Shown one piece after another: positions 1-64,000 of a stretch of 64,000 nt of DNA. Each line of letters opens with the position of its first letter. Position 1 is the stretch's first letter. The stretch comes from Teretinema zuelzerae. Its GTDB lineage: Bacteria > Spirochaetota > Spirochaetia > Treponematales > Treponemataceae. The notes beneath the pieces are model-generated. The model worked only from the letters and a program-made list of their open reading frames with translations. It ran no database searches and had not been told where the DNA came from. Both the position numbers and the translations under genes were made by a program. The stretch covers positions 806,001 to 870,000 of the forward strand of contig NZ_JAINWA010000003.1 of the NCBI RefSeq assembly GCF_021021555.1, given 5' to 3'.

Positions 1-1
1 T

Positions 2-166
2 CTTGAAGAAAAAGCGACCGATTCCCAGATGCTTGAAATGGTGCCCCTTTTCTACAACTACTATGCCACGAACTGGGCGCAGGAAACTCTTTCGAACATG
101 GTCCTTGCCGACAAGCGCTTCAAGGACGATTTCATGACGACCTACCTCGAGTATTTCCTGAACTGA
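2..166 (+). CDS. 3' end of an unidentified protein (partial)
   Basis: An open frame enters from the left edge and stops with TGA at 164-166, giving the last 54 residues of a protein. The tail is rich in aromatic and acidic residues and looks alpha-helical (for example TNWAQETLSNMVLADKRF). I do not recognise the family. The next gene starts 4 nt after this stop, so the two are probably in one operon and translationally coupled. Too little is visible to assign a function. Confidence 0.6.
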   Translation, partial: LEEKATDSQMLEMVPLFYNYYATNWAQETLSNMVLADKRFKDDFMTTYLEYFLN

Positions 167-170
167 TAGA

Positions 171-1835
171 GTGGCTGATTCTCACGAATCCCGCAACGAA
201 GGGCCTCTCCTGGTTGATACCGGGAAAGGCCTTTCTGTTTCCTGGAAGGGAAGGTTTCTCTATTCTTCCCGAGATCCGGCGGCCCTTCCCGTCCGAACCG
301 CCCTGCAAGCTACAATTCGCCCGGAAACGCTCGTATTGTGCCCCTCTCCCCTTTTAGGGTACGGCATGCGCGAACTCCTCGATGCCATGCCAGCCTCCTG
401 CTCGATCCTCGCCCTCGAAGAATCGGAAGAACTCATGTCCGTAACTGCTTCGATGCTGCCCGCCTCGATAAAAGACAATCCCCGATTCCGCTGCTTTCGC
501 CTCGATTCGCCCGCGCAGGCGCTGCATATAATAGAAGCCATTCAGGGATTTCCCTTCCGCCGCTGCCTTCGTCTCGATCTTTCGGGCGGAGCCGCTCTTA
601 ATCCGAATTTTTACCGGGAAGCTCACGCCGCGATAGACGAGCATCTATCGCGCTGGTGGAAAAATCGTTTCACGCTGATGAGGCTCGGCCGCGGCTACGG
701 ACGGAATATCTTCAGAAACATGCCAGCGCTCCTGAGAAGCAGATCTCTTCAGGATCTCTTTCCCGACGCAATGAAAAAACCGATATGCGTCTGCGGAGCG
801 GGACCGTCTCTCGACCGGCTCCTGCCGGAACTCCTCGCGCATCGAGCGGATCTTTTCATTCTGGCAGTCGACGCCGCCGTACCATCCCTCATCTATTCGG
901 GCTTGAAACCGGATCTTATACTGGTTCTGGAATCCCAATTCTGGATCGAAGAATCTCTGTACGCAGCCGCGCGTTCAGGAATCCCGGTTTTGGGGGATCT
1001 GACGGCCCGCCCGGGGGCCCTCTCGATACCGTCTGGACCGGCTGCTTTCTGCCTCACCGAATACGCCGACATGGCGTTTCTCAAGCGGTTGAAACAAGAG
1101 TTCCCGTTGCTTCCGCGGTTCATGCCTCTCGGCTCAGTCGGCTTGACCGCCCTGCAGGCGGCTCGCTCTCTAGCGCATCCGAACAAACCTGTATTATTCT
1201 GCGGCCTGGATTTTTCATGGAAAGCCGGGTATACGCACAGCCGGGAAGCCCCTGCTCCCGCGCGCGAACGGAGGGAACAGTCCCGCTTCAGACCCCTTCA
1301 AGGCGATCCTTCTGAACTGAAAACGGGAGTGCGCAGGGCGGCGGGAAAGCAGGGCGCGGCGTATACCGATCCCGCGCTTTCCGGATACGCGCAATCCGCA
1401 AGAGAAATGATGAAAACCGGTAGTTTCCTCGATCTGGGAGAAGAGGGGCTGCCGCTCGGAGTCCCGGGAATCCGGCTCGGCCGAGCGATAGCGGAATGGA
1501 TGGATCCGAGCGCAGAAAAGAAAGCAGGGCTAGCGACCCGCACGCAACAGACAGGAGCATCGTCATCCCGAGCAGATTCTTTTCTCCGCACGGAAAAAAA
1601 GACACTGGAAAACTTGCGCGGCATTTTGACGGGAGAGTCCGGCGAAACAAACGATTCGACGCCGGAAGAACAGAGTCTCAGAGTTCTGGAGATTCTCCGA
1701 AGCTGCGACTATTTGTGGACGCATTTTCCCGACGGACATCGGGGTCCTTCGCTTGAAAAAGCATTTTTAAACCGGGTCCGCGTGGAGATCGAATACTTTT
1801 TGAAGTCGATCGATACCGCCCTTTCGGAACTTTGA
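171..1835 (+). CDS. DUF115 / MptE-like (motility-associated glycosyltransferase-type) protein
   Basis: A protein of 554 residues starting with GTG four bases after the preceding stop. The central part carries the DUF115 signature: PICVCGAGPSLDRLLPEL around residue 205, then the segment SGLKPDLILVLES. This Rossmann-like domain is related to 6-hydroxymethylpterin diphosphokinase MptE. In flagellated bacteria, including spirochaetes, DUF115 proteins are often annotated as motility accessory factors or flagellin glycosylation enzymes. No signal peptide or membrane segment is evident, so it should be cytoplasmic. The C-terminal 120 residues are polar and look like a helical appendix. It is convergent with lepA, with only 29 nt between the stops and no clear terminator. 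The family assignment is firm from the motif; the substrate is unknown. Confidence 0.75.
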   Translation: MADSHESRNEGPLLVDTGKGLSVSWKGRFLYSSRDPAALPVRTALQATIRPETLVLCPSPLLGYGMRELLDAMPASCSILALEESEELMSVTASMLPASIKDNPRFRCFRLDSPAQALHIIEAIQGFPFRRCLRLDLSGGAALNPNFYREAHAAIDEHLSRWWKNRFTLMRLGRGYGRNIFRNMPALLRSRSLQDLFPDAMKKPICVCGAGPSLDRLLPELLAHRADLFILAVDAAVPSLIYSGLKPDLILVLESQFWIEESLYAAARSGIPVLGDLTARPGALSIPSGPAAFCLTEYADMAFLKRLKQEFPLLPRFMPLGSVGLTALQAARSLAHPNKPVLFCGLDFSWKAGYTHSREAPAPARERREQSRFRPLQGDPSELKTGVRRAAGKQGAAYTDPALSGYAQSAREMMKTGSFLDLGEEGLPLGVPGIRLGRAIAEWMDPSAEKKAGLATRTQQTGASSSRADSFLRTEKKTLENLRGILTGESGETNDSTPEEQSLRVLEILRSCDYLWTHFPDGHRGPSLEKAFLNRVRVEIEYFLKSIDTALSEL

Positions 1836-1864
1836 AAGGGCGTACCGCGGTAATCTTGATTCGG

Positions 1865-3670
1865 TCAGTTGTCTTTGGTTTTCAATACAGCGAGGAAGGC
1901 GGACTGAGGCAGCTCTACGTCGCCGACCATCTTCATCCGCTTCTTTCCTTCTTTCTGCTTCTCGAGCAGCTTTCTCTTTCGTGAGATATCGCCGCCGTAG
2001 CACTTCGCAAGAACATCCTTGCGCAACGCGTTAACCGTTTCCCTTGCGATAACCTGGCTGCCGATCGCGCCCTGGATCGCGATCTTGAACTGCTGGCGGG
2101 TGATTTCCTCCCGCAGCTGTTCGCAGACATGGCGGGCCTTGTCGTAGGCGTTCCCCCTGAAAGAAAGCTGGGACAGGGCGTCTACCGGCTTGCTGTTAAT
2201 CAGAATGTCTATCTTGCACAGATCAGTCGGTTTAAAGCCGATCACGTCGTAATCGAAGGAAGCATAGCCCCTGCTCACGCTTTTCAGCCGGTCGTAGAAA
2301 TCGAAGAGAACTTCCGCCAACGGCATTTCATAGACGATTTCCACGCGCTTTTGATCGAGATACTGCATGTTCGTCTGAATGCCCCGTTTTTCGACGCAGA
2401 GGCTCATGATATTGCCGAGATACTGGCTCGGCGTAATAATGGAGGCGCGGATATACGGTTCTTCAGAGCTCTCGATTTTTCCCTCGTCGGGATAGGAAGC
2501 CGGATTGTCGCACATCATTTCCTCGCCGGTTCGCAAATGAATCTTATAGGCAACGGAGGGCGCTGTGAAAATGACGGCCTGATCGAACTCCCGTTCAAGG
2601 CGTTCCTGAACGACTTCGAGATGGAGAAGGCCCAGAAATCCGCAGCGGAATCCGTGGCCGAGAGCTATCGAAGAATCCTTCTCCCAGGTGAGGCTCGCGT
2701 CGTTGAGCTTGAGTTTTTCAAGCGCTTCGCGAAGCTCGTCGTATTCGTTCGTATCCATGGGATAAATCGACGAAAAGACAACCGGCTTGACTTCCTTGAA
2801 GCCGGGCAGAGGGCCGGCAATCGGATCGTCGGCGTCTGTTATTGTGTCTCCGACTCGCACGTCCTCGATCGTCTTGATTCCGGCGATGATGTATCCTACG
2901 TCCCCAGCCGCGAGCTCCTTGGAAGGAACGAGCTTGAGAATGAAAATTCCGGTTTCCTCGACCTTGTATTCTGTTTTCGAGTTCATGAACAGAATAGTCT
3001 CTCCCGGGCGGATCGTTCCGGTGAATACGCGGATGTGGATGATTACGCCGCGGTAGGGATCGTAGTGGCTGTCGAAAATAAGGGCGCTCAGCGGATCTTC
3101 CGCGCTGCCTGTAGGCGCGGGTATTTTCGCGACGATGGCTTCAAACAGCTCGTCGATTCCGGTTCCCTGTTTCGCCGACACAGGAACGGCGAGATCCGGA
3201 TCAAGGCCGAGATCGTGTTCGATCTGTTTCAGGGTTCCCGGAATGTCGGCGGCGGGAAGATCGATTTTATTTATAACGGGCAGTATTTCCAGATTGTGTT
3301 CGAGGGCGAGATACATGTTGGACAGGGTTTGGGACTCGACTCCCTGAGCGGCGTCGACGAGAAGAAGAGCGCCCTCGCAGGACGCGATAGCCCGCGAAAC
3401 CTCGTAGGTAAAGTCCACATGGCCCGGAGTATCGACGAAATTAAGAAGGTAGCGTTTCCCGTCCGCGGCGACATACGGAATCGTCACCGCCTGGCTTTTT
3501 ATCGTGATGCCCCGCTCCCGCTCGATGTCCATATTATCGGTCATCTGGGCATGATAAAACCGTTCGTCTACGACCTTCGCTTTTTCAATAAGGCGATCCG
3601 CGAGGGTCGATTTTCCATGATCAATGTGGGCTACGATGCAAAAGTTGCGAATAAGCTGGGGATCAGTCAT
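1865..3670 (-). CDS. lepA: Elongation factor 4 (LepA), back-translocating ribosomal GTPase
   Basis: 601 residues, the normal LepA length. The GTPase motifs are all present: AHIDHGKST (residues 14-22), RGITIKS, DTPGH and NKIDLP. They are followed by the EF-G-like domains and the LepA-specific C-terminal domain (ending near KRMKMVGDVELPQSAF). EF4 binds ribosomes and is thought to remobilise stalled or mis-translocated complexes. No Shine-Dalgarno precedes the ATG. Instead a promoter-like TGGACA-N17-TATCAT ends 6 nt before it, overlapping the stop of the upstream protease gene, so a leaderless transcript is predicted. The stop is 12 nt upstream of lepA, so read-through from the protease gene is also possible. 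Confidence 0.97.
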   Translation of the reverse strand: MTDPQLIRNFCIVAHIDHGKSTLADRLIEKAKVVDERFYHAQMTDNMDIERERGITIKSQAVTIPYVAADGKRYLLNFVDTPGHVDFTYEVSRAIASCEGALLLVDAAQGVESQTLSNMYLALEHNLEILPVINKIDLPAADIPGTLKQIEHDLGLDPDLAVPVSAKQGTGIDELFEAIVAKIPAPTGSAEDPLSALIFDSHYDPYRGVIIHIRVFTGTIRPGETILFMNSKTEYKVEETGIFILKLVPSKELAAGDVGYIIAGIKTIEDVRVGDTITDADDPIAGPLPGFKEVKPVVFSSIYPMDTNEYDELREALEKLKLNDASLTWEKDSSIALGHGFRCGFLGLLHLEVVQERLEREFDQAVIFTAPSVAYKIHLRTGEEMMCDNPASYPDEGKIESSEEPYIRASIITPSQYLGNIMSLCVEKRGIQTNMQYLDQKRVEIVYEMPLAEVLFDFYDRLKSVSRGYASFDYDVIGFKPTDLCKIDILINSKPVDALSQLSFRGNAYDKARHVCEQLREEITRQQFKIAIQGAIGSQVIARETVNALRKDVLAKCYGGDISRKRKLLEKQKEGKKRMKMVGDVELPQSAFLAVLKTKDN

Positions 3671-3705
3671 ATTCGCATGATATTAGAAATAAGATGGACT
3701 GTCCA
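3670..3705 (-). promoter_or_regulatory. Predicted lepA promoter with the start site at the start codon
   Basis: On the minus strand TGGACA (3705-3700), a 17-nt spacer and TATCAT (3682-3677) are followed by only 6 nt before the ATG of lepA at 3670. The spacer contains the stop codon of the upstream gene. Both boxes match the sigma-70 consensus at 5 of 6 positions. Transcription from here would give a leaderless lepA mRNA. Confidence 0.5.
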
Positions 3706-5386
3706 GAGACGCGGAAAGGCCGATGAAGGCGTCCAGATAGCCGCTTTTCCGCCGTTTGGTGTACAGCTGGAGAGCGACGTATCCGTCTTTATGCTGAACG
3801 TCCAGATTGCGAATTTCAACGACGTCCTGCTCGGAAAAGCCCGATTCGTCGGCGACGCTTCCGCGCACAACGGAACGAACCATGTACTTTTTCGAGTTTC
3901 CGACGCGCTCAAGGTCCAGCCCCATTATCGGCAGAAGAGCCCGGTTTTCGATATCGCGCTCGAATATGAGCGAGCCCGGCCGTTCGGGGCGTTTATCCAC
4001 CATGACGAACCAATCGCGGTATTCCTGTTCAAGTTCGCCGGTGAGCGCCGGAATGCCGGTAACCCGAACGATAGTGCCCGGGCGTTCGCGGATAAGCGCG
4101 TACTGGAGCTCCTCCAGGTTTTTGACCGGTTGTCCGTTCAAGGCGGTGACGACCGCTCCCTGCGGGATGCCGGCGATTTCCGCCGGTGAACCCGGAACCG
4201 AATACACGACGCTAACCCCGCCGGGCGCGGATGTCCCCGGAAGCGCGATGCTCTTTCCGTAGACTCCGAACCATGAATGCGAGACTTTGCCGCCCTCGTA
4301 GAGAACCGGGAGGATCACCCGCAGGTATTCGACGGGAATGGCGAAATTAAGACCTTCATAGGTTTCTATTCCGGCGAATACGACTGCCTGCACGAGGCCG
4401 GCTTCGTCGACGATGGGCCCTCCGGAATTGCCCTGATTTATCGGCGCGTCTATCTGAAGCACGCTTCCCAGAGACAGGAGCCGGCGATTCAGGGCCGAAA
4501 CGATGCCGGAGGTGAGCGTCTGCTCGAGGCCGGCAGGCGAGCCGATTGCGTATATGCGATGGCCCGTCTTCAGTCCCGCGGACGAGCCGAGGCTGAATAT
4601 GGCGGGAGGCTCGATCTCGACCTTCAACAATGCGAGGTCGAGAACCGGGTCCCATCCGATTACCCGAGCGGGTATGCGAAGATCGGGATCCTGCGGGGTT
4701 TTAACGTACAGCCTGGAATATCCCTCATAGGAGGGATCGACCTCGCTGGAAATTACATGGTAATTGGTAATCAAATATCCCCGCTGATCGATATAGAAGG
4801 CCGATCCGATGACGCGGTTCGCGTACCCTACCCCGCTCTCGATTTTCAAGCCCTGATCGACCCATACGGTTACGGTGCCCTTGATCATGCGGGACACGAC
4901 TTCAGATGAAGGCGCGTCGTCCTCTGGAGTAGACGCAAGAGGAGCGTCGAGCTCGGACAAGGTGCGGTTTCCCTCGTTTTTCCAGGACTGGTTTCTTCCA
5001 TTAATAAGCTGGCTTTCGGTCCACGCGTCGCTCTTCATTCCCAAAGCGGCAAGCGAGCGGTAATAGCGGATTGCGTCGCTCCAGCGGCCCGACTCCACAG
5101 CAAGATCGAGTTCGGAGCGGACCTTGCGAGATGCTTCGGAATACAGCGACTCGACGTCGGAATAGCCGGAGGAATTATCGACAAGGGCGCGGGCGCGGGC
5201 GAGAGCCTCGACCGGATGATCGGAGAGAACCTTTCTCGTCTTCTCGATCTCGTACTGAATCGCCCTGTCGTCGGCATAGCTTACATAATACGGTTTTTCG
5301 GGCGTCGAGAGGCATGATTGCAGAAGGACGGAAACGGCAGCTATCAATACGCCGGAGCGCATCCGCGCCGGAAAATGCTTATTCAT
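3683..5386 (-). CDS. HtrA/DegP-like trypsin-fold serine protease, predicted lipoprotein with PDZ domain
   Basis: About 567 residues from the ATG at 5386, chosen because GGAG lies just upstream and the ATG overlaps the stop of the preceding gene. An upstream in-frame ATG at 5401 lacks such a site. The N-terminus is a lipoprotein signal ending in LLQSC. After a helical region of about 140 residues comes a trypsin-like domain with NYHVIS (His), DLALLKVE (Asp) and NQGNSGGP (Ser). A PDZ domain follows around GAVVTALNGQPVKNLEEL, then a second C-terminal domain that may be another PDZ-like fold. The protein should act in the periplasm or at the outer membrane in protein quality control. It is last in a run with ftsH and a secreted protein, suggesting an envelope proteostasis unit. 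Confidence 0.88.
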   Translation of the reverse strand: MNKHFPARMRSGVLIAAVSVLLQSCLSTPEKPYYVSYADDRAIQYEIEKTRKVLSDHPVEALARARALVDNSSGYSDVESLYSEASRKVRSELDLAVESGRWSDAIRYYRSLAALGMKSDAWTESQLINGRNQSWKNEGNRTLSELDAPLASTPEDDAPSSEVVSRMIKGTVTVWVDQGLKIESGVGYANRVIGSAFYIDQRGYLITNYHVISSEVDPSYEGYSRLYVKTPQDPDLRIPARVIGWDPVLDLALLKVEIEPPAIFSLGSSAGLKTGHRIYAIGSPAGLEQTLTSGIVSALNRRLLSLGSVLQIDAPINQGNSGGPIVDEAGLVQAVVFAGIETYEGLNFAIPVEYLRVILPVLYEGGKVSHSWFGVYGKSIALPGTSAPGGVSVVYSVPGSPAEIAGIPQGAVVTALNGQPVKNLEELQYALIRERPGTIVRVTGIPALTGELEQEYRDWFVMVDKRPERPGSLIFERDIENRALLPIMGLDLERVGNSKKYMVRSVVRGSVADESGFSEQDVVEIRNLDVQHKDGYVALQLYTKRRKSGYLDAFIGLSASLDSPSYF

Positions 5387-7412
5387 CGGAGATCTCCACA
5401 TAGGTATTCCCGCCTGAACGGAGCACGACGCATACGCGGCCGTCCTTCAGGACAATCGTAGTAACAACTGAAGAGCCGGCAGGGTTAAGGGATTTCATAA
5501 TAGAGCCCGAAAGATTCCGCGCATCGGAAGGAATGGAACCGAGCCACCACAGATCCGCGGCGGGATCGCGGAGCACCGGAACTATTCTTTCGCCCCTGCG
5601 TACAGAACGGGGCTTTCCGTCGGCGAGGCTGACAACGACGGGATCGCCGTTTTCAGGATGAACGAAGGCAAGGGTTTCGCTTCCGTCTGTTTTTTTCTTC
5701 CAGGAAATTTCCGATAATCCGTCCTCGTCCGAGTCCCAGAATATCGACGTATTTCCCGCAGAATCGGCTTCCTCGCGATATTCCATCACCCTGTTCGCGT
5801 TCGAATCGATCTCGATCCGCGATATTCCGGTCGCGGGATCGGAGAACGCATGAGTCTCGAAATAGCCGTCGCCGTCGCGGTCGGTCATAGTGCGGACGGG
5901 ATAGCCCTTTTCATAGGCGGTCCATGAATACACGAGGCTTCCCTCGCGGGATTCCGAAGTAAGGGGCACGCCGTTCTGCAGCGAAACGCGGGTTATACCG
6001 CCGGGACGGGACGGATCGGTTTGCGTAAAAAAGGCTGAATGCGCGACAAGGGCTGTTTCAGTCGGCACTGACGACGAGGATTCCGGACGGTAGATGACGA
6101 ACGGAAAGAGCGAATCGACGAAGGACGGCGAGTACGAACGGACGGGCGCCCAGGAAAGGGAAAGAGGCTTGAGCATATATTCCCTGCCGGAAACGGCTAC
6201 CGAACGTAGGCGGGGATATCTATCCCAGACAGCATCTCCCCTTCCTCCCGCGAACGAGGCGCGAACTGGCAAACCTCCGTCGCACTCAAGCTCGTAATCT
6301 GCCGCGCCGTCCTGGTTTTGATCGACGCTGATCGTTTGGGGAAGACCCAGACGGTAGGAGATCCGCGCATCGATTATGCCGTCTCCGTTGACGTCCTGAA
6401 GAATCGTTCCATCATAACCCTTCATCATCGTCTTGAAGCGGGCGACGGCGGAGGGAGATCCCTGCAGGCGCGCATACCGCTCGAGCAAATCAAGGGGAAT
6501 TCCGGAAGAGCTCAAGGACGACAATTCGTCGAGAGCCTCCTCGGAGGAAATGAGTCCGTATTCAAGCGCGTCGACCGCGGAGAGGGGATTCGGATCATGT
6601 TCGAGGCGGTCGGTCCTTCCCATTCCCCGATAGATTCTGATGTACCGCTCGCGCGCCTCCGGATCATGCAGAAATGGAACCGCAAGCAGATACAGCTCGC
6701 GATTCTGATTTTCCCAAAGATAGAGGCGGTCCACGATTTTCGAGGCCAGGGCAGCCGCATCGGGAGTCGGCGAAAGAACGCGTTCCCGCGTCATAAAAAG
6801 AGCGGGAAAGCGCGAGTCGAAGGGCCAGCGCTCCAGGGCGGCGGATACAGACTCGCGGGCTTCCGGGATTCTCCCCGAGCCGTAGAGGGCGAAGGCTTTC
6901 ACGTAATCGGCGTCCGCGGATGACCGATCGGAGACGAGAGACAAGAGCGAAAAGGCGTCGGAGTAGCGGAGGGTTTCCGCGTAGAACCGGGCGCAAAGCG
7001 TTCGGGCTTCAACCGGATCGTAGGCTCGCCAGACCATGCCCTCGGAGAGAGCGGCTTCCAGACGCGCGATGACATCGGCGCGGGGAGAATCCATGGCGAT
7101 GAGGGAAAGCGCTTCTATGTAGGGAAAATCGGCGAGCGCGCGCTCGTACGACGAGCCCATCGCCGCGTGAAGAGAAGCGGAAGCGTAATCGGAACGGGAT
7201 AGGGCCTCGACGGCTTTTTCAAGAAAGTTGACCGCGGTCGGAGACAACGGGCGCGAGGGAAAATCCGTACGAACCGCGGCGATAACCGGCTGAGCGGACG
7301 GTTCGGCAGGAGACTGAGAGTGCAACCCCGCAACACAGGCTGCGAGGAAAACGGCGGCGGAAAAAAAACGCCCTCTATTGCAGAAGCATTCAGCTGCGCC
7401 TTTTGTCGTCAC
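5379..7412 (-). CDS. Large secreted protein with TPR-like N-terminus and Asp-rich (EF-hand/dockerin-like) loops, function unknown
   Basis: 677 residues. It starts with GTG at 7412, which overlaps the ftsH stop in a GTGA arrangement, so translation is coupled. A signal peptide spans roughly residues 15-33. The first 300 residues are Ala/Leu-rich helical repeats resembling tetratricopeptide units. The C-terminal half holds at least four Asp-rich loops of the calcium-binding type: DVNGDGIIDARI, DQNQDGAADYEL, DRDGDGYFETHAF and DSDEDGLSEISW. I do not recognise a named family. Its position between ftsH and an HtrA-like protease suggests an extracytoplasmic job connected with envelope proteins, but that is inference from neighbours only. 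Confidence 0.75.
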   Translation of the reverse strand: MTTKGAAECFCNRGRFFSAAVFLAACVAGLHSQSPAEPSAQPVIAAVRTDFPSRPLSPTAVNFLEKAVEALSRSDYASASLHAAMGSSYERALADFPYIEALSLIAMDSPRADVIARLEAALSEGMVWRAYDPVEARTLCARFYAETLRYSDAFSLLSLVSDRSSADADYVKAFALYGSGRIPEARESVSAALERWPFDSRFPALFMTRERVLSPTPDAAALASKIVDRLYLWENQNRELYLLAVPFLHDPEARERYIRIYRGMGRTDRLEHDPNPLSAVDALEYGLISSEEALDELSSLSSSGIPLDLLERYARLQGSPSAVARFKTMMKGYDGTILQDVNGDGIIDARISYRLGLPQTISVDQNQDGAADYELECDGGLPVRASFAGGRGDAVWDRYPRLRSVAVSGREYMLKPLSLSWAPVRSYSPSFVDSLFPFVIYRPESSSSVPTETALVAHSAFFTQTDPSRPGGITRVSLQNGVPLTSESREGSLVYSWTAYEKGYPVRTMTDRDGDGYFETHAFSDPATGISRIEIDSNANRVMEYREEADSAGNTSIFWDSDEDGLSEISWKKKTDGSETLAFVHPENGDPVVVSLADGKPRSVRRGERIVPVLRDPAADLWWLGSIPSDARNLSGSIMKSLNPAGSSVVTTIVLKDGRVCVVLRSGGNTYVEISDE

Positions 7413-9274
7413 TTGCCGGCAACCCCTCCGGATGCAGGACCGAAGCCGAGCATCGCGCGAATTTCCGCGTCGTCGAGAGTTTCTTTCCGAAGGAGCTCCT
7501 CGGAAAGCGCGTCTAGCTGGTCCCGATGACCGGATAATATATCTTCGGCCCGTTTCCGGGTTTCATCCAGTATTTTTCTCACTTCCGAGTCGATCTGCTT
7601 GGCGGTGTCCTCGGAAAATTCCCGATGCCGGGCTATTTCCTTTCCGATGAAAATCGGTTCCTCCTCCTGGCCCCAGGCGACGGCTCCGAGGGCGGAAGAC
7701 ATGCCGTATTCGCACACCATGCGGCGGGCAAGCTCGGTCGCCTGCTGAAGATCTGAGCGGGTTCCGGTCGTAGTTTCCCCGTACACGAGGGTTTCGGCGA
7801 CGTAGCCGCCGTAGCAGATCGCGATGCGGTCGAGAATCCATCCCTTCGCGCGCGAATAGGAATCGTTTTCCGGAAGGGAGATGGCGACGCCGAGGGCCTG
7901 GCCTCGGGGAATAATCGTAACCTTATGCAGGGGATCGGCGAATTCGAGGTGATAATGCAGCAGGGCGTGTCCGGATTCATGGACAGCGGTCATGCGCCGG
8001 TCGCGCTCGGGCATCACCATCGAGCGGCGCGCCACGCCCATCAGAAGCTTGTCGCGAGCTTCCTCGAAATCCGCTGAATCGACTGTTTCCTTATCCTTGC
8101 GGGCGGCGAACAAAGCGGCTTCGTTCACCAGGTTCGCAAGATCGGCTCCGCTCATTCCGGGTGTCGCCCGCGCGAAGCGTTGAAGGTCGACTTCGGGGGA
8201 CAGCGGTATTTTCGAAGCGTGTATGCGCAGGATCGCCTCGCGTTCGCGGATGTCGGGCATCGCGACCACGACCTGGCGGTCGAAGCGGCCGGGACGCAAA
8301 AGAGCCGGATCAAGCACGTCGGGGCGGTTCGTCGCCGCGAGAATAATGACGCCGTCCTTGGTTTCGAAGCCGTCCATCTCGACCAGCATTTGATTAAGGG
8401 TTTGTTCGCGCTCGTCGTGGCCGCCGCCGTATCCGGCCCCACGCGTGCGGCCTACGGCGTCGAGCTCGTCGATGAAAATGATGCAGGGCGCGTTCTTGCG
8501 TCCCTGTTCGAACAGATCGCGCACGCGGCTCGCGCCGACTCCGACGAACATTTCGACGAAATCGCTTCCGGAAATATTGAAATACGCGACGCCCGCCTCG
8601 CCGGCGACTGCGCGCGCAAGCATGGTTTTTCCGGTTCCCGGCATGCCGACCAGAAGAACGCCCTTGGGTATGCGGGCGCCCATCTTCACGAATTTCTGGG
8701 GATCGCGGAGAAACTGCACCACTTCCTGCAGTTCATGCTTCGCTTCTTCCTGGCCGGCAACGTCGGCGAAGGCGATCTTCTTGGAACCCTCGTACCGATG
8801 AGCCCGGCTTTTTCCGAATTGAAAGGCCTTGTTTCCCTGACCCTGATTCTGGCGCATCATCATGACGAGAAATACGATGAGGAGAATCGACGGTCCGAGC
8901 TGGAGCGCGTAGAACCAGAGCGATACCGGCGTTTTTCCGCCGGCAACGCGTACCTTGTGCTCTTCGAGCAAGCTGAGGAGAGCCGGATCGTCGTAGGGAA
9001 TAGAGGTGACGAAGAGTCCTTCGCTGTTGCGGACTTCGCGCAGCACTCCCTGTATCCGCGACCCGTCGACTATTTTGACGGATTCGACCTGATCCTTCTG
9101 CACGCGGGAAATAAACTCGGAGTACGATATTTCGCGGCCGGTCTCGCGGCCGATGCCGGTAAAGAGGAACAGAAGAAAGGAGGCGACGGCGACGATGAAA
9201 ATAATCAGAGCGAAGCGTCCGCCGGCGGGGGATTCGCTTCCGCCGCCGCGATTATCAGAATCTTTTAGTGCCAT
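7409..9274 (-). CDS. ftsH: ATP-dependent zinc metalloprotease FtsH
   Basis: 621 residues. Two membrane segments (about 20-40 and 119-139) flank a small periplasmic domain. The AAA module follows, with Walker A GMPGTGKT (210-217), Walker [12 protein letters not shown] and the second-region-of-homology [18 protein letters not shown]. The zinc site HESGH marks the M41 peptidase domain. FtsH extracts and degrades membrane proteins and some regulators. The ATG is preceded by GAGGAAATC, a good ribosome site. It is followed by a secreted protein whose start overlaps its stop, and preceded by tilS with an 8-nt gap; tilS-ftsH is a common bacterial gene order. Confidence 0.97.
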
Positions 9275-9281
9275 GATTTCC

Positions 9282-10631
9282 TCAGTGAGTTGTTATCAAG
9301 TCGGGGAAGCCGTACGGAGATCCCCAGACAGCGCGGACGGCGCCGCCCGCTTCGATGACCGGAATCGAATCCCGCAAGTGCATCGGGACGGCCCAGTCAG
9401 TATATATCTTTTTCAAAACTTTCCGCTTTCCGTCGGCCCTTACGACGACATCTCCCGGCTTGCGGGAACGGATGGTCAGCGGAAGGGGGAAAACACAGTC
9501 GAGAGAGCCGATTCTCGCACCCGATCCTTCAGGAACGATCGCGACTAGGCCGTGCGGCAGCTCGCATTCGCACGGACCGGATACCAGCACAGGATAGCCT
9601 CTTTTGGTATTGTGTACAATATCGGAACCGAAGAAAACCCCGCTCCGATCGGATATGAAACGCAGGCTGGATCCTGAAATCCGTACTGAAGAATGCGCTT
9701 CGGGGCGGGGAGAAGCGGCGATGGACATCAAGAGTTTCGCAGGAACCCGGTGAGAGGTTTGCAGCAAAGCGAGGCCCGCTTTCAGGAAACGCAGACGCCG
9801 GGCCGGATGAAGGGCATAAAAACGATCGGGGGAACACGTAAGTCCTGATACTTCAATTTTCCACTCAGGATATTCTGTCGCGGAAAAAAAGGATTCGTCC
9901 AGCTCGGCATGAAGGAGGCCCGTTTGCACGCCGGTGCGCCATCCGGGAAACTCGGAGTCGAGAAAGGGCATCAGCCGAGAACGTATGTGATTCCGCCTGT
10001 AGGAAATGTCCGCGTTCGTGGAGTCTTCCCGCCACCGGATGTTTTCGCGCCTCAGCCAGGACTCGATGTCGGAACGCTCTAGATGCAGCAGGGGACGAAA
10101 AAAGCGGCCGCGGATGGTCTGTATGCCGGCGCGCGAGCCGCCCTGCAGAAATCTCATGAGGACCGTTTCCAGCTGGTCCGAGGCTGTATGGGCGGTGAGA
10201 ACCCATGATTGCGGGCGGGATTCCAGGCACCGCTGGAAAGCCTCGTACCGCAGATGCCGGGCGGCGTCCTCGATGCCCTTGCCGCGCAAGGCAGCGCAGG
10301 AGAAAACCGCTCCCTCAGCGAGAATTTCAGTTCGACAGGGAACGGGGGGACTGAGGGACGCGCAAAGCTCCACGACAAAGCGGAGGTCGCCGCCGCTTTC
10401 GCTTTCCGGACGCAGCCGATGATCGACGGTGACGGCTTCCAGAAGATACCCGAAGCGGCTCCGCAACGAATGGAGGATCATCAGCAAAAAAACCGAATCG
10501 GCTCCGCCGGATATCGCCACGATGAAGAGAACGCCCGCTAACGACGGCAAACCCGTATATTGCAGAAACCGCGATAGAGATTCCTCGACTGCTTTTTCCT
10601 GTACGCCCTGCATATGCCCGCTCTTGCTCAT
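9282..10631 (-). CDS. tilS: tRNA(Ile)-lysidine synthetase TilS
   Basis: 449 residues. The N-terminal PP-loop ATPase motif ISGGADSVFL lies near residues 39-48, and the HTASDQLETVLMRFLQGG segment is typical of TilS. The enzyme attaches lysine to C34 of tRNA-Ile(CAU) so that it reads AUA. Typical TilS substrate-binding and C-terminal domains follow. There is no Shine-Dalgarno before the ATG; TATTCT lies 7 nt upstream but its -35 is weak. The rplY terminator ends only 16 nt before the start codon, so tilS needs its own promoter or read-through. An alternative ATG at 10613 has no better context. Confidence 0.93.
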   Translation of the reverse strand: MSKSGHMQGVQEKAVEESLSRFLQYTGLPSLAGVLFIVAISGGADSVFLLMILHSLRSRFGYLLEAVTVDHRLRPESESGGDLRFVVELCASLSPPVPCRTEILAEGAVFSCAALRGKGIEDAARHLRYEAFQRCLESRPQSWVLTAHTASDQLETVLMRFLQGGSRAGIQTIRGRFFRPLLHLERSDIESWLRRENIRWREDSTNADISYRRNHIRSRLMPFLDSEFPGWRTGVQTGLLHAELDESFFSATEYPEWKIEVSGLTCSPDRFYALHPARRLRFLKAGLALLQTSHRVPAKLLMSIAASPRPEAHSSVRISGSSLRFISDRSGVFFGSDIVHNTKRGYPVLVSGPCECELPHGLVAIVPEGSGARIGSLDCVFPLPLTIRSRKPGDVVVRADGKRKVLKKIYTDWAVPMHLRDSIPVIEAGGAVRAVWGSPYGFPDLITTH

Positions 10632-10646
10632 TCTTTACAGAATAGC

Positions 10647-10677
10647 AAAAAAAAAGAGTCCCCGAAAGGGGACTCCC
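10647..10677 (-). terminator. Rho-independent terminator of rplY
   Basis: On the minus strand an 8-bp stem GAGTCCCC/GGGGACTC with a four-base loop is followed by nine T. It sits between rplY and tilS, 16 nt from the tilS start codon. Confidence 0.9.
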
Positions 10678-10717
10678 TGCAATTGAAAGCGCTTTAGGGC
10701 GCTTCCCTCATGCGATC

Positions 10718-11272
10718 TTACTTCGCCATGCGGATGGTGGCGATGGTTTTTTCCTTGTCGGAAAGGATCTTCACGCCTTCGGGAAGAACAATGTCCTTCA
10801 CATGGAGGGAATGATTCAGCTCGAGGTTTGAAACATCGACGATAGCCTTCTCGGGAAGGTTTCTCGGAAGACATTCGACTTCGATTTCCTTCGTTCCGTG
10901 TTCGAGAACGCCGCCCTGGCGGACGCCGACGGGAGCGCCGGAAAGCTTGACCTGGATCTTGGTGCGGAGAATCTTGCCGGCTTCGACTACGTAGAGATCG
11001 ACGTGCTTGACCTGATCCTTGATGATATCGTACTGGACATCCTTGACGAAGGCCAGGACATCCTTGGCGCCGTCGAGGCTTACATCGATGATGGTACTCT
11101 CGGTAATGGTGGCGAAAAGCTTGGAGAATTCCAAAGCATCGATATCCACCATGGTGGACTTGCCTTCGCCGTTATACATGACGGCGGGAAGCCTTCCTTC
11201 CTGCCTCAGAGCCTTGGCGGGTCCCTTTCCCATTTTGGTGCGGGTTCGCGCGGACAATTTCTTTTCGTTCAT
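10718..11272 (-). CDS. rplY: Large-subunit ribosomal protein L25, long Ctc form
   Basis: 184 residues, the length of the two-domain Ctc (general stress) form rather than the short 94-residue E. coli L25. The N-terminal 5S-rRNA-binding domain contains GPAKALRQEGRLPAVMYNGEG; the C-terminal TL5-type domain runs from about residue 95 (KILRTKIQVKLSG onward). It binds 5S rRNA in the 50S subunit. AAAGGAG lies a normal distance before the ATG. A strong terminator follows, so it is probably transcribed alone or together with the upstream tRNA-Gln. Confidence 0.95.
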   Translation of the reverse strand: MNEKKLSARTRTKMGKGPAKALRQEGRLPAVMYNGEGKSTMVDIDALEFSKLFATITESTIIDVSLDGAKDVLAFVKDVQYDIIKDQVKHVDLYVVEAGKILRTKIQVKLSGAPVGVRQGGVLEHGTKEIEVECLPRNLPEKAIVDVSNLELNHSLHVKDIVLPEGVKILSDKEKTIATIRMAK

Positions 11273-11344
11273 GATGAACTCCTTTCATTGCGTGCCCCTT
11301 CCCCGATGCAGCGCATCAGGATCTGAGCCTCGCATGATAAATAG

Positions 11345-11373
11345 AAAGACCGCCTCAAAAAACGGGCGGTCTT
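11345..11373 (-). terminator. Hairpin terminator after tRNA-Gln(UUG)
   Basis: Minus-strand stem GACCGCC/GGCGGTC with a T-rich loop, followed by TTTC. It lies immediately downstream of the tRNA gene. The T tract is short, so termination may be partial and allow transcription into rplY. Confidence 0.6.
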
Positions 11374-11374
11374 A

Positions 11375-11447
11375 CTGGGACGGAAGGATTCGAACCTTCG
11401 GAATGACGGTACCAAAAACCGTTGGCTTACCACTTGCCGACGTCCCA
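11375..11447 (-). tRNA. tRNA-Gln (anticodon UUG)
   Basis: A 73-nt cloverleaf: acceptor TGGGACG pairs with CGTCCCA, the anticodon loop is TTTTGGT within an ACGGT/ACCGT stem, and the T arm is GAAGG-TTCGAAT-CCTTC. The discriminator is G and the CCA end is not encoded. It reads CAA codons; a second Gln tRNA (CUG) lies at 24932-25002. Confidence 0.95.
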
Positions 11448-11526
11448 CTGCAGTCGAACACGGCGGAATCCCGACGGCCAGACTAACACACTCAACAGCG
11501 GCAAATATATCAGGAAAGCATAATTA

Positions 11527-11817
11527 TTACAAGTCGGCCGGGTCGGCGGCTACGGTTTCCTCGATATTCCCTGCTTCGAATTCCGCTAACACCTTATCCT
11601 GAAGCCGGGTTCTGAAATCGGGGCAAATGGGATGCGCGACATCCTTATATTCTCCGGTCCGGATCTTGCGGCTGGGCATGGCGATGAACATCCCCGTTTT
11701 CCCTTCGATGATTTTAACGTTGTGAATCACGAAGCAATTATCGAATGTAACGGTAACGTACGCTTTGAGTTTGCCTTCCGTTGCGACCTTTCGGATACGA
11801 ATATCGGTTATGTCCAT
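11527..11817 (-). CDS. spoVG: SpoVG-family RNA/DNA-binding regulator
   Basis: 96 residues, the standard SpoVG size. The sequence MDITDIRIRKV and the segments AYVTVTFDNCFVIHNVKI and FIAMPSRK are diagnostic. SpoVG proteins bind nucleic acids site-specifically; in Borrelia SpoVG is a DNA- and RNA-binding regulator. A good ribosome site (AAAGGAG) precedes the ATG by 7 nt. It lies 60 nt downstream of ispE, and the spoVG-ispE pairing is also common in Firmicutes, so the two are probably co-transcribed from the strong ispE promoter. Confidence 0.97.
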   Translation of the reverse strand: MDITDIRIRKVATEGKLKAYVTVTFDNCFVIHNVKIIEGKTGMFIAMPSRKIRTGEYKDVAHPICPDFRTRLQDKVLAEFEAGNIEETVAADPADL

Positions 11818-11877
11818 ACTTTTAACTCCTTTGCAGTAGAAGCACCAGGCGCGGGAAAATACCCGTTTACCATTGTA

Positions 11878-12762
11878 CTACTGCATTCGGCCGGACGCAA
11901 GCAAAAGAAATTGAAAGCTTTTTTCGAAACGGCAGGAGGCCGTCGTCCATGCATCGCGAGCCACCCGGGCGTCGTTAAAAAGCCCGTACACCGATGATCC
12001 CGACCCGCTCATGTCGGCAACGGCAGCACCGGCGGAAAGAAGAAGCTCCCGGGCTTCGCGAATGACCGGGTAGCGTTCCTCCAGAGGCGCGGTAAAACTA
12101 TTTAAAAAACCCCATGACGCAGGACTCCCCGCGTAGCGGGAGGGAAGCTCGGAGAGAGGAGGAACCGAAGACAGTTCTGCCCTGCCGGCAGAACTCCACT
12201 CGTCCACCAGACGATAGCCCTCCGGAGTAGAGCTGTGAACTCCCGGCCAGATCAACACGCCGAACAAATCGGTTCTGGATCTGATAGGGCTGATCAGCTC
12301 GCCGCGTCCGGTAACCACTGCCGCGCCTCCGTAGATGAAGAAGGGAACGTCGCTTCCTACCCGGGAACCGATTTCCGCGAGAGAGGCCTGACTCAAACCG
12401 GTTCCGGCAAGCGAGTCGAGGGCGATCAATACCGAAGCGGCGTCGGAGGAACCGCCGCCGAGGCCGGCTCCCGAAGGAATTCGTTTTTCCAGATCAACCC
12501 GGACTCCGGCGGTGAAACCGGTCGCCTCCCGGAAATAACGGACTGCCCGGGTTACGGTGTTGTCGGGAGGCAGTTCCATTCCCCGGCAAGCAAAATCGCA
12601 GGAACCCTGTACGTCCGTCAGAGAGACGCGAAGCTTGTCTGAAAGCGAAATTGATTGAAAGATGCTTTCAATTCCATGAAAACCGTCGGCCCTCGGGGCA
12701 AGAACCCGCAGATGAAGATTCAGTTTCGCCGGAGCGAATATGTCGATTTGCTGTATACTCAC
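11878..12762 (-). CDS. ispE: 4-diphosphocytidyl-2-C-methyl-D-erythritol kinase (non-mevalonate isoprenoid pathway)
   Basis: 294 residues of the GHMP kinase family. FAPAKLNLHLRV at the N-terminus and the phosphate-binding GAGLGGGSSDAA around residue 100 are present, as is the C-terminal DMSGSGSSVYGLF. It phosphorylates CDP-methylerythritol in the DXP pathway. The only possible start before the conserved APAKLN block is GTG at 12762; a stop lies in frame 12 nt upstream. A consensus promoter TTGACA-N16-TATAAT ends 8 nt before this GTG, leaving no room for a ribosome site, so the mRNA is predicted to be leaderless. Confidence 0.95.
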   Translation of the reverse strand: MSIQQIDIFAPAKLNLHLRVLAPRADGFHGIESIFQSISLSDKLRVSLTDVQGSCDFACRGMELPPDNTVTRAVRYFREATGFTAGVRVDLEKRIPSGAGLGGGSSDAASVLIALDSLAGTGLSQASLAEIGSRVGSDVPFFIYGGAAVVTGRGELISPIRSRTDLFGVLIWPGVHSSTPEGYRLVDEWSSAGRAELSSVPPLSELPSRYAGSPASWGFLNSFTAPLEERYPVIREARELLLSAGAAVADMSGSGSSVYGLFNDARVARDAWTTASCRFEKSFQFLLLASGRMQ

Positions 12763-12798
12763 AGTCCGCGATTATACAACACCCCCGGACTTTGTCAA
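12763..12798 (-). promoter_or_regulatory. Consensus sigma-70 promoter of ispE, abutting its GTG start
   Basis: Minus strand: TTGACA at 12798-12793, 16-nt spacer, TATAAT at 12776-12771, then 8 nt to the GTG. Both hexamers are perfect matches. The predicted start site is about 12765, two or three bases before the start codon. Confidence 0.75.
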
Positions 12799-12854
12799 AT
12801 TTCAACTTTTTTTTGAAAGAAATTGCGAGAAATGGAAAAAAAACGTTTGCATAG

Positions 12855-12883
12855 TTGACATACATGAATGGTCTCAATTATGT
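12855..12883 (+). promoter_or_regulatory. Promoter of the Asp/Glu-rich small gene
   Basis: TTGACA (12855-12860), 17-nt spacer, TTATGT (12878-12883). The predicted start near 12890 favours the downstream ATG at 12947 (with GGGAAG 7 nt before it) over the in-frame ATG at 12902. Confidence 0.6.
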
Positions 12884-12946
12884 TTCAAGGGAACCGCATA
12901 AATGCCCTCCCGGCATAATCACTGTAAACGGACGGGAAGAAAACGA

Positions 12947-13210
12947 ATGCTTACCAACATTGATCTAGAACGGGATTCCACAAGAAAAACGTACGTTTTC
13001 GAAGATGCGTACGACGACTACGAAGACGACGACTTCGAAGACGACGCTCAAGACGACTTCGACGACTTCGGCGACGAGGAATCGTTTGACGATGAAAGCG
13101 ACGACGACAGCGATTTCGACGACTTCGGCGAAGACGATGACTTCGGGGACGAGGACGACGATTTCGACTACGAGGACGACGACCTCGAGTACGACGATTT
13201 CGACGAGTAA
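12947..13210 (+). CDS. Extremely acidic small protein (Asp/Glu/Phe/Tyr low-complexity), unknown function
   Basis: 87 residues from ATG 12947 (an in-frame ATG at 12902 would give 102). After about 20 ordinary residues the rest is almost only D and E punctuated by F and Y, in patterns such as DDFGDE and DYEDDDL. The DNA is a near-repeat of GAC/GAA/TTC codons. A good promoter lies upstream and a strong terminator follows, so the gene looks real. Such tails occur in chaperone-like, nucleic-acid-mimicking or RNA polymerase delta-like proteins, but no family can be named. It is flanked by opposite-strand genes and is its own transcription unit. Confidence 0.7.
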   Translation: MLTNIDLERDSTRKTYVFEDAYDDYEDDDFEDDAQDDFDDFGDEESFDDESDDDSDFDDFGEDDDFGDEDDDFDYEDDDLEYDDFDE

Positions 13211-13224
13211 AGCCGTTCTATCTG

Positions 13225-13266
13225 CAAAAAAAAGGCCTGTCCGCCGATGCGGGACAGGCTTTTTTC
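13225..13266. terminator. Bidirectional rho-independent terminator
   Basis: Stem GCCTGTCC/GGACAGGC with an A run on one side and TTTTTT on the other, so it can end both the acidic-protein transcript (+) and the rsfS operon (-). Confidence 0.9.
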
Positions 13267-13316
13267 TTTATGAGCGCAGCTTGATGCGGACCGAACCGGC
13301 GCGCATCAGAGAGGTC

Positions 13317-13676
13317 TTATTCGGCAAGCAGATTCGGCGCGCCGAACCACAGCTTTTCCAGATCGTAAAAGCCGCGCGCCATAGGCGTCATCAGATGAAC
13401 AATGACCGGACCGAGATCAATCAAAGTCCACTCGTCGCCGTCGGGAAGCTTGCGGCGCGCCGGATGAATTTCCAGATCGAGAGCCTTAAGCTGCTCGTAA
13501 ATGTTCTTTTGCAAGCCCCGGGAATGGGCGCCGCTGGTGACGGTAGCGATCACGAAATAATCAGCCCATGAATTGCGGCCGGTAACGTCGAGAACGACGA
13601 CATCTACGCCCTTGTGATCCTGTACCAGCTTACCCAGCTGTACGGCTGCATCGCGCAGGGACACTGTCTTTTCCAT
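13317..13676 (-). CDS. rsfS: Ribosomal silencing factor RsfS
   Basis: 119 residues from the ATG at 13676, which is preceded by AGGAG; an upstream in-frame start at 13703 would overlap the preceding gene and lacks a ribosome site. It carries the DUF143 core: VVVLDVTGRNSWADYFVIAT, then DGDEWTLIDLGPVIVHLM and FYDLEKLW. RsfS binds L14 and blocks 30S joining during starvation. It ends the obg-nadD-yqeK-LCP run, the usual nadD-yqeK-rsfS neighbourhood. Confidence 0.95.
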   Translation of the reverse strand: MEKTVSLRDAAVQLGKLVQDHKGVDVVVLDVTGRNSWADYFVIATVTSGAHSRGLQKNIYEQLKALDLEIHPARRKLPDGDEWTLIDLGPVIVHLMTPMARGFYDLEKLWFGAPNLLAE

Positions 13677-13683
13677 ATTACTC

Positions 13684-14877
13684 CTATCGTACGTAACGGC
13701 CATTGAAATCCCGGCCCAGGATGATGGTAAAATCTACAATCGCTTCAGTTCCGTAATCCTCAGGATTCGAAGCATCCACGCTCGCGGTTTGCATATTATC
13801 GCATTGAATGACTTGAGCTATCGAAGAAGCCACCGTCGCGTTACCTATTCTATCAATAATTACTGTTTTATCCAACTCGGACTCTTCGGCGTTGCCGACT
13901 CGTATTACGTCGTAGCCGAAGCTCTGATACAACTCCGAGGTGTTTTTAGCCAATCCCTGGCTGCGCGTACCGTTGAGGATTTCAAGAGAATACACCCGCT
14001 CCTGCGCCGCGCTTCCGTCGGATGCAAGGCCGCCGAGGGTCTGCTTGACGATATCCTTGAGCAATTGCCCGTCGTAGAACGGAAAGAGCATGTCTTTTCC
14101 GTCGACGTTTCGCAGCGATCCGGTAACTCGCTGGGGAACCAGACGTTCCGCGTCTATCTGCGATAGCTCTTTCAGCAGAAGGGATAAAGACGAATCGGGC
14201 ACGTTCGCGTCCACGCAGGATCTTACGACGGGAAACACCGACTTTGAGAACACAAGCGAAGATTGATCTGACAGGGCTCTGAAAAAAGCGAGAATCGCGC
14301 GCTGCTTTCTCGCGGCCCGCTCTCCCTCCTGATCGAGTGGATCGCTGTAGCTTATATAGGTGCGCAGCTTATCACCGTCCAGGGTGACGCCGCCGGAAGG
14401 GAGCAGGACGCGCGCGTCGCCCTCCGTCAGATCCACAGGAGTCGGTATGAAGACCTCCAGACCGCCCAACAGATCCGTCATCCGGGAGAAGCCGTCCACA
14501 GTCATCGAAATGCGGAACGGAACGGATATGCCGGTCAAAGTTTCGATCTCCCGGCGGAAATCCTCGATTCCTCGTTCTGCGTACAGAGAATCGATCCGGT
14601 CGACCCTGCCGAGGCTGCGGATGATCAAGCCGGTTTCGCCGGGTATGTCGAACATGGCTGCCCGCTTGCTTCCGGGATAGTACGCCACTATGTTCGATGA
14701 AACGGGAATTCCCCCGTCCTCGAGCACGATGAGCACTTTCAGGAGCTTGTCGTTGGCCAGGGAATCCTTTAGCGGATCAACCTTCATGGAAAAAACGAGT
14801 ATCGCCACTGCGCCGATGAGGATCGTCAAAATCGCCAACAGAAACACGATGCTCCTGTCCACCCGAAAACCTTTCAT
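13684..14877 (-). CDS. LytR-CpsA-Psr (LCP) family protein with LytR_C domain
   Basis: 397 residues. An N-terminal cytoplasmic tail and one membrane anchor (about 9-30) precede an extracytoplasmic LCP domain; ISMTVDGFSRMTDLLGGLEVFIPTPVDL and the following region match the family core. A C-terminal LytR_C segment (VYSLEILNGTRSQGLAKNTSELYQ split over about residues 300-320) is present. LCP enzymes transfer glycopolymers from undecaprenyl-phosphate to peptidoglycan or other acceptors in Gram-positives; in spirochaetes the acceptor is unknown. Its ATG overlaps the yqeK stop by 1 nt (TAATG), and rsfS follows after 7 nt. Confidence 0.85.
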   Translation of the reverse strand: MKGFRVDRSIVFLLAILTILIGAVAILVFSMKVDPLKDSLANDKLLKVLIVLEDGGIPVSSNIVAYYPGSKRAAMFDIPGETGLIIRSLGRVDRIDSLYAERGIEDFRREIETLTGISVPFRISMTVDGFSRMTDLLGGLEVFIPTPVDLTEGDARVLLPSGGVTLDGDKLRTYISYSDPLDQEGERAARKQRAILAFFRALSDQSSLVFSKSVFPVVRSCVDANVPDSSLSLLLKELSQIDAERLVPQRVTGSLRNVDGKDMLFPFYDGQLLKDIVKQTLGGLASDGSAAQERVYSLEILNGTRSQGLAKNTSELYQSFGYDVIRVGNAEESELDKTVIIDRIGNATVASSIAQVIQCDNMQTASVDASNPEDYGTEAIVDFTIILGRDFNGRYVR

Positions 14878-15473
14878 TAGGAAGCCCTCCCCTGCAGATT
14901 CGCGAACATTGCGAGCGTGGTCGGGGAAACGTTCTTTCCCCTCAGGGTAAGATAGCGGATATTGTCTTCAAGAACCAGCCGGACCATGCCTAATAAATCC
15001 GAACGGAGTATGATGTCCCGAAAGTCGGGAGACACGCCGCTCCTGCCGGGTTCGATTTTATCCGCGACGAAGACGATCATGCCCAGCGCGTCCAGCTCAG
15101 GATGGCCGAAGGTATGATGCCTCACCGCTTCCAATATCGACCGGTCCGCGACTCCGAAATCCCTTTCAAGCAATACGGCGGCGGCCCGACCGTGCAGAAG
15201 CGAGGGCTTGTCTGCTTCGATGGCCGACAGCGGCAAGTTGTCCGAGGAAGCAATTTCCAACAGCCACTGCTCCTTGCCGGACTTGCACATGTCGTGCGCC
15301 AATCCGGCGAGAAAACCCGACTCGGGAGGAAGACCGAACCTCAGGCATAAATCCCGGGACATTTCCGCAACCCTCAGGGAATGTTCGTAGCGCAACGGCG
15401 CGAGAACCGAGGAAGCATACGAATCGATGCGGGAAATCAAGGTTGAAGGGTCAGCTGTTTTGATAGAGAGCAT
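14877..15473 (-). CDS. yqeK: HD-domain phosphohydrolase YqeK (Ap4A hydrolase type)
   Basis: 198 residues. HSLRVAEMSRDLC and the HD motif AGLAHDMCKSG identify the YqeK family; the later segments HGRAAAVLL and VRHHTFG provide further metal ligands. YqeK enzymes hydrolyse diadenosine tetraphosphate to ADP. The start overlaps the nadD end by 23 nt, and the stop overlaps the LCP start. nadD-yqeK adjacency is conserved across many bacteria. Confidence 0.9.
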   Translation of the reverse strand: MLSIKTADPSTLISRIDSYASSVLAPLRYEHSLRVAEMSRDLCLRFGLPPESGFLAGLAHDMCKSGKEQWLLEIASSDNLPLSAIEADKPSLLHGRAAAVLLERDFGVADRSILEAVRHHTFGHPELDALGMIVFVADKIEPGRSGVSPDFRDIILRSDLLGMVRLVLEDNIRYLTLRGKNVSPTTLAMFANLQGRAS

Positions 15474-16035
15474 TGTCTAAAATATACCGGTATACCGCTT
15501 CCGGGACAAGAGATTCCCAGGAAGCCTTTTCACGAATCCGGGAGCGGATGTCCGAAGAGGACGCGTCTACCAGATCGTTGGCGAGCAAGCGATGCGGAAA
15601 CTCCGGAGCGGAATTCTGATCTCCGCCGGGACGGCCCGCGAGTATGATGTCCGCAAAATGGGGAATGAGATCGGCCTCGCGCCACTGCGAAAAACCGGAG
15701 GCGAGATCCCGGCCGATGACTAAACCGATTTTCCCTTCCAATGAAGACGAATACCTGAGGGTCAGCTCGCGCAAGGTTTCGATCGTCCAGGAGGTTCCGC
15801 CCCTTTGAATTTCGCAATCGTCGACCTCGAGCCAGGCTTCGCCGGCGACGGCAAGTCGCAGCATCTCAAGGCGCTGTTCCGGGGTAGCGCCTGAAGACAG
15901 AGCCTTGTGCGGAGGCGAAGCGGCTGGTATCAGGAACACCCGCTCGTAGCCTAACAGCGAGTGTACCGTTCGCGCCAGCGAGAGATGGCCGTTATGGACA
16001 GGATTGAAAGAACCGCCGAGGACAGCAAGGGTCAC
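15451..16035 (-). CDS. nadD: Nicotinate-nucleotide adenylyltransferase
   Basis: 194 residues. The nucleotidyltransferase signature GGSFNPVHNGH occupies residues 7-17 and the C-terminal SSSDIRSRI corresponds to the ISxTxxR motif. It makes deamido-NAD from nicotinate mononucleotide and ATP. The GTG start overlaps the obg stop (GTGA), so it is translationally coupled. Confidence 0.95.
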   Translation of the reverse strand: MTLAVLGGSFNPVHNGHLSLARTVHSLLGYERVFLIPAASPPHKALSSGATPEQRLEMLRLAVAGEAWLEVDDCEIQRGGTSWTIETLRELTLRYSSSLEGKIGLVIGRDLASGFSQWREADLIPHFADIILAGRPGGDQNSAPEFPHRLLANDLVDASSSDIRSRIREKASWESLVPEAVYRYILDNALYQNS

Positions 16036-17204
16036 TTGCGCTTTCCTCTCCGTTTTCTATTCAAGCTGACGGTAGCGCCGAAACTATCAGAGTCTTCGGA
16101 TTCTGTCGGCGATTCCGTCGGATTCTCGGGTTCGTCCGGTTCGACAGTCATAAAATGGGGAATTCCCGCATATTCCATGGCTGCTTTTTCGGCCTCAGCC
16201 GCGAGTTCTTCGGCCTTTCCGTTCACCATGCGGATGAACTCTTCCCTAACCTCGTCCAAACCCCACCGGTTATGCACCGATATGCCGAATATCTTGAAAT
16301 CGGGATACCGTTCTACCAAAGCCGCGAAACGCTCCCTGCCTTCCGGTACGTCGAGCTTGTTGGCAATGATGACCCGATCCTTGGAAACAAGTTCTTCCGA
16401 AAAGTTTTCAAGTTCCGCGGTGAGTTTTTCGTACGAATCGAGATAGTCCTCGGAATCAAGATCGATAAGGAAGGCGAGGCCCGCCGAGCGCGAAATATGC
16501 TTGAGAAAGCGGAAACCGAGACCGAGACCGTCGGAAGCTCCTTCAATGATTCCGGGAATATCGGCAAGTATGATGTCCTGTTCTTCGTCGACCCTGAGGA
16601 CGCCGAGATTCGGAATCTTGGTCGTGAACGGATAAGGAGCTATCTTGGGCCGCGCGTTTGTAAAAAAGTCGAGAAGAGACGATTTTCCCGCGTTCGGGAA
16701 TCCGACGAAACCGATATCGGCGATGATGTTCAGCTCGACCTTCACAAGACGCGATTCGCCGGGCTGTCCGGGGAGAGCCGTTCGGGGAGCCTGATTCGTG
16801 GAGCCCTTGAAATGGACGTTGCCCCAGCCGCCGTTTCCGCCTTTCAGGAAGACGAAGCGGCCGGAATCTTCGAGACCGAAGTCGTGGATTAGCTCGCCTG
16901 TTTCAGCGTCGCGTATGAGAGTTCCGGGAGGCAGGAAGATGACGCAGTCTTCGCCGTCTTTGCCGTGGCACTTCTTTCCCTGGCCGTCGCCGCCGGTCTT
17001 TCCCTTGAATTTCTGTCTGTGGCGCAGATGAACCAGAGTTCTCAGGTTTCGGCGGACTTCGAAGATCAAATCTCCGCCCCTGCCGCCGTCTCCGCCGGAA
17101 GGTCCTCCATGAGGAATATATTTCTCGCGGCGGAAGGCTATGCAGCCGTTTCCGCCCTTTCCGGAAGACACTTCGATAAGCGCTTCATCAGCAAATTTCA
17201 CCAT
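16032..17204 (-). CDS. obgE: GTPase Obg, 50S assembly factor
   Basis: 390 residues. The glycine-rich Obg fold spans about 1-158 (GGDGGRGGDLIFEV, GKKCHGKDGEDC). The G domain follows with GFPNAGKSS, DIPGIIEGAS and NKLDVPEG. A polar C-terminal tail ends in basic residues. Obg binds 50S precursors and ppGpp and is essential in most bacteria. GAAGGAGT precedes the ATG. A terminator separates it from rpmA, so it probably has its own promoter between 17205 and 17256. Confidence 0.97.
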   Translation of the reverse strand: MVKFADEALIEVSSGKGGNGCIAFRREKYIPHGGPSGGDGGRGGDLIFEVRRNLRTLVHLRHRQKFKGKTGGDGQGKKCHGKDGEDCVIFLPPGTLIRDAETGELIHDFGLEDSGRFVFLKGGNGGWGNVHFKGSTNQAPRTALPGQPGESRLVKVELNIIADIGFVGFPNAGKSSLLDFFTNARPKIAPYPFTTKIPNLGVLRVDEEQDIILADIPGIIEGASDGLGLGFRFLKHISRSAGLAFLIDLDSEDYLDSYEKLTAELENFSEELVSKDRVIIANKLDVPEGRERFAALVERYPDFKIFGISVHNRWGLDEVREEFIRMVNGKAEELAAEAEKAAMEYAGIPHFMTVEPDEPENPTESPTESEDSDSFGATVSLNRKRRGKRK

Positions 17205-17255
17205 ATGCGTACACTCCTTCGGCGGTTCGAAGCTGATTCATAGCCTGAAAAGCCG

Positions 17256-17284
17256 AAAAAAAAAGCCGGCGTCGACCGCCGGCT
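17256..17284 (-). terminator. Rho-independent terminator after rpmA
   Basis: Minus-strand stem GCCGGCG/CGCCGGC with a five-base loop, followed by nine T. It separates the rplU-prp-rpmA unit from obg. Confidence 0.9.
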
Positions 17285-17299
17285 TTCACTTCGTTCCGA

Positions 17300-17557
17300 T
17301 CAAGCCTGAACCGGCTCGACAGAAGCAAGGTTTCTTCCCTTGCGGGAATGGTATTTTACCACACCGTCAACGGTTGCGAACAGGGTATCGTCTCTTCCGC
17401 AGCCAACATTGTTGCCAGGATGGATTTTAGTTCCTCTCTGACGAACCAAGATTGAGCCGGAAGTAACGATCTGACCGCCGAACACTTTTACTCCGAGATA
17501 TTTCGGATTCGAATCGCGGCCGTTTTTGGCACCGCTACCACCTTTTTTGCGTCCCAT
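17300..17557 (-). CDS. rpmA: Ribosomal protein L27
   Basis: 85 residues with the L27 core [17 protein letters not shown] and [19 protein letters not shown]. It lies at the peptidyl-transferase centre with its N-terminus reaching the tRNA ends. The ATG has GGAGG just upstream, and an in-frame stop nine codons before it leaves no alternative start. The protein therefore begins [13 protein letters not shown], already the mature form, without the cleavable extension seen in Firmicutes. Confidence 0.97.
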
Positions 17558-17578
17558 ATCAACCCTCCAACAAGTCTT

Positions 17579-17920
17579 TCAATAGTCCGATCCGGTTTCC
17601 ACCCGCATTACGACCGCCTTCGGGTATTCTTTCTCGATAGAAGAAATCCCTTCGCGTAAAAAAGCGGCCGCATATTGCAGAAAAGGAAGATCCTCTTCCC
17701 TCCAGGCTGTTACGCGGAATGCGAGCGACCCGCGTCCAGCCGTTTCCGCTTCCGTCTCCAAACCGGATCGGGAAGCGAGCATTGCCAGGGTGGTTCTCAG
17801 CAGAACAGTGACCGAGGCGCACACAATGTCCGCGCCTTTCGCTCCCTGACCTGCGTGTCCCCGGGCGGAGGCGGAAACCAGATTTCCCGACGCTCCAAGG
17901 ACCACACCCACGGCTATCAA
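17579..17920 (-). CDS. prp: Ribosomal-processing cysteine protease Prp (YsxB family)
   Basis: 113 residues starting at TTG 17920, three bases after the rplU stop; the resulting MIAVGVV start fits the family. The catalytic dyad is intact: His22 in RGHAGQG and Cys34 in ADIVCASV, the same positions as in the Staphylococcus enzyme. In Firmicutes Prp removes the N-terminal extension of L27. Here L27, encoded next to it, has no such extension, so the enzyme's target is unclear. Confidence 0.88.
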   Translation of the reverse strand: MIAVGVVLGASGNLVSASARGHAGQGAKGADIVCASVTVLLRTTLAMLASRSGLETEAETAGRGSLAFRVTAWREEDLPFLQYAAAFLREGISSIEKEYPKAVVMRVETGSDY

Positions 17921-17923
17921 GGC

Positions 17924-18238
17924 TTACGCCCCGATAATATTCTCTACGGTTATCATGGTGTACCGCTGGCGATGTCCGATCGTCCGGTGATAGTCTTTCT
18001 TCGACTTATACTTGTACACGATAACCTTTTTATCCTTGAAGCTGTCTCCGACTACTACCTGAACCTTAGCTCCGGATACGTAGGGAGCGCCGACCGTCGT
18101 CTTACCGTCGGCGGAAACCATCAGGACAGTGTCAATATCGATCTTGGCGCCTTTTTCGGCGTCGATCAGGTCAACCTGGATCTGGGCGCCTTTCTCGGCT
18201 TTGTACTGTTTACCCTTATACTCGACAAGTGCGTACAT
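17924..18238 (-). CDS. rplU: Ribosomal protein L21
   Basis: 104 residues, MYALVEYKGKQYKAEKGAQIQVD and the C-terminal KVIVYKYKSKKDYHRTIGHRQ, typical of L21, which contacts 23S rRNA domain I. AGAGGT lies before the ATG. It heads the rplU-prp-rpmA unit behind a good promoter and an 80-nt leader. Confidence 0.97.
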   Translation of the reverse strand: MYALVEYKGKQYKAEKGAQIQVDLIDAEKGAKIDIDTVLMVSADGKTTVGAPYVSGAKVQVVVGDSFKDKKVIVYKYKSKKDYHRTIGHRQRYTMITVENIIGA

Positions 18239-18323
18239 CTTGAACCTCTATACAAAAAATATTCGTTTCTCCGGCGTATTAACGGGTGTACACCGAAGGC
18301 ACTTTACAACACGTATCCGCATT

Positions 18324-18351
18324 TATATAACGAAAAGGCCGACAACGTCAA
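18324..18351 (-). promoter_or_regulatory. Promoter of the rplU-prp-rpmA operon
   Basis: Minus strand: TTGACG (18351-18346), 16-nt spacer, TATATA (18329-18324). The predicted start near 18317 leaves a leader of about 78 nt before rplU, long enough for an autoregulatory structure. Confidence 0.55.
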
Positions 18352-18366
18352 CCCCGCGGAACAATT

Positions 18367-20169
18367 CTACATCGTCTCCAGGAACGGCACCAGAACCAGG
18401 TGCATCGCGTTCTTCAACACGATCAGCGTCGCCCTCACCAGTTCAAGCCGGGTTCTGCCCAGATCCGCGCTGCCGGCGGTGATTATCGGGCAATCATGGT
18501 AAAAACGGCTGAAGCACTTGCAGATATCGTAGAGAGAAGCGGTAACCGCGCTCGGATCGTGGTTTTCAGCCGCCCGGGCAGCCTGTTTCGGGAAATCCTC
18601 CAGCGCTTTCAACAGTTCCCACTCGGCGTCGTGTACGAGAAGATCGGGCTTGACGGAACCGCCTGCAAGCGGTCCTTGAGTTAAAACGCCGTCCGGCCCG
18701 GGAGCGCCGCCTTCCTCCACCTTGCGCAGGATCGAAGAGATGCGGGCGCCCATATACTGAAGGTAGGGACCAGTGTTCCCCTGGAAGGAGAGCGATTCCT
18801 TCGGGTTGAAAATCATGTCCTTTGTAGGGCTCACCTGCAAGAGGAAATAATGAAGCGCGGCGAGGGCGATTTTCTCGGCAACCTCGGCCGCATCGCCGAC
18901 GGCCTCTTCCCTGCCCTTCGAGGCGATTTCCTCGAGGGCGCCGTCGCGGAGACTGTTGATGAGATCGTCGCCGTCGACAACGGTGCCTTCGCGGCTCTTC
19001 ATCTTGCCTTCAGGAAGATTCACCATGCCGTAGGAAAGGTGATAGAGATCGCGGGCCCACTCGTAGCCGAGGAGCTTCAGGACGTAGAACAGAACCTTGA
19101 AGTGGTACTGCTGTTCGCTGCCCACCACGTAGACCAGCTGGTTGAAATCCCAGTCGCCGTGGCGGTATATCGCGGTCCCGATGTCCTGCGTCATATACAG
19201 GGCGGTTCCGTCCTTGCGAAGCAGAACTTTTTTATCGAGGTTGATGGGAGAAAGATCGACCCAAACTGAACCGTCTTCTTCTTTATAGAAAATGCCCTTC
19301 TCCAGGCCCTCGAGAATTTCATCGCGGCCTTTCAGGTATGTTTCGCTTTCGTAATAGAGCTTGTCGAAGGAAATTCCCGTCCGCTCGTAGGTTTGCGCGA
19401 TTCCCCGCTCAGCCCAGCTGTTCATCGTTTTCCATAATTTCAGGGTTTCGGCGTCTCCGGCTTCCCAGGAGCGCAGCAGCTCCTGAGCCTCCTGTTCGGC
19501 CTGTTCGGGATGCTCCTTCGCGTAAGTATTGTACGCGACGTAGCAGTCTCCGACGAATCGGTCGGATTTTACCCCGCGGGATTCGGGCGTTTCCCCTGCG
19601 AAAAACTTCTGGTACGCCAGCATGGATTTGCAGATATGGATGCCGCGGTTGTTGATGATGTTTACTTTATACACCTCGGCGCCGCAGAACGCGAGAATGC
19701 GCGAAACGCTTTCGCCCAGTGCGTCGTTGCGGAGGTGGCCGAGATGGAGAGGCTTATTGGTGTTCGGGCTTGAGAACTCGATCATGATCCGCTTGCCCTT
19801 CTGCGTTTCGGGTCGGCCCCAGGAAGAACCGGCGGAAATGATCGCTTCGAGGGTTTTGCCGGCGGCGGCACCCTTTGCCAGAAATACGTTCAGATACGGT
19901 CCGACCGCCTTCGCGGTTCCGAGGGCCTGGACGGCCGGATCGGAAGAAAGCAGGGCAGCCGCTTCCGCGGCGATTGCGGGAGGCGCCATGCGGAAGGTTT
20001 TCGCGAATGAAAAAAGAGGGAACCCCATATCGCCCATGGCGGGGTCTGGCGGAATCTCGGACGAAAGGCTTTCCGCCTTGATCTCCGGCGAATCCGGAGC
20101 CTTTGCGAGCCGCAAGGTTTCAAGAGCGCCGGCTACCAGCGCCCTCCATTCTGTCCGCATATCTGCCAT
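18367..20169 (-). CDS. argS: Arginyl-tRNA synthetase
   Basis: 600 residues, class I. The N-terminal Arg-S additional domain is followed by the HIGH-type motif [16 protein letters not shown] (around residue 130), the KMSKS-equivalent EGKMKSREG and the C-terminal anticodon-binding DALR domain ending VPFLETM. It charges tRNA-Arg. GAGGAG precedes the ATG, and a promoter with a 20-nt leader lies upstream. Confidence 0.97.
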
Positions 20170-20195
20170 GTAACATCTCCTCGAAATAGAGGTGT

Positions 20196-20224
20196 ATAGT
20201 ACACAAAAAGAGAGGCCGTTTCAA
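20196..20224 (-). promoter_or_regulatory. argS promoter
   Basis: Minus strand: TTGAAA (20224-20219), 17-nt spacer, TACTAT (20201-20196). Unlike the leaderless set, the start codon lies 26 nt further on with a proper ribosome site. Confidence 0.6.
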
Positions 20225-20265
20225 TGAGGATCATCGGTTAAAAGGGCGTCGGCTACGCTTCGGAC

Positions 20266-21006
20266 TTAGAAAAAACCGGCAAAGGCTGCCATCTGGACGA
20301 AGTTTCCTGCGCCCTGGCGGCGGGACGAGCCGTAGCGCTCATTGCAGGAGGTGCAAGACCCTGCGTCGAGCAGATGCTCGGGAAGAATGCCCCGCTCGAG
20401 AGAGTGCAGGCGATTCGCCTCAGCGAGAGACAGCCGCCACGGCCAGGGGCTCTTATCGCGCGCGCGCTGTTCGTCCAGTACGCAGACCGTTTCGCCGAAG
20501 GAGGTTCTGAACCAATCGGCGCGCTCCTGATCGACGGTATAGCAGCACGACCTGATATGAGGACCGAGAATCGCCCGGACATCGGACGGCTTCGAGCCCC
20601 ACTGAACGGAAGCAAGCGCAAGGGCTTCGCCGATGATTCCCGTGCCCTTCCATCCTGAGTGAAGCACCCCGAAAAAGCCTGAGACCGGATCGTAGAGATA
20701 CACCGGCATGCAGTCGGCGACGGTGACGCAGGGAACGAGCGAAGGGTTCCGCGTGAGGACGCCGTCGCCCTCGGGAAAATGCGAAAGATCGGATGCATCG
20801 CGGGAAACCAGGACGATTCGCGAATGAGTTTGGCTCGCGGAAGATACCCTGGACGGATCGATGCCGAGGGATGAAAAAAACAGAGAGCGGTTATCCGTGT
20901 CGCGAACCGCTTTTTGAGAGCCCGAGGGAGCGAGGCTGATGGCGCATTTGGGAGCCTCCGCGTCGGCATTCAGGCCGGGGAAGGAAAAAAACTCGACGGC
21001 TTCCAT
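20266..21006 (-). CDS. pgeF: Purine nucleoside phosphorylase / laccase-domain protein (YfiH, PgeF)
   Basis: 246 residues of the DUF152 family. Metal-site and active-site segments are visible: VADCMPVYLYD, FGVLHSGWKGTG and GPHIRSCCYTV. Family members act as purine nucleoside phosphorylase/adenosine deaminase, and in E. coli PgeF is a peptidoglycan-editing factor. AAAGGA precedes the ATG. It follows the upstream unknown gene by 3 nt, so the two form an operon. Confidence 0.9.
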   Translation of the reverse strand: MEAVEFFSFPGLNADAEAPKCAISLAPSGSQKAVRDTDNRSLFFSSLGIDPSRVSSASQTHSRIVLVSRDASDLSHFPEGDGVLTRNPSLVPCVTVADCMPVYLYDPVSGFFGVLHSGWKGTGIIGEALALASVQWGSKPSDVRAILGPHIRSCCYTVDQERADWFRTSFGETVCVLDEQRARDKSPWPWRLSLAEANRLHSLERGILPEHLLDAGSCTSCNERYGSSRRQGAGNFVQMAAFAGFF

Positions 21007-21009
21007 CGC

Positions 21010-22716
21010 CTATTCCTTTTCAATACGCTGGATTTCTTCCAGGATCTCGATGATGTCGCGCATGAGCTGGCGAACGCCGGCAAGGTCCTTTCTGAATTTA
21101 TCGTTTTGCTTGCCCTGTATCGAAGCGAGATTAATCAGCGTTTCGTAGGGACCGCCCCTGACGACGTTGAGAACGCCGCCGAGAATCGCGTCCATGCTTC
21201 GGAAGGCCGATATGACCCGGCCGGCTATCATTTCGGCCTCGGACTCGATGGAAAGCATGAGATTTTCCAGCCGGGCCTTGCCCTTGACCGTCGCGATCTT
21301 TTCGCGCTGGATGAGCTCGAAGCCTTCGCCGATGTCTCCCTTGGGCGAGAGGCGGGTCTCGAAGGTGTCGAGAACCTGCTGTTGATGTTCCAGGGTGCTG
21401 AAGGCGTCGGTATACTCCACCAGATTCTCGCGTCGATAGAAATCGCCCTCGATCAGGAGAACCTTGAGCGGCTTCATTATCACAGCGGGGTAGAGTTTTC
21501 TGAAAACGCCCTTCAAAAAGGCGATTGTGAGCTCGCGGGACAGCGACAAAGGAAGCCACATCCCTTCCCAGGGATGGTACAGGAGCGAAGGCAGCTCAGG
21601 CAGATCGAGCATGGTCAGAATCCGCTTTTCCATCATCGCCTTGCGATGAAGCCGGCTCCATTCCGTCCAGCGGCCGTCGAACCGTTTTTTCCACGCGAGC
21701 TTGTAATATCCAAACCAATCTTCCCCGCCTTCAACCGGAGACGGGCTCCACGCGACGTCCCTCAACGTGAATCTGACGAAGCCGGCTACCGGCACCGTGG
21801 ATTTAAAGCGCCGGATCGTGGTGAGGTGGGCGGTCGCCGAGTCTACGAAAGAGCGGCATTCCCGGTCGATGTCGAATTTATCTTCCCCGAGGCGGGGTTG
21901 GATGGAAAACAGAAAAAGGCTTTCGAGCAAAAGCACGGGAACCCGCTTTCCGCCCGCGAGGATGTTCGCGAGAGCCCTGACGTCCTCTGCGATGGAATCG
22001 ACCAAACAGCCGTCCTTTCCGGAACCGACGAAACCGAAGCGGGCGATCATCCGGTCGAAGGCCAGATCGCAGAATGTCTTAAGCCATTCTATGGCCTGTG
22101 CAGACTGGTACATGCGCAAGCGTTCCTGTTCGGAGATGGACATGAAGGCCTTTTCCATCGAGCGTGTGATCGATACGCGCAGGTCCCTGCCCGGATCCTC
22201 CTGAAACGGCACGGCGAAGGGATCAGAAGCCTTGACCAGCTCGGCGTCGCAGTCCTTCATCAACAGGGATCCGAGTATGAGATAAAAACCGCCCTTATCG
22301 TTTTCGTACGCGGTGAGAAGGGAGCGGAAAAAAGCCTGAGACCGGCGAAGCTCGCCCAGCTTGACCTGAAATCCGGATGAATAGGTGCGCGTCCGCGGCT
22401 CGATCATATCCCCGCATACGCGGGAAAGATCCCTGCCGAGAACCCTGACCAAATGGTCGGCGTACGCCCGGGTCGGCGAGGAGGACGAAAGAAAAGCGCG
22501 CATTGTATACCAGAAACGAACCCAGACGGGCTGCTCCAAAAGCTGCGCTTCCGGCGATATGCGATCTTGTCCGGGAAGACGCTTTGATTCGGCTGAGAGA
22601 TTCGATTCCGCCTCGGACAACTCGGACAATTCCGCGAGCTTGCGCAGCATGTCTTTCCGTTCAGCGGATTCAAGGGAGATGACCAGGCGTTCGAAGGTGT
22701 CAAAAGTTCCGTTCAT
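21010..22716 (-). CDS. Spirochaete-type protein of unknown function (possibly DUF5312)
   Basis: About 568 residues from ATG 22716, which has GGAAGGG directly before it; an in-frame GTG at 22758 is the alternative. The protein is rich in helices and charged residues, with no signal peptide or membrane segment. The C-terminal 60 residues form a likely coiled coil ending MRDIIEILEEIQRIEKE. The length and style recall the spirochaete DUF5312 family, but I cannot confirm this without a search. It lies between the chemoreceptor and pgeF and is probably co-transcribed with pgeF. Confidence 0.7.
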   Translation of the reverse strand: MNGTFDTFERLVISLESAERKDMLRKLAELSELSEAESNLSAESKRLPGQDRISPEAQLLEQPVWVRFWYTMRAFLSSSSPTRAYADHLVRVLGRDLSRVCGDMIEPRTRTYSSGFQVKLGELRRSQAFFRSLLTAYENDKGGFYLILGSLLMKDCDAELVKASDPFAVPFQEDPGRDLRVSITRSMEKAFMSISEQERLRMYQSAQAIEWLKTFCDLAFDRMIARFGFVGSGKDGCLVDSIAEDVRALANILAGGKRVPVLLLESLFLFSIQPRLGEDKFDIDRECRSFVDSATAHLTTIRRFKSTVPVAGFVRFTLRDVAWSPSPVEGGEDWFGYYKLAWKKRFDGRWTEWSRLHRKAMMEKRILTMLDLPELPSLLYHPWEGMWLPLSLSRELTIAFLKGVFRKLYPAVIMKPLKVLLIEGDFYRRENLVEYTDAFSTLEHQQQVLDTFETRLSPKGDIGEGFELIQREKIATVKGKARLENLMLSIESEAEMIAGRVISAFRSMDAILGGVLNVVRGGPYETLINLASIQGKQNDKFRKDLAGVRQLMRDIIEILEEIQRIEKE

Positions 22717-22771
22717 ACCCTTCCAAGTATGCCCCATATCGCTGTAAAAGACCAGCACATTTCAGTATCTG

Positions 22772-24613
22772 TCAGACCACGATGAAACGGGAGGTATCCG
22801 CTTCAAGATCGTTGATGAAGGACCTGTTCGACTCCGTCAAATCAAGAATGCTGGCGACCGCCTTATTGATCTCTCCCGTGCCTGTTAATATCTCAGCGTT
22901 ATTATCGTTTACCAATGACGTAGTTTCGCTCAACCGCGAGACAGAAGTCTGGATCAGCGAGTTCGCTCCCCTCATCTCCTCGGCGGCGATGCGCACGCGA
23001 GAACCAATGGCTCTCAGATCGCTGATTCCCGTTAATAGAGAGGTGCTTCCGGCATTTTGTTCTTCAAGGGCGATGCCGACTCCGTCTATCAGCTCGCTGA
23101 CCTCCCTCACGTGGGCAAGAATTCCATGGAACGAAGAGTTCGCTTCCTCGGAAAGACCGGAAACGACTTGAAGACGATCCTTCGCCTCGCGCAGATCCGC
23201 CGATACCCTTTTGGCCTGCTCGGACGACTGATTTGCGAGACTCCGGATTTCATCGGCGACGACCGCGAATCCCAGGCCTGCGCTTCCGGCATGAGCCGCT
23301 TCTATCGCCGCGTTCATCGCGAGCAGATTCGTCCGCGCGGCGATCATGCTTATGACCTTGGCGGCCGCAAGAAGATTGTCGGAAGATTCGTTTACCGACC
23401 GCACGGCCTCGCTTACCGAGTCTATCCGTTCCCTGCCGGAATCGGCGATGAGAACCAAATCGCCCGCGGCGGAGCTGACCTTTTCAGTGGTGGCGGCAAG
23501 AGAGGAAATATTTGCCAGCAATTCCTCTACGGAAGACGCAGAATGCTCGATGACTCCGGCCTGCCGATTGACTTCCGCATCAAGCTGCTTAGTCTGTCGA
23601 TCTAATAAAACAACCGATTCCGCAGTGTTTTTTACCGCTATCTCCTGTGCCTCGAGATGCAGCTTGTTATCGGAAATTCGTTCATTGATGCGGAGTATGG
23701 ACGCCGAGGTTTCTTCCATTTCCGCCGACAGCTCAAGACCCGTCCCGCGAAGCGCAGCCACTTTGATTTTTGTATCGCGTATGAGCAATGAGAGATTATC
23801 CCTCAATCTGTTTACAGACCCGGCAATGGCAGATATTTCATCCGAACCCGATTCCGGGACGGCTGCGGTTAAATCTCCGTTGCCCATGGGAATCAACGCA
23901 TCTTCGATCAACGATACCCGCGAGCCGATGGATTTTCCGGTTAACAGGGTATACGCAGCGAGAAAAAGCGACAACAGAATCGATATCAAAACCGAAATCC
24001 CCACCCCGAGAGTCTTTCGTTGCTCGACAAGATCGGTTATCAGGGATTCCTGCTCCGCTATGGTAGTCGTCAAAGAAGTCATGGTTGCGGAAGCCCCTGC
24101 GATCTTGGTGAAGAATACATCGAGCCGTCCATACACGTCGCTTAAATCATATTTTTGTCGGGTATACTCGTTCGTATAAAAACGAATCAGAGGGACCGAC
24201 TGAATTTCAAAAAAATAGCGTTTTACATCCATCGCCAACAGATCGTATATTTCCAAAACTTCGGAAGAAGCCGCATCGGCGAGAGGTCGAAGATTTTTTA
24301 CTATTTGCACGGCTGAAGCGAGTTCGCCGCCCGCTGAATTCAATTCAGTTATTCCGTCAACCCGATCGAACGCCCGGTCCAAAACTTCAGAAGCCAGAAC
24401 GAATCGTTCGCGGGCTCCGGCCATCGTATTGCTGTCGAGAGAATTGGTGGCGGCGGTAAAATCAACGCAAGCGCGGGCCAAATCCGAAAGAATGGACCGT
24501 TCGCGGTCTATGCGTTCCATGCTGCGAAGAGTCGCGATGAAAATAACGGTTACCAGCACTACGGCAATAACTACAAATACGGTTTGCGATAACAAGGTTC
24601 GTCGTATGGTCAT
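22772..24613 (-). CDS. Methyl-accepting chemotaxis protein
   Basis: 613 residues. A transmembrane helix (about 8-30) is followed by a helical periplasmic sensor domain, a second membrane segment near residue 205 ([20 protein letters not shown]), a HAMP domain and the long cytoplasmic signalling coiled coil. The hairpin tip is [18 protein letters not shown] followed by [15 protein letters not shown]. It relays ligand binding to CheA-CheW. AAAGGGGA precedes the ATG. The upstream region holds a promoter and an inverted repeat. Confidence 0.95.
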
Positions 24614-24631
24614 ACAGATCCCCTTTGATCA

Positions 24632-24656
24632 TTAACGCTTCACGCAAATGCGTTAA
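24632..24656. repeat. Inverted repeat in the chemoreceptor leader
   Basis: TTAACGC (24632-24638) and GCGTTAA (24650-24656) are perfect inverted arms 11 nt apart, with a second palindrome ACGCA-AA-TGCGT overlapping the centre. It lies between the predicted start site and the gene, so it could be an operator or an mRNA hairpin. Confidence 0.5.
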
Positions 24657-24668
24657 CGTTACCTCACT

Positions 24669-24697
24669 ACTGTAAGCCATGTAAGCGGATTTGACAA
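24669..24697 (-). promoter_or_regulatory. Chemoreceptor promoter
   Basis: Minus strand: TTGTCA (24697-24692), 17-nt spacer, TACAGT (24674-24669). The predicted start near 24662 leaves a 50-nt leader with a normal ribosome site. Confidence 0.5.
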
Positions 24698-24790
24698 TTA
24701 GAAATGAATGGTTGTTGAACAGGCAGAATATGAAAGAGAAAACGTTTTCTATACCTACCGGTAGGTATAGCGGAGACGGCAACGGACAAT

Positions 24791-24816
24791 AAAAAAGCGC
24801 CGCTTGTTAGCGGCGC
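24791..24816 (-). terminator. Terminator after the tRNA-Gln/tRNA-Glu pair
   Basis: Minus-strand stem GCGCCGC/GCGGCGC with a six-base loop followed by TTTTTT, immediately downstream of tRNA-Glu. Confidence 0.9.
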
Positions 24817-24819
24817 TGC

Positions 24820-24891
24820 CGGTCCCTACGGGAATCGAACCCGTCTTTAAAGATTGAGAATCTTTTGTCCTAACCGATAGACGAAGGGACC
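24820..24891 (-). tRNA. tRNA-Glu (anticodon CUC)
   Basis: A 72-nt cloverleaf with acceptor GGTCCCT/AGGGACC, anticodon loop TTCTCAA closed by AAAGA/TCTTT, and T loop TTCGATT. Discriminator G; CCA not encoded. It lies 40 nt downstream of tRNA-Gln and shares its terminator. Confidence 0.95.
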
Positions 24892-24931
24892 ATAAGGAAC
24901 TTTCGACTGGCGAAAGGACCGTGAAAGCGAT

Positions 24932-25002
24932 TTCCCCAGGGAGGATTCGAACCCCCACAAACAGAACCAGAATCTGTAGTGCTACCATTACACAACCGGG
25001 GA
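24932..25002 (-). tRNA. tRNA-Gln (anticodon CUG)
   Basis: A 71-nt cloverleaf with acceptor TCCCCGG/CTGGGGA, anticodon loop TTCTGGT closed by ACAGA/TCTGT, and T loop TTCGAAT. CCA not encoded. It is co-oriented with tRNA-Glu and lies just downstream of apt. Confidence 0.95.
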
Positions 25003-25051
25003 ATGCAAGGCGAGAATGAAACTATCATTTCCGCCCTTCTTTGTCAACAGG

Positions 25052-25585
25052 TTATTCGCCCTGATATTCGATTAAAGTTGTGACTTCCGCGTCGCCGAGA
25101 ACCTTCTGATAATTCAGAAACGGTAGTCCGACCACGCCGAAAAATCCCGCAACCTCGGCTCCGCCCTGCTCCAAAACGTTCTTGGCGGCGTTGAGAGTTC
25201 CGCCGGTGGCGATCAAATCGTCCATGACGAGAATCCGTTCTCCCGATTTCACGTCAGTCTGATGGACCTCGATCTCTGCGGTTCCGTACTCAAGCGCGTA
25301 TTTGCATGCCCAAGTCTTTCCGGGGAGCTTTCCCTTTTTTCGGATGAGAATCAGCGGAATTCCCATGCGTTCGGCGAAGGGCGCCGCGAAAATGAAACCG
25401 CGCGATTCGATCGCGGCGATCGCGTCGATTTTACGATCCTTATAGATTTCAACCATGCGGTCGATGCAGAACCGGAACGCTTCGGGATTCACCAGAATGC
25501 CGGTAATATCGTAAAACAGAATTCCGGGTTTGGGGAAATCGGGTATTTTGCGGATCGCATCGTCGAGCGAAAAAGTGCTGTTCAT
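25052..25585 (-). CDS. apt: Adenine phosphoribosyltransferase
   Basis: 177 residues. IPDFPKPGILFYDIT at the N-terminus, IESRGFIFAAPFA and the PRPP loop VMDDLIATGGT are diagnostic. It salvages adenine to AMP. There is no Shine-Dalgarno; a promoter TTGACG-N18-TACTAT ends 7 nt before the ATG, so a leaderless message is predicted. tsaD ends 54 nt upstream. Confidence 0.97.
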   Translation of the reverse strand: MNSTFSLDDAIRKIPDFPKPGILFYDITGILVNPEAFRFCIDRMVEIYKDRKIDAIAAIESRGFIFAAPFAERMGIPLILIRKKGKLPGKTWACKYALEYGTAEIEVHQTDVKSGERILVMDDLIATGGTLNAAKNVLEQGGAEVAGFFGVVGLPFLNYQKVLGDAEVTTLIEYQGE

Positions 25586-25592
25586 GCCGAGA

Positions 25593-25622
25593 ATAGTAGT
25601 ACAGGAACGCCGATCGCGTCAA
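25593..25622 (-). promoter_or_regulatory. apt promoter, start site predicted at the start codon
   Basis: Minus strand: TTGACG (25622-25617), 18-nt spacer, TACTAT (25598-25593), then 7 nt to the ATG with no purine-rich ribosome site. Confidence 0.5.
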
Positions 25623-25638
25623 CGAGAGGGAGAGACTC

Positions 25639-26655
25639 CTATCTGCGGCCGTTTTTTCGGAAGCCTTCCACGCGGGCGCTCGCCGTTTCGGAAAACGAAC
25701 TGACGATGCCCCGGGAAAGATACTGATAGCCCAGCCCGGCGACCATGGCGGCGTTGTCCCCGCAAAGAGACAAGGGAGGGAATACGCACTCTATGTCCGT
25801 TCGTTCGGCTAAAAGCTTGCGGAGACGGGAATTGGCCGCCACCCCTCCTCCCGCGACGACGGTTGTCAGACCAGTGTCTTCGACGGCGCGGAATAACCGG
25901 GACAGCAGTATTTTTACAGCCGCTTCCTGAAAGGCCGCGGCGAGGTTTTCATCGGTTCGTGGATACGAGGGATTCCAAAACTGGTCGATCTGGTTTATCG
26001 CCGCCGTCTTGAGCCCGGAATACGAGACATCGTATCGATGTTCGCCCTTGTGAAGGGAGGGCATCGGGAAGGCGGCCGCGCGCGGATCCCCTTTTTCGGC
26101 GAGGCGGTCGATGACGGCGCCGCCCGGATATCCAAGGTTGTAGAATTTAGCGACCTTGTCGAAGGCTTCTCCCGCGGCGTCGTCTATTGAAGTCCCGAGA
26201 ACTTCGATCTGGTCGTAGCCGGCGACTTTGCAGATGATCGTGTGTCCGCCTGAAACCAGCAGGCCGAGATAAGGATAGGAGACATCGGCCGCAAGATGAG
26301 CGGCATAGAGATGGGCGAGCATGTGGTTGACCGCGATGAACGGCTTTCCGAGGGACCAGGAGAGGGTTTTTCCGAAGGTCAGTCCCACCAGCAGGGAGCC
26401 CATGAGTCCCGGCCGGCCGGTCGCGGCGATTCCGTCGATTTCGCCGGGCTTTAATGAGGCTTTATCAAGAGCCTCGCGTACGACGGGCAGAATCCATTCA
26501 GTATGCTTGCGGCTCGCGATCTCGGGAACCACGCCCATCCATTCGGCATGAAAGGGAATTTGGGTTGCCACGACATTGGATATGATCGTTCTGCCGTCCT
26601 CTACGACAGAGGCGGCGGTTTCATCGCAGGAAGTTTCGATCCCAAGGATTTTCAT
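25639..26655 (-). CDS. tsaD: tRNA N6-adenosine threonylcarbamoyltransferase TsaD
   Basis: 338 residues of the ASKHA fold. MKILGIETSCDETAAS starts the protein, the iron-binding motif NHMLAHLYAAHL lies near residue 110, and GLLVSGGHTII and VVAGGGVAANSRLR follow. With TsaB and TsaE it makes t6A37 in ANN-decoding tRNAs and is essential in most bacteria. Its ATG overlaps the stop of the upstream deacetylase (ATGA), so it is coupled to that gene and may be part of the sigma-factor operon. Confidence 0.97.
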   Translation of the reverse strand: MKILGIETSCDETAASVVEDGRTIISNVVATQIPFHAEWMGVVPEIASRKHTEWILPVVREALDKASLKPGEIDGIAATGRPGLMGSLLVGLTFGKTLSWSLGKPFIAVNHMLAHLYAAHLAADVSYPYLGLLVSGGHTIICKVAGYDQIEVLGTSIDDAAGEAFDKVAKFYNLGYPGGAVIDRLAEKGDPRAAAFPMPSLHKGEHRYDVSYSGLKTAAINQIDQFWNPSYPRTDENLAAAFQEAAVKILLSRLFRAVEDTGLTTVVAGGGVAANSRLRKLLAERTDIECVFPPLSLCGDNAAMVAGLGYQYLSRGIVSSFSETASARVEGFRKNGRR

Positions 26656-27788
26656 TCCTCGAAATCTCCCTCCACGGCTATGCGGGCTATTGTGGAAAGA
26701 GAAAACCCTTGAGCCGCTAGTTCGGGGTACATTTCAACGAGTATATTCGCCAGATCATTGGACCAGATATGGCCTATCATGATGGCCGTTCCTTTTTTTT
26801 CCGCTATGTGCATGCCGTTGCGCACGGCTTCCATTATCTCGATCCGATCCTGGCTATTGTCAAGAAACACTGCACGCTCCCAAATGGTCATATTCAAATC
26901 CCGAGCCGCGGCCGGAGCGGCCGTCGCGGAATTAGTCCGGGAGTCGAGGAAATAAATACCCCGCTCCCGCGCGATCTCCAATACGGTCTTCATGGCTTCG
27001 CGGTCGGCGGTGATCATCGATCCTTCATGATTGTTCATGCCCGCTACCGGCCACACCTCGTCAAGATTTTCCCGCACCACAGCGCGGATCTCGTCGGCGC
27101 TCATGCCCTGCCTGATCGCGCCCGGACCCGGATCCATCTTGAGATTCAGGGCTTGCATAGGCTGATGAAGAATAATTTCCTTTCCCGAGGCTCTGATCCG
27201 TTTCGCCGCTTCCCGAGAATACTGTAATCCCGGAAGAACGGCAATAGTGCACGGAAAGGGAAGCCGGAGGAAGGGTTCAAGCTGGGCAAGATTATGTCCC
27301 GCGTCGTCGAAAACGAAAAGGAGAGTTCCCTTTCTCTTCGGAGGCAGCGGTTTTTCAACCGGGGGAGCCGCAGGCGCCGCGACCTTTAGCGGTTCCGTTT
27401 TTTGCGGAGGAACCGGTTTCCGAGGCTGCGGAGCCTTGACAGCCGGCGGAACGCCCCTTGCGCCGGCGGGTTCTTTGACGGGCGGCGGCGATTCAGGCTT
27501 TTGTGCCGGCGCGGTGCGCTCGACCGCCGGCGCTGCGACCGGGGAAGAAGCGGATGGCGCTTCGACCAGGGGCGAAGAAGCCGGCGACTCGCGAGCGGCG
27601 GACGGAGGAGCTTCCGGCGGCGAAGCCCCGGGAGATGACGGACGGGAGACAGCCGGAGCCGACGACGCCGGCTGTGCGGAAGAGGCTGACGGGTTTTCCG
27701 GAAAATGGCGTACGGCCAAAAGGACGGCGGATATAACAAAAACCGCCGCAAGGAGAATCAGGTTGAACCTGAATTCCGCGGCGGTCAT
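26652..27788 (-). CDS. Divergent polysaccharide deacetylase family protein (DUF610/YibQ type), membrane-anchored
   Basis: 378 residues from ATG 27788. A hydrophobic anchor (about residues 6-25) is followed by a Pro/Ala/Ser-rich linker of about 110 residues. The catalytic-type domain begins at GTLLFVFDDAGHNLAQLEPFL and contains ILHQPMQALN, GMNNHEGSMIT, YFLDSRTN and MIGHIWSNDL, as in divergent polysaccharide deacetylase 2. It should act on the periplasmic side, probably on cell-wall glycans. The ATG overlaps a 19-codon Lys-rich reading frame. One extra base in an A7 tract would fuse the two, giving a Lys-rich cytoplasmic tail before the membrane anchor. Confidence 0.85.
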   Translation of the reverse strand: MTAAEFRFNLILLAAVFVISAVLLAVRHFPENPSASSAQPASSAPAVSRPSSPGASPPEAPPSAARESPASSPLVEAPSASSPVAAPAVERTAPAQKPESPPPVKEPAGARGVPPAVKAPQPRKPVPPQKTEPLKVAAPAAPPVEKPLPPKRKGTLLFVFDDAGHNLAQLEPFLRLPFPCTIAVLPGLQYSREAAKRIRASGKEIILHQPMQALNLKMDPGPGAIRQGMSADEIRAVVRENLDEVWPVAGMNNHEGSMITADREAMKTVLEIARERGIYFLDSRTNSATAAPAAARDLNMTIWERAVFLDNSQDRIEIMEAVRNGMHIAEKKGTAIMIGHIWSNDLANILVEMYPELAAQGFSLSTIARIAVEGDFEE

Positions 27789-27844
27789 TTTCTTTTTTTG
27801 CGTGCGGTTTTCTTTTTACGGGTTGTTTTCTTTGTCGGAGCCAT
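27785..27844 (-). CDS. 19-codon Lys/Arg-rich leader ORF before the deacetylase
   Basis: ATG at 27844 to TGA at 27785 encodes MAPTKKTTRKKKTARKKRK. The stop overlaps the deacetylase start (ATGA). A promoter with a perfect TTGACA, a 17-nt spacer and TATCTT ends 8 nt before this ATG, in the same layout as other leaderless genes here. The ORF contains an A7 tract (27793-27799); adding one A joins it in frame to the deacetylase. It may be a coupling leader peptide or the true N-terminus separated by a frameshift or sequencing error. Confidence 0.5.
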   Translation of the reverse strand: MAPTKKTTRKKKTARKKRK

Positions 27845-27852
27845 CGGTCTCA

Positions 27853-27881
27853 AAGATAAAGACCGGAAGCTCCGCTGTCAA
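27853..27881 (-). promoter_or_regulatory. Promoter for the Lys-rich leader ORF and deacetylase
   Basis: Minus strand: TTGACA (27881-27876, overlapping the sigma-factor stop codon), 17-nt spacer, TATCTT (27858-27853), then 8 nt to the leader ATG at 27844. Confidence 0.55.
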
Positions 27882-28705
27882 CCGTATACGAGCTCCCGCA
27901 GTTCGGAGGATCGGGTTTTAAGCTTTCGAAGCGCCCTGAGTTCGATTTGCCTGATGGTTTCCGCTGAAACGCCGTACTGGCCGCCGATTGTCTTCAGAGT
28001 CTGCGGTTTTCCTTCGTTCTGCAGATTATACCGCTTCATCATGATGTCGCGTTCGGTATCCTTGAGATCCGATAAAATATTCACCAGCGAATCCTGCGTG
28101 TACTTTTTCATAAATTCTTCTTCAGGATTATAGGTGGTGTCCGGAATCAGATCCTTGAGGGAGGCTGAATCCTCTGAATCGAGCTGCACATCGAGGCTGG
28201 TCACCGCGCCGGAGCACCGCATGATCTCGCACACGTCGCGCAGGGAAAGATTAAGATGGTCGGCAAGCTCCTGTGCGTTCGGCAGGCGGGAGAGCTTCTG
28301 GAACAGCTCGGACGACGCGCGGCGGATCCGGTTCGCGAGCTCCTCCTTGCGGAACGGCAGGCGGATGAGCCTCTTTTTATTCGCGATCGCGCGGGTGATG
28401 GACTGTTGAATCCACCAGCAGGCGTAGGTAGAGAATCTGACATTGTAGCCGAATTCGTATTTCTGGGCCGCGGTGATCAGCCCGAGATTACCTTCCTGAA
28501 TAATGTCGAGCAACGGCATATCAGGTGCGGCGTATTTTCTGGCCACGGTTACAACCAGACGCAGATTGGACTCGATCAGTTTTTTTCTAGCGCAAATGTC
28601 TCCAGCCTGTATCTTCTTCGATAATTCAAGCTCTTCATCAAAACTAAGCAACGGATACTTTCTGATTTCTTTAAGGTACTCATTTATTGAATCTTGATCG
28701 CACAT
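27878..28705 (-). CDS. RpoS-like group 2 sigma-70 family factor
   Basis: 275 residues. Region 1.2 (DSINEYLKEIRKYPLL), region 2 (LIESNLRLVVTVARKY, LLDIIQEGNLGLI, RFSTYACWWIQQSITRAI), region 3 and region 4.2 (helix-turn-helix LKTIGGQYGVSAETIRQIELRALRKL) are complete. The absence of region 1.1 and the size match RpoS-like alternative factors rather than the housekeeping RpoD. It is preceded by a sigma-54-type promoter with a 10-nt leader and a GGGGG ribosome site, recalling rpoS control in Borrelia. The deacetylase and tsaD lie downstream on the same strand and could be read from the same promoter. I do not assign a symbol because orthology to RpoS is not proved. Confidence 0.9.
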   Translation of the reverse strand: MCDQDSINEYLKEIRKYPLLSFDEELELSKKIQAGDICARKKLIESNLRLVVTVARKYAAPDMPLLDIIQEGNLGLITAAQKYEFGYNVRFSTYACWWIQQSITRAIANKKRLIRLPFRKEELANRIRRASSELFQKLSRLPNAQELADHLNLSLRDVCEIMRCSGAVTSLDVQLDSEDSASLKDLIPDTTYNPEEEFMKKYTQDSLVNILSDLKDTERDIMMKRYNLQNEGKPQTLKTIGGQYGVSAETIRQIELRALRKLKTRSSELRELVYG

Positions 28706-28725
28706 AATGCCCCCGACACCTAATA

Positions 28726-28742
28726 AGCAAGAATCATGCCAA
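28726..28742 (-). promoter_or_regulatory. Sigma-54 (-24/-12) promoter of the RpoS-like gene
   Basis: Minus strand TTGGCATGATTCTTGCT: GG and GC are separated by exactly 10 nt and the core TGGCA-N6-TTGCT matches the RpoN consensus except for one base. The expected start site is near 28715, ten bases before the ATG. Confidence 0.75.
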
Positions 28743-28812
28743 GTTCATCAGGAGTAAAACAAGATGTACATTTCTATATATAGTAACGGTTTTCATCCAG
28801 AGAGATAAAGGT

Positions 28813-28836
28813 AAAGGATGCAATACTGTATCCTTT
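28813..28836. promoter_or_regulatory. 24-bp palindrome, candidate activator site upstream of the sigma-54 promoter
   Basis: Arms AAAGGAT and ATCCTTT are perfect over 7 bp and the whole 24-bp element matches its reverse complement at 20 positions. Its centre lies about 110 bp upstream of the predicted start, the usual distance for an RpoN enhancer-binding protein. A weaker palindrome TTACA-N4-TGTAA lies at 28874-28887. The rest of 28706-28937 holds no gene. Confidence 0.5.
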
Positions 28837-28937
28837 CGTGCACAATAATGGCGAGAAACTGTATGATAAAGTGTTACAGCATTGTAAATTCAGGCAGATA
28901 AACGCGATGCATAACACAGAAAAAGGTAAAAAACAAT

Positions 28938-28962
28938 AAAAAAGGGCCGATAATTCGGCCCC
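28938..28962 (-). terminator. Rho-independent terminator after the M20 peptidase
   Basis: Minus-strand stem GGGCCGA/TCGGCCC followed by TTTTTT, 27 nt after the peptidase stop. Confidence 0.9.
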
Positions 28963-28988
28963 TGTATACAAAAATGCACAGCTCTGAA

Positions 28989-30224
28989 TCAGGAAGGAAG
29001 GCCCTTGAGCATGAGCGCGCACATGACTGACGAGTCGCCGACAAGATTATCCAAAAGACAATATTCATTCGGCTGATGGGCTGTTTCATCCATTCTGCTC
29101 CACACCACGGCGTCGTACCCGGCGTTCCGCAAATAGGCGCCCACGGTTCCGCCGCCGATGCCGATGGGCCGTGCTTTCACCCCGTAGATCGTCTCGATCG
29201 CCGCGGAGAGCGCTTTCACGACGGGAGCATCTACCGGTGTCGAACGCGATTCGACGGCCTGTTCCTCGATCCAGGAAATAGACACGCCGTGTTTTTGTTC
29301 GACAAGGCGGACAAGCTCCGTTATCCTTGTTCGCACCTGAGACAGGGGGTAGCAGGGAAGAATGCGGCAGTCCATGCAGAACACGTCGTCTCCGGGAATC
29401 GTATTTATGTTCGGCACATTCGCTTCTTTTTTCGTCGGCTGGAAAGTTGACCGGTCGGGCTCGAACAGGGGATCGCGGCGGTCGAACTCCTGCTCAAGAG
29501 CGTTCAACCGGAGCGCCAGATCGCAGGCAGCAAGATGCGCGTTCGCGCCCTGATCCGGGCGGGAACCGTGGGTTTGCTTTCCCTTCGTGGAAAATTTCAG
29601 CCACAGAAGGTTTTTCTCGGCGACTTCGATGGTCGCGCCCTGTTCGTCTCCGCCGTCGGGTATCACGATGATGTCCTGGGGGCGGAAGAGGTTGTGCTCG
29701 CGCAGGAGGTACTGGATGCCGTAGGCGGATCCGACTTCCTCATCGGCCACGAACAAGAGTTTCACCGTATGCGACGGAACGATGCCGGTGCGGAGAAACG
29801 CGAGGGCGGCGAAAATGGAAGACACCAGACCCTGCTGGTTATCCTCCACCCCCCTGCCGTAAATTTTTCCGTTTTCTTCCTTCACTGTCCAGGGATCGGT
29901 GTTCCATTTCGACAGGTCTCCCGGAGGCACGACGTCGAGGTGGGTCATGAACCACAGAGTCCTCGAGGGATCCTTTCCCGGTATGGTGACGACAAGATTT
30001 GGCCGTGTGCCGGAGGGAACGCGGGAATCGGGCGCGTCGTAGCGTTCGAACGAGGAAAAGCCCATTTCGCGGAGCGCGAGGGCGAGGGCTTCGCACTTTG
30101 CCAGCTCTCCATCTCCGCCGGACTCGGGAGCCAGGGCGGGAACAGAAGTCAACAGCGTTTCAAGGGAGACCATCTCCCGAACCTGCGAGGCGATAAAGCC
30201 CTTCAGGGTATCAAGTTCATTCAT
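28989..30224 (-). CDS. M20-family metallopeptidase (ArgE/DapE/Acy1 type)
   Basis: 411 residues. Metal-binding motifs are present in order: MTHLDVVPPG, RGVEDNQQGL, VADEEVGSAYG, VIPDGGDEQG and the C-terminal AHQPNEYCLLDN. These enzymes hydrolyse amide bonds of N-acyl amino acids or short peptides with two zinc ions. The segment GIGGGTVGAYLRNAGYDAVVWSR near the end is typical of the DapE-like branch, but the substrate cannot be read from sequence. AAGGA precedes the ATG. galE lies 30 nt upstream, so the two are likely in one operon, and a terminator follows. Confidence 0.88.
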   Translation of the reverse strand: MNELDTLKGFIASQVREMVSLETLLTSVPALAPESGGDGELAKCEALALALREMGFSSFERYDAPDSRVPSGTRPNLVVTIPGKDPSRTLWFMTHLDVVPPGDLSKWNTDPWTVKEENGKIYGRGVEDNQQGLVSSIFAALAFLRTGIVPSHTVKLLFVADEEVGSAYGIQYLLREHNLFRPQDIIVIPDGGDEQGATIEVAEKNLLWLKFSTKGKQTHGSRPDQGANAHLAACDLALRLNALEQEFDRRDPLFEPDRSTFQPTKKEANVPNINTIPGDDVFCMDCRILPCYPLSQVRTRITELVRLVEQKHGVSISWIEEQAVESRSTPVDAPVVKALSAAIETIYGVKARPIGIGGGTVGAYLRNAGYDAVVWSRMDETAHQPNEYCLLDNLVGDSSVMCALMLKGLPS

Positions 30225-30253
30225 GTTTCATCCTTACAAGACGTTCTTACGAT

Positions 30254-31237
30254 TCAAACCTTCGGAGCTTTCGCGTTTTTGTACACGGCCCAGGTGGAGC
30301 TGATGAGGGTGTCCACATCAGAGTATCGGGGATTCCACTCGATCTTTTCTTTCGCAAGGGCCGATGTCGCGTACAGGGCCGAGGCGTCTCCGGGACGGCG
30401 GCCGACGTACTTGGCGGGAATCTCCTTGCCGGTGATTTTCCTGGCGGCTTCCACCATCTCGGTCACGCTGACTCCTGTTTCGCTTCCCAGGTTGACCGTC
30501 AAACTCTCTTTCCTGGAACTAATATACTCAAGCGCCTTGACGTGGGCTACCGCGAGATCGGAGACATGAACGTAATCGCGGATGCAGGTGCCGTCGCGGG
30601 TGTCGTAATCCTGCCCGAAAATCTGGAGTTCCTTGCGCCAGCCGGCGGCGACTTCCATGATGATGGGAAGAAGATTCTGGGGATTCCGCTCGAGGCCGGT
30701 GATTTCTCCCGAAGGGTCGTAGCCTGCCGCGTTGAAATAGCGAAGGGCAGCGAACTTGATGCCGCGGATGACGTCGTACCATTTGAGAAAGCGTTCGATT
30801 TCCAGCTTGGTAAAGCCGTAGTAGCTTTCGGGATTCGTAGGGTGCTTCTCGTCCATCGGCACATACTCGGGCTGGCCGAATGTTGCGGCAGAGGAGGAGA
30901 ACACGATGTTTTTGCATCCGTTGGCGCTCATCGCGTTCAGGATGTTGAGGGTTCCGGTGATGTTGTTCACCGAATATTTTTCAGGCTCGGACATTGATTC
31001 TCCGACGGCCTTGAACGCGGCGAGGTGGACGCAGGCGTCGAAGCCCTTCGCGAAGGCCCCGTTGATGTCGTCAGGATGGCGTATATCTCCGGCGATGAAA
31101 CCGGCGCCCGGAAAGAGGTTCCCGAGCTGGCCCGACGAAAGATTGTCGAAAACGGTTACCGCATGGCCCGCCGAAAGAAGCGCTTTAACTACGTGGCTGC
31201 CGATGTATCCGGCGCCGCCAATTACCAATACCTTCAT
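30254..31237 (-). CDS. galE: UDP-glucose 4-epimerase
   Basis: 327 residues from ATG 31237, chosen because GGAGGAAAA precedes it and the ATG overlaps the upstream stop (ATGA). The NAD-binding GGAGYIGSHVV opens the protein; the catalytic Ser/Tyr/Lys appear as SSSAATFG and YYGFTKLEIE. It interconverts UDP-glucose and UDP-galactose (possibly the N-acetyl forms) and feeds surface glycan or glycolipid synthesis. Confidence 0.95.
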   Translation of the reverse strand: MKVLVIGGAGYIGSHVVKALLSAGHAVTVFDNLSSGQLGNLFPGAGFIAGDIRHPDDINGAFAKGFDACVHLAAFKAVGESMSEPEKYSVNNITGTLNILNAMSANGCKNIVFSSSAATFGQPEYVPMDEKHPTNPESYYGFTKLEIERFLKWYDVIRGIKFAALRYFNAAGYDPSGEITGLERNPQNLLPIIMEVAAGWRKELQIFGQDYDTRDGTCIRDYVHVSDLAVAHVKALEYISSRKESLTVNLGSETGVSVTEMVEAARKITGKEIPAKYVGRRPGDASALYATSALAKEKIEWNPRYSDVDTLISSTWAVYKNAKAPKV

Positions 31238-33249
31238 GATTTTTCCTCCAATTGAAGCAGGACTTCTTCCCACTGGGCGGATAAATCCGCTGCCAGGGCT
31301 TCCAGTCTCTCTATTTCGCTTTGCACAAATTTACTTTTTTCGCCGTCGGAATAGACCGCGGGATCGCACAATTCGGCCTCCCGAGTCGTTTTTTCAGATT
31401 CAGCAGCCTCTATCTCCGAAAGAAGACGCTGCTCTTCCTTCTCGAGTTTTCGCCGTTCAGCCTTATAGCGCTTTTCCTCTTCATAGGAACGGGCCCCGGA
31501 AGAAGACTGAACCGAAACCGAAACGGAAGAAGCGGAGGGCGATTTCTTTCCGGAGGGCGAGCCTTCGCCGGAAAACGAGCCGGCAGCCTCGGCTTCCCGT
31601 TCGAGCTGCGATAGATAATATCCGTAATCGCCCGGAAAGTTACGCACGCGCGACGGAATTCTCGTTCCGGCATCCGAAGCTGGGTCTCCGGCGGTGAGTT
31701 CGAGAACCCGGGTAGCCAAACCCTGAATGAAGCCGCGGTCGTGCGAAACAAAGATCACGGTGCCGCCGAATTCCTTGAGCGCTTCAAGGAGGACGTCCTT
31801 GGAATGCAAGTCCAGGTGGTTCGTCGGTTCGTCCAGGATGAGAAGATTCAGAGGCTTCAGGAGAAGGCGCAACAGGGCGAGACGGCTTTTCTCTCCTCCG
31901 GAAAGCACGTTCACCGGCTTGTAGATATCGTCGCCCCGGAAAAGAAAGGACGCAAGCATGTCGCGGAGGCGGGGAATGAGCTCTAGAGGGGCTTCGGACT
32001 CCAGAAGATCGAGAATCTTTTCCGGACCGGTAAGGGTTTCCGCGTTGTCCTGGGAGAAATAGCCGGCGGCTACGCCAGATCCGAGGGTTACGGTCCCGCC
32101 GGTCGCCTGATCCTGGCCGGCGAGTATGCGCAGCAAGGTCGATTTACCGGCACCGTTGCGTCCGACAACGACGAGGCGTTCGTCTTTTTCCAGCACGAAG
32201 TCGAGATTGTCGATAATCAGCCGGTCGCCGTAGCTTCTGCGCAAGCCCTTGGCGGTAAGGACCAACCGGCCCGAATGCGGGGCTGGAGGAAAACGGAAGC
32301 GCATTTTCTTGAGGCTCTCCGGGATTTCGATCCGCTCGATTTTTTCGAGCCTCTTGATCCGGTCCTGCACCATGGCGGCCTTCGACGCGTTATAGCGGAA
32401 GCGGCGGATGAAATCCTCAGTGCGGGCGATTTCTTCCTGCTGCTCCTCGTATTTTTTCATAAGGGATTCGAGCTCCTGGGCCCGGATCTGTTCGTAGCGG
32501 GTATAGGTGCCGGCATAACGCTTCAGCGCGCCGCCGAAAAGCTCGTACACCTCGTTGATGGTGACGTCCAGAAAATACCGGTCATGGCTGACGATGAGAA
32601 AGCCGCCAGAGAAATCCGAAAGCCAGGACTCCAGCCAGTTGCGGGCCTCAAGATCGAGATAGTTGGTCGGTTCGTCGAGAAGAAGAATATCGGGCTTTTC
32701 AAGCAGGATCTTCGCAAGCGCGACGCGCATCTGCCAGCCGCCCGAAAACTCGGAGACGTTTCGGCCGAGATCCTCGAGCGAAAAGCCCAAACCAAGAAGC
32801 GTTTGCTCGGCAAGGGTGTGGCGGCGGTGCCAGCCCGATTCCTCGAGGGCCTGCTGGGCTTCGTGGTGCTCCTCGACCAGGCGAGCGATGCGTGTTTCGT
32901 CGCCCCCGAGAGAACCGGTGCGGGCAAGCTCCTCGCCCAGGGCTTCCATCCGCTCGAGCAGCTCGCGGCCGCGGGAAAAAGCCGTTTCGACTTCTTCGAT
33001 CAAGGGCCGGCCCGTATGCACAATACCGGATTGGGGAAGATAGGACACGCGGGTGCCCTTCTGGATCGCCCGTTCTCCGCCGTCGGGAGCGATGGTTCCG
33101 GCGAGCACCTTCATCAGGGTCGATTTTCCCGAACCGTTGGCGCCGGCAAGGGCCGCGCGCGTGCCCGCGGCGAGATTCAAAGAGACGCTGTCGAGTATAT
33201 CGCGATTCCCGAAGGCCAGAGAAACCCGGGAAAACTGTACAAAAGCCAT
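31234..33249 (-). CDS. ABC-F family ATPase (Uup/YdiF-like ribosome-associated)
   Basis: 671 residues with two ABC domains: Walker A GANGSGKST and GRNGAGKST, signatures FSGGW and LSGGE, and Walker B LLLDEPTNYLD and LILDEPTNHLD. The inter-domain linker (about residues 240-300) is the ABC-F P-site tRNA-interaction motif. A Ser-rich spacer and a Glu/Lys coiled coil form the C-terminus. There are no membrane segments, so it is a translation factor rather than a transporter. Its ATG overlaps the upstream stop (TAATG) and its own stop overlaps galE. Confidence 0.93.
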   Translation of the reverse strand: MAFVQFSRVSLAFGNRDILDSVSLNLAAGTRAALAGANGSGKSTLMKVLAGTIAPDGGERAIQKGTRVSYLPQSGIVHTGRPLIEEVETAFSRGRELLERMEALGEELARTGSLGGDETRIARLVEEHHEAQQALEESGWHRRHTLAEQTLLGLGFSLEDLGRNVSEFSGGWQMRVALAKILLEKPDILLLDEPTNYLDLEARNWLESWLSDFSGGFLIVSHDRYFLDVTINEVYELFGGALKRYAGTYTRYEQIRAQELESLMKKYEEQQEEIARTEDFIRRFRYNASKAAMVQDRIKRLEKIERIEIPESLKKMRFRFPPAPHSGRLVLTAKGLRRSYGDRLIIDNLDFVLEKDERLVVVGRNGAGKSTLLRILAGQDQATGGTVTLGSGVAAGYFSQDNAETLTGPEKILDLLESEAPLELIPRLRDMLASFLFRGDDIYKPVNVLSGGEKSRLALLRLLLKPLNLLILDEPTNHLDLHSKDVLLEALKEFGGTVIFVSHDRGFIQGLATRVLELTAGDPASDAGTRIPSRVRNFPGDYGYYLSQLEREAEAAGSFSGEGSPSGKKSPSASSVSVSVQSSSGARSYEEEKRYKAERRKLEKEEQRLLSEIEAAESEKTTREAELCDPAVYSDGEKSKFVQSEIERLEALAADLSAQWEEVLLQLEEKS

Positions 33250-34580
33250 TAATAAACCTCGTTTGCGGGACTGAAAAAGAGAACCGTGGGAGTAAGATTC
33301 CGGGACTGCACGAGAGCGTCCTTCACGGAAAGGACATGTTCAAGCTTCAAGCCCTCGGAGGAAAGCTGATACAGGAAGTGAATCCAGGAATCCGAGCCGT
33401 CGAACTTGAAGGAGAGCACGCCGTCGAAATCGCCGGACCAGGAAGCGGGAATAAACACCCTGTTTTCGACGCTGCCGCCCGCTCCGGAACCTGCCGGGAT
33501 TATCTGCGGGCTTAGCAGCTGGTATCCGCTCCAGAGGAAGCGTCCGGTTTCGGGGAACTGCAGCACTCCGTAATTGCCTGAACTGAAGGCGCGGCTCAGC
33601 GAGCGGATAGATTCGAGAACCGAGTCCCGGCGGGCCCGCTCTTCGCTGACGAGAGACTCCGGAGAGGAATCCAGGGCGGCGAAATAATGAGCCTGGGGCA
33701 TGCCGTTCTCGTCGGTAAACTGGACTAAAATGGAATTGCGGCGGCGAACCTGAACAGACAGCGTCGAGCCTTCGAAGCGGTAGTCTCCGTCGTCTCCCCG
33801 TACAACCGAGGAATACGGGAAGGTCCTGACGCCGGTTTCGTCTTCGATCCTGGCCACCAGGGAATCCCGGCCGGGGAAAAAACCCCATTGGGGACTGATT
33901 TTATCAAGATCGATGCGAGAGCTTTCGATCATCGTTCTCCAGGAATCAGGGTACCAGGCGCGGGAAAGAAGGTTCTCCAGCACCGGATCGGGTCCCGAGT
34001 CGGTCTGAACGATCTGTTCGCCGGTGTATTCCCGTTCGTCGATTATCGTCAGATTATAGGAATAGCACCAGCCCAGAGATCCGTCGTCCGTCATCACTTC
34101 GTACCAATCGCCCGGAAGAGCCGAGTTTCCCGACATGACGGGGGCGCCCTCTCCCTTGCGTACCAGTTTTATCTGCTGGCCCGCGCGGAGGCGGTATACC
34201 TGGCGCGCCGTGTTCTCGGGGGCGCTGCGTATCGGAAGCCCGTCGATCTTGACCAGGGCGTAGGTGTACCGGTATTCGGCGTCACGTTGAGCGGCTTTTC
34301 GGGCGGCGGAACGCGACTTATAGAGCTGTATCTGCCACAGAGGCACTTCGAGGCGGTCCTTCGAGTCTTTCGAACCGATTACATAGACTTTGCCGATATT
34401 CGACTGGACGAAAACGGGAACTACGTCTCCCGCGTGCAAATCATGATCGGGAACCGACCAGGCGAGAACGCCGTAGCCGATTTTTCCGCCGCAGGAAGAC
34501 ACTGCCAAGAGAGAGAGAAGGAGAAAAATCCTCAGGATGTTTGCAGAAAAGCGTCTGTTTAGAGAAAAAATCATCACCAC
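33249..34580 (-). CDS. SH3-domain lipoprotein, function unknown
   Basis: About 443 residues. The start is uncertain: TTG 34592, GTG 34580 (best spaced from GAGG) or ATG 34574. A lipoprotein signal ends LLAVSSC. A bacterial SH3-like domain follows (YALVKIDGLPIRSAPENTARQVYRLRAGQQI in the region of residues 95-150, with DWYEVMTDDGSLGWCYSYNLTI). The C-terminal 250 residues are beta-rich and unfamiliar. Such SH3 lipoproteins often bind peptidoglycan or partner proteins at the envelope. It sits between an MFS-HEAT gene and an ABC-F gene in one operon. Confidence 0.75.
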   Translation of the reverse strand: MVMIFSLNRRFSANILRIFLLLSLLAVSSCGGKIGYGVLAWSVPDHDLHAGDVVPVFVQSNIGKVYVIGSKDSKDRLEVPLWQIQLYKSRSAARKAAQRDAEYRYTYALVKIDGLPIRSAPENTARQVYRLRAGQQIKLVRKGEGAPVMSGNSALPGDWYEVMTDDGSLGWCYSYNLTIIDEREYTGEQIVQTDSGPDPVLENLLSRAWYPDSWRTMIESSRIDLDKISPQWGFFPGRDSLVARIEDETGVRTFPYSSVVRGDDGDYRFEGSTLSVQVRRRNSILVQFTDENGMPQAHYFAALDSSPESLVSEERARRDSVLESIRSLSRAFSSGNYGVLQFPETGRFLWSGYQLLSPQIIPAGSGAGGSVENRVFIPASWSGDFDGVLSFKFDGSDSWIHFLYQLSSEGLKLEHVLSVKDALVQSRNLTPTVLFFSPANEVY

Positions 34581-34598
34581 ACAATACCTCAAGAGGAG

Positions 34599-36827
34599 TT
34601 ACTTTTCAATCAGGGCCGGATTGGCGAAAACAGAGAGAGCCCAATAACAGAGAAAAAACCTGAACGACTCCTGCCGGTTGAGGCCCGCGTCGAGGGCAAC
34701 GCTCACCAAAAGAGCCGAATACACGCCGGTGCGGCCGCTTCCGTAATCGAGCACCCAGCGGACAAAGGCCGAATCCTGATTCACATCGCGGATGAAATCG
34801 CTCACGATCCGCTGCAGCCTTCCGTCGGTCCGGTGGAAGCGCGAGGAATACTCGTCGTAGACTTCCTCCAGAATTCGGGGAGCGGCCGGATGGTCGCCGA
34901 TATATTGTTCAAACAAATAAAAGAAGCGCTTGGGTACGCCCATGAGCTGGGAAAGAATTAAAATCGTTTCGTCGGTTATGTGTGCGGGCAGAGCTTCGTT
35001 CCGGAGCAGGTCGAGGAGGATGGGAACCGAGGCCGCGGTGCCGTATTCCTCCATTGCCTGAACGCCCCGGATCAATAAAAAGGGATTGGCGGTCGTAAGG
35101 AGCATATCGCTGACCATGAACTGTCCCTTTCCGTCCTTGAGCCGCGCGAGGGCGAGCATCGCTTCGCCGACCAACCGATAGTCGGGGCTTTTCAGGGCTT
35201 CGCGAAGTTTGGGAACCGCCTGTGAAACGCCGAATTTACCCAGAAACCGGGCAGCGAGGGCCGCCGTCGAAAAGGCGCCCTCCTCGAGCTCCCTGAGCAG
35301 GGCGTCGCGGATGCGCGAATCGAGGCGGTCGAGGGAGGAGACGGACTGGAGCGCTTCATAGCGGACGGCGAAGCGCGGGGACGAAAGATGGTCGAGAAGG
35401 CCGGATACCGAAACCCGGGATTTCACCTCGCCGAGCTCGGCGATTATTTCCGTTTCCTCGTCGGGATCCTCGTTCGCGTCGAGGCGCCTGAGCAGGGTGA
35501 GGGCGCGCATGTCCCGGGGAGAAAACAGAATCGCGAGGGTGTCCTTGACCGGATAGCTTCCCATGTCCTGCAGCTTTCGCTGGACAAGGGAGCCGAGCCA
35601 GATGAGCAGCACGCTTGCGAGGAAGAAGACTCGGAAGGCCCAGAGCCAGGGAAGCCCCGCTCCGGTGAGGAGGTCGAGAAAGGCGCCGCCGAAGGCAGAG
35701 CCGAGGGCTCCGGTTCCTCCGAGTATGAAATAATAGAGCATGCTGAGATCCATGATGGATTCTTTGGGCACCATGGCGAAAAAGTAGGTTTGAGCGGCGT
35801 TTTCCTGGCCCGCGAAGCCCATGTTCGTAGCCGCGGCGAAGAGGCAGAGGAAAACGAGGGAGAACAAGCCGAAGCCGATTCCCGGGGCGATAAGGGCGGG
35901 AATAAGGCTCAAGAGGCTCACTGTGGAGAAAATGATGTACATGGGCTTGGAGCCGAGCCGGTCTATCGCCAGGCGCATCACCAAGCCCATAGCGAGGGCG
36001 CCGACGCTCGAACAGAGCGTGAAGACGGTAACGAGGCTGTCCGTCTGGCCGTAGACGGTTTTGCAGTACACGATGATGAAGGGGCGCGCCATGCCGATGC
36101 CGAGTCCCATGATCAGATAGCTCAGGAGGAATCGCCTGAAATTCGGCTGAGAGAAGGATTCCTTTACGCGAGAAGCGAATGAAGAGCTCGCACTTCCCGG
36201 CAAATCCCTGGGCTTGCCCGGATCGGGAAGCCGGTATAACAGGGATGAGGCGATGATGCCGGTAATGATGCCGACGAGGGTTACCAGATTATAGGTATGC
36301 ACTCCCGAATCCATCCACAAAAGAGCCGCGAGGCCGATCGTGGCGATAAGGGCGGTTCCGTTATTGATGAGCGAGAGGCGCACGATGTACTCGCCCCTAT
36401 CCTTCCCGGGGGCCAGCACTCCGATGACGGGATTATTCGCAATGAGGCCGACGCCCCGGAACAGATTGAACAGGAAGACGCACAGCAGGAGAATGAAAAT
36501 CGCGGCCCGGTTTTGCCCGCGGGCCGCGAGGTACGGAATGAACAGGAGGGGAACGAGAGACCAGTTGCGGAGCATCCAGCTGTTCGCGAAGGTCCGCACG
36601 AGGGTGCCCCGGCGGAGGGCCGCCTTGCCGAGCGGGATGGCGAAGAACGACAGATACATGAAGGCGCCGAGCAAACCGACGACGGTTCCGCTCGCGCCGA
36701 TCGCCATGGCGTACAGCGTGATCGTATTGCCCGTCACCAGGGCGAAGGAAAAAGAGTTCACTGCGCTGTATGAATCGAAGATTCGCCGGCCCTGTTTGAT
36801 TCTGAAAGGCGACAGTTGCTCAGTCAT
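34599..36827 (-). CDS. MFS-type transporter fused to C-terminal HEAT-like repeats
   Basis: 742 residues from ATG 36827. An in-frame start further upstream would run antisense into pepF and is rejected. About 12 membrane helices cover residues 20-440 (for example LVPLLFIPYLAARG, AIFILLLCVFLFNLFRGVG, LSYLIMGLGIGMARPFIIVYC). The remaining 300 residues are soluble helical repeats with a HEAT-like pattern (RFAVRYEALQSVSSLD, SPDYRLVGEAMLALARLKDG). The substrate is unknown. The start has no ribosome site; TTGTCT-N17-TACAAT ends 7 nt before it. It is divergent from pepF with only 23 nt between the start codons. Confidence 0.8.
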   Translation of the reverse strand: MTEQLSPFRIKQGRRIFDSYSAVNSFSFALVTGNTITLYAMAIGASGTVVGLLGAFMYLSFFAIPLGKAALRRGTLVRTFANSWMLRNWSLVPLLFIPYLAARGQNRAAIFILLLCVFLFNLFRGVGLIANNPVIGVLAPGKDRGEYIVRLSLINNGTALIATIGLAALLWMDSGVHTYNLVTLVGIITGIIASSLLYRLPDPGKPRDLPGSASSSFASRVKESFSQPNFRRFLLSYLIMGLGIGMARPFIIVYCKTVYGQTDSLVTVFTLCSSVGALAMGLVMRLAIDRLGSKPMYIIFSTVSLLSLIPALIAPGIGFGLFSLVFLCLFAAATNMGFAGQENAAQTYFFAMVPKESIMDLSMLYYFILGGTGALGSAFGGAFLDLLTGAGLPWLWAFRVFFLASVLLIWLGSLVQRKLQDMGSYPVKDTLAILFSPRDMRALTLLRRLDANEDPDEETEIIAELGEVKSRVSVSGLLDHLSSPRFAVRYEALQSVSSLDRLDSRIRDALLRELEEGAFSTAALAARFLGKFGVSQAVPKLREALKSPDYRLVGEAMLALARLKDGKGQFMVSDMLLTTANPFLLIRGVQAMEEYGTAASVPILLDLLRNEALPAHITDETILILSQLMGVPKRFFYLFEQYIGDHPAAPRILEEVYDEYSSRFHRTDGRLQRIVSDFIRDVNQDSAFVRWVLDYGSGRTGVYSALLVSVALDAGLNRQESFRFFLCYWALSVFANPALIEK

Positions 36828-36834
36828 TGTTTTA

Positions 36835-36863
36835 ATTGTATCTTTTCTGAATGAAACAGACAA
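36835..36863 (-). promoter_or_regulatory. Promoter of the MFS-HEAT gene inside the pepF start region
   Basis: Minus strand: TTGTCT (36863-36858), 17-nt spacer, TACAAT (36840-36835), then TAAAACA and the ATG. The -35 box lies within the first codons of pepF on the other strand. Confidence 0.55.
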
Positions 36864-38698
36864 CCATACCCGCACGCAAAGACGTGCCGGCTCAGGATCA
36901 GTGGGATCTTTCGTCCTTGTTCCCGGGCGATGCCGAGTGGAATACGGCGCTCGACCGATTCGCTTCATATACAGACGCCGTCAACGCCTACCGCGAAAAG
37001 CTTTGCCCCGCGGAGGGCTCAGCCGCGCATTCAGGCGGCAGCCCGGCCGACTGGGCCGCGGCGCTCTCGCTCTGGGAAGAGGCGCAGCGGCTCGCGGAGC
37101 GGCTCGGAAACTACGCCTTCCTCAAAAAAAGCGCGGACGAAAGCGACAGCGCGAACCTCGACCGCACGGGACGCTACCTCATGGCGGCGAGCGCCTTCGA
37201 AGCCGCGCTCAGCTGGGTAGTGCCCGCCCTCCAGGCCCTCGGCGAAGACACGGTCCGTTCATGGATTTCGCCGGACGCTCCGGAACCGCTCAAATCGTCC
37301 TTTGCGCCCTTCGCCGTATGGATCGAAAAACTCCTCCGCCTCAAGCCCTTCATTCTTTCCGAAAAAGAAGAGCGGATTCTCGCTCTCCAGCTCGAAGCCC
37401 ATCAGGCTCCCCGGAACGCCTTCTCCATTCTGACGAACGTCGACATCGATTTCGGAACCGTCAAGACCGAGAAGGGAGAAGAACCGCTGAGCCAGACGAC
37501 CTGGTCGAAATTCCTGGAGAATCCCGACCGGGCCGTGCGGAAGCAGGCCTACGAAAAATTCTACGGAGCCTACGACGCCCACAAGAACACCCTCGCGACC
37601 CTCTACACCGGCAGCGTGAATCAGGACGTGGCGACAGCGCGCATCAGGGGCTACTCCTCAGCCCGCAAAATGGAGCTCTTTCCCGACCATGTCGACGAAG
37701 CCGTCTACGACAATCTCGTCAAGACGGTGAGATCCAACCTCGCCCCGCTCCACAAGTACTACGCGGTGCGCAAGCGCGCGCTGAAAGTAGACCAGCTGCG
37801 CCACTACGACGTATACGTACCCCTCGTCGGAGAAATCAAATCGACGACCCCGTACGGTCAGGCGGTCGAACTGATAACGGACGCCCTCGCCCCCCTCGGC
37901 GCCGAATATACGGACACCCTGAAAAAGGGCCTCCTCGGCGGATGGGTGGACCGGTACGAAAACAAGGGGAAACGCTCGGGCGCCTTTTCCTCCGGCGGCT
38001 ACGACGGCTACCCCTACATCCTCATGAATTACAAGGAAGAGGTGCTCAGGGACGTGTTCACGCTCGCCCACGAAGGCGGACACTCCATGCACAGCCACTA
38101 CTCGGCTCGCAGCAACCCCTTCATGTCCTACAACTACACGATCTTCGAAGCGGAAGTCGCCTCCACCTTCAACGAAGACCTCCTCTTCCGCCGCCTCATG
38201 AGCACGGCCAAGGACGAACGCATGAAGGCATACCTCCTTTCAACCCGCGCGAGCGACATTCTCGCAACCCTCTACCGCCAAACCATGTTCGCCGAATACG
38301 AACACCGCGCCCACGCGCTCGTGGAAGAGGGAACGCCGCTGACGGTCGAACTGCTGAGATCCGAATACCGCAGCCTTCTGGAAACCTATTTCGGACCGGA
38401 AATGGCCTTCGAAAACGAAAGCGATCTCGAGGGCTTGCGCATCCCCCACTTCTACAACGCCTACTACGTGTACAAGTACGCCACCGGCATATCCGCGTCG
38501 CTCGCCCTCGCGGAACGGGTGTCCTCGGGAGGAGACCGCGAACGGGACGACTACTTCGCCTTCCTGAAATCCGGAGGCTCGCGCTACCCGATCGACGCGC
38601 TGAAAGTCGCGGGAGTCGACATGCAAAGCCCGGCTCCGATCGAAGCCGCCTGCAAGTCCTTCGCCGCCATCGTCGATCAGCTGGACGCGATTCTCTAA
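36851..38698 (+). CDS. pepF: M3-family oligoendopeptidase F
   Basis: 615 residues, the normal PepF length. VPAQDQWDLSSLFPGD starts the family homology and the zinc motif AHEGGHSMHSHYS supplies HExxH near residue 410, with the downstream Glu in NYTIFEAEVASTFNE. It degrades peptides of roughly 6-17 residues in the cytoplasm. There is no ribosome site before the ATG, consistent with a leaderless or very short leader, although I see no strong plus-strand promoter. Confidence 0.95.
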   Translation: MKQTTIPARKDVPAQDQWDLSSLFPGDAEWNTALDRFASYTDAVNAYREKLCPAEGSAAHSGGSPADWAAALSLWEEAQRLAERLGNYAFLKKSADESDSANLDRTGRYLMAASAFEAALSWVVPALQALGEDTVRSWISPDAPEPLKSSFAPFAVWIEKLLRLKPFILSEKEERILALQLEAHQAPRNAFSILTNVDIDFGTVKTEKGEEPLSQTTWSKFLENPDRAVRKQAYEKFYGAYDAHKNTLATLYTGSVNQDVATARIRGYSSARKMELFPDHVDEAVYDNLVKTVRSNLAPLHKYYAVRKRALKVDQLRHYDVYVPLVGEIKSTTPYGQAVELITDALAPLGAEYTDTLKKGLLGGWVDRYENKGKRSGAFSSGGYDGYPYILMNYKEEVLRDVFTLAHEGGHSMHSHYSARSNPFMSYNYTIFEAEVASTFNEDLLFRRLMSTAKDERMKAYLLSTRASDILATLYRQTMFAEYEHRAHALVEEGTPLTVELLRSEYRSLLETYFGPEMAFENESDLEGLRIPHFYNAYYVYKYATGISASLALAERVSSGGDRERDDYFAFLKSGGSRYPIDALKVAGVDMQSPAPIEAACKSFAAIVDQLDAIL

Positions 38699-38742
38699 AT
38701 AAAAACAGGGCAGGATCTTCGATATGGGCGTAAGTGTTCCGC

Positions 38743-40461
38743 ATGGAACCTGTCCATATTGAAGATCCGGTTGTTCTGGCTGCCCGGAATACCTTTCACA
38801 TTTCCTACCTCTATCCCTGGCAACGGCTCGTGATAGCCAACATACTCGACGCCCTTGCGGCCGGCGAACACGCCCGTTCCTGCTCCCGCCCCGGAAACGT
38901 TTCCCCCGATGCCGAGGAAGAGCTTTTCGACGAAGACGGCTGCCTCCGCGGCCGCCAGATCATCCTCCTTCCCACGGGGGCCGGCAAATCCCTGTGCTTC
39001 CAGATTCCCGCCCTCTTCGCTGCAGGCCCGACCCTCGTAATCTATCCCCTGCTCGCGTTAATGGGAGACCAGAAACGCCGCATGGACGAGGGAGGACTCG
39101 AGCCCGCGCTGTTCAGGGGAGAGCAGAGCGCGGAGGAGCGGGAGGCGCAGTATCGCCGCCTGGAGGGACGCGACGGAAAACCGCCGGCCCGGCTGGTCAT
39201 CGCGAATCCGGAGGTGCTCGCCGGAGAAAAGGTATTGTCGCGGATCGCGGCGATGAAGCCGGCTCATATCGCGATAGACGAGGCGCACTGCGTCTCCGAG
39301 TGGGGAGACACCTTCCGGCCCTCGTACCTGGAGTTGGGCCGCATCATAGACAGGCTCGGCGCTCCGGCGGTTTCAGCCTTCACCGCCACGGCCTCGCCGC
39401 CGGTGCTGGAGAGGATCGCGGAGGTGCTGTTCGGCGGGCGGGCCCATCTGGTGCGCGGCGAGGCAGACCGTCCGAACATCCGCTACGAGGCGGTGAGTTG
39501 CAGAATGAAGGAGGCCGCGCTGGCGAGAACAGTGCATCGATCGGCGCGGCCCCTCGTCGTGTTTTGCGCGACCCGCGGCGGAACGGAGCGCACGGCCCGC
39601 CTCCTCCGGAGCGTGCTCGGAGACCAGGACATCCGGTTTTACCACGCGGGCCTCCAAAAGGAGGAAAAGATCGAAGTAGAAGCGTGGTTCCACGGCCATG
39701 ACCGGGCGGTGCTCTGCACGACCTGCGCTTGGGGAATGGGCGTCGACAAGAAAAACGTGCGCACGGTGATACACCGCGATCCGCCCCCGACTGCGGAGGC
39801 CTATATCCAGGAAGCCGGCCGCGGGGGAAGGGACGGAGGCCAGGCTCGCGCGGTGCTGTTGTGGAGTCCATCGGATTCGGCGAGAATCCGGCGGATGAAG
39901 GACGGAGCGGCGAAAGAGCGAGCGAAGGTTCTTGAAAAAGCGGCCTCGGGAGCGGAATGCCGGCGGCTGGTTCTCCTCAAGGCGCTGGGCGATCCGCGCG
40001 CGGGCGGGGACGGCAAAGGCGGCGAAACCCTTGCCTGTTCGGGCTGCGATGTGTGCGGCGGTACGGCCGCTCCGCCCGGGAAGGAAAGCGAAGACGGGCA
40101 AATCGTATTGGATTTTATCAGGAAAAACGGAAAGGCGTATTCGGCGACGGAGGCCGCGGGAATGCTCGAAAACGAAGCGAACCGGGCTTCAAGACTGAAG
40201 GACGGCATCGAATACTGGGCGCGGGGATATTTTATATCCGCTCTTACGGAATTCGAAAAAGAAGGAACGCTTACTACTTATCAATACTGGCCGTGGAAGG
40301 ACCGCATCGGAGCGGTCAATCCTCGCCATCGTCGACTTCTTCTTCGTCGTCCTCATCGGAATTTTTTTTCTTGTCTTCTTTCTTCGGTTCGGCGGAGGCC
40401 TTCACCGGACGAGGACGGGGAGGTCTTTTCCGGTAGCGGACGATCCAGCTCACGATGTTGA
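38743..40461 (+). CDS. recQ: RecQ-family ATP-dependent DNA helicase
   Basis: About 572 residues from ATG 38743; an in-frame GTG at 38734 is equally possible and neither has a ribosome site. The helicase core has Walker A LLPTGAGKSLCFQIPAL, the DEAH-type box IAIDEAHCVSEWG, motif III FTATASPP and motif VI QEAGRGGRDG. A zinc-binding region (ECRRLVLL with CSGCDVCGG) follows; no HRDC domain is seen. The last 48 residues (from about AVNPRHRR) are Arg/Ser-rich, antisense to the acidic tail of the convergent gene, and look unlike normal protein. RecQ unwinds recombination intermediates. Confidence 0.88.
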   Translation: MEPVHIEDPVVLAARNTFHISYLYPWQRLVIANILDALAAGEHARSCSRPGNVSPDAEEELFDEDGCLRGRQIILLPTGAGKSLCFQIPALFAAGPTLVIYPLLALMGDQKRRMDEGGLEPALFRGEQSAEEREAQYRRLEGRDGKPPARLVIANPEVLAGEKVLSRIAAMKPAHIAIDEAHCVSEWGDTFRPSYLELGRIIDRLGAPAVSAFTATASPPVLERIAEVLFGGRAHLVRGEADRPNIRYEAVSCRMKEAALARTVHRSARPLVVFCATRGGTERTARLLRSVLGDQDIRFYHAGLQKEEKIEVEAWFHGHDRAVLCTTCAWGMGVDKKNVRTVIHRDPPPTAEAYIQEAGRGGRDGGQARAVLLWSPSDSARIRRMKDGAAKERAKVLEKAASGAECRRLVLLKALGDPRAGGDGKGGETLACSGCDVCGGTAAPPGKESEDGQIVLDFIRKNGKAYSATEAAGMLENEANRASRLKDGIEYWARGYFISALTEFEKEGTLTTYQYWPWKDRIGAVNPRHRRLLLRRPHRNFFSCLLSSVRRRPSPDEDGEVFSGSGRSSSRC

Positions 40462-40549
40462 TATAGAGGGCGATCACGATGGTCACGCCGAGCACTTCGG
40501 GGGACAGAATCACCTGTTTCAGCAAAATCAATAGTTCCATCAGTGTCAT
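40316..40549 (-). CDS. Small membrane protein with a charged Lys then Asp/Glu tail
   Basis: 77 residues from ATG 40549 (ATG 40540 and upstream starts to 40621 are possible; no ribosome site decides). One membrane helix (LGVTIVIALYINIVSWIVRY) is followed by a Pro/Arg/Lys segment and an acidic tail DEDDEEEVDDGED. No family is recognised. It is divergent from hisH and overlaps the 3' end of recQ by 146 nt. Coding bias supports this strand more than the recQ extension. Confidence 0.6.
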   Translation of the reverse strand: MTLMELLILLKQVILSPEVLGVTIVIALYINIVSWIVRYRKRPPRPRPVKASAEPKKEDKKKNSDEDDEEEVDDGED

Positions 40550-40583
40550 TGTATTCGCAGTATCGGCAGAGATCCGCTTGCGC

Positions 40584-40613
40584 TTGACCTCCATTCCCCC
40601 TGAACGATAGGAT
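40584..40613 (+). promoter_or_regulatory. hisHF promoter or ribosome site (ambiguous)
   Basis: TTGACC (40584-40589), 18-nt spacer, TAGGAT (40608-40613), then 6 nt to the hisH ATG. The same TAGGAT contains AGGA, which could instead be a Shine-Dalgarno at 7-nt spacing. Confidence 0.4.
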
Positions 40614-40619
40614 GGGCTC

Positions 40620-41255
40620 ATGACTGGAATCGTGGACTATAACGCAGGAAATATCAGAAGCGTGGAGCTGGCTCTGCTCTCTCTCGGAGTCGAATACCGC
40701 ATTTCCAAGAACCCGAAAGACCTTGAAGGTTCGGACCGCCTCATATTCCCCGGCGTCGGAGAAGCGAAATTCGCCATGCAGGAATTGAGGAAGACCGGGT
40801 TCGACGCCTTCCTTAAAGACTGGGCGGCCGCCGACAAGCCGCTACTGGGAGTGTGTCTCGGTTCGCAGATTATTTTCGACCATTCGGAAGAAGGCGACAC
40901 GGCCTGCCTCGGCCTGATTCCCGGCCGCATCCGGAGATTCCCCGAAAACTTCCGGGGAATCGGGCTGAAAGTTCCGCACATGGGATGGAACGACATTGCC
41001 TATGCAAACGGCGGTTCTCCCCTTTTCGACGGCGTGCCGGAAGGCCGCGACTTCTATTTCGTCCACTCCTATTACATCGATCCGGCCGATCCGAAGGCGA
41101 TCTCCGCGACGGCTGATTACGGATTCCCCGTTCCCTGCGCAATCAAGCGGGGAAATCTGGAAGCAGTGCAGTTCCATCCGGAAAAATCGTCCCTCGCGGG
41201 ACTCAGGCTGCTTTCGAATTTCTGCGGAAAAACTTGGGGAGGCCCGGCATGCTGA
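40620..41255 (+). CDS. hisH: Imidazole glycerol phosphate synthase, glutaminase subunit
   Basis: 211 residues of class I glutamine amidotransferase. The catalytic Cys lies in [12 protein letters not shown] and the His/Glu pair in AVQFHPEKS. With HisF it converts PRFAR and glutamine to IGP and AICAR. Its stop overlaps hisF by 7 nt. No other his gene is in the window, so it may belong to a complete pathway elsewhere or to a HisHF pair used for amidination of surface sugars. Confidence 0.93.
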
Positions 41256-42013
41256 AAAAACGAATCATCGTCTGTCTCGACGTGAAAGACGGCAGAACCA
41301 CCAAGGGCGTGAAGTTCCTGGACAACGTGGACATCGGAGATCCGGTGGTCATGGCTGAGGAATACTACCGGCAGGGCGTCGACGAACTGGTGTTCTACGA
41401 CATCATGGCGTCGGCTCGAGACAGGGGTCCGACGCTGGATCTCATCAGGCGGGTCGCCGAAACCATCCATATTCCCTTTTGCGTGGGAGGCGGAATCTCG
41501 ACGGTCGAGGATATCAGAAACACCATTCTCGCGGGAGCGGAAAAGGTGAGCCTTAATTCTCCCGCCGTCAGGAACCCGAAACTTCTTACAGAAGGAGCGG
41601 CCATTTTCGGAAACCAGTGCATCGTTCTCGGCATGGACGCGAAAAAAGATCCGGGGATGCCTTCCGGCTACCGCATCTACGTGAACGGCGGACGCGTCGC
41701 GACGGACCTCGACGCCCTTGAGTGGGCTATCCGCGCCGAACGGCTCGGAGCCGGGGAAATCGTGCTCAACTCGATCGACGCCGACGGCACCCGAGACGGC
41801 TACGAACTGACAATCACCAAAATGATCAGCGAAAACGTCGGCATTCCCGTCGTCGCCTCAGGCGGAGCCGGAAAGCCGGCGCATATGGCCGAGGTCCTCG
41901 GTCCGGGCAAGGCCGACGCGGCGCTGATCGCCTCGATGGTCCACTCCGGCGACTATACGATCGGCTCGATCAAAGCCGACCTCGCCGCCCGCGGCATTCC
42001 CGTCAGAAGATAG
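41249..42013 (+). CDS. hisF: Imidazole glycerol phosphate synthase, cyclase subunit
   Basis: 254 residues from ATG 41249, which has GGGGAGG five bases upstream and overlaps the hisH stop. [23 protein letters not shown] is the typical opening; the catalytic Asp residues lie in CLDVKDG and LNSIDADGT, and GGGIS and ASGGAGKP form the phosphate-binding loops of the beta/alpha barrel. It partners HisH. Confidence 0.95.
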
Positions 42014-42017
42014 CGGG

Positions 42018-42039
42018 GCGAGCACGTCAGAGTGCTCGC
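42018..42039 (+). repeat. Hairpin after hisF, seed of the minisatellite
   Basis: GCGAGCAC (42018-42025), six-base loop, GTGCTCGC (42032-42039): a perfect 8-bp stem directly after the hisF stop without a T run. Its 3' arm is the same GTGCTCGC that recurs at several unit junctions of the adjacent tandem repeat. Confidence 0.75.
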
Positions 42040-42356
42040 TTACCGCCAGCCGGTCGCTTACCGCAAGCGGGTCGCGCATACCGCCGGCGTGCTCGCATAC
42101 CGCCAGCGTGCTCGCATACCGCCAGAGTGCTCGCGTGCCGCCAGCGTGCTCGCATACCGCCAGCGTGCTTGCGTGCCGCCAGCGTGTTCGCTTACCGCCG
42201 GCGTGTTTGCTTACCGCCAGAGTGTTCGCATACCGCCAGAGTGTTCGCATACCGCCAGCATGCTTGCATGCCGCCAGAGTGCTCGCATACCGCCGGCGTG
42301 CTCGCTTACCGCCAGCGTGTTCGCTTACCGCCAGAGTGTTTGCTTACCGCCAGCGG
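42038..42356. repeat. 19-bp tandem repeat (minisatellite), about 17 units
   Basis: Two 18-bp degenerate units (42038-42073) are followed by 14 units of exactly 19 bp (42076-42341) and a partial unit to 42356. The consensus is GCATACCGCCAGCGTGCTC with variation mainly at positions 3-5, 11, 13-14 and 17-19. Because 19 is not a multiple of three it is open in several frames, but the frames show only repeat-derived peptides. It fills the gap between convergent hisF and the ABC operon. Confidence 0.95.
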
Positions 42357-42363
42357 AATACGC

Positions 42364-42951
42364 TTACTGGAGTGCGGCGCCTTCGAGGGGCTGGTCGGCA
42401 GCTCCTTCGACTGAAGGCGGGGGCGCGGTTTCTTTCTGTTTCATATCTTCCAAAGTCTCCCCGAACCGGGTCGGAAAGTCGCCCGACACCAGGAGAATCT
42501 CGGAATTTCCGTCCGCGCGGAGGTAGGATTGGCTCGGAATCGATGCAGTCTTGCCCAGAACAAGGGCGCGAACTGTCTTGCCCTTCGCCTTCGCGGTAAC
42601 GCGAAATGCGGCGTCGTCGGCAAAACCGAATCTTTCTCCGTCGCCTCCGGCGGAAACCACGCTCAACACCCTGATCGATCCAAGAGATTCCGCAAGGGAT
42701 TTCGCCTTGGCCTGATCGGCGGGGACGCGGTCGGTGGATCCGTCCAGAGAGCCCGCCGTCCACACATCGCCGGTCAGGGAAAGGGACCAGGCGGTCCCGT
42801 CCGTTTTCTCGACCGCGATGAAATCGATGCCCTCGGCAATCAGGCTTTTCGGGGAATCGCGGCCGTCGAGAACAAGCTGGAACGCGTACACTGTCAAAAG
42901 GACCCCGAGGGCCCCGAGCAAAACCGCCTTCCGCGGCGCTATTTTCATCAT
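42364..42951 (-). CDS. DUF4340-type protein of the GldF/GldG ABC system
   Basis: 195 residues from ATG 42951, with GGAGG 7 nt upstream; the ATGATGA overlaps the stop of the GldG-like gene. One N-terminal membrane helix (AVLLGALGVLLTVYAFQLVL) precedes a DUF4340-like beta domain (IDFIAVEKTDGTAWSLSL, LVLGKTASIPSQSYLR). It is shorter than many DUF4340 proteins (300-500 residues). It is the last gene of a four-gene exporter operon and probably a periplasmic accessory subunit. Confidence 0.8.
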   Translation of the reverse strand: MMKIAPRKAVLLGALGVLLTVYAFQLVLDGRDSPKSLIAEGIDFIAVEKTDGTAWSLSLTGDVWTAGSLDGSTDRVPADQAKAKSLAESLGSIRVLSVVSAGGDGERFGFADDAAFRVTAKAKGKTVRALVLGKTASIPSQSYLRADGNSEILLVSGDFPTRFGETLEDMKQKETAPPPSVEGAADQPLEGAALQ

Positions 42952-45071
42952 TCGGCAACCTCCGTGTTATGAGTGCGGGCGGGCATGTATTGATCCTTGA
43001 TGCGCTTCCTGCGAGCGACCCGCAGGCGCCACACAGCGAATCCTATCAGAATGACCGCCGCGGGGAGTCCGTACAGGTTCACCGCGCGGACGGCGTCCCG
43101 CTGAGCCTTGGTGGTTTTATCGAGGGTATTTAGGGACAGGCCCTTGGTCCGCATCGGGATAAGGTCGCTGTTTCCGTTCAGCCAGTCGATCGCGTTGCGC
43201 ACGAGAATCGCCACCGGCTGGCTGCCTTTCTCGTCCATGACGGAGGGCGTGGTAATGGCGGAAGATCCGAAAATTGCCACGCGTCCGCTCTGGGCCGACG
43301 AAGAAAGATGTCTGGTAGCCGAGAGATCTGCCGATTGGACCGGGGACGCCGCCTGTTTTTTCCCGGCGTCGGCTTCGCCCTCCTCGGCCGGAATTTCAGT
43401 GGTAGGAGGAGACGCGAACGCGCTCGGGAAGGTTCCCTCGATCAAGGCGGCGAGGGTCTTCGATTCCATCGCGTCCTCGGAAGGCGGCATGATGGAATAC
43501 GGATTCAAACTCGTGATCTTCTCGGGAATCCAGGATTCGCGGGAGGACGAGGCAAGCGGGGTAAAGCTCAAACCCTGAGAGAGAGAGGGAGCCGAAAGGG
43601 CGCCGGTTTGCAGGAAAAGCACGTAGGCGAGATTTTTGGAAACCGGATGCTTCGGGTTAAGACCCTCTTTCGGAAGCTGGGGCACATAGTAGAGCGGCAC
43701 GTCGCCCGCTCCCTGCTGCCGCGCGACGTAGCAGGCCTTGTCCATCACGTAGGACGAGCTGAACTCGACTCCCCAAGCAGTTAAAAGCTTCTGCAGTCCG
43801 GTATCGATCGACTCATAGGTCGGCTGGGCGCCGTACATCTGCATTTGCTGGTCGGGCAGGATTTCCGCGATCGGATCAAGGAGGAGGAAGAGATTTCCGC
43901 CCCGCATGAGGAACTGGTCGAGGGCATAGAGCTCGTCTTCGGAGAAGGCGGAGCGCGGTCCGTTGATCATAATGGAAGACACCGCCGCAGGCACGTCCTG
44001 AACCTTTTCATACTCGGTCAAACTGTAGCGGTCCTGCACCAGAGACTGAAGCCGGGCGGCGCCCGAGCGCGCGTCCCAGAGGCTCTTTTCGCCGTGGCCG
44101 GTCAGATAGGCCGTTTCCACCGATCGGGAAAGGAGGCTCTGCAGGGCTCCTGAAATGGAATCTTCGAGCGTCTCGAGGCCGCGGATGCCGTAGCCGCCGA
44201 ACAGACCGCGCGTTAATTCAAGGGGAATCGAAATAAAGCGGTCGCCCTTTTCCAGCGTGAGGCCGAGCAGACCCGAACCCTCGGGCGTTCCGTCCCTGCC
44301 TGCGGCCCAGCTTATCTTTTGCAGACCGTACTTGCCGACGAGGGCGTCCATGTCGAGCGGGGCGGGATCCACGGAAGAAAACACGATCCGGTTGCGGTTG
44401 CGCTTATTCACCCGGTCGAGGGCGGAGGACACTTCGCCCGGAAGCTCCTTGAAGCCGCCGATGCCGAATTTGCCGAGAGAAGAGGAAGCGTAGAGGGTGA
44501 GCTGAATCTTTCCGTCGAGGCCGGCGAGGGTGTCGTTCATGGCGATCATCCGTCCGAGCGTGGTGGTGAGCCGGTACTCGAGTCCCTCGGTCGTCGTCAG
44601 GGAGTCGAGCACCTCGGCCCCGTCGCCGTAGACGAGGACAAGGCCCATCCATGCGGATTTGAGCCCGACCTCGGTATCCTTGACCTCCTGCACCTGAACG
44701 TTCTGGAGCCCCCAGGCCTGCGCCTGCTGGCGGTTCTCCGCCTCCTCCATGTCCAGGAACTGATAGGCGAAGCGGCCCTTTTTCGCGTGTCCGCGGTATT
44801 CGGACAATAAATCGTCGAGATAGCTTTCAACGCTGTTGTACGGAGACGGCAGATTCTTCGTGAAATACACGCGCACGGACACCGGCTCTTCAAGCGAAGA
44901 CACCAGCTCCCGGCTCGCCTGCGAAAGAGAATACGACCCTTGAGAGGTCAGATCGAGGCGGAAGAAAGCCCGCGCGCCGACGAGGTTCGCGAGCGCGATG
45001 ACCAACACGAGCAACAGAAAATCGCTTTTCGGGCCCATGAGCCAGGCGCCGAATTTCTTAAAGGAATGCAT
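42948..45071 (-). CDS. GldG-family extracytoplasmic ABC component
   Basis: 707 residues. An N-terminal membrane helix (FLLLVLVIALANLVGARAFF) is followed by the GldG signature region (LDLTSQGSYSLSQASRELVSSL, VRVYFTKNLPSPYNSVESYLDDLL). A large periplasmic domain and a C-terminal membrane helix (LPAAVILIGFAVWRL) complete it. In Bacteroidetes GldA-GldF-GldG support gliding; in other phyla the same trio is an uncharacterised ABC export system. The start shares 1 nt with the permease stop. Confidence 0.88.
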   Translation of the reverse strand: MHSFKKFGAWLMGPKSDFLLLVLVIALANLVGARAFFRLDLTSQGSYSLSQASRELVSSLEEPVSVRVYFTKNLPSPYNSVESYLDDLLSEYRGHAKKGRFAYQFLDMEEAENRQQAQAWGLQNVQVQEVKDTEVGLKSAWMGLVLVYGDGAEVLDSLTTTEGLEYRLTTTLGRMIAMNDTLAGLDGKIQLTLYASSSLGKFGIGGFKELPGEVSSALDRVNKRNRNRIVFSSVDPAPLDMDALVGKYGLQKISWAAGRDGTPEGSGLLGLTLEKGDRFISIPLELTRGLFGGYGIRGLETLEDSISGALQSLLSRSVETAYLTGHGEKSLWDARSGAARLQSLVQDRYSLTEYEKVQDVPAAVSSIMINGPRSAFSEDELYALDQFLMRGGNLFLLLDPIAEILPDQQMQMYGAQPTYESIDTGLQKLLTAWGVEFSSSYVMDKACYVARQQGAGDVPLYYVPQLPKEGLNPKHPVSKNLAYVLFLQTGALSAPSLSQGLSFTPLASSSRESWIPEKITSLNPYSIMPPSEDAMESKTLAALIEGTFPSAFASPPTTEIPAEEGEADAGKKQAASPVQSADLSATRHLSSSAQSGRVAIFGSSAITTPSVMDEKGSQPVAILVRNAIDWLNGNSDLIPMRTKGLSLNTLDKTTKAQRDAVRAVNLYGLPAAVILIGFAVWRLRVARRKRIKDQYMPARTHNTEVAE

Positions 45072-45793
45072 CAGGCTGTCCTCCTGTCGTCGAGGTTGCG
45101 CACCGTCATCGCGAGGAACAGCGCGGTGAGAGATGCGAAGTACAGAAGATCGCGGGTGTCGAGTATGCCCCGGCTCACCGCCTCGAAATGGGAGGAGGAG
45201 CCGAGGAATTCCACCGGAGCGACCAAAAAGGGCGGAAGGAAGATCGCGAACTGATGCGCGAGCGTCAACATAATGCAGAGGGAAAACGCGACGAAGAAGG
45301 CAAGAATCTGGTTCTTCGTTACGGACGACGCGTACAGTCCGATGGAGGCGTACGCGGCGGCAAGAAAGAGGGCGCCCAGGTATCCGCCGGCAATCGGGCC
45401 CGGATCGGGATTGCCGATCATGCCGATGGAAAACACATAGGCCAGGGAGGGCGCGAGCATCCCCGCGACGAAGACCACGACGGAAAGAAACTTGGCCGCC
45501 GTCACATGGGCGCCGGTAACCGGCAGCGTGAGCAGGGTTTCAAGGCTGCCGCTCCGGGACTCCTCGGCTAACAGGCGCATCGTCAGCGCCGGAAGAAAAA
45601 AAGAAAAGAGAATCGGCAAGAGGGAAAAGAAGTTCCGCATCTCCGCCCGGTTTACCAGGAAAAAGGTCGGAAAAAACAGAAATCCGGAAAAGGCTAAAAA
45701 AAGCACCGTCACGATCCACGCGACCGGGCTCTGATACAGGGCGCCCAGTTCCCGCTTCAGGAGAACGGTCCAAACCGGTGATGAACGCTTCAT
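45071..45793 (-). CDS. ABC-2 type permease (GldF-like)
   Basis: 240 residues with six hydrophobic segments, for example AWIVTVLFLAFSGFLFFPTFF and FFSLLPILFSFFLPALTMRLL followed by the ABC-2 coupling region EESRSGSLETLLTLPV. It forms the membrane channel of the exporter. ATG overlaps the stop of the ATPase gene by 4 nt. Confidence 0.92.
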   Translation of the reverse strand: MKRSSPVWTVLLKRELGALYQSPVAWIVTVLFLAFSGFLFFPTFFLVNRAEMRNFFSLLPILFSFFLPALTMRLLAEESRSGSLETLLTLPVTGAHVTAAKFLSVVVFVAGMLAPSLAYVFSIGMIGNPDPGPIAGGYLGALFLAAAYASIGLYASSVTKNQILAFFVAFSLCIMLTLAHQFAIFLPPFLVAPVEFLGSSSHFEAVSRGILDTRDLLYFASLTALFLAMTVRNLDDRRTA

Positions 45794-46770
45794 GAAAGGT
45801 CTCCTCCAGAGGTGAGAGTTCTAAATACGTCTTCGAGCGAATTGCGCTCAAGGCCGAGCTCGTAGAGCGTCCAGCCCTTGCCGTGGACCAGGCGCGAAAC
45901 CGCGCCGCGAAGGTCCCCGTCTCCCTCGACCGACACCACAGCGGAAGCGAGCTTCCCGTCCGGAGTGTCCTCTCCCGCGGCCGCTTGCCCTCCGTCTCCG
46001 GCGAAGCCGTCGACGGCGGACGCCCCGGCGGCTCCCTCAAGCGAACCCAGGGCCGCGGCGAGCTCGGCGGAAGAGCATCCCGCCGCCGACACGCGCACCG
46101 CGGAGCTGCGGCCGAACCGCGTTTTCAGTTCGCCGGTCGGGCTGTCCGCCGCGATCTTTCCCCGGGAAATAATGATGACGCGGTCGCAGAGCATCTCGAC
46201 CTCGCCCAAAATATGAGTGGAAATAATGACGGTCCGGGTTTTCCCGATCTCGCGGATGAGCTTGCGCACTTCGATGATCTGGTTGGGATCGAGGCCGGAC
46301 GTCGGCTCGTCGAGAATCAGGATTTCAGGATCCTGCATCAGGGCGTGCGCAAGGCCGACCCGCTGGCGGTAGCCGCGCGAAAGGTCGCTGATGTTTTTAT
46401 GCATCACCTCGGCAAGGCCGCACATCCGTGCGAGCTGGGGAACGCGCTCGGAAGCGTCCACGCCCTGGACGGCCGCCACGTATTCGAGGTAATCCGCGGT
46501 GATCATGTCGGAATACAGGGGCGCCGACTCGGGCATGTACCCGATTTTCCGCTTCGCTTTTTCGCTGTTCGAAAGGATGTTTTCCCCGTCGATCAAAATA
46601 ACGCCCGCGGTCGGCTCAAGGTAGCCGGTGATCATCCGCATCGTTGTCGTTTTTCCTGCGCCGTTCGGCCCCAAAAGCCCGACGATCTCGCCCTTCTGAA
46701 TAGAAAAGCTGATGCCGTCGACCGCCGTAAAGGTTCCGAACCGCCGGGAAACCTGCTGAACTTCGATCAT
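45790..46770 (-). CDS. ABC transporter ATPase (GldA-like) of the exporter
   Basis: 326 residues from ATG 46770, chosen for the GGAGGAAAC before it. Walker A GPNGAGKTTT, signature LSRGYRQR and Walker B ILILDEPTSGLDP are present. After the ATPase domain a Gly/Ala-rich stretch of about 50 residues (near residue 250) interrupts a C-terminal ACT-like region, unlike most GldA proteins. It powers the 45071-45793 permease. The extended upstream start at 46818 is rejected. Confidence 0.93.
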   Translation of the reverse strand: MIEVQQVSRRFGTFTAVDGISFSIQKGEIVGLLGPNGAGKTTTMRMITGYLEPTAGVILIDGENILSNSEKAKRKIGYMPESAPLYSDMITADYLEYVAAVQGVDASERVPQLARMCGLAEVMHKNISDLSRGYRQRVGLAHALMQDPEILILDEPTSGLDPNQIIEVRKLIREIGKTRTVIISTHILGEVEMLCDRVIIISRGKIAADSPTGELKTRFGRSSAVRVSAAGCSSAELAAALGSLEGAAGASAVDGFAGDGGQAAAGEDTPDGKLASAVVSVEGDGDLRGAVSRLVHGKGWTLYELGLERNSLEDVFRTLTSGGDLS

Positions 46771-47056
46771 GTTTCCTCCGGTTTTTATATTGAATTCCAA
46801 AACTGTGCCGTTTAACAAAACACAAAAAAAAGCGCCGAGTTACAAAAACATTTCGGATAACAAAAAAATCGAGGCAGACAAAAGGACCTTCGGCGCGCCG
46901 GCCTCAGGCCGGCTCACGGGCCATGCGCGGAGCCCCCGCGAAGAAAGTCCTTGCAAGGGCGCGTCTCCCCTCCCCGCCTCCTGCCTCCGGTTCACAACCG
47001 AAAGCACTCACCCGATATAGCGAGCTGAGCTCGCAGCTGAATCTCAGTGAAAGCCC
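46771..47056. other. Intergenic region with a GC hairpin and a queD-tail duplicate
   Basis: No gene seen in these 286 bp. It holds A-rich stretches, a GC hairpin GCCGGCC/GGCCGGC at 46897-46913, and at 47000-47026 a diverged copy (3 of 27 bases differ) of the last codons of queD with its stop. The copy indicates an old partial tandem duplication. Confidence 0.6.
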
Positions 47057-47416
47057 TCACCCTATGTAGCGAGCTCGGCTTGTCGGGGTTTCCCAGACGT
47101 CGACCGCGTAAAGAGGAACTTCGGGAAGCATGGACTTGAGCTCGATGAAAATGTAGGCGGCGATCCGTTCGGCGCTCGGGTTGCGGTCGAAGGCAGCCAT
47201 ATCGTTAAGGTTGCTGTGGTCCAGGGCCGCGCATACGTCCCGCAGCGCTTTTTTCAGCACGCCGAAGTCCACCAGCATGCCGCCTGAATCGAGGGTTTCC
47301 CCGCGCGCGTGGGCGTGAACCAGATAATTATGACCGTGCAGGCGCTCGCACTTTCCATGGTAATCGGACAAAAAATGGGCGGCCGCGAAATCGGCCTCTA
47401 CTCGTATCTCAAACAT
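47057..47416 (-). CDS. queD: 6-carboxytetrahydropterin synthase / PTPS family
   Basis: 119 residues. Zinc histidines occur in AAAHFL and HGHNY, the catalytic Cys in GKCERLHGH, and the ALDHSNLND segment is present, as in QueD of the queuosine pathway. The C-terminal WETPTSRARY holds the pterin-binding Glu. TTGTGT-N17-TAGTAT ends 6 nt before the ATG and no spaced ribosome site exists, so it is predicted to be leaderless. It is divergent from murE. Confidence 0.93.
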   Translation of the reverse strand: MFEIRVEADFAAAHFLSDYHGKCERLHGHNYLVHAHARGETLDSGGMLVDFGVLKKALRDVCAALDHSNLNDMAAFDRNPSAERIAAYIFIELKSMLPEVPLYAVDVWETPTSRARYIG

Positions 47417-47422
47417 GCTCCG

Positions 47423-47451
47423 ATACTACCGGGAAGGTGTTGCAAACACAA
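47423..47451 (-). promoter_or_regulatory. queD promoter
   Basis: Minus strand: TTGTGT (47451-47446), 17-nt spacer, TAGTAT (47428-47423), 6 nt to the ATG. Its -35 box lies directly next to the -35 of the divergent murE promoter. Confidence 0.5.
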
Positions 47452-47468
47452 GATGGGGTTGATACAAT
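47440..47468 (+). promoter_or_regulatory. murE operon promoter
   Basis: TTGCAA (47440-47445), 17-nt spacer, TACAAT (47463-47468), 10 nt to the murE ATG. The predicted start at 47475-47476 leaves a 3-4 nt leader. Confidence 0.55.
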
Positions 47469-47478
47469 CTGCGTCAGT

Positions 47479-49035
47479 ATGAGTAAAAGACTATCCAGCT
47501 TCCTCAACGCGATCCCCGTCATTTCCGTCTCCGGCAACGCCGACCCGAAAATTTCCTCCCTTGCATACGACTCCCGGAAAGTTCTTCCGGGCGCCCTCTT
47601 TTTCGCCCTTCCCGGCCTCCATGCCGACGGTGCGCGATTCATTCCCCAGGCGGTCGCCTCAGGAGCGAAGGCTGTCGTGCACGCGGGAACGCTCCCCGCC
47701 GAAAGCGGATACGCCGAGCCCGGCGTGGTCTACGTCAGGGTGGAAGATCCGCGTTTCGCCATGTCGCCGCTCTCGGCGGCCTTCCACGACCATCCGTCGC
47801 GGGACATGGCCGTCGTCGGAGTAACCGGCACCGAGGGAAAAAGCACCACGGTGTCCCTCATCTTCCAGCTGCTCCGGCTCTGCGGCGAGAAAGCCGGCTT
47901 CATCTCCACGGTGGATTATTCCCTCGGCGGGGAGGTTCTCCCCAATCCCGAACACCAGACGACGCCGGAAGCGGTCACCATCCATGAAAAGCTCGCCCGA
48001 ATGCGGGAGTCAGGCTGCGCCTACGCGGTCATCGAATCCTCGTCCCACGGCCTTTCGCCCCGGACGAACCGCCTGGGAGACGTGCTTTTCGACGTGGGAG
48101 TGATGACGAACGTAACCCATGAGCACCTCGAATTCCACGGGACGCACGAACAATACAAAAGCGACAAGGCGAATCTCTTCCGCGCCCTCGACCTGCATGA
48201 CCATCTGAAAGGCGGAAAACAGATTCCCTCCTTCGGAGTGGTGAACGACGAAGATCCTGCTGCCTCCTATTTCCGCGCCGCGACGAAAAAGTCCGTGTAC
48301 GGCTTTTCCACCTGGGCCTCCACCAAGCAGGGAGGACTCTCCGCGGAATCCATCGAAGCCGATGCCGCCGGGGTGTTCTTCAAATTGAACGAATCCGGAG
48401 ACCGTTCCTATCCGGTTCGCATCAACCTTCCGGGAGCCTTCAACGTCCGCAACGTCATGGCTACCGTCATCGCGGTCTCGGGACTCCTGAAAAAACCGGT
48501 GGCGGAACTGGTTCCCCTCCTCCCGCTTCTCAAGCCGGTCGCCGGCCGCATGACAGTCGTCGATCAGGGCCAGCCCTTCGAGGTCATCGTCGATTACGCC
48601 CACACTCCCTCGTCCTTTCAAGCCGTATTCCCCTCCCTGCGCAAGCGCATCGGAGGAAGGATCATCTCCCTGTTCGGCTCGGGAGGCGAACGCGACACGC
48701 TGAAAAGGCCTGAACAGGGCCGCATCGCCGCCGACTATTCCGACGTCATCATCCTCGCGGACGAAGATCCGCGCGGAGAAGACCCGGTAGAGCTCCTCGA
48801 AATGATCGCGGCAGGGTGCCCCGAGAAAAAGCGGAACGAGGAACTCTACATCATTCCGAACCGGCCCCAAGCGATCCGCAAAGCTTACTCCCTGGCGCAG
48901 CCGGGCGATCTGGTGCTCCTGCTCGGCAAGGGGCACGAAAACTCGATTATTTACAAGGATCGCACCGATCCGTACGACGAGATAGGAGAAGCCCGGACGG
49001 CTCTGGCCGAAATGGGCTACGGAGGAAAAAAATGA
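47479..49035 (+). CDS. murE: UDP-MurNAc-tripeptide synthetase MurE
   Basis: 518 residues from ATG 47479; an in-frame GTG at 47437 lies in the promoter and is rejected. The N-terminal AYDSRKVLPGALFFALPG, ATP loop VTGTEGKSTT, IESSSHGL and DYAHTPSSF are standard. The third-residue specificity loop, DNPR in meso-DAP enzymes, reads DEDPRGED here, so the amino acid added should not be assumed to be DAP; treponemal peptidoglycan is reported to contain L-ornithine. The stop overlaps ddl (ATGA). Confidence 0.95.
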   Translation: MSKRLSSFLNAIPVISVSGNADPKISSLAYDSRKVLPGALFFALPGLHADGARFIPQAVASGAKAVVHAGTLPAESGYAEPGVVYVRVEDPRFAMSPLSAAFHDHPSRDMAVVGVTGTEGKSTTVSLIFQLLRLCGEKAGFISTVDYSLGGEVLPNPEHQTTPEAVTIHEKLARMRESGCAYAVIESSSHGLSPRTNRLGDVLFDVGVMTNVTHEHLEFHGTHEQYKSDKANLFRALDLHDHLKGGKQIPSFGVVNDEDPAASYFRAATKKSVYGFSTWASTKQGGLSAESIEADAAGVFFKLNESGDRSYPVRINLPGAFNVRNVMATVIAVSGLLKKPVAELVPLLPLLKPVAGRMTVVDQGQPFEVIVDYAHTPSSFQAVFPSLRKRIGGRIISLFGSGGERDTLKRPEQGRIAADYSDVIILADEDPRGEDPVELLEMIAAGCPEKKRNEELYIIPNRPQAIRKAYSLAQPGDLVLLLGKGHENSIIYKDRTDPYDEIGEARTALAEMGYGGKK

Positions 49036-50138
49036 ATATTGCGGTACTCTACGGCGGAAAATCCGGCGAACACGAAGTTTCGCTCCGCTCGGCCTCGGCC
49101 ATCGCGCGGCACATCCCCGCGGAAGCCAACGGAGTCGTTCTCATCGGCATAACCAAGAACGGCGCCTGGCACCTCCAAAGCGGCGAAGCGCTTCAGAAAG
49201 TGCGCTCGGACCACTCGGCCCTCCTGACGGTAGAAGAAAGCCCGGAAACCCTCGTGTCGGTCGTGCCGGGAGCAGGCGGCGCCGGAGCCCTCAGATGCGC
49301 GGGCAAGGCAATCCCCGTCGACGTCGTGTTTCCCGTACTCCACGGAACCTTCGGAGAGGACGGAACAGTCCAGGGCCTCTGCGAAATGGCGGACCTCCCC
49401 TATGTAGGCGGCGGAGTCATGGCGAGCGCCGTCGCGATGGACAAGGAAAAAACGAAGATACTGTGGCAGGCGGCAGGGTTGCCGGTAGTCCCCTTCATCG
49501 CGGTCAAATATGCGCACTGGGTAAACGAGGCCGAACGGCGCCTCCTTGTCCAGAAGGCGGACAAGGAACTCGGCTGGCCGATGTTCGTCAAACCCGCCTG
49601 CGCGGGCAGCTCGGTGGGCGCCGCGCGCGCCTCCAACGCAGAAGAACTTGAAAAGCGCGCGGGAGAAGCCTTCGCCTGGGACGACAAAATCATCATCGAA
49701 CCCTTCATCCCCGCCCGGGAAATCGAATGCTCGGTCACCGGAAACGAAGCTCCGGTAGCCTACACTCCGGGAGAAATCATCCCTACCCACGAGTTCTACG
49801 ATTACGACGCGAAGTACAACGATCCCGACGGCGCATCGCTTAAAATCCCCGCGGACCTGAGCGATCAGACGACCAAGAAAGTACGCCAGATCGCGGTGGA
49901 AGCGTACAAGACGCTCGACCTCTCAGGCCTTTCCCGCGTGGACTTCTTCATCGACAAACGCAACGACGCCCTCTATCTCAACGAAATCAATACTATTCCC
50001 GGCTTCACCTCGATATCGATGTTCGCTAAAATGTGCGAGGCTTCCGGCCTCCCCTACCCAGATCTGGTGATGAAGCTCGTTCATTTGGCAAAAGCCCGTT
50101 TCGATGCCCGGAGAAATCTCAGGACCAGCCGCGCATGA
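49032..50138 (+). CDS. ddl: D-alanine-D-alanine ligase
   Basis: 368 residues from ATG 49032, which overlaps the murE stop and has GGAGG upstream. ATP-grasp features are visible: VLYGGKSGEHEVSLRSA, HGTFGEDGTVQGLCE, MFVKPACAGSSVG, EPFIPAREIECSV and LNEINTIPGFTSISMF. It makes D-Ala-D-Ala for the pentapeptide. Translation is coupled to murE before it and to the DapF-like gene after it. Confidence 0.97.
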   Translation: MNIAVLYGGKSGEHEVSLRSASAIARHIPAEANGVVLIGITKNGAWHLQSGEALQKVRSDHSALLTVEESPETLVSVVPGAGGAGALRCAGKAIPVDVVFPVLHGTFGEDGTVQGLCEMADLPYVGGGVMASAVAMDKEKTKILWQAAGLPVVPFIAVKYAHWVNEAERRLLVQKADKELGWPMFVKPACAGSSVGAARASNAEELEKRAGEAFAWDDKIIIEPFIPAREIECSVTGNEAPVAYTPGEIIPTHEFYDYDAKYNDPDGASLKIPADLSDQTTKKVRQIAVEAYKTLDLSGLSRVDFFIDKRNDALYLNEINTIPGFTSISMFAKMCEASGLPYPDLVMKLVHLAKARFDARRNLRTSRA

Positions 50139-51163
50139 CGCTTCCCTTCTATAAGCTGCATATCGCGGGCAACGGATTCGTGCTTATCGACGCCGGGCAG
50201 GTGGAACAAGACCTGCTCGAACGCCGGAAAAAGGCGGAATCCGACGCCGCCAGGGCGGATTCGCGCGGATGCTCAGGCTGCGGAACCGGCGCCCACGCCG
50301 AAGACGGCGCAGCCTCGAAGGCAGACTCCTCTCTCTCGCCGTCGCTCAAAGACCCCCTCTTTCTCAGAAAAGCAGGAAGGGCGCTCTGCGACCGCCGCTA
50401 CGGAGTCGGCGCCTCCGGCGTCATATTTCTGTGGCCTGACAACAGCGTGCGGGTGATAAACCAGAAGGGAGAGGACATGCATCGCCCGGACGACGCGCTC
50501 TTGTGCGCCGCGCGCTATGCCTACGACTCGGGAAGAGCCTTCGCCAGGGCGAAGGGACACCCCAACTCGCAGGCCCTGCGCTTCATGCTGCCGAGGGGCG
50601 AAGTTCTGCTGGATGTGCTGGGAGCCCATGAATTCCGTCTCGCTCTCGGCGCGCCCTTTTCGATGCCCGGAGGAATCGTCATCGACCCTGAAACTCCCCG
50701 GCCTCTTGAAACCCTGGAAATCGACGGAATCGGAACCGGCATGGCGGCCGTCCACGCGAGGGAAGATACGGTTATCGCCTTTCCCCGAAGCGGAGCTGAG
50801 CTTTCCTGGGAAACCTGCGTCCGCCTCGTTCAAAAAGCCTTCCCGGACCGGCGAGTTCAAACCATAATCGCCCAGGCGGTCACCGCCGAAACGCTGTCGA
50901 TAAAAACTCATCCCCTTCCCGAATCCGGCGCGTGCGCCGCCGCCGCGGCAAGCTTGACCGCGGCCGCCTGCGCGGGCATGACGGGAATGGAAGCGCTCGT
51001 GCTGTTCACGGGCCGGGGGGTCGACTCCGGTTCCGAGGAAATACTCTCTCCGGACAGAGGAAACTCGAGGAGGCTCGGTGTTCAGTGGGATGCGAAAGCC
51101 AACGAGCTGTACGTCGTCGGCTCGGGCGGGTATCTGTTCGAAGGACGCTTCGACCTTCCCTAG
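50135..51163 (+). CDS. DapF-fold protein lacking both catalytic cysteines
   Basis: 342 residues from ATG 50135, overlapping the ddl stop. The fold resembles diaminopimelate epimerase: FYKLHIAGNGFVLIDA matches the KMHGLGNDF start, RRYGVGASGVIF the GVGxD loop, and SGACAAAAAS the CGTGACAA block. The first catalytic Cys (CGNG) is replaced by an HRPDDALLC stretch and the second (CGTG) by a Pro (PESGACA). A 35-residue Ala/Ser insertion lies near residue 40. It probably does not epimerise DAP by the two-base mechanism. It may be a structural or regulatory relic in a wall-synthesis operon, or a new activity. Confidence 0.65.
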   Translation: MTLPFYKLHIAGNGFVLIDAGQVEQDLLERRKKAESDAARADSRGCSGCGTGAHAEDGAASKADSSLSPSLKDPLFLRKAGRALCDRRYGVGASGVIFLWPDNSVRVINQKGEDMHRPDDALLCAARYAYDSGRAFARAKGHPNSQALRFMLPRGEVLLDVLGAHEFRLALGAPFSMPGGIVIDPETPRPLETLEIDGIGTGMAAVHAREDTVIAFPRSGAELSWETCVRLVQKAFPDRRVQTIIAQAVTAETLSIKTHPLPESGACAAAAASLTAAACAGMTGMEALVLFTGRGVDSGSEEILSPDRGNSRRLGVQWDAKANELYVVGSGGYLFEGRFDLP

Positions 51164-51171
51164 CGCTCAGG

Positions 51172-52242
51172 CTACGGAACGAGCGAAGAAATGAGACCGA
51201 GCAGGGAACCGGTTCCGATCATCACGAGGCCGGCTGAAAGAGAGCGCTCGGGTATCGAAGACGCGGAATCCACAGACGCGTCGTACCAGGCGCCGGTTAC
51301 GCAGGCGGTCGATCCGAGCGTCATAAGGCCCGCGACTGCCCACGAGGGAATCTGCCTGTTTCGCATGAGAAGCTCTTCTTTTCTCCACTCGGGACGTATG
51401 ATCTCGAGAACCGTCCAGGAACCTTCCTTCCAGGTCCGCGGCTCGCGGGGCGGAGGAAGCGCCTCGGCAATCGGTTCATCAGAAGCGGGAAGAGCGGGAT
51501 CGAGGCCGAGCACCGGCCGCTTGCCCCAGAATTGCTCGACTTCGCCGGATACCGGCTGAGACGACAAGGGAACCGGCGCTTCGGAAGAGGAGCCGGTTTC
51601 TATCACCCGCTCGACCATGTCGCCGCCGGAAAGCTCGACAGGCTCGGCGGCAACGCCGGAACCCTCGTCCGTTATTTCCGACACCAGAACAGCCCCGGAA
51701 AAGCAAAATACGCGGTGCGTCATGCGCACGCCCGCGGCGGAAGAGGCGTCCTGATCGACCAGAAGATCGCAGCCGAAATCAGTGCCGCGGACGCCCGCGA
51801 CCAGGGTCGGGGTAGACAGCCTGAAGGACGAATTGCCCGACAATGTTGCTACCTTCGCGCGAATACGGCCGTAATGAAGCTCTCCGGAAGAGGAGCGGCC
51901 GGCCGAGTCGGAGGAACAGAGAAAGGAAGTGTTTTCCGCTATTTGAATCGAGGCCCTGGGCTCCCGCACGGACAATTCAAGAAAGGTGGAAGGTCCGGTC
52001 TGCAGGATGTCGCCTGAAATCAATCGGGTGCCGATCGCTTCCAGATCGTCGACCGAATACACGCGCCGGGAAGACCCGCGAAGCAGCGTAAAAGTCGAAC
52101 CTTCTGCCCATACGATGGATCCGAAGACGGCGCCGCTTCCATCGGGAGCGGAAACAGCTCCTCCGCGCGCCTGGGACAACACGGCGACGGCAGGGAAGAG
52201 AATCAGGAAGAGCGCGCAGAGCAAAAGTCTTTCATTTCGCAT
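51172..52242 (-). CDS. Secreted FecR-domain protein
   Basis: 356 residues from ATG 52242; upstream extension would run antisense through the divergent gene. A signal peptide (about 5-25) is followed by a FecR-like domain (GDILQTGPSTFLELSV, IQIAENTSFLC, VAGVRGTDFGCDLLVD). A C-terminal membrane segment lies near IPSWAVAGLMTLGSTACVTGAWY with a second one at the end. FecR domains are periplasmic and often bind glycans or sense signals. It is inserted, in opposite orientation, between the two halves of the wall-synthesis gene cluster. Confidence 0.8.
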   Translation of the reverse strand: MRNERLLLCALFLILFPAVAVLSQARGGAVSAPDGSGAVFGSIVWAEGSTFTLLRGSSRRVYSVDDLEAIGTRLISGDILQTGPSTFLELSVREPRASIQIAENTSFLCSSDSAGRSSSGELHYGRIRAKVATLSGNSSFRLSTPTLVAGVRGTDFGCDLLVDQDASSAAGVRMTHRVFCFSGAVLVSEITDEGSGVAAEPVELSGGDMVERVIETGSSSEAPVPLSSQPVSGEVEQFWGKRPVLGLDPALPASDEPIAEALPPPREPRTWKEGSWTVLEIIRPEWRKEELLMRNRQIPSWAVAGLMTLGSTACVTGAWYDASVDSASSIPERSLSAGLVMIGTGSLLGLISSLVP

Positions 52243-52253
52243 AGTTATGGTAT

Positions 52254-52282
52254 AGTATAAAGGCCTATGAATCGGAACACAA
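52254..52282 (-). promoter_or_regulatory. FecR-gene promoter
   Basis: Minus strand: TTGTGT (52282-52277), 17-nt spacer, TATACT (52259-52254), 11 nt to the ATG at 52242. The gap to the divergent gene start at 52267 is only 24 bp. Confidence 0.45.
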
Positions 52283-53211
52283 GCAGGATCGATGTACAAT
52301 ATACCTCCGATTCGGTGAATGAAACCCTCCCTCCCCGCCTTCCGGCTCCGGACGCAGGCGCATCCGGAACAGGAGAAACCGGCGTCATACGAACGCTCTG
52401 GTACAATCAGGGAGAGGATCAGTTTCTCCGGCTCGACGACTCCATAGAAGTCCCCTCCTTTCCGGTGCATCACGACATCCGCTCGCATCGTCCCCCCGTT
52501 TTATATGAAGAAAATCTCGCAAAGGTGCTGCGCCAATGCGTACGAGCAATACCCTCTCTTTTCGCCGGCACAACCTGGTATTTCGATCCCGTTTCGATAC
52601 TGACGCCTTCGTTTTTCAGGATCGACGAATGGAATGGCGCCCGATATCTCTACGTGTGCCGCCTCGATCTCGCCGCCCGTCCCCTGGAAATGAACATCCT
52701 CGCGCAGGGCTCGAACGACCGGACGCATCAATACCTGAGCCGGCGGCTCTACTTCGAATGCGACTGGTTTCCACTCGCCGGCGGCCCGGAAGGGGCATTC
52801 GACATAGAAGCTTCGATTCCGGCTACCTGGAAGGGAGAAGCCGGCCAGGGATACATGATCCACGGGATCTGGATGGACTCGGACATCAACAAGTTTTTCA
52901 GCAAGCTGATCCTCCCCCCGGGGATCAGGAACCACCCGTATTATCCGCTCACCTGCAAGCGGCACTGCGTGAGCATGAACGCGGCCGGCCGCCGGAATCC
53001 GGGAGCGCTCCACGCGGCGAGAAGCTTCATCGAACCGGCGCTCGAGGACATTCTGTCGTACCTCAATACCTATTCCTTTTCGGAACTCGCGCCGCTGTTC
53101 GTCGGTTTAAAAAAAGATGTTCCCGAAGAGCTTTCGCAAGAATGGAAAAATCTCAGCGTACGCCCCTACCTCAACGAACAGGACAACAAGGAGTATCAAA
53201 TTGTTTTTTAA
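52267..53211 (+). CDS. Conserved spirochaete-type protein, unknown
   Basis: 314 residues, soluble, no signal peptide. The middle reads as a mixed alpha/beta domain rich in aromatics (FAGTTWYFDPVSILTPSFF, YLYVCRLDLAARPLEM, YFECDWFPLAGG). I do not recognise a family. Its stop overlaps the TTG start of murD by 11 nt, so it is the first gene of the murD transcription unit and may act in wall synthesis or division. Confidence 0.75.
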   Translation: MNRNTSRIDVQYTSDSVNETLPPRLPAPDAGASGTGETGVIRTLWYNQGEDQFLRLDDSIEVPSFPVHHDIRSHRPPVLYEENLAKVLRQCVRAIPSLFAGTTWYFDPVSILTPSFFRIDEWNGARYLYVCRLDLAARPLEMNILAQGSNDRTHQYLSRRLYFECDWFPLAGGPEGAFDIEASIPATWKGEAGQGYMIHGIWMDSDINKFFSKLILPPGIRNHPYYPLTCKRHCVSMNAAGRRNPGALHAARSFIEPALEDILSYLNTYSFSELAPLFVGLKKDVPEELSQEWKNLSVRPYLNEQDNKEYQIVF

Positions 53212-54627
53212 CCCGCCCCCTTTCAAAACCCGCTCTGATCTCGCAGGTCTCAAGGTCACCGTCATGGGGCTCGGCCTTAACGGCGGAGGTTTGGCGACCG
53301 CGCGTTTTTTCGCCGCAAGCGGAGCCCTGGTGACGGTTACGGACAAAAAAACCGCGGAAGAACTCGCTCCGAGCGTCGCGGCTCTCGGCGACTTCCCGAG
53401 CATCCGCTTCGTACTCGGCACGCACGAGCTTTCCGATTTCCAAAACGCGGACATCGTAGTGAAAAACCCCGGCGTTAAAATGCAGGGAAACGAGTACCTC
53501 GCGGCGGCGAAATGCATAGAAACGGACATATCGGTTTTTCTCCGCTTCAGCGCATCGCCCATACTTGCGGTAACGGGAAGCAAGGGAAAGTCCTCGACCG
53601 TCAGCGCGCTTCACTTCGGCCTCAATGAAACAGGACCGAAGGCCCTGCTCGGGGGAAACATCACCGTCAGCCCGCTCACCTTCCTCGACGAGACGGGACC
53701 GGACGTTCCTGTCGTACTGGAGCTTTCAAGCTGGCAGCTCGCGGACCTGCGGGGACGAGGACTCCTCAAGCCCCGCATCGCGATACTCACGCCCATCATG
53801 CCCGATCATCAAAACTGGTACGGCGGAATGGAGCCCTACGTCGCGGACAAAAAGCTCATATACGCGGACATGGATTCATCGTCGAACCTTCTGTGCAACC
53901 GGGACGACCAGTGGGGTCCCGTATTCGCAGAGGAAATAGCAGAAAAACAAAACGGCCCGCGCGTTCGCTGGTATTCAGGAGAACCGCTGGATGAATATCT
54001 TTGCGGGGCATGGCTCGACCCGGACGGCAGAGGCCTCATGAGGAGCGAACCGTGCGGAACGCCGGTAGAAATTCTTCCCGCGGAACTCTCCGTTCCCGGA
54101 AGCCACATGCGCCAAAATCTTCTAAATGCCGCACAGGCGATGGTGCTGTTCGGACGCGATCCGGCGAAGACAGCCGAAGCCCTGTCCCGGTTCCCGGGCA
54201 TTCATCACCGCCTGGAGTTTTTCCACGAATGGGGGGAGTAAAACTCTACAACGATTCGGCAGCGACCATACCGGAAGCCGTCGCGGCGGCCCTCTCCTCG
54301 TTCAGCGAACCGGTCGTCCTCCTCTCGGGCGGCACCGACAAGAATCTCGACTTCGCTCCCCTCGCCCGGGAAGCGCACCGGGCGAAGGCCGTCTTTTTGC
54401 TGGCGGGAACGGGAACGGATAAACTGATACCCCTTCTGCGCGAACAGGGAGTCGCATTCAACGGCCCCTATCCCGATCTCGGCGCCCTTCTCGAAGCGGC
54501 GAAGAAAACCGCCCGGGCAGGCGACCGGGTCGTGTTTTCACCCGGAGCGACCAGCTTCGGACTCTTCCTCAACGAATTCGACCGCGGCGCAAAATTCAAG
54601 GAGACGGCAATCCGCGTGTTTTCCTGA
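53201..54627 (+). pseudogene. murD: UDP-MurNAc-L-Ala-D-Glu ligase murD, interrupted by a frameshift
   Basis: The start is TTG 53201, with AAGGAG 7 nt upstream. The first frame (347 residues to TAA 54239-54241) covers the Rossmann and ATP-binding domains: GSKGKSSTVSALHF, ELSSWQLADL, PDHQNWYGG. It ends HHRLEFFHEWGE. The rest of MurD continues in the +1 frame as GGVKLYNDSAATIPEAVAAAL and runs to 54627 with DRVVFSPGATSFGLF. One extra G in the G6 tract at 54231-54236 restores a single protein of about 475 residues. MurD is essential, so a sequencing error, slippage or phase variation is more likely than loss. Confidence 0.85.
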
Positions 54628-54635
54628 AAAGGGTG

Positions 54636-54641
54636 TATACT
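54636..54641 (+). promoter_or_regulatory. Candidate -10 box of the cyclase gene
   Basis: TATACT lies 9 nt before the ATG at 54651, but no good -35 is found at 16-18 nt. There is no spaced ribosome site before that ATG. Confidence 0.3.
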
Positions 54642-54650
54642 GACGGCACC

Positions 54651-57329
54651 ATGAAAAAGTACCTGCCCTTCGCGGTTCCCGTCGGTATAGTCCTGGTCAG
54701 CTCCCTACTGTTGTTTTCATCCCTGGACAGAAAAATTCAGGACCGGTTCCACCGCGCCCTCCCCCCCCTCAAGGAAGACCAATCGATCCTCCTTTTAAAC
54801 GTGGACGATCTCGCGATCGAGCAGGTCGGCCTTTTCCCCTGGCCGCGGGACATCATGGCGGACGCGCTCGTCTTCCTCAAGGAGATGGGAGCCCGCACGA
54901 TCGTATTCGATTTAAGCTACCTCGACCGAAGCCCGCTCAAGGTCGATCCGGTCTACATCCAAGAGGAGCTGCCGCAATACATCGAATGGCAATTTTCTGC
55001 CGTGGACGAAGCCGTCTCTCAGCTAGTAAACGCCTTCAGCGAAAGAAAAATCGACCCGTCCGATGCCGACGATTGGAAGGGGCAAATGCTGGACATTACA
55101 GCCGAGGCGCGCTCGGGAATCGAGACCTCGGTATCCTACGCGGCACGGGATGTCGATGAGTACCTCGCCAAGGCGCTCGGATTTTTCGGCAATTCCTGGC
55201 TCACGCTCACCATGTACTCGGCCGATGAACTGGGAGGTCCGGACAAGGCCTTCAGCATGGACGCCTACAATCTTCCCTGGCTCAGGGAACACATCGCGCT
55301 TTCGAACATCTATCCCGAAAACGACTCGAAAACGCCTGAACAGCTGTGCTTCCAGAGCGCGCTTCCAGTGCTGATGCAAAAGGCGCGCGGTGCCGGCTTC
55401 GTAAACGCGTATCCCGATCCGGACGGCTACAGAAGGCGCGTCCATCTGGTGATGAAGCACGAAGGCACCTATTACGGGCAGCTGGTGTTCATGCCCCTCC
55501 TGGACATGCTCGGAAAACCGGAAATCGAAGTTACAAACGACCGAATTGTTTTGAAAAACGCCCGCGTCGGCGAACGGACGAAAACGATCAGCATACCGCG
55601 CGACGAAGAAGGCTCGGTCATCGTAAACTGGCCGCGCAAGCAATACGCGGACTACCACGGCATTTCAGTGTGGCAGCTCATCAAGAACACTGAAAAAGAA
55701 CGCGCTCTTCTGACAAATCTGAAGTCGATGGAAGAATACGGTTTTCTGGGATACTGGACGGAGGCCGACACGCCGACAGAGCTCTACGCCCGATGCGACT
55801 ACCTCAAGGAAGAACTGATGGAAGCCGGAGCCGGCCGGAACGAGCTCTCCGCGGACGACTGGCTTGCCTCGCGCGCGGACTTTTTCTCCTCCGTGGAACG
55901 CCTGCTCTCGGCGGAATACGAGACGACCATTCTCTCGGACATCGACACAGCCGATCTGGAAACGAGGGACTATGTGGCGGACTTCTTCGCCGGCATGCGT
56001 ACGCAGTTCGCAGAGCTGCTCGCGTACCGGGAGGAAACAAGGAAGGTAGCCAAGGACGCGTTCTGCATCATCGGAACCACCGCGACGAGCACGACCGATG
56101 AAGGCCTCAACACCTATCAGGAGCGTTTCCCGAACGTCGGCATCCACGCGACGCTCGCGAACATGATCCTCTCGGAAGACTTTCTGGACGACGCGCCGTG
56201 GATCGCATCAGTGCTCAGCGCGCTGCTTCTTTCCTTGCTGATGGGCTACCTGATCCGCCGCTACGATTCGAAGCGGTCTCTCCTCGCGGGAGCAGGAGTG
56301 ATCGTCCTGTCCTGCCTCGTGCCCTTTCTCGTATGGAGATTCGCCAGGGTGTATTTAGGGGTCATCGTACCGCTGGTCTCGACCTCGGGAACATTCGTCA
56401 TCCTCACCGGCATGAATTTCTTCAATACCGTCAGGGAAAAATCCTTCCTCCGCTCCGCATTCTCGCGGTATCTCTCTCCGGAAGTAATCAACGAAATAAT
56501 AAACGACCCCTCTCGTTTGAACCTCGGCGGAGAAAAAAGGGAGATGACCGCGATATTCACCGACATCAGGGGATTCTCGGGGATTTCCGAGCGGATGGAC
56601 CCGGCAGAACTGGTCAACCTGCTCAACCTCTATCTCACCGAAATGAGCGACATCATTTTGGCGAACAGGGGAACGATAGACAAATACGAAGGAGACGCAA
56701 TCATCGCGTTCTTCGGCGCTCCCATAAAAATGGAGAACCACGCGTCCCTTGCCTGCAAAACGGCGATCCAGATGAAACGGGCGGAACGGCTTTTAAACAG
56801 GCGCATCAGGGACGAAAACCTGAGTCCGGAGCCGCTGTTCACCAGAATCGGAATCAATACCGGAGACATGGTCGTCGGCAACATGGGAACAGCGAACAAG
56901 ATGGACTACACGATAATGGGCAACGCGGTCAATCTCGCGGCCCGGCTGGAAGGCGTCAACAAGCAGTACGATACGCGGGGCGTCCTTATCAGCGAACATA
57001 CGCGCCGGCAGATCGGAGACGAGTTCCTGCTGAGGCGGCTCGACAGCGTGCGCGTAGTCGGGGTAAACACCCCGATACGGCTGTTCGAACTGTGCGACAT
57101 CGCAAGCCAGGCCGTGGATGAAGCGATGGAAGAAGTTAAAAACTGGGAAGCCGCGATGGATATGTTCGAAGGCCGCCGGTATCAGGAAGCTTCACTTCTT
57201 TTCGAACGCCTTGCCGCGGCCGACGAAAACGATGGATGCGCACGGCTCTACTCCAGGAGATGCGCCGAGTTCATCGCCCGACCCCCCGAAGAAAGCTGGG
57301 ACGGAGTGTTTAACCTGACCCAGAAATAA
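54651..57329 (+). CDS. CHASE2-domain class III adenylate/guanylate cyclase
   Basis: 892 residues from ATG 54651 (an in-frame GTG at 54633 is possible). An N-terminal membrane helix is followed by a CHASE2 extracytoplasmic sensor (SILLLNVDDLAIEQVGLFPWPRDIMADAL is split over residues 40-70). Three membrane helices lie near 510-590, then the catalytic domain: metal Asp in FTDIRGFSG, KYEGDAIIAFFG and DYTIMGNAVNLAARLE. The C-terminal tail looks TPR-like. It senses an envelope signal and makes cAMP or cGMP. It follows murD by 24 nt. Confidence 0.92.
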   Translation: MKKYLPFAVPVGIVLVSSLLLFSSLDRKIQDRFHRALPPLKEDQSILLLNVDDLAIEQVGLFPWPRDIMADALVFLKEMGARTIVFDLSYLDRSPLKVDPVYIQEELPQYIEWQFSAVDEAVSQLVNAFSERKIDPSDADDWKGQMLDITAEARSGIETSVSYAARDVDEYLAKALGFFGNSWLTLTMYSADELGGPDKAFSMDAYNLPWLREHIALSNIYPENDSKTPEQLCFQSALPVLMQKARGAGFVNAYPDPDGYRRRVHLVMKHEGTYYGQLVFMPLLDMLGKPEIEVTNDRIVLKNARVGERTKTISIPRDEEGSVIVNWPRKQYADYHGISVWQLIKNTEKERALLTNLKSMEEYGFLGYWTEADTPTELYARCDYLKEELMEAGAGRNELSADDWLASRADFFSSVERLLSAEYETTILSDIDTADLETRDYVADFFAGMRTQFAELLAYREETRKVAKDAFCIIGTTATSTTDEGLNTYQERFPNVGIHATLANMILSEDFLDDAPWIASVLSALLLSLLMGYLIRRYDSKRSLLAGAGVIVLSCLVPFLVWRFARVYLGVIVPLVSTSGTFVILTGMNFFNTVREKSFLRSAFSRYLSPEVINEIINDPSRLNLGGEKREMTAIFTDIRGFSGISERMDPAELVNLLNLYLTEMSDIILANRGTIDKYEGDAIIAFFGAPIKMENHASLACKTAIQMKRAERLLNRRIRDENLSPEPLFTRIGINTGDMVVGNMGTANKMDYTIMGNAVNLAARLEGVNKQYDTRGVLISEHTRRQIGDEFLLRRLDSVRVVGVNTPIRLFELCDIASQAVDEAMEEVKNWEAAMDMFEGRRYQEASLLFERLAAADENDGCARLYSRRCAEFIARPPEESWDGVFNLTQK

Positions 57330-57409
57330 GACATCGCAGGACAAGGCCTCGCCGGCGCCGGAACGGGCATCCCGAGGCTGCAGGTTAATTGCAGGCTTTT
57401 GCCGTCAGA

Positions 57410-57456
57410 TAAAAAAAACGCCCCCTCACCAGCGCGATTCGCTTTCAGGGGGCGTT
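57410..57456 (-). terminator. Rho-independent terminator after the small secreted gene
   Basis: Minus-strand 9-bp stem ACGCCCCCT/AGGGGGCGT with a 20-nt loop, followed by eight T. It lies between the convergent cyclase and the small secreted gene. Confidence 0.85.
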
Positions 57457-57477
57457 CGTCTATGATTCGCAGGTTCG

Positions 57478-57912
57478 TTATTCTTCAACCCACTCGATAT
57501 CGTTCGTAGCGTCGCTTGCGCGGGTGGACGCCGTCGATACGCTCGAACGTCCTTTTTCCAGCTCCGTGCCGGTCGAAGATTCCTTAACCTTGGCGCCGAG
57601 TTTTATGCCGCCTTTTGCTGATCCTGAATCCGCGAGCAGTTTTTCAAGAGCGCCTTTCTGCATGGCCTTTATGGCGACGTTCCGGTTTCCCTGCACGACG
57701 ACCAGAGAGGAGTTCAAGCCTACGTTGACGACGGCGGTAGGAGCGAGAACCGAGTCTTTAAGCACCGGCTCCCATTTGCCGGGAGAAACCTCGCGTTCAA
57801 CTTTTCCGGTTACGGATTGAACCGTGTATCCGCCGACTGCGGCGTCCTGGGCAGTCAGAAACGCGCCGAACAGTATGGTCAGAGCAAGGACGAGAATTGC
57901 CGACTTTTTCAT
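57478..57912 (-). CDS. Small secreted FecR-like protein
   Basis: 144 residues with a signal peptide cleaved near AFLTAQ. The mature part (VTGKVEREVSPGKWEPVLKDSVL, VNVGLNSSLVVVQGN) resembles the N-terminal half of a FecR domain and ends in a Ser/Thr/Ala-rich, then acidic tail. GGAGGT precedes the ATG. It lies 58 nt downstream of the giant Ig-like gene, probably as its operon partner. Confidence 0.8.
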   Translation of the reverse strand: MKKSAILVLALTILFGAFLTAQDAAVGGYTVQSVTGKVEREVSPGKWEPVLKDSVLAPTAVVNVGLNSSLVVVQGNRNVAIKAMQKGALEKLLADSGSAKGGIKLGAKVKESSTGTELEKGRSSVSTASTRASDATNDIEWVEE

Positions 57913-57970
57913 TCTTCACCTCCAGTGAATCTAGCTTAAGTATAGATCAAACAACCTCTGCGAACAGCGT

Positions 57971-60900
57971 TCACAGCGTAAAATCCATCAATCCTGCGGG
58001 ATCGAACCCGCGCCTCTTCATGTACGAATATACACCCATGAGAAGAGGATTATCGTCCAGAATTCGATATTCCGTAAAATTGGACGTTTTTTTTACGAAA
58101 TCTCCGTTTTCACCGTCCTCTGCATCCCACACAGTGTTTCGCATGAGCGTATTGGAACCGGTTTTAACAATCGCCCGGGAAGCTGCGCGTTGTTCAGAGT
58201 TTTGCTTAAACCGGGCGAGAGAAGCCGCATGGCGGGCTGAAATACCGCTGTTCTGCGCATTGCGCACGACAGTATCCGTCGCGTCGCGTTCAGGCATCAC
58301 CGGCACGAATAGAGCGTTCGGCTGCACGCTTCGAACGTCTTGAGCCGTACGCAGTTGAGCTTCAGCGGCTGATCCGTTCGTAGACTCGGTTGAAGCTCGG
58401 CGCGTAAAGACTGCCGGCTTCTCGGTCCAAAGAGCGGCCGCCTTCCCTTCATCGGCAATAGCTTCTTTGTACGCCCGCGCGAGATACGCTCCGTTCTCCT
58501 TTTCTGCAGCCGCGAAACGCGCCCCGATAACGCTCTCGTTCACCGCTCCGGCGCCGGTATAAAGCGCTACGGCGGCAGGGCCTGTCGTCAAGGTGTAAGA
58601 AAGAGTGAGCGTTTTAGCCTTCGCGTCGGTAAGAACGAGGGTATAGTTCCCGGCCGCCGTTACGCCGGTTATCGTGGAAGTTCCGGTTGCCACAGTTCCC
58701 GTAGCGGCGCCGCCGACAACGGTATTCGTTCCCGAGGACGCCCCGGCAAGACTCAAGCCGGAAACAATACCGGCTCCACTGTTCCACGACCAGTTCATCG
58801 GGTGGTTGACCCGGGTAAGGGTGTGGGTCGAATCGACATACGAAGCCTTGAAAAAAACCTGCGCCTCGTTGCCCACCGCATCCGTTATGGACATGCGATA
58901 CAGGGTATCGTACGCGAGTCCGGTCAATTCGTTGTATGCGCTCAACGAAGTCCAACCCGTATCGGTATATTTCTTGTATTGACCTACGGCGACATCCGTT
59001 GTTGAAGACACCATTGACGAAGTGATTTTCCAATCGTCCGTGGTATCGCTGGAAGACCAGGACGCGAATGCCGGGGGCGTCGTGTCAGGGGTATACGTAA
59101 CGGCAACTTCGGCATAATTTCCGACCTTGTCGAATACGTAGATCTTTGTTGAATCGGCAGTAACAAGGATTACGGAAGTTCCGGTCGGCAGCGCTGAGGG
59201 CGTTGCCGTCGTGCTAAAGCCGGAGATATCAGAGGCTCCGGATGCGACCGCAAGACTGGAAACATCATAGCGGTCCGCGAGGCGATACGTCAGGGTCGGA
59301 GGGGCGCCCGTAGCGAATAGAGCCGTTCCGCTATGCGTCGTTCCCGTTGCGGGAGTGCCCGAAAGCTTATGAGTACTGTCTACGACGGGAGCGGAAAGAT
59401 CCTTTTGCCACTTGTCGCCGGTGCCGGTATTGATGATTTCAGAACTTGAGGTTAATCCGACGGCGTCTTTCAAATGAATATACAGAGAGGTTGAGCCGGA
59501 TGTCGTCACGCTTGAAGGAATGGCGATACCGGTCTTGGCAGTTCCGCTCGTCCAGGTCTGGTCGGCACTCGAAGCCGCAGTCCAATTCGCCGTTGTGGGC
59601 GCCGTGGTTGAAGTTGCGATGAGCCAGAGTCCCGAGCCTGCTCCGCCGTCCGAAGGCGTAAAAGAAAAGGTTCCGTCCTTGATATATACGACGTTTGACG
59701 CTTCATACATCCAGGTATGCTCCGCAGGCGTGAACGCGGGCCCTGTCGTGACAGAAGGCGCGTTAGAGTCTTTCGCCCACTTAGTATAGGTCGCGTCGTA
59801 GCTGAGTTGTTTCTGCAAAATGTTCCCGACGCCGTCCTTGACGTAGAGATATACTGCCGTAGGAGTAGTCTCAACTAGGCTTGTAAAGTCTACAGTCCTG
59901 GAAGCGCCGTTCCAGGCGTTCCATCCGTTCGTTGCAGAACCTCCATCAATGGAGTTGGCGGTTGCGACGCTCGCCGCGTCCGCGGCCGTCGAGACAGCGT
60001 AGGAAACAACGTCTGAAAGAGCGTCGCTCGCGGCGAAAGTCGTTGTAAAGCCCTGCCCGTAGCAGGCGAGAGTCGCGCCGCTGCCGCCGCCGGCTAGCGT
60101 TCCGGTAGTCGCGGAGAAGGTCGGACCGGTAGTAATCGACGGATTCGCTTCATCGTGAACATACTGCACCGCAACTTCGGCATAGTTTCCAACCTTATCG
60201 AATACGTAGATCTTCGTAGAATCGGTTGTCGAAAGATCGACGCTGATTCCCGAAGGACGAACGCCCGGAGAGGAAGTCGTGCTGAAGCCCGAAATATCAG
60301 CGGCCCCCGCAGCAACCGCCAACCCGGTAATCGCATAACTGTCGGCAAGCTTGTACGTTAATTTCGGAAAAGCTCCAGCTGTGAACAAGGCCGTTCCGCT
60401 GTGTGCGCTTCCGGCGGAAGGAGTGCCGGAAAGAACATGCGTCGCGTCCACCACCGGAGGAGTCGCGTCCAGCCGCCAAACATCGGAAGAATCGGTATTC
60501 TGAAGACGAACCCCGGGAAGAACCCTGCCGGTATCGTCTTTCACATGGAGCCAAACGGCCTGCGCGGCTGAAGCGGAAATTACATCCGATATGTTCACCG
60601 TTACCGGCGTATTGTGAGTCCACGCAAGCGATCCCCAATCAATCGGAGCGGTCGAAGTCGCAGTAAATGCGTACAGCCCGGAGCCGACCCCGCTGTCTGT
60701 TACGGTAAATCCGAGGGATCCGGATTTCACGTACACGGTGTTGGTCGCCGTATCCTCGTCGACCCAGGTGTTCGCCACCGGAGTAAAGACAAGACCTGCA
60801 CCGAGCGCGGGAACATCGTCATCCTTGCGCAGCGTAACCTTCTTCTCGCACGCAAGCGATGTATTCCCGACATTATCCACAGCGTAGAAAGCATACTCAG

Positions 60901-63900
60901 TCGCCGTTCCGGTCGCCGTAAGAGTAACGCCGCTTGTCGTTCCGGTCACATCGGTCGGGGTGCCGCCGTTGTTCCAGACAGCCTTGAAATGTTTCAAGAG
61001 AGATCCGGAATCCGAGCCGCCGCCGAGTGCGAACGTAATCGTGTCGTTAGCGGTGAACCACGTTTCGTTGGCAGTTCCTTCTGTATTCGGATTGATAAAC
61101 TCACCCGTTCCCGCGGCATGAGCGCTCAAGGTCGGCTTTCCAGGAGACGTCTTGTCAAGGTTGAGCTCAAGCACGACAGGCGTCGCGTTCCGGTTCCCGA
61201 CCCAGTCCCGTTCAGAGAAGCTATAGACTTTCCAAACGTTCTCCGCTACCGCGCTCACTTCCACAGTAGGCGTTTCGGCATTGTCGACGGTCCATGTCTC
61301 GGTACCACTGTCGATCGTATATCCGTAGCTCCTGAAACCGGATGGATTCGTTCCCGTATCGCCGGCGTTTCCGAGGACTACATTAAAGTTCGTATCCGAC
61401 GGGACATAATACCTTCCTGCGGAGAAGAGATACGCATTCGCGGGAAGCGTGGGAGTAATGACAGGATCATTTGGACGCGTGGTATCAAGTCCTATGCTCG
61501 AGCTGCCTACGGAACCGGCGTCGGAATTATTCGCAGAGTCCCTCAGGGCAACAGTGACTGTCTTTGCTCCGTCCGCTGCCGTATCGGTGAGAGTCATTCC
61601 TGAGATAGTTACTGTCTGACTTATTCCGATCGGCAGGGTCTGGCCGTCTTTCACCGAGAGCTTCGTCGCGGTCCTGTCGAGTTTTGTTCCATCGTACGTT
61701 GTACCATCCCAAACAAAGGTCGCGGAAGATACATTCACTCCGGTAAAGGTCAGCTCGCTCAAGCCTGAAGCCGTTTCGGTAAACGTGAAGGATGCCGTCA
61801 CCGAAGGCGAAGGAGTAAAGCCGGCCTTAACATCGGAAGTTGCGGAGGTCGCAGTGAGACCGCTGATCGCAGGAGGTGTCGAATCGCGGCTGAAAACTAA
61901 TACATTTGAGGCATCAGAAACATTACCCATCGCGTCTTCAAAGGTAAAATACATCTGAGTGTCGTTAGTCGAATTTTCAGGAGCATAGGATTTCGTGAAA
62001 ATATCGCCGCTTGCAACCTCTGAAACCGGAGAATCTGATTGCACATAATCGCCTGTACCGCCGAGTTTAATAAACTCATAAACCTTCACGATTCCGCTTC
62101 CGTCGGGATCTTCCGACGGACGATCGGTCGCACGGGCGCGAATGTAAAGAACATCGGTATTGCTGAGCCAATATCGTCCGCCTTCGTATCGATAGGAAGT
62201 ACCGGCGGCGTTGGTGCACTCGACGGCCGTTATTACCGGCTTCCGCTGATCGTACACATGGCCGACGCGGTGGACCACCACGTTACCAACATTGTCGGGC
62301 ACGGTAATTTCCGCGAAATACTGTCCGCTGAGAGTAAAAGTAGTATCGGCGGATGCCGGTAAAACGATGGTCGCAGAACCGTTTCCCGATTCATCGAGAA
62401 CGATCGAGGAGGAAGAGCCGATTGCTGTTTCAGTTCCCGAAGCGCTCTTTCGATACAAGGCATATGCCGTGGAAGCTATTTCTGAACCGCTGCCGTCGCT
62501 CGCGCCGGAAAGAACCAGCTTGAACGAGGGATGGGTCGCGCCGCCGGTATACGAGTAATCATTCAGCGCGAGAGCCGTCGCGGCAATTGTCGAGAACGGT
62601 TTGCTATAGAGTGGTACGCCTGCGGTCGTCTGTACTGCCGTATTGAAGGTCGGCGCTGTAGTATCGAGAGTAACGGGCCAGGATTGGGACGCTGTGCGTC
62701 CCGACCAGTCGGAGATTTCCAGGTCGATGGATTTCTCGCCGTCTCCTGCAGTCAGTGATATTGGAACTGATTCAGTTTTGCTCGTCGCGGCGGAAGGAGC
62801 CGGAGCGGTGCCCCATGACGCATCAGCCACCGTCGCGAAATCCCCTGAAAGTTTGCGTTTATACAAGCCGGAAGTTCCGTCCGTTCCTGCAAGATCAAGA
62901 GTTCTATTCCGCGTATTGACGAAGCGCGTTCCTCCGCCGGAAGTGAAATCGACGCTCGCCAGGTCGAATCCGGTTATTACAGGATTTGCTTCGTCGAGAT
63001 AGATAGACCCTGTTCCCGCCGCTCCCCCGTTGTTTCTCAGGGCGTCGGCTGCGGCAACGGAGAATGCCTTCAACCCGTCGCCCGCATCGAGAGTCGCCGC
63101 CAGTTCGACGGTAAATGCTGTTCCGGCGGGGAGGTTGTCGGTCGATGTGAAGGTAATCGTTTTACCGTCTGCAGAGATCGAGGAAACCTGAGCACCCGAC
63201 GGCGGCGTAACAGCGGTAACCGTATACGGGCCCGCGAGCGTCAGCGTTTTTACACCGACTCCGGTTTCAGTGATGGAAAGCTTGATCCTGACAGTGCGCG
63301 TCGTAGTAAAGTTAGCGGCTCCAGGGAAGCCCATTCCGTCGATACGCTCGACTACGGCGGAAACCGTCGGGCTCGTCGTATCCAAAACGAAGGAATTCGT
63401 TCCCGCTGAATCTAGGTCTCGCGTCGAATGATTTCCGGCAAAATCCATCAGATGGATGTAGCCCTTGACCGCTGTATTCTGGCTCAGGATGGAGCTGAAT
63501 TTCGCTGTTCCGTTCACGGCACCCGAACCATATAGATTCCAATTATCGCCGGTCAGAGCGTCATCGAGAACGGAAGAAGCAAGGGAATACACCGCATTCG
63601 ACGAATCGACCTTCCATGCCCGCACGCCGGAACCGTTCAAGCCGTCGGACGGAGTAAACTGCATGGAAGGGGTTTTCCCGTACCGTTTCGAATGATGAAC
63701 GACTTCGGTTCCTAATCCGGCAGTCAAAGCCGAAAAAACAGGACTCGTTTGATCGAGGGAAACCGTGAAGGATGCGGCGGTTCCGGAATCGCCTTCGTTG
63801 CCGGCTGCGTCTGCGAAGGCTGTTTTAATCTGATACTTGCTGCCGTTCGCCAGGGTAAAGGGTTTCGCCGCTACGGCTGACGAAGAAGAACCGTTGACGC

Positions 63901-64000
63901 CGCTGCCGCTCCACAGGTACCGAAGTGCCGGGTCTGCCGCGGCAGGCTCGGAGGCGGCGGCGCTTTCGGTGGAACCGCTTGTCACGGTTCCCGAGCTGTC
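57971..64000 (-). CDS. Giant surface-type protein with bacterial Ig-like repeats (5' end outside window)
   Basis: At least 2010 residues; the reading frame is open through the window edge and the apparent first Met/Val is internal. It is made of beta-sandwich modules separated by LDTTSPTV-like linkers (LDTTAPTF, RDSTPPAI, LDTTRPND, LDKTSPGK, LDATPPVV), as in Big/Ig-like domains of bacterial adhesins. Ser, Thr, Gly and Ala dominate and Cys is rare. The last 200 residues leave the Ig pattern and are helical, with no obvious sorting signal or membrane anchor. A 1.07-kb internal duplication is visible. Likely extracellular; function unknown. Confidence 0.88.
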   Translation of the reverse strand, partial: DSSGTVTSGSTESAAASEPAAADPALRYLWSGSGVNGSSSSAVAAKPFTLANGSKYQIKTAFADAAGNEGDSGTAASFTVSLDQTSPVFSALTAGLGTEVVHHSKRYGKTPSMQFTPSDGLNGSGVRAWKVDSSNAVYSLASSVLDDALTGDNWNLYGSGAVNGTAKFSSILSQNTAVKGYIHLMDFAGNHSTRDLDSAGTNSFVLDTTSPTVSAVVERIDGMGFPGAANFTTTRTVRIKLSITETGVGVKTLTLAGPYTVTAVTPPSGAQVSSISADGKTITFTSTDNLPAGTAFTVELAATLDAGDGLKAFSVAAADALRNNGGAAGTGSIYLDEANPVITGFDLASVDFTSGGGTRFVNTRNRTLDLAGTDGTSGLYKRKLSGDFATVADASWGTAPAPSAATSKTESVPISLTAGDGEKSIDLEISDWSGRTASQSWPVTLDTTAPTFNTAVQTTAGVPLYSKPFSTIAATALALNDYSYTGGATHPSFKLVLSGASDGSGSEIASTAYALYRKSASGTETAIGSSSSIVLDESGNGSATIVLPASADTTFTLSGQYFAEITVPDNVGNVVVHRVGHVYDQRKPVITAVECTNAAGTSYRYEGGRYWLSNTDVLYIRARATDRPSEDPDGSGIVKVYEFIKLGGTGDYVQSDSPVSEVASGDIFTKSYAPENSTNDTQMYFTFEDAMGNVSDASNVLVFSRDSTPPAISGLTATSATSDVKAGFTPSPSVTASFTFTETASGLSELTFTGVNVSSATFVWDGTTYDGTKLDRTATKLSVKDGQTLPIGISQTVTISGMTLTDTAADGAKTVTVALRDSANNSDAGSVGSSSIGLDTTRPNDPVITPTLPANAYLFSAGRYYVPSDTNFNVVLGNAGDTGTNPSGFRSYGYTIDSGTETWTVDNAETPTVEVSAVAENVWKVYSFSERDWVGNRNATPVVLELNLDKTSPGKPTLSAHAAGTGEFINPNTEGTANETWFTANDTITFALGGGSDSGSLLKHFKAVWNNGGTPTDVTGTTSGVTLTATGTATEYAFYAVDNVGNTSLACEKKVTLRKDDDVPALGAGLVFTPVANTWVDEDTATNTVYVKSGSLGFTVTDSGVGSGLYAFTATSTAPIDWGSLAWTHNTPVTVNISDVISASAAQAVWLHVKDDTGRVLPGVRLQNTDSSDVWRLDATPPVVDATHVLSGTPSAGSAHSGTALFTAGAFPKLTYKLADSYAITGLAVAAGAADISGFSTTSSPGVRPSGISVDLSTTDSTKIYVFDKVGNYAEVAVQYVHDEANPSITTGPTFSATTGTLAGGGSGATLACYGQGFTTTFAASDALSDVVSYAVSTAADAASVATANSIDGGSATNGWNAWNGASRTVDFTSLVETTPTAVYLYVKDGVGNILQKQLSYDATYTKWAKDSNAPSVTTGPAFTPAEHTWMYEASNVVYIKDGTFSFTPSDGGAGSGLWLIATSTTAPTTANWTAASSADQTWTSGTAKTGIAIPSSVTTSGSTSLYIHLKDAVGLTSSSEIINTGTGDKWQKDLSAPVVDSTHKLSGTPATGTTHSGTALFATGAPPTLTYRLADRYDVSSLAVASGASDISGFSTTATPSALPTGTSVILVTADSTKIYVFDKVGNYAEVAVTYTPDTTPPAFASWSSSDTTDDWKITSSMVSSTTDVAVGQYKKYTDTGWTSLSAYNELTGLAYDTLYRMSITDAVGNEAQVFFKASYVDSTHTLTRVNHPMNWSWNSGAGIVSGLSLAGASSGTNTVVGGAATGTVATGTSTITGVTAAGNYTLVLTDAKAKTLTLSYTLTTGPAAVALYTGAGAVNESVIGARFAAAEKENGAYLARAYKEAIADEGKAAALWTEKPAVFTRRASTESTNGSAAEAQLRTAQDVRSVQPNALFVPVMPERDATDTVVRNAQNSGISARHAASLARFKQNSEQRAASRAIVKTGSNTLMRNTVWDAEDGENGDFVKKTSNFTEYRILDDNPLLMGVYSYMKRRGFDPAGLMDFTL
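59099..60830. repeat. Intragenic duplicated module in the Ig-like gene
   Basis: The blocks at about 59099-59780 and 60167-60830 encode the same module twice, including near-identical KIYVFDKVGNYAEVAV and LSGTP/HSGTALF segments, about 1068 nt (356 codons) apart. Confidence 0.8.

Follow-up and report, generated by a model that had tools for sequence, protein, structure and literature searches.

Escherichia coli SddA (YibQ), a member of the divergent polysaccharide deacetylase family PF04748, deacetylates denuded septal glycan strands (PMC12440217), and two Asp and two His residues are needed for its activity. Leaderless genes have been reported in 6 of 18 Spirochaetes genomes, where they make up a mean of 3.9% of genes (PMC3160421). 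Long-read assemblies, for their part, carry homopolymer indel errors, described as single-base offsets that leave pseudogene-like gene pieces (PMC8011154, PMC12007338). The locus studied here, in a stretch of 64,000 nucleotides from Teretinema zuelzerae (the window), can be set beside all three.

The deacetylase ORF of the window matches PF04748 over residues 159-369 (E 3.8e-67; 225.9 bits against a cut-off of 27.5), the family to which SddA belongs, and aligns with PDB 2nly (E 1.8e-28). In that alignment, identical residues of 2nly stand opposite the DD of FVFDDAGHN, the H of ILHQPM and the H of NNHEGS; equating these Asp and His with those of SddA, by motif and not by an alignment to SddA, the window protein carries both Asp and both His. 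It differs from the E. coli enzyme (PMC12440217) in the basic tail, the membrane anchor and the Pro/Ala-rich linker that precede the domain, and its gene is flanked by a sigma-factor gene and tsaD, whereas that of SddA lies with envC. We infer that the product would be a membrane-anchored periplasmic deacetylase, with the basic tail forming the cytoplasmic side of the signal-anchor segment.

As read directly from the letters of the window, the deacetylase ORF (378 aa) is preceded on the same strand by a short ORF, MAPTKKTTRKKKTARKKRK followed by a stop codon, in which 11 of the 19 codons specify Lys or Arg (Table 1). The stop codon of the short ORF and the deacetylase start overlap as ATGA (27788-27785), and an A7 run (T7 on the plus strand) marks a one-base shift between the two frames. 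An earlier note on this DNA had drawn attention to the Lys-rich ORF, the A7 run, the ATGA overlap and a TTGACA promoter, and all of them are present as it described. It was also right that the promoter is aimed at the ATG of the short ORF and not at that of the deacetylase, the -10 box ending 8 nt before ATG 27844, and that the one-base offset at A7 separates the short ORF from the frame of the anchor. It offered three readings of this arrangement: a true leader peptide, RNA-polymerase slippage yielding two N-termini, or a sequencing error.

Table 1. Features of the deacetylase locus (positions are those of the window)
Feature	Positions	Strand	Basis
Sigma-70-family sigma factor gene, 275 aa	27878..28705	-	Pfam Sigma70_r1_2, r2, r3, r4
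Promoter TTGACA-17-TATCTT, 8 nt before ATG at 27844	27853..27881	-	Scan; orthologue geometry
19-codon K/R-rich ORF, probable N-terminal cytoplasmic tail of deacetylase	27785..27844	-	Sequence; in-frame orthologue tails
A7 run, site of one-base frame offset	27793..27799	-	Sequence
PF04748 deacetylase: anchor, Pro/Ala-rich linker, catalytic domain	26652..27788	-	Pfam, PDB 2nly, N-terminal alignment
Strong hairpin then U tract, inside anchor codons	27735..27787	-	Fold z; synonymous shuffles

Orthologues of the deacetylase were sought in 59 genomes (58 relatives and the window's own), of which 51 gave a match. Within the genus, 10 of the 11 other genomes matched, G009 being the one without, and the locus of G003 (L010) is cut by a contig end, which leaves nine readable same-genus orthologues. 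Each of the nine has a single unbroken frame running from the ATG through a basic tail into the membrane anchor. The tails measure 9 to 35 residues and are similar in charge but differ in their residue letters; that of L011 is short, with 3 Lys or Arg in 9 residues. In the N-terminal alignment none of the nine has a Met opposite the Met that the window carries at 27788, and neither a separate short ORF before the deacetylase nor a split gene with the ATGA arrangement of the window occurs among them (0/9 in both cases). A sigma-factor homologue lies 36-89 nt upstream of the deacetylase start at all ten same-genus loci, the window included.

This alignment shows that the conserved start is not the deacetylase ATG of position 27788. 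Because the orthologues run in one frame behind the same promoter and this ATG is unconserved, the short ORF would represent the native N-terminus of the deacetylase. Most likely, the separate Lys-rich ORF is no real feature, and the native N-terminus has been split by an error. The leader peptide proposed earlier thus finds no counterpart in the orthologues, where no separate ORF exists and the basic tail is in frame with the anchor in every case, whereas the basic cytoplasmic tail that the earlier note expected on a fused product is borne out by their Lys/Arg-rich tails.

The promoter was evaluated by scanning positions 27300-28800, which returned a single sigma-70-like site, on the minus strand (TTGACA at 27881-27876, a 17-nt spacer, TATCTT at 27858-27853). 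With a match of 10/12 and 0.6 sites expected in shuffles, the site alone is not significant. It is not a chance match, because the same geometry recurs in all nine readable same-genus orthologues: TTGACA (eight) or TTGACG (one), a spacer of 17-18 nt and TATnnT, with distances from the -10 box to the ATG of 8, 11, 8, 9, 9, 9, 9, 8 and 8 nt. The -35 box of the window shares bases with the TGA that ends the sigma-factor gene, as it does in L003 and L009.

Leaderless genes are recognised by a -10 box 5-11 nt before the start codon without a Shine-Dalgarno sequence, and the distance in the window is 8 nt; the best Shine-Dalgarno match is 1-2/6 in eight of the orthologues and 4/6 in L011. Since the -10 box lies so near the ATG, the deacetylase mRNA is probably leaderless or nearly so. 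The likeness to published bacterial leaderless genes (PMC3160421) lies in the -10 box directly before the start codon and the missing Shine-Dalgarno sequence, and the difference is that the leaderless state is here deduced from promoter position only. The comparison of promoter and start covered 47 distinct loci, 13 duplicates having been dropped. Outside the genus, 18 of 36 loci had a promoter score of at least 9 at a distance of 4-13 nt, a count biased by the choice of start according to the best promoter, with GTG and TTG allowed. A literature search for leaderless mRNA or transcription start sites in Treponema returned no relevant paper. The leaderless promoter is conserved in the genus, but it is of a known kind, since leaderless Spirochaetes genes are already in print (PMC3160421).

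Whether other genes of the same assembly are broken in a like manner was evaluated over 800 kb of the window's own genome (G000; 22% of the assembly), compared with approximately 1.2 Mb from three same-genus genomes. The 296 genes with a homologue gave 11 candidate rows at nine places, and three of these genes (murD, holA and one further gene) are frame-broken inside the gene at homopolymers, the two halves abutting in each as for a one-base offset. The murD gene (window ~53183-54615, plus strand) breaks near 54229 at a G6 run; its pieces cover TIGR01087 positions 1-314 and 312-438, and three same-genus homologues read through this point in one frame. Because the other four genes with a Mur_ligase_C match are MurE, MurC, MurF and FolC, the split gene is the only MurD of the assembly. 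The holA gene (L166 and L167; G000:C3 near 1086765, minus strand) has its one-base offset at a C5 run, and its abutting pieces match TIGR01128 as 1-182 and 178-314, other hits falling below the cut-off. The third break, in a gene of the 600-aa class (L137, the R119 homologue; G000:C3 near 1063758, minus strand), lies at a C4 run. Bacteria in general need both MurD and HolA to live; a viable cell is hardly expected to be without the two, so that error is the simplest account of these breaks. Candidates R62, R87, R90, R163, R355 and R813 were taken as 5' extensions or opposite-strand ORFs and set aside, R90, R163 and R355 after inspection and R62, R87 and R813 by their alignment extents only. 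With the reference genomes as target, three raw candidates were obtained in 255 genes.

The homopolymer spectrum of the assembly is only mildly short. In 800 kb, A/T runs are plentiful at length 8 (116 runs) and length 9 (24 runs). For G/C runs of length 7, the count is 8 where extrapolation gives 13.9 (p 0.067). Gross homopolymer undercalling, at which the first 400 kb had hinted, was weakened by the full 800 kb and is not adopted here.

Together, these data argue strongly that the deacetylase split is a sequencing or assembly error, with one base off in a homopolymer. No other reading has as much support, since two single-copy and normally essential genes, murD and holA, also break at homopolymers in the same assembly, and of the three options in the earlier note this is the one that fares best. 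The offset at A7 is of the same type as those in murD, holA and the third gene. Against it, none of the three other breaks is in an A run, all of them being at G or C homopolymers, and the assembly shows no gross shortage of homopolymers, in which it also differs from the described long-read indel errors (PMC8011154, PMC12007338). We stop at strong confidence, and go no higher, because of the mild spectrum, the candidates found in the reference genomes and the location of the other breaks in G/C runs.

A base truly lost from the genome would leave the 19-codon tail to be translated up to its TGA, with reinitiation at the overlapping ATG producing an anchored deacetylase devoid of the tail. The ATGA places the start codon exactly at the stop, the anchor itself lies downstream of ATG 27788, and such overlaps have been described as a basis of termination-reinitiation in work that names Spirochaetes in its discussion (PMC6728339). 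We nevertheless regard this as unlikely: the breaks in murD and holA could not be rescued in the same manner and point to error, and none of the nine relatives has the arrangement.

The sequence behind the A7 run folds strongly, and any regulatory reading of the locus draws on it. The region reaches -35 kcal/mol over 96 nt (z -4.2), and its best terminator-like hairpin, at -26.6 kcal/mol, was equalled by 1 of 300 synonymous shuffles; as background, 1 of 150 G000 genes reaches -20 kcal/mol and about 10% (14/150 and 15/150) reach -14 kcal/mol. Strong hairpins with T tracts occur at 4 of the 10 same-genus loci, the window included. Hairpins like that of the window are seen in L002, L003 and L011 and are absent from most relatives. 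When the first 150 nt were tested against synonymous-codon shuffles, the nine orthologues gave a combined p of 0.09 (0.013 once the window that had prompted the test was added), and a conserved terminator in the 5' coding region was accordingly rejected; an earlier test with 25 shuffles had looked stronger. An Rfam search of 27600-28100 yielded nothing above threshold; its one hit, STnc240, scored 21.7 bits where the gathering score is 55 and is put down to chance. The hairpin could serve to stimulate frameshifting or to terminate transcription, and it is treated as a lead.

One such use would be recoding at a genuine A7 site, by -1 ribosomal frameshifting or by polymerase slippage, so that tailed and tail-less forms are both made. 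The shift needed is indeed -1, an A_AAA tetramer stands in the 0 frame and the hairpin begins approximately 5 nt after it. The codons read CGC AAA AAA AGA AAA TGA, though, so that no X_XXZ_ZZN heptamer is formed and only the tetramer fits, and A_AAA is described as less efficient than A_AAG (PMC4066793). As to slippage, the prone length is given as nine in many genomes and as eight in some IS elements (PMC1088944), and sites are counted from A or T runs of about nine or more; the present run has seven. With no orthologue split, recoding of either kind is improbable, more so than reinitiation, and the polymerase slippage put forward in the earlier note is unlikely for the same reasons.

Slightly less probable again is a strain-specific switch combining the A7 run and the hairpin, in which frameshifting would yield the tailed enzyme and reinitiation at ATGA the tail-less one, while the hairpin may also terminate the sigma-factor transcript. 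If true, such a switch would set the orientation or the partnering of the enzyme at the membrane, and a terminator inside the next gene would be opened by ribosome loading at a leaderless start. Least of all can we credit an attenuator-type leader peptide, on which a ribosome would sense the Lys/Arg codons ahead of a terminator made of the hairpin and U tract: promoter, basic codons and terminator-like hairpin with its T tract do follow in succession, but terminator-like hairpins are patchy across the orthologues and the basic stretch is part of the deacetylase itself in all nine, for which reason this reading was rejected.

If the split is a one-base assembly offset in the homopolymer, with the base misread and not missing from the chromosome, the gene would be expressed as follows. 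The TTGACA/TATCTT promoter, set in the end of the sigma-factor gene, would drive a transcript with hardly any 5' leader, on which ribosomes would start the deacetylase at ATG 27844. The Lys/Arg-rich tail would stay in the cytoplasm and orient the single membrane anchor by the positive-inside rule, and the Pro/Ala-rich linker would keep the catalytic domain on the periplasmic side.

For annotation, this means that no leader peptide should be entered and that the deacetylase should be shown as starting at ATG 27844 and carry a warning about its frame, as should murD and holA in this assembly. The more interesting residue of the finding is the conserved leaderless promoter. In 400 kb of the window's own genome (G000:C3:640001-1040000), a promoter stands 5-11 nt ahead of 21 in-frame ATGs of long ORFs, compared with 2.5 for each out-of-frame control frame, and in 800 kb of a second genome (G005) the figures are 43 and 1.5, so that this geometry is shared by other genes. 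This promoter enrichment suggests that leaderless transcripts are common in the genus.

Follow-up and report, generated by a model that had tools for sequence, protein, structure and literature searches.

The best described system close to this locus is the Rrp2–RpoN–RpoS pathway of Borrelia burgdorferi, in which Rrp2 activates rpoS (PMC4014564) and is the sole sigma-54 activator (EBP) of Borrelia (PMC12655853); in the papers found, the RpoN–RpoS pathway is treated as one of Borrelia, the Lyme spirochaete. A second point of comparison is the Hpk2/Rrp2 pair of T. denticola (TDE1970/TDE1969), a PAS histidine kinase and a response-regulator EBP, the Rrp2 of which has been predicted to be a sigma-54 EBP (PMC12070737). 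A treponeme paper on sigma-54 control of the kind described below was not found in the open-access literature searched, which is not proof of novelty.

The locus described here lies in a window (the whole stretch of DNA analysed, 64,000 nucleotides) from a genome of 3.62 Mb in 3 contigs. It shares with the B. burgdorferi pathway an orthologous sigma gene, a sigma-54 promoter, rpoN, and an orthologous Rrp2 with its histidine kinase, but differs in that its organism has several EBPs, one of which, with a GAF domain, tracks the sigma gene, and in the presence of upstream boxes and of a second sigma-54-controlled sigma factor. The genome also encodes a PAS histidine kinase paired with a response-regulator EBP, from the clade to which Hpk2/Rrp2 belongs (in G025, a genome of the T. 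denticola group, the member of this clade is presumably the TDE1969 ortholog), although sigma-gene targets of Hpk2/Rrp2 are not reported in the papers found and the link is proposed here. Our overall reading, to which we give a probability of roughly 0.85, is that the window holds an rpoS ortholog (sigma A) under sigma-54, with an EBP acting at upstream boxes, and that a second factor (sigma B) is controlled in parallel. The features concerned are as follows (window coordinates unless a contig is named).

25639..26655, minus strand: tsaD, overlapping the end of the deacetylase gene
26652..27788, minus strand: divergent polysaccharide deacetylase (PF04748), following sigma A in many Treponematales families
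27878..28705, minus strand: sigma A, a 275-aa sigma-70-family factor (Pfam regions 1.2, 2, 3 and 4; trees; same-genus orthologs)
28706..28715, minus strand: predicted leader; the spacing (12 nt beyond the C of GC) places the expected start near 28715
28726..28742, minus strand: predicted sigma-54 promoter TTGGCATGATTCTTGCT (GG at 28740-28739, GC at 28728-28727), found before all well-resolved orthologs
28765..28787, minus strand: element GTTACTATATATAGAAATGTACA, between the boxes and the promoter, kept in several same-genus relatives (alignment)
28813..28836, no strand assigned: imperfect 24-bp palindrome AAAGGATACAGTATTGCATCCTTT (minus-strand letters), 10/12 pairs, its palindromy not conserved
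28827..28836, minus strand: proximal upstream box AAAGGATACA, some 91 bp upstream of the -24 GG and matching AAAGTATACA, the box of the genus, at 9/10 positions
28859..28865, minus strand: CATACAG, tentatively a degenerate distal box, 33 bp from the ATACAG of the proximal box
about 28930..28961, minus strand: terminator-like hairpin (GGGCCGAATTATCGGCCC then a T run), after the upstream M20 peptidase gene
G000:C3:945860-946729: sigma B, 290 aa, of the T. pallidum TP1012 type, with its own conserved sigma-54 promoter

The sequence-only reading of this DNA had taken the gene for an RpoS-like sigma factor, and this is borne out by the presence of regions 1.2–4 and by phylogeny. Same-genus orthologs with 65–77% identity occur in 10/11 genomes, and in a 78-sequence tree the sigma A proteins, including Borrelia RpoS (40–41% identical to the window protein), form one side of a branch with 100/100 support, while sigma B, a third sigma factor and RpoD each group apart. 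E. coli RpoS is likewise an alternative sigma of the sigma-70 family with regions 1.2–4, but it falls outside the spirochaete clade, so that ‘RpoS’ here denotes the spirochaete lineage and not the proteobacterial one; against the proteobacterial RpoS equivalog (TIGR02394) the window protein scores 248.3 bits, under the cut-off of 378.7 bits. Since window sigma A and Borrelia RpoS share a 100/100 clade that leaves out E. coli RpoS, the analogy with Borrelia is one of homology and, judged by the tree, Borrelia rpoS has its treponeme ortholog in the window gene.

The -24/-12 element described earlier is confirmed at 28726-28742, with exactly N10 between GG and GC and a position 21–37 nt 5′ of the ATG at 28705. 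It conforms to the sigma-54 promoter pattern (TGGCAY-N5-TTGC with GG-N10-GC spacing) and matches the consensus in 12/13 letters; in Markov shuffles of such upstream regions the chance per region is 0.008 at 10/13, 0.001 at 11/13 or better, and 1.3e-4 at 12/13 or better. The leader contains a GGGGG Shine-Dalgarno-like run, with GCGGGGG kept across the genus (alignment), and sigma A probably begins its own transcription unit because the terminator-like hairpin separates it from the M20 peptidase gene. The absence of rpoN, which the sequence-only reading had allowed for, is not what we found: the genome has one rpoN, with an intact frame and the RpoN box ARRTVAKYR. Exact matches to TTGGCAYN5TTGCW number eight in the host genome, three of them inside a probable integron array and five before hsp20, nifH, sigma A, sigma B, and an operon with a two-component EBP (nifH and this operon were named by eye from sequence). 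We regard the promoter before sigma A as almost certainly used by sigma-54 polymerase.

Many further sigma-54-like matches in the 1.70–1.85 Mb part of C3 were set aside as repeats of the probable integron array. That region (G000:C3 about 1702000-1851000; L354, L355) has dozens of spaced repeats, mostly on the minus strand, with small unrelated genes between them; many genes start with residues like MLTLRAQKG, and the whole looks like a chromosomal integron cassette array of ~150 kb. Elsewhere, C3:734550 and C3:749761 (L086, L091) mark a nifH-like gene, preceded by a sigma-54 promoter of its own, and a GAF EBP of NifA-like type, and the host organism may, from these genes, be a nitrogen fixer.

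Sigma B, whose T. pallidum counterpart TP1012 has been detected as a protein (PMC5015957), has a sigma-54 promoter in 30/30 orthologs examined and in most others checked, the site in the putative T. pallidum genome G030 being ATGGCATGATATTTGCT. Paired TGTGTCAWWWTGACACA-like boxes lie exactly 40 bp apart in 17/32 sigma B upstream regions (0.05 in shuffles), and the best match to the TGTGTCAWWWTGACACA box in the host genome stands before the sigma-54 promoter of hsp20. One enhancer shared by both sigma genes was rejected, the sigma B box being absent before sigma A; the upstream sequences indicate that sigma B is wired to sigma-54 in parallel with sigma A, via different boxes. In G025 (L145) a long near-perfect palindrome, TATAAGTCTATATTGAATATAGACTTATA, also stands 5′ of the sigma-54 site that precedes sigma B.

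The host genome encodes seven EBPs, and 91 EBPs from 20 genomes (a set from which four weak EBPs were not recovered, with some genomes sampled in part) form recurring clades. One of these, present in 20/20 genomes, groups with Borrelia Rrp2, and the search for an Rrp2-like activator thus yielded an ortholog (C3:313804-315192) that is 56% identical to Borrelia Rrp2 within a 99/98 clade, a response regulator with a PAS histidine kinase gene adjoining. Another, a clade of GAF-domain EBPs, occurs in 19/20 genomes and is missing from G030, which also lacks sigma A. A table compiled by hand covers 44 near-complete genomes, which are not independent (the absences are spread over five genera). In 39 of them sigma A and the GAF EBP occur together, in five (G022, G023, G030, G032, G039) neither occurs, and none is discordant; the Rrp2 ortholog is present in 44/44. 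This co-occurrence favours an arrangement in which the GAF EBP would act on sigma A and Rrp2 on sigma B, and we put the odds a little above even that the activator of sigma A is the GAF-domain EBP predicted at G000:C3:250214-251725. A GAF EBP with 40% identity is encoded in G022 and may be an ortholog that has diverged; among less complete genomes, G051 (88%) has a sigma A fragment and no GAF EBP was found there, and G031 (82%) shows the reverse. G015 has only two EBPs, the GAF EBP and the Rrp2 ortholog, together with both sigma genes.

Two other candidates were set aside. In G048 an EBP gene (L203) adjoins sigma A, but it was rejected as a general partner, being a member of a different clade and having no counterpart next to sigma A in the other genomes listed; a degenerate EBP (L039 type) was not recovered in G015 and G056, both of which bear sigma A.

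The alternative that fares best keeps the same cascade but has the Rrp2 ortholog activate sigma A as in Borrelia, the GAF EBP acting elsewhere. The established role of Rrp2 in Borrelia, the close relationship of the ortholog and its presence in all near-complete relatives would suit this, but we consider it rather unlikely, as Rrp2 is retained in all five sigma A-less lineages, from which the GAF EBP is gone, and Rrp2 by itself can explain sigma B, which those lineages retain. Borrelia itself, with sigma A but with Rrp2 as its only EBP, implies that the GAF EBP is not needed everywhere and shows that Rrp2 can serve sigma A. The Borrelia-like RpoN–Rrp2–rpoS cascade first suggested for this locus thus holds in its sigma orthology, promoter, rpoN and Rrp2, but not clearly in Rrp2 as the activator, since the GAF EBP tracks sigma A better.

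The 24-bp palindrome had been put forward as a likely enhancer site. It is present, but weak by itself: palindrome-grade 24-mers number six in the window versus 4.2 expected, and P = 0.011 for one such palindrome in this intergenic stretch, or about one per 90 such stretches, on which ground we no longer treat it as the key feature. Its left arm is kept in relatives, but its palindromy is not. That arm is AAAGGATACA, at the place of a genus-conserved AAAGTATACA box. Across the genus, AAAGTATACA lies 123–127 bp from the GG in 10/11 genomes, most of which have a partner box 33–34 bp nearer the GG; of this pair the window has a clear match for the proximal box only. Sigma-54 upstream activator sites are usually paired. 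The distal box coincides with the end of the upstream reading frame (..DGKVYTYP-stop) in six relatives and appears, by eye, to be noncoding in four, and its being kept in both settings argues for selection on the DNA. Taken together, the arrangement suggests that the upstream boxes probably bind the activator.

The boxes might instead be a repressor site or second basal promoter elements, with the EBP acting without an enhancer, and the facts that they are shown in the window's genus only, that the sigma B box was not found before sigma A outside the genus, and that the element at 28765-28787 is likewise conserved and unexplained are consistent with this. We judge it unlikely, given two boxes at a fixed distance from the sigma-54 promoter, kept both inside and outside coding sequence, and the classic paired arrangement seen at sigma B. 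The GTTACTATATATAGAAATGTACA element itself is possibly a site for a bending protein or a second promoter.

Conservation of the promoter, which the sequence-only reading had made a point of, extends from close to distant relatives: the element stands before every well-resolved sigma A ortholog, among them Borrelia rpoS, and these amount to about 90 genes from 26 families in the class. The first 30 orthologs all have it (30/30), and in 15 more distant ones the -24 position reads GG in 14 and AG in one, from the T. denticola group, giving 45/45 (44 GG, one AG). In other families of the class it was found at 29/29 first-listed loci and at further hand-picked ones, and the two Borrelia-family rpoS genes have it as well, the Borrelia rpoS site being TTGGCACGATTTTTGCG. 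Which genomes are called Borrelia, T. pallidum or T. denticola group was decided by the size of the genome, the position of genes and the grouping of families. When 45 sigma A genes are compared with 32 of sigma B, the letters of the element are almost invariant, a comparison in which the remaining positions alone are free evidence, as the sites were preselected for G at the second -24 position and for GC at -12. Exceptions are L244, where the candidate site is distant with none nearer, L351, where no upstream sequence is present, and the sigma B gene L299, which has GT where GC is expected. In the third sigma gene, taken as a control, a sigma-54 site was sought within 350 bp of the aligned start and none was found.

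The T. denticola group (three genomes) has AG in place of the -24 GG at 4/4 sites examined (sigma A in all three genomes and sigma B in G025), and its RpoN box reads AVRTVNKYR versus ARRTV(A/N)KYR elsewhere, with one arginine lost. Alanine mutants of RpoN at R455 or R456 fail to bind the -24 region (PMC7175178), and by eye alignment the lost arginine equates with R455. AG is likewise seen before sigma A in G092, a genome unrelated to this group. That the -24/-12 match and the palindrome arose by chance, with the gene read from an ordinary sigma-70 promoter, is highly improbable and was rejected: the palindrome, taken alone, is close to what chance would give in the window (6 versus 4.2 expected), but the promoter is kept in 26 families, stands out against the shuffle null, and in the T. 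denticola group drifts in parallel with the RpoN box.

Downstream, the PF04748 deacetylase lies directly 3′ of sigma A in 10/10 loci tested (families f1 to f5), and a different gene follows sigma A at other loci (L016, L017, L024, L341, L345); in the window the deacetylase is plausibly co-transcribed with sigma A. Between the two genes, at 27785-27844 on the minus strand, there is a very basic 19-aa frame, MAPTKKTTRKKKTARKKRK, which, after seven consecutive A, closes with a TGA that overlaps the ATG of the deacetylase. The deacetylase of relatives carries a comparable basic stretch as its fused N-terminus, and frameshift, indel and translational coupling are candidate readings of the frame.

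In the circuit we propose, sigma-54 RNA polymerase would transcribe the window's rpoS ortholog from the -24/-12 element at 28726-28742, once a signal leads an enhancer-binding ATPase, bound to a pair of boxes some 90 and 124 bp 5′ of the -24 GG, to open the promoter. The proximal box, inside the reported palindrome, would be the recognisable form of the genus AAAGTATACA in the window. Sigma A would then direct a second wave of genes, perhaps with the neighbouring deacetylase made from the same transcript, and sigma B would be wired to sigma-54 in parallel through TGTGTCAWWWTGACACA boxes 40 bp apart. We think it likely that this goes back to a circuit of the ancestral spirochaetes, with two separate sigma-70-family factors under sigma-54 via two different activators, Borrelia having kept the RpoS branch and T. 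pallidum the TP1012 branch. On this view sigma-54 of the T. denticola group changed its -24 specificity along with the promoters of both targets.

From the sequences compared here, the sigma cascade of Borrelia appears to be a single branch of an ancient system common to the class. If a class-wide two-branch circuit of this kind is real, an rpoN-dependent sigma factor would be predicted in both T. pallidum and T. denticola, candidate activators would be at hand, and the T. denticola group would provide a natural example of sigma-54 shifting its specificity in step with its promoters.
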